DNA from: Saccoglossus kowalevskii
Lineage: Eukaryota; Hemichordata; Enteropneusta; Harrimaniidae
Length of the DNA: 27,385 nt
Reading direction: 5' to 3'
Assembly: GCF_000003605.2 (NCBI RefSeq)
Contig: NW_003108597.1
Span: 12,238-39,622, forward strand
In this document: piece after piece, positions 1 to 27,385 of the stretch
Layout of the letters: every line of letters starts with the position of its first letter
Position numbering within the stretch: the stretch's first letter is position 1
Position numbers and translations under genes: made by a program
Notes under the pieces: generated by a model
Seen by the model: only the letters and a program-made list of their open reading frames with translations
Told to the model about the DNA's origin: nothing
Databases searched by the model: none

Positions 1-510
1 CTTTATATACTGCCGAGCCATTACAACTCATAGCTTGAGACTAAAAGCAAAACTGTGCAAAGTTCTCATTCTCAAAAAACAACATACACGACATCACGTT
101 TGAACCAGTCTAAAGTTCATTTTGTTGCGTGTTTGCGTTTGAATAACTGAATACATATAATAGTGCATTCTGGTGATTGCACACCCTTCCTTGTCTAGGG
201 GGTTTAAAAGTCCCAGCACTGCAGTGCTTTCTGTTAAATAATAATAATTAAGATAAACAACCACTGTGCTTGGTTATCATGGTCAAGGTCATTATAATAT
301 GTTACTAAATATATGCCAACCTTATTGTAGGTTTGAACATAGATCTTAAAAATAAATGTATTTTTAAAGTCTATGATTTGAATATTGCGGGAAACAGCCA
401 GTACAATTGAAGTGTTGACATGAAAGGGGGTTGGGTTCACAATATATTGTTAATCATTAAAATAGAAATAACCCCGTACCAATTAGAAATAATAATAACG
501 AACACACCCA

Positions 511-565
511 ATGTTTATCCGTACAGGATCTAAAGCTTACCCAATTCCAATAAATTTTCAGAATG
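511..565 (+). CDS. Tentative first coding exon of the CARD/TRADD-N gene
   Basis: An ATG at 511 opens a frame of 18 codons that ends one base into a codon at a GTAATT donor (566). This matches the phase-1 acceptor at 646/647 across an 81-base intron with a long poly-T tract. In favour: phase agreement, and other introns here are as short as 95 bases. Against: weak start context (C at -3) and no recognisable sequence. The real first exon could instead be upstream of the window. Confidence 0.3.
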
Positions 566-3500
566 GTAATTTCGTATTTCCATTTTTTGCGGCATTAGAC
601 GCAAGGTAGTAAGGATGTTATAAATAAACTTGTTTTTTTTTTTCAGGAGATGTACACATATCACTAGTCCCTACAGAAACAGTACGGGATTCCGGCATTG
701 GAGATGATGTCACGAAAGAGAACCAAGGCACTACTAGAAGTAACGAAGAGGACGAAAACCAAATATCGCATCCACGCAAGCACGTAGTTAATGACCAATC
801 GCGAGATTCGGGGATACAACATCTCAGAAACATATCAGAAGAACATATAAGAAGCAGTGGAAAAGAAAAGGACACCAGTAAACAAGAATTAGAATTCCCA
901 ATATGTGGTAAATAGAATACCAAGTTTACTTACAATACATCACAACTTATTTTTTTTTCAATTCTGCATTCAAAGCTAACTAAATTTTTATCTTATGCTT
1001 AGGGAGCAAAAATTACGGGGACCCACACGACAAAAATAGAGACTACGTGAAAGATGTACACGCACAAAGAGCAGTAGTCATCGACCAGACTGCTACTTCG
1101 GTAAATCGCGATAGCGGCTATTTCGGGAAAAGCTCGGCATCTCACAAAGGAAAAAAGTTAGGTCGACGAAGCTGCTCAATTCGATTGAAGCATGACGCTC
1201 GTCCCACGAGAAGACGCCGCGGCAAGAGATCTTCTAGCACTGCGAAGAGCTGTGCTGACAGTATTGAATATGACAGTAAACAAAACAGCCCCAAACACAG
1301 CGACGGTGAATACGAGGACGTATTTGAAGAAGAGAGTCAAAAACTACACGAACCTATCGGTGCAACATCTTCGCTGTCAAGTCTTTGCCAAGGTACACAG
1401 TAATGTTGTTATTATTTCTTTATTTCACATTATAAATCTTTGTGTGTTCCTGGGCATGTGAATACAGAACAGCAGTCTAATGATTTGTGTTTCATATTTT
1501 CAGCTGACTTTCCGCTATACTTGATGAAACTATACGAAGACCGGATTATCGAAAAAGAAGACATGTCTCGTATAAGGTCCGTGAACGAGCTCAGTATGAA
1601 AGTGTCCATCCTCGCAGAGATGTTTGAACAAAAAGGAATAATCTGCACAACACACAACGCAACTTTAAAAGAATTCAAATCATTATCAATGCGACCATTA
1701 ATTGACCCTCTTCGTCGAAATTTAACTAAACTCATTGACGATCTGGAGGCAAAATATATTACTGACCGGTTAATCGCCGCAGGAGTCATTTCCGGTAGCG
1801 CTTATGACAGTGTTATGTCGAGACGAACGCGACGTGAGCAGGCCGAAGAACTTCTTATCTACCAACTGCCACCAACACAAAAAGCCTACGTGATATTCAA
1901 AGACTCGTTGAAGGAAAATTATTACCATTTGTGGGAACTCTTGGACGAGTGTGAAAAGAAAGGTGTCCCCAAACAAGACTTAATATGTAAGTATAATTGC
2001 ATTCTGTTATTTCATCCATTCAAATTGTACAAACCATATATAAATCCTGATCATTAACACGGTAATTAAATATGGAAAATGCATCACGTTGTCATTTTTT
2101 TCTTATAAATCATAGTATCTTTAATATCCCAGGTCAAACTACGGCGGGGCCGGATGCCAAAGACCCAACTACGAAAACGTACGAACTTTCAGGTAACTGA
2201 ACTAAACCTAGCTCTTTACACATTTTTGTTGTGCCTACGTGGATATTTATGTTGAAAAACTTGCTCTGTAAAGTACTCAATTAATACAATGGCATTAAAC
2301 TTTTACCCACCTTGTTCAGTTAATTTAGATTTACGAGGCAAACTTGACGAGAAAACCAAATCAACAATAGAACACTTTCTTGCTCACAAACTTCGTGAAA
2401 TCACCAAATCATTTGATGTCCTGGGCGAACATTCAGCCGCAGTCGTAGACGTTCACTTTGCGTGTATATTATTGCACTTACAAGTGTCTGGTGAGCATGG
2501 AGTGAAAACATTACTTCGTGATAGTAGGAATGGGAAATTGGAGGAATTATTCACCAAACTACTAATTACAGACGATGTGAAGGAAATGGCCGGCGACAAC
2601 GACATCATTGTCAAAGTGACGATTACAGACTCTGAATTTCAGCGAATTTCCAGTGAATTGGGCGAAGACAGTGAAGAGCTCGACGGTGGGCCGGACTCGA
2701 ATGATACTGTTGGCAAACCACAGAAGTTTCGTGAACGGCATAATACATTTAAAGGTATGGTATCTCAGCAATACATCTAGTCAACATACATATTCGATTT
2801 TGTTTACGTCCTTATAATCTAATAGTTACCGTTTTAGTAGACCACATCACAGATCAATATGAAATTCACATATATGATGTTCCTAGAAATGTATAACAAA
2901 TCTTAGTTTTCTTTGTTTTAGATTTTCCAGCCGTAGACTGTTTTGAAATAGTCAACATTTCCCACAACTCCATCAGTGTTCGTTTTTCGACGTCTTTGGT
3001 CGACCATACTGCGTTTCGTGTTACGTGCATACGATGTGACAACAACCGTTCTGGAATAACCGAATTCGTGAAACCAAATATGAATTCATGGACATTCAGT
3101 GGATTACACGCGGGAACACATCGACTGTCCGTATCGCTTTTGTGCGGTGACCGTGAAAACGCTATTTCGGGTCCTCTATCAACTAAACTAGCTAAGATTC
3201 GTGAGTATATTTACTTGGGACTTTAGGACGTATAGAAATGCTCACTAATTATTTGGACTTGAATCGCAAGCAGACTTTGATCGGGGTTTTAAAAATGCGT
3301 CAATCGAAACCAGTGTGAATTTATCGCCAATATTTCGTTTATGCCAACAAAATCGCATATATTTCAATTACTGGCGATGGGTCTCTGTTCAAAATTACTT
3401 CAAGCTGTTTAAATATATTGCCAGCAAATGAAACAACCTCAAACCTAAGTCCAAACACTGTATTTATTTAACTATAGATTCCAGATCACGCACGATGCTG

Positions 3501-5545
3501 ACCCGATTCCGGTCACTGAAATCACGGGTTCGCCAGAAGTCGTCCCATAAGCCATTGCCAAACATTGCCAGATCAGACGACCTGCCAGGTGAGCATAGTG
3601 GTGCGATGTACAAATGATAACACTGAGACCGTAGATGAATGTGATGTAAATGTGTTCAAATTTAACTTAAGGGCGGTGGTCGTCGCGCAGCTTGTGAATA
3701 GACCATTTTCCGTTCACTGCGAGATCTCGCGTTATGCGTGAAATCCAACGTAAAACAGGACAAACAAAGGTCATAGCGTCGTAGTGGCGACAAACATCGC
3801 AAGGGATTCGACAAACGATCGCCCTTTCGATGTGAGATACGAAATAAAATAATTCGATTTCAAAATCAAATCGTTCAATTTTTGCGGCAGCCGTTCGGCG
3901 CGCTTCTTTCACGCAGCTCGCGAGATCTCACAGTTGAACGCAAAATCGGACCTATTTGATGTAAACAAACAACGAATTTTACACGCGTTGTGTACGTCGC
4001 TATTAGTCCCATATTGAACAGGACGCGGCACGACGACAACCGCCCTTTAAAAATGCAATTCGAACGAGAATATGTATTTTTGAATATTGTTGCTCGATAC
4101 TTGATGAATACATTGGACTAGGACTTATCATAACCTGAAAACGGCGTCATTGTAGCACACATATGAGTATTCGTTCGATGAAGCAATGACATACTCAAAT
4201 ACTCGTGTGCACTGGTTGTTTTTGAACGTACAATAGCAATTACTGCACATGCGTATTAGTGGTTATGATCTTTCATCTAACGAATACTGATGTGTATGTG
4301 TTTTCGTCCATATTGCATTTTTAATGCAATCATTACGCGCCTTATACAAACATACAATATACTTATAATCACGTATAACCTGTTTTTGCTATAGATAGTG
4401 GTGTATATACAGATGAGAATAACGAAGCGATCGGCGACAGTAATGTGAATATAAGTGATTCCAAATTGCGCGTGGAAAATAAAACGGACGAAATGTCAGC
4501 AAACGCAAAGATTAACACCGCAGCCACTACTCTGCTCCCCAAGCCACGCCTTTCGAGATCGTGTAGCCGCAGTAAGTCGTTCCGTCAACCACGAAAACGT
4601 TCTAACGCAGTGAGTGGGAAAAGACCCGTGATAGCGAGAAGAGCTCCAAACGACGGAGTCACAACCGTTGTATCAAATTCAAAACCTGTTAGCAATATTG
4701 TAGAAGATGACTCGCTGTGCTCCAAAAATGGTTAGTATTTTTCATAAGTCGGAAGCCGTCACAGTTTCCTTTGAGATAGATCTGGAAACCTCTTTCTCAG
4801 TTCACCTGAAAGCCTCTCCCACAGAAAACTGTGAGGGCTCCCACCTCCCAACAAAAATTTACGCACATTTATGTACTCTCCATAATAGTTATACATCGAT
4901 GAGCAGGGATATATTTGGTATCATCCTCGAAAACTACTGTAATTATATCCTTTTATTCAGTTTCCTCGCTCTTGTTGTGATGACCGGTAAAGGAATCATT
5001 TTATTCATTTCGATAATCTAAAATCTGTTTGTGCTTTATCCACATACAAGTATTTTAGAACGAGTGTTCAAGCGACTCCAGAGTTCAATTAAAAAAGATA
5101 TATAAATCATATAAGCTTATGATGAAACTACCTACGTTCATTGACCAACATACGCAGACAGTGAAAATGATAGCAGCTTTAAAAAATCCATTTGTTATAT
5201 TTTTGCATTAAATGGTATTTTTAAGATTTCACAGAGCCAAATTTGGGTGCAGGATGTGTTTACCCATAGCTGGCGAAATCATGAACCAAATGTATTGCAC
5301 ACAGTGAATTTTAATGAGGAAAATTATTTTTTTTCTCCCGTCTTTCCCCCATTCGTTCGTTATACCATAACTTCTATCAATATATTGCAGATTCGAAGAT
5401 AACAGCTGGTGCCGGTGTTTCTCTTCCATCACATACCAATAATGAAGACTTAACCAACTGCCACATGAAATCAGCGATTGTGATTCAACGACAACAGGAT
5501 ACTAACCACAAGGGGAGAGACAGCGGTATTTTTGACGAAGAATAG
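511..5545 (+). CDS. Multi-exon death-fold adaptor: DED-like/CARD, TRADD-N-like, FN3, DSG motifs
   Basis: Spliced gene with confident coding exons 647-907, 1003-1392, 1504-1986, 2133-2192, 2320-2754, 2922-3200, 3478-3588, 4395-4730 and 5391-5545, and a tentative first exon 511-565. All introns are GT-AG and phase 1. With the tentative start the product is about 854 residues. Order: acidic/basic disordered N-terminus with three R-D-S-G motifs, DED-like helices plus CARD, short linker, TRADD-N-like domain, FN3 domain, basic Ser/Arg-rich exons, and a C-terminus ending R-D-S-G-I-F-D-E-E. No signal peptide or membrane segment is visible in the confident exons, so a cytosolic signalling adaptor is inferred. 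CARD, DED and TRADD-N are known homotypic or TRAF-type interaction modules in NF-kB and cell-death pathways. I do not recognise an orthologue, and this domain order is unfamiliar. The true start may lie upstream of the window. Confidence 0.82.
647..907 (+). CDS. Exon: disordered N-terminal region with two RDSGI motifs
   Basis: The acceptor is a poly-T tract ending TTTCAG (641-646); the donor GTAAAT is at 908. The exon is 261 bases, phase 1-1. It is rich in Asp, Glu, Asn, Ser and Arg, with no hydrophobic core, so disorder is predicted. It carries R-D-S-G-I-G-D-D (685-708) and R-D-S-G-I-Q-H-L (802-825). The stretch GGGATTCCGG at 687-696 recurs in the second exon of the downstream ZU5-UPA-Death gene, suggesting related exons. 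Confidence 0.8.
1003..1392 (+). CDS. Exon: RDSGYF motif and Arg/Ser-rich basic segment
   Basis: The acceptor AG is at 1001-1002 and the donor GTACAC at 1393. The exon is 390 bases, phase 1-1. It encodes R-D-S-G-Y-F-G-K-S (1107-1133), then clusters of basic residues (G-R-R-S-C-S and R-R-R-R-G-K-R-S-S-S) that could act as nuclear localisation or phosphorylation sites, then an acidic stretch E-Y-E-D-V-F-E-E-E before the linker to the death-fold exon. No globular domain is recognised. Confidence 0.8.
1504..1986 (+). CDS. Exon: DED-like helices followed by a CARD
   Basis: The acceptor TTTTCAG ends at 1503; the donor is a consensus GTAAGT at 1987. The exon is 161 codons, phase 1-1. From about 1701 to 1960 the sequence fits a CARD: L-R-R-N opening helix, L-I-D-D-L, an I-T-D-R-L-I-A-A-G-V-I turn, then T-R-R-E-Q-A-E-E-L-L and a final F-K-D-S-L / L-W-E-L-L helix. 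Upstream (about 1510-1700), K-L-Y-E-D-R-I-I, R-I-R-S-V-N-E-L, E-M-F-E-Q-K-G-I-I and L-K-E-F-K-S-L resemble helices 3-6 of a death effector domain. The CARD call is firm; the DED call is weaker, and that part could be an atypical or truncated death fold. Such modules assemble homotypically with caspases, adaptors or receptors. Confidence 0.8.
2133..2192 (+). CDS. Short linker exon
   Basis: A 60-base phase 1-1 exon between AG at 2131-2132 and GTAACT at 2193. It encodes 20 mostly polar residues (T, K, D, G, P) and joins in frame the CARD exon to the TRADD-N-like exon. No motif is recognised. Its support is the phase match and the absence of stops, so it could be optional. Confidence 0.6.
2320..2754 (+). 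CDS. Exon: TRADD-N-like domain
   Basis: The acceptor is taken as TTTTACCCACCTTGTTCAG ending at 2319, because it has a good pyrimidine tract and restores phase 1; an ATG at 2289 is then intronic. The donor GTATGG is at 2755; 435 bases, phase 1-1. The core (about 2445-2660) has V-V-D-V-H-F, a helix ending S-R-N-G-K-L-E-E-L, L-L-I-T-D-D-V-K-E-M, V-K-V-T-I-T-D-S-E-F. This is the pattern I associate with TRADD-N-like domains of invertebrate NLR and death-domain proteins. A long amphipathic helix precedes the core and an acidic tail follows. The domain call rests on pattern memory and needs a profile search. Confidence 0.72.
2922..3200 (+). CDS. Exon: fibronectin type III domain
   Basis: The acceptor TTTTAG ends at 2921 (a second in-phase CCAG lies 9 bases on at 2930); the donor GTGAGT is at 3201. 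The exon is 93 codons, phase 1-1, the classical FN3 single-exon unit. Features: N-S-I-S-V-R-F-S (B strand, F replacing the usual W), F-R-V-T-C-I-R-C (C strand), W-T-F-S-G-L-H-A-G-T-H-R-L-S-V-S-L (E-F region, matching the G-L-x-P-G-T-x-Y-x-V-x-V signature with changes) and a final G-P-L-S-T. FN3 in an apparently cytosolic CARD protein is unusual. Confidence 0.72.
3478..3588 (+). CDS. Exon: short basic S-R-S-R segment
   Basis: The acceptor AG is at 3476-3477 and the donor GTGAGC at 3589; 111 bases, phase 1-1. It encodes 37 residues rich in Arg, Lys and Ser, beginning H-S-R-S-R-T and containing S-L-K-S-R-V-R-Q-K. An exon of the neighbouring ZU5-UPA-Death gene (13411-13614) also begins D-S-R-S-R-S, so the two may be related. 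Confidence 0.65.
3667..4050. mobile_element. MITE-like element with TTAA flanks inside an intron
   Basis: Terminal inverted repeats: 3671-3689 begins GGGCGGTGGTCGTCG, and 4028-4046 read on the minus strand begins AGGGCGGTTGTCGTCG. Both ends are flanked by TTAA (3667-3670 and 4047-4050). Length is about 376 bases. The interior has two GAGATCTC palindromes and no transposase. TTAA duplications are typical of piggyBac-type transposons, so a non-autonomous element of that type is inferred. It fills nearly half of the 806-base intron 3589-4394; the rest holds only weak imperfect palindromes around 4155-4300. Confidence 0.7.
4395..4730 (+). CDS. Exon: DSGVYT motif plus Arg/Ser-rich region
   Basis: The acceptor CTATAG ends at 4394 and the donor GTTAGT is at 4731; 336 bases, phase 1-1. 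The exon opens directly with D-S-G-V-Y-T-D-E (4395-4417), a D-S-G-x-x-T variant of the phosphodegron consensus. It continues as a low-complexity polar region with R-L-S-R-S-C-S-R-S-K-S, then R-K-R-S and K-R-P basic clusters. Disorder is predicted. Confidence 0.75.
4731..5390 (+). other. Intron of 660 bases without recognised elements
   Basis: The phase-1 intron before the terminal exon. An open frame running to 5021 overlaps it, but it is out of frame with the exon and ends in an AT-rich hydrophobic stretch, so it is taken as chance. No RNA gene or clear repeat is seen. Confidence 0.5.
5391..5545 (+). CDS. Terminal exon ending RDSGIFDEE
   Basis: The acceptor ATATTGCAG ends at 5390, phase 1. 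Fifty codons lead to TAG at 5543-5545. The last nine residues are R-D-S-G-I-F-D-E-E, with acidic residues where other D-S-G motifs have phospho-acceptors. A possible donor at 5526 inside the motif would splice in phase to a candidate exon at 6465, but retention of the D-S-G-I motif favours termination here. Confidence 0.72.
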
Positions 5546-5681
5546 AATTTTTGAAACCTGTAATATTGAAATATGCCATAATTTTATACTGTTTCTAACA
5601 TACTTTAAACATGTATTTTGGCTAGCATGTTATTTTAGCTAATTTAGCTAATGTGTAATCAAGACGTCCCCAACAATTAGA

Positions 5682-5752
5682 TTTTTGACACTTTAGCTAA
5701 ATTAAAATTCTGTTAAAACATACATTGAGATAATTCGCTAAAATGTCAAAAA
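5682..5752. repeat. Short foldback downstream of the CARD/TRADD-N gene
   Basis: Arms 5682-5700 and 5734-5752 (TTTTTGACA...TAGC type) are complementary at 17 of 19 positions around a 33-base loop. It lies 137 bases after the stop at 5545, so it may sit in the 3' UTR or be a small mobile remnant. A variant polyadenylation hexamer ATTAAA lies in the loop at 5701-5706. Confidence 0.5.
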
Positions 5753-6464
5753 GCTATTTCAACATGTTTTACAGTACATTTTAGACGGCATATTTGTAAC
5801 AAAAAAAAGATATTATGAAATTATTTATAAAGATTACGGCAAAGTATACACGAAGGCATTACAGATTGTACGATGCGTTTTCGTACATGTTTTCCCTGCT
5901 TGTTAGTAATAATGTAATGACATACTCAAAACTGGTGGCGCTCTCACGTTCTTCTCGTTCGGGCATTTTTATCGCCCTGCAACCACCACGGTGAAAACTC
6001 TCAGAACAAAAAATCAGCACCAAAATACTACAACATTTATAGAAGAGGTGTGTCTGCAAAATCATAAAGCTTGAACAAGAACAAACTTAGACCTGCTATT
6101 TATTTTTTTGAAGAAGGGATGAGAACGAGGTGAAATCACAAGATCACCATTTTGAAAATGTGACTCATTTATCTATTAACGAATAACGAAACTTTATGTT
6201 CTCACGTTCGCATCAAATCAGGCATTTTGATTTTTCACCAACAAATCAAACCTGGTCTCCAGGGTAGTAAAACGCATTGATCTTCCGACAGAGCATAGCG
6301 GTCAGAAAACGAAAGACTGCTACCTTACTCTGTCTTGCAGGTCAAATATTTGTTCAAATTTCAGTAGGTTATAAGGAGACATATAAAATGAAAAGATCAA
6401 CGCCTCTCACTCAATACACAAATCATTGAAGCATCTCCATCCATCTTTCATTGTTTCGCTTTAG

Positions 6465-6502
6465 AGTCTGGCGATGATGTTGGATACCAAGTTAGAAATT
6501 AA
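6465..6502 (+). CDS. Candidate alternative terminal exon (weak)
   Basis: A strong pyrimidine tract ending CGCTTTAG (6457-6464) is followed, in phase 1, by E-S-G-D-D-V-G-Y-Q-V-R-N and TAA at 6500-6502. A donor inside the last exon of the upstream gene (5526) has the right phase and would create an alternative C-terminus. The donor GTATTT is poor and the exon is tiny, so this may be chance. Confidence 0.2.
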
Positions 6503-6630
6503 CTCGTAGTTGCCAATTGTTGAAATGCCTCCAGTCATGTAATTGGAACAGTGCCAGAATCATGGAAAGCTCCCTGTATTTTTGCATCAGCTTTGTCCAA
6601 TAAGTGTTGTAATTATGACATTGATGTTAC

Positions 6631-6789
6631 CAGTAATTTCTCTGGTACAACATGAATCATTGGGAATGGTGGAAATGCATACACGTCCAGACCCACCCAC
6701 AATATTACCATTGCATACTTCGCATTTGTCTAATGGTCCACGGGAAATAATAATACCCTTTGAAGTCAAACAGACAGACTGCCAACAGA
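6631..6789 (-). CDS. Candidate minus-strand cysteine-rich exon (weak)
   Basis: On the minus strand an acceptor TATTATCCAG precedes 6789 and a donor GTAACA follows 6631. This gives a 159-base, phase 1-1 open exon with seven cysteines: C-W-Q-S-V-C, D-K-C-E-V-C-N-G, G-R-V-C and S-C-C. The D-K-C-x-V-C-x-G piece loosely recalls extracellular cysteine-rich modules, but no family is assigned. An overlapping plus-strand open frame (6543-6797) looks less protein-like. Partner exons were not found. Confidence 0.2.
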
Positions 6790-7129
6790 CTGGATAATAG
6801 ACGTATTTTTTAAAACTATATCTTATATTTTCATTTTTTCTACCCGCTGGTTCGGGCTTAAATGTACATTTCCTTTTTTTTTAAGTAAGACATAACACAT
6901 TCAACTAGGGTGATATTGTCAAGTGAAAAAAAACAACTGTGAATTATTTCTGTCATCACGAAGCATACCATGCTTAACTATCATAAACATCATGTTTCGC
7001 ATTATTTAATACTCGCACTCGATAGGGCACTCAGTGCCGTGTGTATGTGTCCATGTTATAACTTGAAAGGAAAAATAAATAAATACAGATTTCAAATTGT
7101 ATCCCTACATCACCCACATGACCAGCAAC

Positions 7130-8340
7130 CTGTCAGGAACAAAAGATCAAAGGTAAACATCACATCATGTGTTTTTAAACTATTTAATATAAAAAAATGG
7201 GAAAAATTCACAAGTCCTGGCTACATTTTGAGGTCAAAATTTAAGGTCACAGTACGAGTGTATGCATCGTATATAACTACAAGGGGTACTCGTATCCAGA
7301 GTCTGTGCAAATTTGTTTCCCCATGTGACTCATAACATCTGAGCGCATTATTGTGCTACAATGGAATAGCTATGAACTTCGAACTTGGAACGCATATTCC
7401 CGATGCAACCCACAGAACATGAATTTTAGAAATAAAATGTCAAAGGTTAAGACCACGGTATGTTTTTTCGTACAATAATTACATGGGAAAATAACCAGCC
7501 CCTCCACATTTAGCACACATATTCCCCGTGTGATTTGTACGTCCTTTTGGACTCAAAGTTTAAAGTTACAGTTTGGATTTATGAATATTCGTTATATAAC
7601 TCTAGAATGAAATTTAAACTTGTCATACATGTTTTCCATGCGACTCTCAAAACATAAGTATATTTTCGGGACATAAGTCAAATGTCAGGGTCACCGTAGT
7701 TTTTGTTCAGTATGAACTACAAAGAGAATGACTAGCAACTTTAAACTTGGCATACACGTTTCCTAAACGACTCGCACTACCCGATAACAATGTTATGGTC
7801 ACATTTCAGAGTCGTAATGTGTATTTTTCATTTTATTTTATTTATTTATTCAATCGGATGACCTACAGGACAAAATTCCCAATTACAGGATCCACAAAAT
7901 ACAGAAATACACAAAAATGGGTTAAACAAATCTTACATTACACACAAATAAAGAAAACCAACAAACAACAAAATTACTTGTTAAAAAACTTCAATATAGT
8001 AGTCTTAAAAACATTAAACCTATTAAAAAAATAAATTGATTGCGATAGGACTCGAGGAAAAAAGAATATTTCCTTACATTAATTCTTGAATAGGTAATGC
8101 GAAAAAGGGTTGTATGCCCCAAAACGCGTTGCACATTAAAATTTTAGCAAAATAAGGGAATAACCATCTTCAAACTTATAAATACTCCTTATGTGATTTC
8201 ATCCCCTAGTTACATTTCAAAGTCAAATGTCAAGGTCACATTATATTAGTATGTATGTTCACAATACTGTTACCAAAAATACCCAAAAAATACTACATTT
8301 AAAATTTACACGCATGTGACCCGGAAGACGATTGTCATAG
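7130..8340. repeat. Degenerate 95-125-base tandem repeats
   Basis: A word like AAGGTCACAGT/AAAGTTACAGT recurs near 7150, 7240, 7445, 7560, 7690 and 8230. Each is followed by an A/T tract and mostly by a companion word like ACATGTTTCCCATGTGACTC near 7310, 7515, 7630, 7755 and 8305. Units are strongly diverged, so an old satellite or dispersed repeat is likely. Open frames inside it (6970-7335, 7747-8034) are not credible genes. Confidence 0.55.
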
Positions 8341-8489
8341 TAATATATGTGTCTTTGATGGTTGGTACATATGTTTCTTACATTTGAAACAAGAGTGTCA
8401 CCGAAGTTACGAAGTGGGCTAATTCCTAATATGAGATTTCTTATGAGTAAAAGAAATGTTATGTTGAGCTTTAGAAAGTAATGCCAATA

Positions 8490-8860
8490 TTTCTATGAAT
8501 ATGACGTCATGCCGCGTCGGGTTCGATATGGGCCCCATGCGGCGTATCTAATCTAATGCATTATTTGTGTGCACAAAACTCGTACGCTCACTGCACGTCT
8601 ATGGCGCTTTTGAACCATTGTGTAATTGCTGTAACTTTATTTGACACATGATATACTGCCTTTCAGAACGCAGCTCTAGAAATCAACGTAGGCATAACGT
8701 CACACGTCTGTTTGGGGAGGGGAGGGTAATCGTAATATGGGTGAACGCCTGAGACAAAATCACGAGACACGTTGGACGTGTATACCGACACGACATTGAA
8801 AGCTTTAACCGAGCTTTCGAGCCACCAAAACGTAACGCGCAATGTATTTCCATTGTAAGA
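8490..8860. promoter_or_regulatory. GC-richer patch with a perfect CRE
   Basis: Against an AT-rich background this stretch has many CpG dinucleotides and a full palindromic TGACGTCA at 8502-8509, followed by a short GC-rich hairpin (CATGCCGC...GCGGCG, 8508-8545) and a second AACGTCAC half-site near 8697. It lies about 0.8-1.1 kb upstream of the first coding exon of the ZU5-UPA-Death gene, so a promoter or enhancer role is possible. There is no direct evidence. Confidence 0.3.
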
Positions 8861-9643
8861 TTTTATCAATGCATTGAATTATATATATTTTTTTATCATA
8901 TGTGCTTTCCTCATCCTAATCATCATATAATATTTTCAAAATAGCCCTGTCACTTCTACGGGGAAAGGAGTCTTTGGTTTGGTAGTCTGGAATCCAGCCA
9001 TTCCGAGTACACCCTTGAAAGGCATGGGGGTCGCTATGCAACTACTTAGTTGACACAGAATTACTAATACGTGTTATAGCTTACTGTTTGTCTCAATTCA
9101 ATTCAAACACTTCAGTCTATTATTATATTCCTCAAGATTATACACTGCATTTAGTCAAGTCGTTTGCCAAATTTAAGGATTCATGTTACAAACTGACCGA
9201 TTGACCAGTAAACCAAACAGATTTTAAACAAAGAAAGCGTCTGCGTACCAATAAGCTACAGTGAGTAGATAAAACAAGGCATGGCTGAAAAACAGGGACG
9301 AGGCAGAATGCAAACTAACGGTACATAACCATGGAGTTGTTTAAGTGAATAAAGACCACTGGTGTCCGAGCATATATCGTAACCAGGTATTTGCGACTCT
9401 GCCGTACGTTTTGCGACGACTGCCTTGTTTAGGACATTAATGTGAGCTAAAAATAGCTGGGTTATTGTTCTCAAGTAGACAATAGAATTTTCTACTTCCT
9501 TGAACATAACTTGAAGAATTTCCTTAGCTGGATTATCACAGGTTGTTTACGACTGTTGTTAATGCGTCAAATATCCATGGATAAGCACGCACTTATCATC
9601 ATAACTGTGTCTTGATTGTTGATGTCTCTAATTAGTTCACAGC
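8861..9643. other. Sequence upstream of the ZU5-UPA-Death gene
   Basis: Contains the presumed 5' UTR. Upstream ATGs occur near 9577 (12 codons, then stop) and at 9622 (out of phase with the first donor), which could dampen translation if transcribed. A minus-strand open stretch, 9256-9507, has some protein-like composition but no recognisable family or splice partners. Confidence 0.35.
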
Positions 9644-9665
9644 ATGAATGGCGGAGAAAAGCCAG
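9644..9665 (+). CDS. Tiny first coding exon (M-N-G-G-E-K-P)
   Basis: ATG at 9644 has A at -3 and encodes seven residues plus one base. It ends at donor GTAAAT (9666), phase 1, exactly matching the phase-1 acceptor at 10472/10473. The spliced reading is M-N-G-G-E-K-P-E-M-R-D-S-G-I. The alternative start at 9622 gives phase 2 and fails. The ATG at 10475 within the next exon is another possible start if this exon is not used. Confidence 0.55.
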
Positions 9666-12600
9666 GTAAATATGTTATATAAAACACATAACATTGTTAT
9701 TTCGGAGAACTACGCTTACTATACCCGTGATATTTGGGGGAGTTAAAATCAATATTTTTAGACACACAAAGTTTGTCCGAAATTCAGTTTACATAATATC
9801 ATTTGTCATTAACAGACACAGTCGTGCATAGTGCAGTCGTTTCAATTGGCCATTAATACATTCATTTATTCTATTCACTTTTCTGGTATTCTGTTGGCGA
9901 CAAGACTTAATATTGTCGAGTTTATCAAATACTTGTTTTGTTAAACGACATTTTCATGACAATTTTCACATGACAAAAATACAGACGTTTTTTTCCTTAT
10001 CCAATTTCCTTATTTACCTGTCACACATAGAAATATACATAACAATGGCTTCACAATGGATATTGTTGATCACCTCCCCCAACGGCCCGTATAAGCACCG
10101 TGGCAGCGTGAAAAAGGTGCCGTGTGATGGCGCCAGTCTAACTCTGATACTTTAAAATACTTTATTTTCGCTTGGGTTAAATTATCGCTATATTCGCTGA
10201 AGGGACGATTCAGTGAAAATAAAACCTAGCGAATATGTTCTTTTTACTATATTTTACATTCAACTTATCAAAGATCAGTGAAAATAAATTCCATACAAAA
10301 CAGCCAGCGAAAATGAATTCCTGCTAAAATAAATTAATTTCCAGTAACTGAGTTTTTGGTGTGTTTCTACAGCCCTATCACAGGATGTGTATTATCATAG
10401 CGTACGTATGTAACGTATAGAAGGACAATGGACCAATACTGTGTTTTCATTATCAATTCATTTACTCTCCAGAAATGAGGGATTCCGGTATTGTATACGA
10501 CGAGATCACCGGGGAATGCAATCCTCCTACAACGATAGGTAATATGACTACAAGAAAACAGACTAGCGACTTTGTCGATGGGGGCATAGAAATGGACGAA
10601 GATGATAATCTTGATAAATATACTGATAATACATTGACTATAGATCCAACGGATAACTTTCAAAGACATACAAATAAACACACCATATCTCTGTCACACA
10701 ATTGTGAAAATACCAGGCAGAATAAGGATTATGGATATGTTCAGTTTGGTCCACCACTCCGTACAACATGCAGTGAACGGATGGCGCAAGATGATGGAAT
10801 GGACCTGGATCGAGGCGGTTTTGTAAACCCTACATATGGTAGGCGTACGACATATTTTGAGTGTATCTTCATGAAATATCGTATGATGTGATGTGGTTTG
10901 GTGTGGTTTCTGTAATGATAAGATTTATAATATAGTGGCATTATTTGGATTATTACTCGATTGAACAAATTACATCACGCATGAAAGTACAGAAGTACGT
11001 ATACTTGGACGTATGATACCTATTTTGGCATAACAGTTTCCACTATTTCACGTTCGAGAGACTACGTTTATCTATATTCTGACATTTTATACACGCAATC
11101 AAATGACATATTTTCAAGGCGATGTTGTATTTGTGTATTCTTTAATGTTTAATGTTTTTTTTTAAAAATATATGGGCGTATCTTTTACAGAATGCGTGCC
11201 GGCATTAACACGCGCACGAGATAGTTTCAATCAGATCATAGCACCTGGTCAGACTGACGGAGGCATGCAGAAAAAACACCAGTTCGGTGGAAGCACAACT
11301 CGGACAATAGACGCAGATTCCAGAAAAAGAAAATATCCATACCCCATTGACGAGCGTCAAGTTCAAGGATTTCCAGATTTTCATCAATCTAAATCACATA
11401 ATCACACATCGGCAATGTTTGACCACAGAGGAGGCATTCTAAAGCTAAATCACAGTGGTGTTAAGGTGTACATACCCCCTGGTGCTATACCTGAAGGCAA
11501 AGAACAGCCGATATTCCTGTACCTAGCAGAGGAAGACAGATATCGACCATCACCCACCAATAGCGCTTCAAATTCCACAATAGTATTTTGTGGTCCACAT
11601 GGACTAATCTTTCAAGAAAATGTATTTGTGACTATACCACACGGTGCTGGCTATGACAGAGATGAATGGAAATTTCAAACATTAATTACCCCAACTGATG
11701 TGCATGAAAATCCGCGCTATCAGAGTGCTGATCATGACGTTTTGGCGATCACTGATGAATCTATAACTTTCATGGTGGACCATTTTACGGGATTTGGAAC
11801 CAAAGTGGAGCCGAAGAGCGAAGGTGCAATGAACGAAGTGAGCGACGCAGAAGTTGTCACACAATATGTACGATTCAAGCCATATATCCAACGCAGTGGA
11901 AATGCTATTAAAATACGAATACGTGGACTTCTTCCCGACTACATGGAGGTGAGTATATAATTATATCGTTTAATAATTATGGAAATATGCCGCGTTTAGG
12001 CAACACCTCGAATAAACAGTAACTCATAACATTTTACAATGTAGCATTGCGAACAAGAGGAGAAGCAACTAAGAGGGAAGCTTGCAGATGCGACTAAAAT
12101 GCTGCTTTTACATGGTAACCATGGAGATATGAAAGTCAACATAACGAATATGAGTGAAGGATGGACGATAATGAATGGAAGTGGCTCTCAACTGGTAACG
12201 TATTCATGGTGATTTTGGTTAACTTACGGAGAATCGTATCAAAAACCACAAACTAGATAGATATATTGTAGCATGCAAAACTATCATTCAATAAGAAGTG
12301 TTTTGAGTTATAGATTTTATTTTGTGACATATGTATTTGTTTCGAAAAAAAAACGAATTATTGTTCTATTGAATGCTTATATCAACGTAATATCAATAAG
12401 AAACTGTTAAAAAAAAACAATGTGTACTTTTGTTCTATTATAACAGATGTCCCACAGTAAGCTTCAACACAGCCACGACTGTGCTACATTTGTATTGCAA
12501 TTGTGCCAGCCATGTGACTCTCAATTCAGCTGTTGTGTTCATGTGAAACAGATGGGTGTTTCAGAAAGCACGGACTCAGTAAGTTTCAATATATCAGAAC

Positions 12601-13873
12601 CTCTCGGACCTGACAGTGAGGTGAGTTAAAATAGGCCATGATACAACCATTACCTATTATTGCTAACTATTTTTGGTGTAGACAACTTGAAACAAATAAA
12701 TAAAGAAAATTTACATTTTTAGGAATCTGGTCTCGATTGCAATGTCCTCGACGCCCCATTACCAGCGCATATTGAGACTAAAATATGCCAGAAATTAGAC
12801 GAAGAAAACCCACTAGGAAACGGACAGGATTGGAGAATGTTTGCAGAAGAAGAAAACCTATCTATGTCGACAATACAGCATCTCCAACACCAGAAGCAAT
12901 ATGGGAAGAGTCCAACAAGGGCAGTACTCGGAGGATGGATACAACGACATGAACATATTGGCCAACACGAACTTTTGAACCTTGTCGGTATTTTCAGGAA
13001 AATCCGTAGAATTGATGTTGCCGGTTTATTAGACAAACATATACGTGCTAGATATAGTGTAAGAAGAGGCGATGACACACATGGAATACTGTCGGATACT
13101 GCTGGTAACATATCCTTGACAGAAGTGGAATCAAGTGAACAAAGCGAAGACGTGGGACCAGCAGAAGCATTTAAAGATGAAGAGCGTGACCAGGTTCCAC
13201 CGCCCAGACAAATAGAGCGCACGAGTTTTAATCGAAAGGCATTGAGAAAAAAGAGTGTTGAGCGGACAAGTAAAACAGTAACTCATCAAGGTAAATGTTT
13301 TTAGGGTACGATTTTTAAGATTTTCTCTAGCAGACGTACACTAACATTACATTTTCGGAATTGCCCAGTTCTTCATACTGTTTTGTGTGTTTTGTTTGAT
13401 GTTTTTTCAGATAGTCGAAGTAGATCCATACAATCTGATGCCATTGCTTGTTCTGAAAAGAAACTCCCCGGAGCGTATGACAAGCTTGAATATAGTGATA
13501 GTTGTAAGGTGTCATCGAAAGATGATATAAATGCTGAAATGGATGACGTCAAACGCAGAAGTCGCCGCAGAAGAGTCAGCATAGACCAATTAGATGGCAT
13601 AAAAGATCCTACAGGTTAGTTGTCAAAGAATATTCTGGATCTGGATCATTGAATAGATATGACTTATATGTTGGCAGAGATGTATAATGTGAAAATGTAT
13701 TTTCTGTATGTTTTATTGTTCTATCATATCATTATAAAGTAACGAATATGTTGATATCATTTCCAGGGCAACAAAATATTCCAGACTCCGGATTTTTCTC
13801 CGTTTGTTCAAATACGTTTGACGATGACGATTCCATTCCGATGTTAAAGAGCTCGGACGTGATTGATGATTGA
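9644..13873 (+). CDS. ZU5-UPA-Death domain protein (UNC5/UNC5CL-like), DSG motifs at both ends
   Basis: Eight coding exons (9644-9665, 10473-10838, 11191-11948, 12045-12194, 12447-12620, 12723-13290, 13411-13614, 13767-13873) sum to 2349 bases, exactly 782 residues plus stop. Domains: disordered residues 1-200 with R-D-S-G-I at 10-14 and N-P-T-Y at 126-129; ZU5 about 206-332; UPA about 351-485; Death about 503-593; basic Ser/Arg tail; D-S-G-F-F-S at 754-759. The ZU5-UPA-Death module is that of UNC5 receptors, PIDD and UNC5CL. Here there is no signal peptide, Ig, TSP1 or membrane segment, so an intracellular adaptor closer in architecture to UNC5CL is inferred, perhaps acting in NF-kB or death signalling. 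It lies 4.1 kb downstream of the CARD/TRADD-N gene on the same strand. Confidence 0.88.
9666..10472 (+). other. First intron (807 bases) with short A-G-C-G-A-A-A-A-T type repeats
   Basis: About 10158-10330 contains several copies of a word like CAGTGAAAATAAA/CAGCGAAAATGAA (near 10213, 10276, 10303) and inverted relatives (ATTTTCGCT near 10165). This suggests a small degenerate repeat element. The rest shows nothing recognisable. Confidence 0.45.
10473..10838 (+). CDS. Exon: RDSGI motif, acidic region, NPTY motif
   Basis: The acceptor TTTACTCTCCAG ends at 10472 and the donor GTAGGC is at 10839; 366 bases, phase 1-1. It begins E-M-R-D-S-G-I-V-Y-D-E (10478-10504), is followed by a polar, acidic, probably disordered stretch (M-D-E-D-D-N-L-D), and ends G-G-F-V-N-P-T-Y. 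N-P-x-Y with an upstream aromatic residue is a known PTB-domain or endocytic adaptor signal. Confidence 0.82.
10839..11190 (+). other. Intron of 352 bases
   Basis: AT-rich phase-1 intron ending TCTTTTACAG at 11181-11190. No repeat, RNA gene or extra exon is seen. Confidence 0.6.
11191..11948 (+). CDS. Exon: ZU5 domain and start of UPA
   Basis: The acceptor TTTTACAG ends at 11190 and the donor GTGAGT is at 11949; phase 1 in, phase 0 out. From 11418 the sequence is a typical ZU5 start: F-D-H-R-G-G-I-L-K-L, V-K-V-Y-I-P-P-G-A-I-P-E-G. A G-P-H-G-L-I-F-Q-E-N-V-F-V-T-I-P-H strand pair and D-H-F-T-G-F-G-T (11778-11801) follow. H-F-T lies where PIDD and UNC5CL carry the H-F-S autoproteolysis signature. 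The UPA opening V-T-Q-Y-V-R-F-K-P begins near 11853. Confidence 0.9.
12045..12194 (+). CDS. Exon: middle of UPA domain
   Basis: The acceptor ATGTAG ends at 12044 and the donor GTAACG is at 12195; 150 bases, phase 0-0. It encodes the Glu-rich helix E-Q-E-E-K-Q-L-R-G-K-L, then M-L-L-L-H-G and D-M-K-V-N-I and G-W, which match the UPA pattern of UNC5 and PIDD. Confidence 0.85.
12447..12620 (+). CDS. Exon: end of UPA domain
   Basis: The acceptor ATTATAACAG ends at 12446 and the donor GTGAGT is at 12621; 174 bases, phase 0-0. It encodes C-A-T-F-V-L-Q-L-C-Q-P, the F-x-L strand that ends UPA domains, then a Ser-rich linker to the Death domain. Confidence 0.8.
12723..13290 (+). CDS. Exon: Death domain
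   Basis: The acceptor ACATTTTTAG ends at 12722 and the donor GTAAAT is at 13291; phase 0 in, phase 1 out. The Death domain spans residues about 503-593: L-P-A-H-I-E-T-K-I-C-Q-K-L, the conserved D-W-R-M-F-A-E-E (W527), S-P-T-R-A-V-L-G-G-W (like S-P-T-x-x-L-L-x-x-W of UNC5) and L-L-N-L-V-G-I-F-R-K-I. It opens with E-S-G-L-D, a degenerate form of the D-S-G motif. An acidic then basic tail follows. Confidence 0.88.
13411..13614 (+). CDS. Exon: Ser/Arg-rich tail with R-R-R-R-V-S
   Basis: The acceptor GTTTTTTCAG ends at 13410 and the donor GTTAGT is at 13615; 204 bases, phase 1-1. It begins D-S-R-S-R-S, contains K-L-E-Y-S-D-S-C, and ends with K-R-R-S-R-R-R-R-V-S-I-D-Q, a potential basophilic-kinase site (R-R-x-S) and nuclear localisation signal. 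Confidence 0.8.
13767..13873 (+). CDS. Terminal exon with D-S-G-F-F-S
   Basis: The acceptor ATTTCCAG ends at 13766, phase 1; TGA is at 13871-13873. It encodes I-P-D-S-G-F-F-S-V (D-S-G-F-F-S at 13784-13801), an exact D-S-G-hydrophobic-x-S match to the beta-TrCP phosphodegron form, then an acidic D-D-D-D patch and S-S-D-V-I-D-D at the end. Confidence 0.8.
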
Positions 13874-14045
13874 TATCGGAGCACCTATTACGAAAAGTGG
13901 AAATACCACAATGAATATATAGACAACACAATGGGAACAAATTCTTACTATATATCAAACTCACAATGTAATATTTTTTTTATTCATCACACTTTTCTAC
14001 CAATCATATTTAGACATTGATGTGGTTCAGTTTTATGATGGAAGA

Positions 14046-14175
14046 TTTTTTTTTCTGAAATTGGACGTGCCAGGACGGACTTCAATTAAGTTTCATACCA
14101 CCAATAAACCATATGTTTAAGTTTTTTTACTACGTTTTTTTCTGAAACACGATGTGTTAGAACGTACTTCATGAC
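14046..14175. repeat. Degenerate direct duplication in or after the 3' UTR
   Basis: The block TTTTTTTCTGAAA...GGACG...ACTTCA (about 14048-14082) recurs as TTTTTTTCTGAAA...GAACG...ACTTCA (about 14135-14170), about 88 bases apart. The copies are diverged in the middle. Confidence 0.4.
14103..14108 (+). terminator. Candidate polyadenylation signal
   Basis: Canonical AATAAA 230 bases after the stop of the ZU5-UPA-Death gene. A T-rich tract follows at about 14116-14128, and TTTTTTT runs recur to 14141. It is the first canonical hexamer after the stop, so it probably ends the transcript. Confidence 0.5.
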
Positions 14176-15680
14176 ATATGGATCTGGACAACTCTCGATT
14201 CAAAACAGACCGTTTTTCTAAGAATATTGAAGGTAGAAAGCCTGACAGTTCTGCGTGTCTGTTTAAATCTATTGCGTAGAAGTTTGAGCTGGCGAATTAT
14301 ATTACATACATGTGGTTTCAACAAATTAAAACAATATTTTGATATTTGCGACCTGTTTTTGTTTTTGAGAAATTCATCCAAACGCTATCATTGTCGTCTA
14401 ATGATATCTAATTAGTGGTATGAGCTCTGTTGTTATTGTTTCGACTGTAATTATGGCTGTATAACAGTAATTTAGTCGTTTTTGACAGATCACATGTTAC
14501 ATAACCAAAGTTTATTTTGACCTAATAATTTGAAGTTTTGACCCTACTTGACCTTGCTTAGACCTGACAATTATGGGGTTGTCCAAGCACACATCGTTAT
14601 GAGGTCAACTTCTTTGATATGGCAGGTGATGGGAATCTTTCTATTTTGATTTCAGTATTTTTCTAGCTTTGTATTCAACTATCATGTCATATTTATGAAT
14701 GCCAATTGTTTGGTTGAATAATTTGTAATTTGGTTTTACCCTAATCTCTTTAATTTGTTTTTGGCTGGGCTGTTGTCTTATATATATTGTCTTTATACAA
14801 ACAAGCTTATTCAAGTTTATTTATTCAGCATTGAATTGTTCATGCTAACGCTGGGATTCTGTGAAAAATATTTAACCCTATTTCATAGGATTTTTATTTT
14901 TACATTATGACTGACATGCCAAACAAATCAATGTTTAATAAAGTCAAATTCTCAAATATTCAAATCTCTCAGAATAGTATAACTATATACTTGTCTCTGT
15001 CAGGTGTGTTGTACACTGTCAGGATAATGTCCCAGTAATAATTACTTGTCTGTGTCATTTTGTGATTAGTTTACTAATTAGCTCTATCTAGAGTTTATTA
15101 TTGAACATTGGTTATACCCCCTCGAAATTAATCGGGAACGCCGTTGATTTGACCTTGATTAAATCTGGGATGTATATTAGGTGAATTTTAAACTTAGACC
15201 CTTTCTGGTTGGTACAGTATTGATTTTTATTTTTTATTTCCATAGTGATACAGCTTATCGGGCTTTTGGCAGTTACACAGACTCCACACTTGTTTACATA
15301 ACCGAAGTATTAGCAACATGGTAATCCCAGCAACACATATATGTAAACATGACATTGCGACTGAATAAGATTGAAGGGATGATATTTGCAATATCCACTC
15401 ACATATATGTCATTCGATTTTTTAGAAAGTAAAATTGATGTACCCGTACAAATCAATAACTCTTTATCACATCTACGCTAGTTCCTATCGTAAAAAAAAC
15501 ACAAAACAGCCATACCCTCTACATTTTGTTAAACAGCAAGGGATAACTGTTGCAGAAATAATCTACTCATAATATAGCACGTTATTAGCCGTGATATATG
15601 TCATGAAATTAGTAATAAGTGCCTTGGTATCATTTTATATGCGATGACAAAATAAAACGATGTGTTTTAGTTAGCATGAG
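14176..15680. other. Gene-free AT-rich stretch
   Basis: No exon with supporting splice sites was found on either strand. A short word like CATGTTACATAACCAAAGT (14491-14509) has a relative near 15293-15309. The stretch otherwise shows nothing recognisable. Confidence 0.5.
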
Positions 15681-15689
15681 AGCATGTTC

Positions 15690-15910
15690 ATTTCACGAAA
15701 ATATTTTCAAATTTAATAGAATTTTTGATATTTTCGATCTCTGCTTGAAAACGACTTGTTCAATTGTTTCGATACTTTATACATTGACACCTTGAGTGAA
15801 CCTTATTCAGATTTGATTTTGTGTGTGAAAATATCTTCACTTTTAGTTTTTGCTATTTTCGACTTCTTCTTTAAAATGGCTATATCTCTGATGTGTTCAA
15901 GTATCTAACA
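15690..15910. repeat. Two diverged copies of an AT-rich unit
   Basis: GAAAATATTTTCA...TTTTTGATATTTTCGA (from about 15698) is repeated as GAAAATATCTTCA...TTTTTGCTATTTTCGA (from about 15827), with similar following sequence (GTTCAATTGTTTCGATAC / GTGTTCAAGTATC). The period is about 130 bases. Confidence 0.45.
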
Positions 15911-18890
15911 GGCAGCTTGTTTTAATTCAAAATAATTCTTCGATATTATCTATTCACTTGTGATTCCATGCGTTTCAGACGTCTGACAGAGCGACAAGTC
16001 ACGATGAATCGTCTGTTTAATGTATCGGAGCATAAATATAATGTAATCAATTGTAATGTAATGTAAATTATTATTATAGCGTCGTGGTCATCAGCAATAA
16101 TGTGATAATGTCAAGTTTATTTTTATCTTATATTTGTTTATTTCTTCACATAATTTCCTATTTTGCATTTTATTAGTATATTGTCAATAATGTCTAGGAA
16201 ATACTGGTTCATGAAAGCATACTTCTCATTTAAATTTTTAATGAACTTTCTTATTCCATCCATTAACAATTTTATGTATAGTATCAAACATCAACTAAAA
16301 TTTGTTCATGTTCATACGAATGTTTCACACGGATCTGAATGACGTTTCAGTCAGGTATACAGCAGGGTTAGAAATGACAATATTGTACATACAGTGGCAA
16401 ATTCAGTACTAGCATTTAGTGATGTATGTGAACTATTGAATCGCACTTTATAAATGATACCAAATGTCGTGGTCCTGTCGATAACTCGAATTTCATGACA
16501 ATTGTTCAATACATACAAACTCTTCGAATTAACACACGCTAAACAATAGAACACCTAAAAACGACACACTTTTTACGAATTGTATATGGAAAAACTGAAT
16601 GTATTCAAACATGTTTAAATATTGAACTAAGATCACCAGCACGTACCTCTATAAATATGTCATCATGCTTTTGTTGGCATGATCTTTACTAGTTAACATT
16701 TGACCTTTCGACCTGAAGCAAATCACATAAAAACAAATTTGATTTACACTGCCATTTATAAAATATGAAATAAACCTGGATGGTTTAGGAATTTCGGTGA
16801 CATCTTGTATCACACTAATGGGCCTCATCAACGTAATAATGTTTGATTTGAATTCTCGTTTACTTTTACAGGTCACGGCATTGTAGAACGATTAACAAAC
16901 ATCGACGATTCAATCAATTGTAAAAATTATAACGTAACGTTGAAGACGGTGAAGAAACGAACGTCAAATATTTCAAAATTAAATGAGAAAAAAAATGGCA
17001 AATAAACAATTACATGATTCGACAATAAAAGGGCATGGCAGAGACGATTCAAAATAAAATAAAATAAAATAAAATAAAAGTAAGCAGTACATATTTTTAT
17101 TGAATACGACATCATGTCATATATAACCATGTTCATGACATCCAATATTACAACTGAATTGCCAACCTATTAAACCACAAATTGGATGTTTTATTAACAC
17201 GTGACTGTACCTTTAGTAACAAACTAAATTGTTATTACTTTGAAAATCTTGTCACTCGCGCATTAACATTTAGTATTTTTATGGCGCTTTAAAGTGAATT
17301 GGTTTATTGACTGTCCGACATTGCTATTGTATGAACAGATAAACAAATATGTTATTTATTCAGACTGTAAAACATGGATTAACAAAACGATTTTATTTAA
17401 GCCTGTCAGCAGAAAATGTGCCACACAAAAACTATGTGCAAGGTTTCGCAGTGTTCATATTGTATGCATCCAAAAGAGATAATATATGTGTGTGAGAAAA
17501 TGAAGAATTAAATCTATTGAGCTGAATAGAATACATTTGTTTCAGGTACATAGAATGTATACATGAAGCAACATAATGCAACATATTTGATTCACCTGAT
17601 CCTGTAAAATGTGAAATTACAAAATCCATTTAGGTTTGTTGACCTTTACAGCTCACATCACCATAGAACGTAAATATGAAACTACTGACAATTCACGATG
17701 ACACGAAATAAAGTATCAAATAGTTGTGTGCGGTATTTGCTAACAGCATGTATATTCGAAATATACAAGTTCACGCAAACTCCCTCGGTTATGTATAAGT
17801 TTGTTAGAATTATGACACAAACACATGGCATATTGTCAATATAACTCACGGACAATCATTAATGATCGTTCATTTACGAAGTACTACTTTCTAGATCCAA
17901 TAAATATAAAACATACGATTGAATTGTGCGAGTCTTATTATATTTTGAGACTTATATTTTGCACCAGATAATCTTAGACAGAATTTTGTTATTCGCTCAT
18001 CGGCTTTGTCTGTTGTACCATTGAATAAGATGACCGCCTTGTTAGATGCGTGATACGGAAATGACTGGCGAAAGTTATCAGAAGACACAATGAAGTGTAT
18101 ATATCCGATACAGTAATTAGAATCGAAGCGGCACCAAAGTAGGAGTCATACAAAATCTTTGTGGATTTATTGGCAATGCAACAATATGATCGTCTGATGG
18201 CAAGTGCTTCATTACCATGTTGTACGTAGTTCAAAGAAACATTTGCAGCCGAAGGTATAGTAGACTATTCAAATGGAGCGTACCCATTGCAAATACTGGA
18301 TTGTCAATCACATCAAAGTTAGTTTAGTTTCATGATTCATTTTAATTGATTAATTAATTATTTGAGTAAACACAAACATTCAAAAGACATGTCCATTTTT
18401 ATTGTGTTTCTTGGATATCAACATTTATACAATCAAAATATTGAAGGGTCTCTGAAAAATAAATTATTTTATTTTTATGTTCATAAATTCGAAATGTACA
18501 TATAATAATAACACACGAGTATAGCAATACTCCAAACAACACGTCGATTTCAATATCATCAATAAATAAAACACCATGATTTATATTTTGATCAACGCTA
18601 CCACTAAAAAGAACCATATCACGATATGTAAAATTAGTAATTATTTGGGGTTGCATTAATTACAATTTAATTATTCATACAATTAATAGGTGACGCCTGA
18701 GCTCTTTTTTATACGAACATCCATATTGGCTTTGTATGAATATTTGTTGTTTGAGCGAGTACATGGCTGCAACGTAGATGCTGGATATATATCTTTGGGA
18801 CTTTGAGAGCGGAATATAATCAAAATAATTTCAACTTTGCCGGGCTGGTTTGTGTGGACCCAAACGGTTGGGGTTAAAGGTGAATTATAT
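15911..18890. other. Gene-free stretch with a microsatellite
   Basis: Apart from the pentanucleotide tract at 17051 no supported feature is seen. A minus-strand open stretch at 17891-18145 has somewhat protein-like composition (for example F-N-G-T-T-D-K-A-D-E-R) but no recognised family and no clear splice partners. Confidence 0.4.
17051..17079. repeat. (AAAAT)n microsatellite
   Basis: Five perfect AAAAT units followed by AAAA. Confidence 0.9.
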
Positions 18891-18966
18891 TATGTTGTAA
18901 TAAATATCTATATATTTACAAAACTCTTATAACTACAAAAAATCTCCAAAACATACTGTTTTAAGA

Positions 18967-19670
18967 TTCTAAAACATAAAGCAATTCCAAGTATCAGAAT
19001 GAGCCTTATATATATTAGTAACAGATGCGCATTTTAGATATTCTATATTTTAGATATATTTCTTATATTCTTTAAGGAAATAAACATAATACATTTACTT
19101 CCTCCTATCACACAACGGTGTTTGGTTGGCGAAAAAACCAAAAGATGTTTTAATTCATCATTCGCCAATGACGCAAATGAGGGAGATGCATTTACAAAGG
19201 AAATTTGGGTTAGAAAGATAAACGAGGTCAACATAAACATGTAATCAATACGCTCAAAGACTGTGCAGACGCAGGCTTCGTTCTCCATATTCTTATTCCC
19301 ACATATATAGCAAATAACAGTATTTGGTTGGGTAATCAAATGTACCTGTAGATTCAGCACGTTGTGTCCACATACTTTCCAATGCTACAACATTTTACTA
19401 GTATCAATAAATTAAAATCAGTTGAACTACCTGTTGAAATAATTCATTCTAACAATCTTCAATTATAACACGAATAAGTTGTGTACAAATTCAAAATTCT
19501 ATTTTCATTATTTTTTTATTATGGTATATCCTACTAACACAGTTTTACTCATGATCTACTGACCATTCAGTACAATTTATTTACTTGCCACGGTTTTTAA
19601 CTACAGGTGTTGCTTTATATTCCACACATGCATAGTATATTTATGTTCACCCAAACACAGCAAGAGTTTG
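18967..19670. repeat. Diverged repeat element, copy A
   Basis: Three blocks (18967-19191, 19395-19548, about 19587-19670) are recognisably similar in direct orientation to blocks at 23431-23639, 23196-23360 and about 24005-24098. Shared words include TTCTAAAACATAAAGC, GTAACAGAT and TGTTTGGTTGG. The block order differs between copies. A minus-strand open frame here (19043-19360) lies in the repeat and is not conserved intact in copy B. Confidence 0.6.
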
Positions 19671-19699
19671 GTTTAATAGATTAATTTAACATGTAAATT

Positions 19700-21045
19700 A
19701 TTCAGAGTATATCCAGGGTGTGGTTCATGCGCGAGTTGCAATTTTATACTACTACGTCAACATAGTTAAATTATACGCTATACTGTTTATGTCATACCCC
19801 ATAAAAGTCACATGTCAGACTACGACAAATGACCTTAATTGCAGTTACACAGTTGCCAAAGTACACACGTCATTGTTTGACCCATAAATAAAGCACTGTA
19901 ATATACTGCATCACTGTAATGTTAGGAATATATCACAGCCGTTTTTCGTTGATATACATTTCTTCTTACCCAATAGTCGCGTATTATGGCGTGCATGAAA
20001 TTAGAAAACTTATTGCCATAAAAGTTTATTGAACAAGATGCATCATATTGAATGGCTAGTTTACTGAATATTATACGACGAACAATACAAAACAACATGG
20101 CTGATTTTATGACGCACTATAACGAAAATGTGACATTGACACCGACAATGGTACATTATGGAGTGCCAACGTGCCAAATTTAATCAAGAGAGTAATGAAC
20201 TCAATTCAAATTTAAATGATAAATTGCTAGGGCTGTGCCAGTGTAGTAATTTCTCGGTCATCGACCACCGATTGATATGACTTTTTTTTTATTTCTGTGT
20301 AGTTTTTCGCTGTAACACCACCAAGACAAACCATCTTCCATTGTTTAATGCCAGTCATAGGTCAAGTAAAAATGGTATCAACAGCCACATATCCACTGTT
20401 ATAGTAGCAAGAGTCTAATTAAGTAATAGACATAACTAATTTTAATTATTACCCCGTGGTATCGGTTCACAAGTCCCTACATTTCAGGTTACTGTCTATG
20501 AACCAATGACCTTGAATTTAAAATTGGTATTATGTTCTATTGTATACAAGGCGGTAATTAGAACGTGTCAAAACAAATTAATATGATAAAGAAGTTTAGA
20601 GAAGTTTAATTAATGCCATACTTCAGACAGAACGTTAAACGGTTAATCTACAATCAGTGGGCAATTCATCATTGACACTATTCAAACTCACTCATAATAC
20701 ATGTTTAATTAATAATGTTTGAGGGTTCAATTGGCAACCCCACCGTTTGCTTACGCCATATTTAACATGCTGACTTATCTAAATTGCCTGACCACTTTAC
20801 AATTTGTTTACGATAGTAAACAAGTTTATTTGTCACATAATATGAGTAACATTGGTACTTGTTCAGCTTTAGCATTTTGACCCGGTGTTAGCTTGGCAAT
20901 ATCCCAAGGGTCACTCGATAATGACTGTAAATAACATCGGCGTCACGTCAACATCCAGCTTGTGTTATATATTTTATAGTCCCCATTCGAACGCAGTCCG
21001 AAAACTGGCCCTTATGGATTGACTTCTGTGCGTCCGTGCGTCTGG
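19700..21045. other. Gene-free AT-rich stretch
   Basis: No exon, RNA gene or clear repeat recognised on either strand. Confidence 0.45.
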
Positions 21046-21049
21046 GCCT

Positions 21050-21640
21050 ATTTCTTAAACATGCTTGGATTGATTACACTCAAACTTCACACATACATAA
21101 TATTATACATATAAACATCAATTTTTCTCACATTTGCTTCAAGATGATCGAATGGCTGTACTGAAAAATCATCAAAATCAGGCATTTCTCGGCTGTTTAC
21201 AGATCGATTTTGTTCAAACTTGGTACTTCAATTTAACATTATGGGACATTAATGTACGTCATGTTGCTTTCCATATCAGATTCAAAATGGGTGACTGGCG
21301 GCCATTTTGTTTTAATCAATGTAGTTCTAGTGATATATCTCTGACATGCTTTGATTGATTATGTTCAAAATTTAACTATTCATTATACATCATCGCATAG
21401 ATATACAGATATATTGATTTGACTATCCGATTCAAAACGGCCGAAGGGTGGTAATTTTTGTGCTAAAAATCATCACAAATCAAGCATTTCTGGCAGTTTG
21501 AAACAGGATCTCGGTGGTTTATGGATGGATTTTGTTCAAACTTGGTACATACATTACACTTTATGGGTCCCTATTTCTCAGATCCGATAAATGATTTGAC
21601 TGTTTTCATAATGCATACACACTACAGATAGATTGATATG
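21050..21640. repeat. Two tandem diverged copies of an approximately 300-base unit
   Basis: ATGCTTGGATTGATTACACTCA (near 21061) matches ATGCTTTGATTGATTATGTTCA (near 21348), and TTTTGTTCAAACTTGGTAC occurs at about 21208 and 21530. Words such as GGCGGCCATTTTG are typical of old interspersed repeats in invertebrate genomes. The open frame 21134-21358 is inside the repeat. Confidence 0.6.
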
Positions 21641-22900
21641 ATGATTGAAAATATAGGAGCAAATACCAAGATTCAGAAAAGCAATTCTTCCAAGGGGTTT
21701 TAGATTATAACACGAACTAATTCCCACGTTAGGCAAATAAACTTTTTTTATGTGTTTAGCGCTGTTAAGTAAGTCAGCAAATATACTAGTGTACTTGCTT
21801 CATCCAAATAGGGAGGGGGTCCAGAGGGGAACAGCCAACACGCCATTACGAAAAACCTCTATGGATTTGTTACGTTCTTACATGTTAATATTATGCCAGT
21901 ACTAAATCTTAGACTATTAACATTGAATGTTTATTCTATGATAAACCGTGCACAGAATGCCTAAAACACGCACGTTTCATACAGATTAAAAATAAAATAT
22001 TCATATGAAATTTTCAAAATGCTCATGACGGCAAAGGTTTGGGGTAAATTTTGAATTATATTGTGACGTTAAATGGGGGGGGGGGCTTTGTGGGGCTACG
22101 CCGTATCAGGAGCGGGAGCTGTCTTTAATGCCGGTCTAATAATCTTTGTCTTTGGTAGCGTGTCTCCTCCCTCTCAGCTTGTCCGCTGTCACGGGTTGGG
22201 TGGGGATTGTTTGGTGAATGTATATCACCGCAACTGAGGCTGTGCAGAGAAAGAAATATACCGGTAACAATTATAACAAATCAACACAACACAATATATA
22301 CGGTTTCCTGCTCTTTAATAAAGAAATAACAGGAATGCTAGTCACTGGAACCAGGAGGGGGTTGAAGTATACAGTACACAAATATTAAGAGACTTGATCT
22401 ATGCTGCAGGGAACACTCCACTCTTCAATGGACAGCAATGTACAATGTTGCGTTCCTTCGTATCTGACACACTATCGAAGCAGCTGCACTACAATTTAAT
22501 CTCGTGCTCTGTGTCCAGGGACTATCGGCAACTGTACTGGTATATGCTGCTACTGGCAGAACTGGTACAACGGGAGTAGTTCAGGCAGTGAGCTTCAGTG
22601 GTTCCTGTTGATCAGCAGGGATTACTGCACAGCACGTCTGCATATGTACCCCTGTATAGGGTACAGCTCACTGGAGTCAGGAATCAGCATCACGAGATGT
22701 TACAGGATCAAGTCAGGTCACCTTCCTGACTAAAGATTTTCACACTTGCCTCAACTTAAATAATGTATAGCCATGCAAACAATAAGATGTATCTAAAAAA
22801 ATGATTGGCTATCTCGAAATAACGGACCAATCAGTCTATCAAGAATGCCCATTTTGGTAGTGGAATAGACCACTTCTTATCCAAGCTCTACCAATTTAAA
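21641..22900. other. Gene-free stretch with G11 run and GC-richer repeat-like block
   Basis: An 11-G run lies at 22075-22085. From there to about 22740 the composition is less AT-rich than its surroundings, suggesting an inserted repeat, but no termini, transposase or long terminal repeats could be identified. Confidence 0.35.
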
Positions 22901-23195
22901 GTAGGAGACTTGGGTCTATGTCATATCTGTTTTCATTGCCAACAACACTGGGCTCAGCACATTCCAAGGTATTTCACAATCACCATGCCACTGTCTGAGA
23001 CATACCATTATGCCACAGGGAGAGACAGGATGTATGTATCTAAAATTCTGCTGACAACGCAATCCAGTGACTGTATCAGCAGTCTAAAAATAAACACGTG
23101 CAATGGGTTGTTGCGAAGTATCCAAACATGTGCGCTTTTCATCCACACAGCCAGAGCTCTGTATTTTTCACTTACAATTTATGTCACAATATGTT

Positions 23196-24098
23196 TAACT
23201 AGTTCCACTAATCGTCCTGCTAAAAATGTTATTGTTATCAGTTTAACTACCAGATGAAATGATTCATTCTGGCATTAATTATACGAAGAAGGTTGTGTTA
23301 ATATTTAGAATTCTATTTTCATTAAATTTTAATCAGGTATATGCAACCAATACAGTTTTATATTGTGATAAATATATTTAGAGAATTATATTTATAACAA
23401 CAATTGTCCAAAATATATATATTTTTTAACTTCTAAAACATAAAGCCATTATTCACATTATCGGAACGAGCCTTGTATATCGTAGTAACAGATCCGCATT
23501 TTAGGTATTCACTTCCTGCTATTCATTAAGGAAATACCCAGAATACATTTACTTTCTCCTATCACCCTACTGATGTTTGGTTGGTGAAAAAACGTCGAAG
23601 TTCATCATTCGCTAATACCGCAAATGAGAAAGATGCATGTGCTTATTCATCATGGTAGGTTTTGTCTGTATTCTTTGTGGTACGATATGGCAGTTTGCTT
23701 GAACAAATAACGTGACCAGAGCCTTTTTGATGCACTGGTTATGTGTCAACTCTTCGGCAGACTTAACATTTGGATACCATCTCAGGTCGAGGACACATGC
23801 AACTCCATCTTTCTCTAGTGCTGCATCAAGTTGATCTTGTAAACTAATCGCTTTTTTGACACGTTTTGTTGACTAATATTGATTTAAATATTGTTAAATA
23901 CGTCAGAACAAAAGCAAATAAAATTATCGATTAGTATTCACACCATATTCTACTGTACCAGTAGATTACGCATGATTTGTCTACATACGTGCTACGGATT
24001 TCCAAGGCAAGTTTTCAACTGTAGATGCTGCTTCACATTTGCTCAGTGTGCACATGTATAATAGTTTTATGTTCACCAGAAGCAGGACTGATCTGTTG
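23196..24098. repeat. Diverged repeat element, copy B (permuted)
   Basis: Blocks at 23196-23360, 23431-23639 and about 24005-24098 match copy A, but in the order 2-1-3 rather than 1-2-3. Between the second and third blocks lies sequence absent from copy A that contains the minus-strand open frame 23612-23872. Confidence 0.55.
23612..23872 (-). pseudogene. Minus-strand open stretch of unknown family
   Basis: An 86-codon open frame without an early ATG. It is preceded on the minus strand by an A/T tract ending ATTAG that could be an acceptor. Composition is protein-like: L-Q-D-Q-L-D-A-A-L-E-K-D-G-V, C-V-L-D-L-R-W-Y-P, then I-K-K-A-L-V-T-L-F-V-Q. Near its 3' end a frameshift would connect it to an F-A-x-L-A-N-D-E-L stretch that is also readable in copy A. 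It is probably a fragment of a transposon-carried or duplicated gene. I do not recognise the family. Confidence 0.3.
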
Positions 24099-24427
24099 AA
24101 ATAGGATTCGGTGTCAACCTGTAGCACAACATTCAACCATACAAATTGCTAATAGCAGATATGATGTGGTTTGTGATTGTATATTTTACCTTTATTTTAT
24201 CACTGGCACATTCAAATCACCAACCAATAAAGTGTATGTTTTTACCGGGGAAGATGGACACATATATTGTTTTGCATTCATGTTGTGGGTTTCGCGACAT
24301 ATGCTGATTATAGTGACTACATGTTTAGACAAAAATGAACGAACTCTATTAATACTAAACAATGACTTTATTGGCGTCTGGAAACAGTGAAATGAAACAC
24401 AGGGGAGAAACAACAAAGTAATTCAGC

Positions 24428-24488
24428 ATGGACATTGGAAACAAAGTTGATTTCACCGTTAATTTCACTGTTTTATTGGCTCTCTATT
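24428..24488 (+). CDS. Tentative first exon of the third gene
   Basis: ATG at 24428 opens 20 codons, the last part hydrophobic (F-T-V-L-L-A-L-Y), and ends at GTACGT (24489), phase 1. This matches the acceptor at 24563 across a 75-base pyrimidine-rich intron. The hydrophobic segment is too short for a confident signal peptide. Only phase and spacing support it. Confidence 0.25.
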
Positions 24489-24563
24489 GTACGTACGTAT
24501 TGTTTTGATTTGTCTCATGTTTTGGTTTCATATAATGTATTCTTTTTGATATTTATTGCGTAG

Positions 24564-24884
24564 ATCCTCAATTGAAGTGTCTTCATCGAGGAATGGATAG
24601 ACTGAAAACAAATACGGTACTCCCACATGTTGGTAACAAGCGCGTCATGAAACTAGACTCTCGTGTTGTAACGGACGGTGGCGATATTGACATGTGGGCT
24701 GATCAAATATCTTTGAATGCACCTACTGATTCAGATGAGGAAGACATGACAACTATTGGTCGTTCACTCAGCCTAGTATCAATTGAATCCACAGTAAAGG
24801 AGGCTGTGCAACGTGGTGGAGAAGAGTACAACACTTTGGAGATTGATAATGAGGACTCTGCCACTCACAGAGACGCAAGAAATG
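24564..24884 (+). CDS. Exon of a third gene, acidic Ser-rich, unknown family
   Basis: The acceptor TTGCGTAG ends at 24563 and the donor is a consensus GTATGT at 24885. The exon is 321 bases, phase 1-1, with no stops. It encodes 107 residues with D-S-D-E-E-D-M, I-G-R-S-L-S-L-V-S-I-E-S and E-E-Y-N-T-L-E-I-D-N-E-D. No domain is recognised. It shares phase 1-1 symmetry and polar, acidic, Ser-rich composition with the disordered exons of the two upstream genes, and may belong to a third family member that continues beyond the window. No convincing downstream exon was found before 27385. Confidence 0.5.
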
Positions 24885-25899
24885 GTATGTTAATTGAATT
24901 TACAAAATGTATCTGTGATGTGGACATTCTAAATTACCAAACTTGTTACTTGCTAACAACCTATACATCACCTGGAAGAACGAATATATATGAACGAATA
25001 CGGTAGTCCAATACGAATGTTTGTCTAAGGGATCACCTGATGGCCAATTTCGCTAGTTAACGGGCGAGGGGAAGCCTGTCAAATAAACGTATGAAAAAAG
25101 TGTATATAGAAATAATATTGGTTGGGTACAGGTAAATAATTTTTCGTAGGAAAGCTATAATAATCCGTTCTACTGACCAACTTAAATCAAGGTACAACTG
25201 CATCCTAATTATCTTGAAAAAGCCACATAAACTGGAAAAAGCCATATTCAAACTTATCCTGGCAATCCTGCGTGATTGCGAGGGATGCATATGCCCAGTA
25301 GACCAGGCAAATGTGAACCAAAACATATGTGGCTTACTCATTTTTGGGATAACTGTTTTAAAAATCTTAGTGTTCTCGCTATATTCCGATAGATTTTGCA
25401 ATTTCTAATTATCTCAACCTTACCACGCTAACGCACGAGACTCGTCTCGCCGCAGACCGGCACTTAATCATGTAAATTTACTGTTGATATGCGTGGAGAC
25501 CGCGGATAGATCTGGCCCACATTTCAGTTAACTGTTGTCAATGTGTCTCTTTAACCGTAAATACATCGATATGGTTTTGTCACACCGATTAATTTGATGA
25601 CAAAACTAGTTTACACAGAAAATTTCATGTATGTATCTTTTGCTAAATGGATATGTCACAAGCGATGTGAGAGTGGGAATGCTTTATGGGTGTTGCATTA
25701 CATCAGTCTAATTATAGCAATGACACAACATTGTTTTCAGTTCCTTGACCTTTGCATAAGGACAGCCATTACGCAGGGAAATTGAAACCATGGTTACAAG
25801 GACGTGAAAGTGGGCGCACGCAAACTGAGGTCATGCAAAATAAAGCATGTAGGTCAGCTGTGACGAGTGCTGATTAGTTGGCAATTTACTAAGTGTACT
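24885..25899. other. Probable intron or intergenic sequence
   Basis: No phase-1 exon with good splice sites was found. Open frames here (25057-25401 minus, 25594-25785 plus) have low-complexity or hydrophobic composition. Confidence 0.4.
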
Positions 25900-26016
25900 A
25901 TAAGATTATTACGAAGATACCTCAAAGTATGCACGAAGAGAGTGAAGCGGTAGTGCGCGTCCGTCGATGCGAAAGCGTACTGTGCATACTTTGAGGTATC
26001 TTCGTAATAACCTTAT
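25900..26016. repeat. Long hairpin, 35-bp stem
   Basis: Arms 25900-25934 and 25982-26016 are complementary at 34 of 35 positions (core TACGAAGATACCTCAAAGTA). The loop is 47 bases and contains a smaller AGTGCGC/GCGTACT stem. The ends read TAAG...CTTA next to TA dinucleotides, so a small foldback or TA-inserting MITE is likely. Expression as a hairpin RNA is an alternative. Confidence 0.85.
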
Positions 26017-27385
26017 TATTATACATCTTTCCCTACCAAGGATACATCCTTGGAATGCCGAAATCTAAAAAGTTTAGAACAGAATAAGCGAACTTCTTTG
26101 TATAGGGTTCGGTCAAACCCTGGTGGCAGCCATGTTTTTATTATTAGAGGACGCTTACGCGCGTTATCATTCCATATTTGGAATTCGCATTTCCTAATAT
26201 GGTAGGACGAAAATACCCCGTAAAATACCGCAAAATTACGGCACGCTGTAACTTGTGGCGTTACGGTGACAGATGTATAATAATAGTTCTTATTGCACTT
26301 TCTTATTACTGCACCCCCTTCAATAGTACAATATTGGACCCCTACAGGAACACCCAGTTCCTGTCGCTCCCCTGCATTAACACATAGTTCTTAATGCACC
26401 ACCTGCACCTAGTTTCTATGGCAGCCCAGGGGAACTATTAACTAGGTTTTATTGCCTCCTCTGATTTTATTGCCCCCTCTTTAAAATTTAATGACCTATG
26501 CACCGCTTTACTGTATGTTTATGGCGTTGCACATTGCTGTTTGTAAAGCCATTCAGCTGTGTTTGTCCTCTGCTTGGACCATATATACTGTATACAGCAA
26601 TTGTAAAATCTGAGATAAATCTCACGAGTAACCTCATTCTGAAGCTTGCTGCTGTGCGAAAAAGATGCTTTGTCTAGTTGAGGTCGATCATGAGGAAATT
26701 TGGACTTGCCTTGCAGGCGGTGAATATCCAGCATCAATGTAAAGCAAAGCAGCAAAGTATGCGTTTGAAAGACGGACCAACAAAAATTATAAAGTCAAAA
26801 ATTGTTTTTTTCTTCATTTCGTCGCACTGATTTTAAGGGACAGGGAATTGGGATCTTGCGTTATTCTTGATGTTGAACGACAGCAGCAAATCCCACACAC
26901 CCACAATGGTAAATACGCAGGAGCCAAAATTGAAGAAACTACCATCTAAAACAAGTAGAGAAAAACTCAACAAATCAGCTGACTGACAAGCACATCAATG
27001 CGACCATATAATCAGTTTCCTCTGCTGAAAGGGATGCTGGCAACATGATATCATTAACCAAAATCAATGTCTACCAGGGAGAGCGAGGAGGGATAGGGAA
27101 GGGATAAATTTGACATAATGGAAGTGCGTAATGGGTTTTTCAGCCATTGGAGGGACATGCCAATTGTCAATCAAAGGTATTGTCAAACAGCACGATTTTA
27201 CCAGCGGACAATAAAAAAAATACTTTCCTGTATGTTATCAGAATAAAGGACTCATCTCATTTCCAAAGATCGCATCATCTGGTCGGCGTACAAGATGTGC
27301 CTAAAATAAGTACAGAAAATCCAGCTTTACTGTATTTGTGAAATGCCAGAATGTCATGATAACACGAGACACCTGTGACGAACGG
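26017..27385. other. Gene-free end of window
   Basis: At 26280-26520 short words like TTATTGCACCCCC/TTATTGCCCCCTC recur irregularly. A minus-strand open stretch, 26519-26755, and tiny phase-compatible exon candidates (27144-27176) are not supported well enough to call. Confidence 0.35.

Follow-up and report, generated by a model that had tools for sequence, protein, structure and literature searches.

A candidate intracellular adaptor gene of Saccoglossus kowalevskii combining CARD, TRADD-N-type and fibronectin type III domains

Large expansions of proteins that join a death-fold domain (usually a DED) to a TRADD-N domain and to variable partners, including the UPA-ZU5 module, are described for marine invertebrates in the main text of Kaur et al. 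2021 (PMC8195603). A single-copy TRADD-N located between two globular domains is a pattern reported there, as is a tiny-Ser motif of TRADD-N in which Cys is an occasional substitute for Ser. The gene analysed here most resembles the invertebrate proteins of the DEDD2/NCOA6 clade in that text (PMC8195603): as in these, a death-fold domain is predicted to be N-terminal to one TRADD-N-type domain that lies between two globular domains and carries the tiny-Ser/Cys motif. The usual death-fold of that clade is, however, a DED, while in this gene it is a CARD, with a fibronectin type III (FN3) domain as the C-terminal partner. Vertebrate DEDD2, a nucleolar protein with a DED and a TRADD-N, likewise has the death-fold first and the TRADD-N next, but in the gene studied here a CARD replaces the DED, and an FN3 domain and long flanks bearing DSG motifs are present in addition. 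Basic tracts, which can direct a protein to the nucleus, are a further likeness to DEDD2. TRADD shares with this gene a TRADD-N-type domain and a death-fold partner, but the order is reversed. An orthologue of TRADD was considered and rejected, there being no match to the Death profile in eight of the nine exons (all except one of 20 residues).

The original prediction for this locus stated that no described protein is known to have this domain order. None of the matches listed in a literature search, which did not extend to the architecture tables of Kaur et al., was a CARD-TRADD-N-FN3 protein. The main text of that paper (PMC8195603), tables apart, contains none of the words fibronectin, FN3 and FNIII. 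Amphioxus provides a precedent for novel death-fold combinations (PMC2575513), in a paper whose main text contains no FN3, fibronectin or TRADD. The claim of an undescribed order is thus upheld among the listed matches, but the class to which the gene belongs, death-fold plus TRADD-N with variable partners, is a described one. Since such adaptors, diversified in marine invertebrates, are already on record, we conclude that CARD-TRADD-N-FN3 is a new combination inside a known class of mix-and-match adaptors, a variant and not a new class.

The window, by which we mean the whole stretch of 27,385 nucleotides that was analysed, contains nine exons of the gene (Table 1), which run on the + strand from 647 to a stop codon at 5545 and encode at least 836 residues. 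The 5' end lies outside the window, and residue 1 of the 836 is a stand-in, as part of its codon belongs to an exon beyond the window edge. The joining of the exons into one polypeptide was read from genomic phase, reading frame and splice signals alone. The original prediction had placed four successive phase-compatible exons at 1504..3200. These exons proved to be correct: their lengths are divisible by three, both ends of each are in phase 1, each is bounded by AG and GT signals, and the predicted junctions (1986/2133, 2192/2320 and 2754/2922) are exact. The span, however, covers only the middle of a larger gene, with two exons before it and three after it in the window. A membrane segment had been predicted to be absent. 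The usual threshold for a membrane helix is a 19-residue Kyte-Doolittle mean of 1.6, and the highest such mean in the part of the protein within the window, which excludes its 5' end, is 1.52, in agreement with the prediction. Pfam profiles were scanned against eight of the nine exons, the 20-residue exon being left out, and revealed no domains in the flanking exons. An NCBIfam search with the three domain exons returned nothing up to E 1. Genome searches were conducted in the animal's own assembly (572 Mb).

Table 1. Exons of the candidate adaptor gene and the neighbouring gene in the window
Feature	Coordinates	Strand	Evidence
Phase 1-1 linker exon; RDSGI motif twice (DSGI 688-699 and 805-816)	647..907	+	Splice signals, frame, motif positions; no Pfam match
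Phase 1-1 linker exon; DSGY (1110-1121), basic tract ARPTRRRRGKRS (1197-1232)	1003..1392	+	Splice signals, frame; no Pfam match
Phase 1-1 exon; CARD (1707-1943) preceded by a partial CARD-like half (about 1503-1706)	1504..1986	+	PF00619; homologue elsewhere on the contig
Phase 1-1 linker exon of 20 residues	2133..2192	+	Splice signals, frame
Phase 1-1 exon; TRADD-N-type domain with core at 2418-2669 and Ala-Cys at 2460-2465	2320..2754	+	Sub-cut-off PF20694, alignment, hhalign
Exon, phase 1-1; fibronectin type III domain	2922..3200	+	Sub-cut-off fn3 alone; family profile
Exon, phase 1-1; basic Arg/Ser-rich segment	3478..3588	+	Splice signals, frame
Exon, phase 1-1; DSGVYT created at the exon junction, basic tract 4565-4600	4395..4730	+	Splice signals, frame
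Final exon; ends RDSGIFDEE-stop (DSGI 5519-5530)	5391..5545	+	Splice signals, frame
Separate neighbouring gene, 8-exon model, 782 residues, ZU5-UPA-death domain; DSGI near N terminus (10481), DSGFFS near C terminus (13784)	9644..13873	+	Gene model, Pfam

The CARD is the most clearly recognised domain. As had been predicted, the profile search with PF00619 (cut-off 23.9 bits) matched the exon at 1504-1986 with 57.2 bits (E 1.7e-15), over amino acids 69-147 and profile positions 3-82 of 85, i.e., the whole domain length. The closest solved CARDs, found with a two-sequence profile made of this exon and a paralogous one, were those of BIRC2 (cIAP1; E 3.2e-6) and Apaf-1. Ten shuffled controls were computed from the three domain regions (four from the TRADD-N exon and three from each of the other two), and none matched CARD, TRADD-like_N or fn3. 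CARD matches in the whole genome are not many (at least 13); viral and prokaryotic collections, queried with the CARD exon only, yielded no relatives.

DED-like helices had been predicted ahead of the CARD, and this part of the prediction failed. The DED profile (PF01335) did not match residues 1-68 of the exon up to E 10, either in the gene or in its paralogue, though the same search detected a DED at 49 bits in another locus of the same genome (L014), which served as a positive control. What was found instead is a weak match to CARD positions 22-60 (13.1 bits, E 0.1, below the cut-off), without helix 1, and a stronger one in the corresponding half of the paralogue (positions 20-59; 21.4 bits, E 0.00025, also below 23.9). 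In the PDB, the two-sequence profile of this half reached the CARDs of ICEBERG and caspase-1 at E 0.17-0.27 only. An internal duplication of the CARD was tried by direct comparison of the two halves and rejected: the local score was 19.0 versus a shuffle mean of 23.2, and 1816 of 2000 shuffles scored as high. Since the halves have no direct similarity to each other, the case for a partial CARD is made by the profile matches only. We read the 68 residues as a partial, degenerate CARD; with the DED reading corrected in this way, the gene would couple to CARD partners and not to DED caspases.

The exon at 2320-2754 had been predicted to encode a TRADD-N-like domain. TRADD-like_N (PF20694, cut-off 23.7 bits) is its sole Pfam match up to E 10, at 17.5 bits (E 0.0037) for the whole exon and 18.6 bits (E 0.0017) for the trimmed one, both below the threshold. 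A genome-wide search with PF20694 gave six matches at E 1 or better, two of them over the cut-off, and the window exon was not among the six; the control set of this search produced one sub-threshold match, in an archaeon. One gene of the genome, at 42.4 bits with this profile, is NCOA6-like, a name given by eye from its poly-Gln sequence (L015). When the exon was used as a protein query against its own genome, it found itself and five others: C4182 at E 2.1e-5 and C4614 at E 0.0028, as well as three weak matches with E values of 0.055, 0.10 and 0.20. C4614 (locus L011) was also found by the PF20694 genome search (20.5 bits, below the cut-off), and in the weakest relative, L014 (E 0.20), the Pfam DED exon lies directly upstream of the TRADD-N-type exon. 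PF20694 applied to four other relatives gave no match in L010 and L012, and sub-threshold matches in L011 and L013. Aligned with hhalign, the five relatives matched the window exon at 97.1% (E 6e-11), which is not an independent result because they were found with that exon. They also matched L016 at 79.3% (E 1.5e-5); this sequence was found by PF20694 only and is over the Pfam cut-off (27.2 bits).

The Ala-Cys of the window exon aligns with Gly-Cys in L010, L011 and L013 and with Gly-Ser in L016, i.e., in four of six relatives, and the same columns hold Ser-Ile in L012 and Ser-Thr in L014; the position of the tiny-Ser/Cys motif in the beta2-beta3 turn is taken from this alignment and not from a structure. 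Compared with the PDB, a profile of seven sequences did not hit TRADD, and the best matches were MICAL1 and keratin (E 0.02-0.04). AlphaFold2 single-sequence models had pLDDT values of 46.8 and 43.1, too low for either to be usable; the second, that of the TRADD-N exon, was all helix and not the RRM-like alpha/beta sandwich of TRADD-N. The prediction is supported insofar as TRADD-N is the only Pfam family matched and the relatives lead to the Pfam-confirmed L016, but the exon itself scores below the cut-off and is missing from the genome-wide list. On the whole, we regard a TRADD-N domain here as probable. In L011, an exon about 1 kb downstream of the TRADD-N-type exon possibly encodes an NTPase P-loop (GADGSGKT; Pfam AAA_22 at E 0.11 only), an arrangement reminiscent of TRADD-N/STAND fusions.

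The FN3 assignment is likewise carried by relatives. Alone, the exon at 2922-3200 matched only fn3 (PF00041) up to E 10, at 15.8 bits (E 0.017) against a cut-off of 25 bits. A genome search with it pointed to four additional places: a row of three at C303:48473-49946 and a single one at C350. In this five-exon family, four members have fn3 scores under the cut-off and the fifth (C303:49689, L023) has no match, but a profile of the five exons, from which the FN3 of the paralogue (L005), itself passing Pfam, was left out, matched fibronectin among solved structures at E 1.4e-19. The predicted FN3 domain is therefore borne out at the level of the family and not by the single sequence. At the C350 locus (L030), a TIR exon (49.5 bits) lies about 1 kb upstream of the related FN3 exon, within one 3.2-kb locus.

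The contig carries a paralogous locus at a distance of about 45 kb. An exon at C303:58712 is a homologue of the CARD exon, with 27% identity and the same Ala-Asp-Phe start, and a reverse search with it recovers the window exon at E 0.034. Its donor is in phase 1, as is the acceptor of an FN3 exon about 370 bases downstream, whose score (37.4 bits) is over the Pfam cut-off. The paralogue (L005, L023) thus has the same exon of partial CARD plus CARD, in phase 1 and followed by FN3, but no TRADD-N exon was seen between them. CARD-FN3 therefore appears to exist with and without TRADD-N, and the paralogue, missing one module, offers a natural comparison. An FN3 domain outside a secretory context had been called odd; it is less so here, since one related FN3 exon adjoins a CARD exon and another lies at a distance of about 1 kb from a TIR exon. 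These cases suggest that FN3 occurs repeatedly next to death-fold and TIR domains in an invertebrate. Ahead of the paralogous CARD exon, a 188-residue exon (L023 7582-8145) is weakly SEFIR-like (hhalign 29%); for SEFIR, it had no Pfam match over the cut-off and no PDB support.

A DSG-hydrophobic motif occurs five times in the gene (688, 805, 1110, 4394 and 5519), a number reached in 0 of 20,000 shuffles, to be read with the caveat that the motif was picked after the sequence was seen. Together with the neighbouring gene the count is seven, five being RDSG, and the sites are in linkers and near termini. In a six-frame scan of the window, seven of eight DSG[ILVFY] sites fell inside exons of these two genes or at exon edges. 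A scan of five other loci (L005, L022, L023, L024 and L030) added a single DSG-hydrophobic site, which lies in a short L023 frame. The beta-TrCP degron has the form DSGxxS/T in the source consulted (PMC7862229), and this strict form is found at one of five sites in the adaptor gene (DSGVYT) and one of two in its neighbour (DSGFFS); the motifs are possible beta-TrCP-like degrons. The neighbour matched ZU5 with 80.2 bits and Death with 39.1 bits; its UPA score was 21.4 bits, short of the cut-off of 27. Similarity between the two genes beyond the DSG motif was looked for and dismissed, no alignment being significant (best E 0.20).

These data can be read in other ways. The gene might encode a CARD-FN3 adaptor in which exon 2320-2754 is an extra insert, a lineage-specific domain and not TRADD-N. 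Such an insert would fit the sub-threshold PF20694 score and the exon's absence from the genome-wide list, the failure to match TRADD in the PDB, the low-confidence helical model, the motif being out of register in two of six relatives, and the paralogue, where no such exon separates CARD from FN3. It fits poorly with PF20694 being the only Pfam match of the exon and matching none of its four shuffles, with the bridge to L016, a Pfam-confirmed TRADD-like_N, with the alignment of the motif in the other four relatives, and with the classical pairing of DED and TRADD-N in the weak relative L014. We consider an insert of this kind improbable, and to much the same degree as a larger receptor or effector, of which the exons seen would be the recruiting tail, while a 5' part beyond the window carries a sensor, a TIR or SEFIR domain or an enzyme. 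Coding sequence must exist upstream, since the first window exon starts mid-codon, and related exons are found near a TIR exon (L030), near the possible NTPase exon (L011) and, in the paralogue, behind the weakly SEFIR-like exon that lacks a Pfam SEFIR match. However, the model of the neighbouring gene has a first coding exon of only seven codons before its DSGI exon, and therefore a short 5' end is equally possible for the adaptor gene. It is very improbable that the exons are only apparently joined and come from separate genes or from a decayed pseudogene: while the joining was taken from genomic sequence, nine phase-compatible exons follow one another with consensus splice sites and no internal stop, and a paralogue as diverged as this one keeps both the order, CARD before FN3, and the phase.

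The sequence supports an intracellular CARD/TRADD-N/FN3 adaptor, and the full reading that we prefer (a rough probability of 0.6) is that of a cytosolic or nuclear adaptor for immunity or cell death, of the death-fold plus TRADD-N class, which arose by phase 1 exon shuffling. In such an adaptor the CARD, which follows the degenerate partial CARD, would, by analogy with its family, recruit CARD partners homotypically. The TRADD-N-type domain may act as a bridge or a switch between CARD and FN3, as in the model of Kaur et al. (PMC8195603, main text), and the FN3, one of a few related FN3 exons that the genome contains, would be a non-homotypic protein-binding module. The original prediction saw the protein as a scaffold between CARD/DED filaments and TRAF-type signalling, a proposal that is conjectural in its TRAF part. 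The long flanks, with their basic tracts and five DSG-hydrophobic motifs, probably control location and turnover; judging from the motif, turnover could proceed, for example, via phosphorylation and SCF-beta-TrCP. An origin by phase 1 exon shuffling is probable because, in the paralogue on the contig, this CARD exon recurs and leads in phase into FN3 with no TRADD-N in between, which suggests that exon shuffling added FN3 to CARD and TRADD-N in one gene.

A wider proposal, speculative and on balance unlikely, is that the contig holds a local signalling module marked by FN3, in which the CARD-TRADD-N-FN3 and CARD-FN3 adaptors, three more FN3 exons, the ZU5-UPA-death protein and a SEFIR receptor evolved together. 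FN3, found near TIR as well, would then serve immune adaptors of invertebrates as a pairing domain inside the cell that has so far gone unrecognised, and DSG degrons would destroy the adaptors after signalling.

Two further observations concern the surroundings of the gene. A possible third gene, noted by eye at about 24428-24890 of the window, consists of a hydrophobic stretch started by ATG and an acidic phase 1 exon (DPQLKCLHRGMDRL...), and it matched no Pfam family over its cut-off. On the contig of the CARD-FN3 genes, C303:99416 (L037) encodes a SEFIR receptor (75.8 bits), with EGF-like and membrane segments recognised by eye; with this one included, four SEFIR matches in the genome exceed the cut-off.
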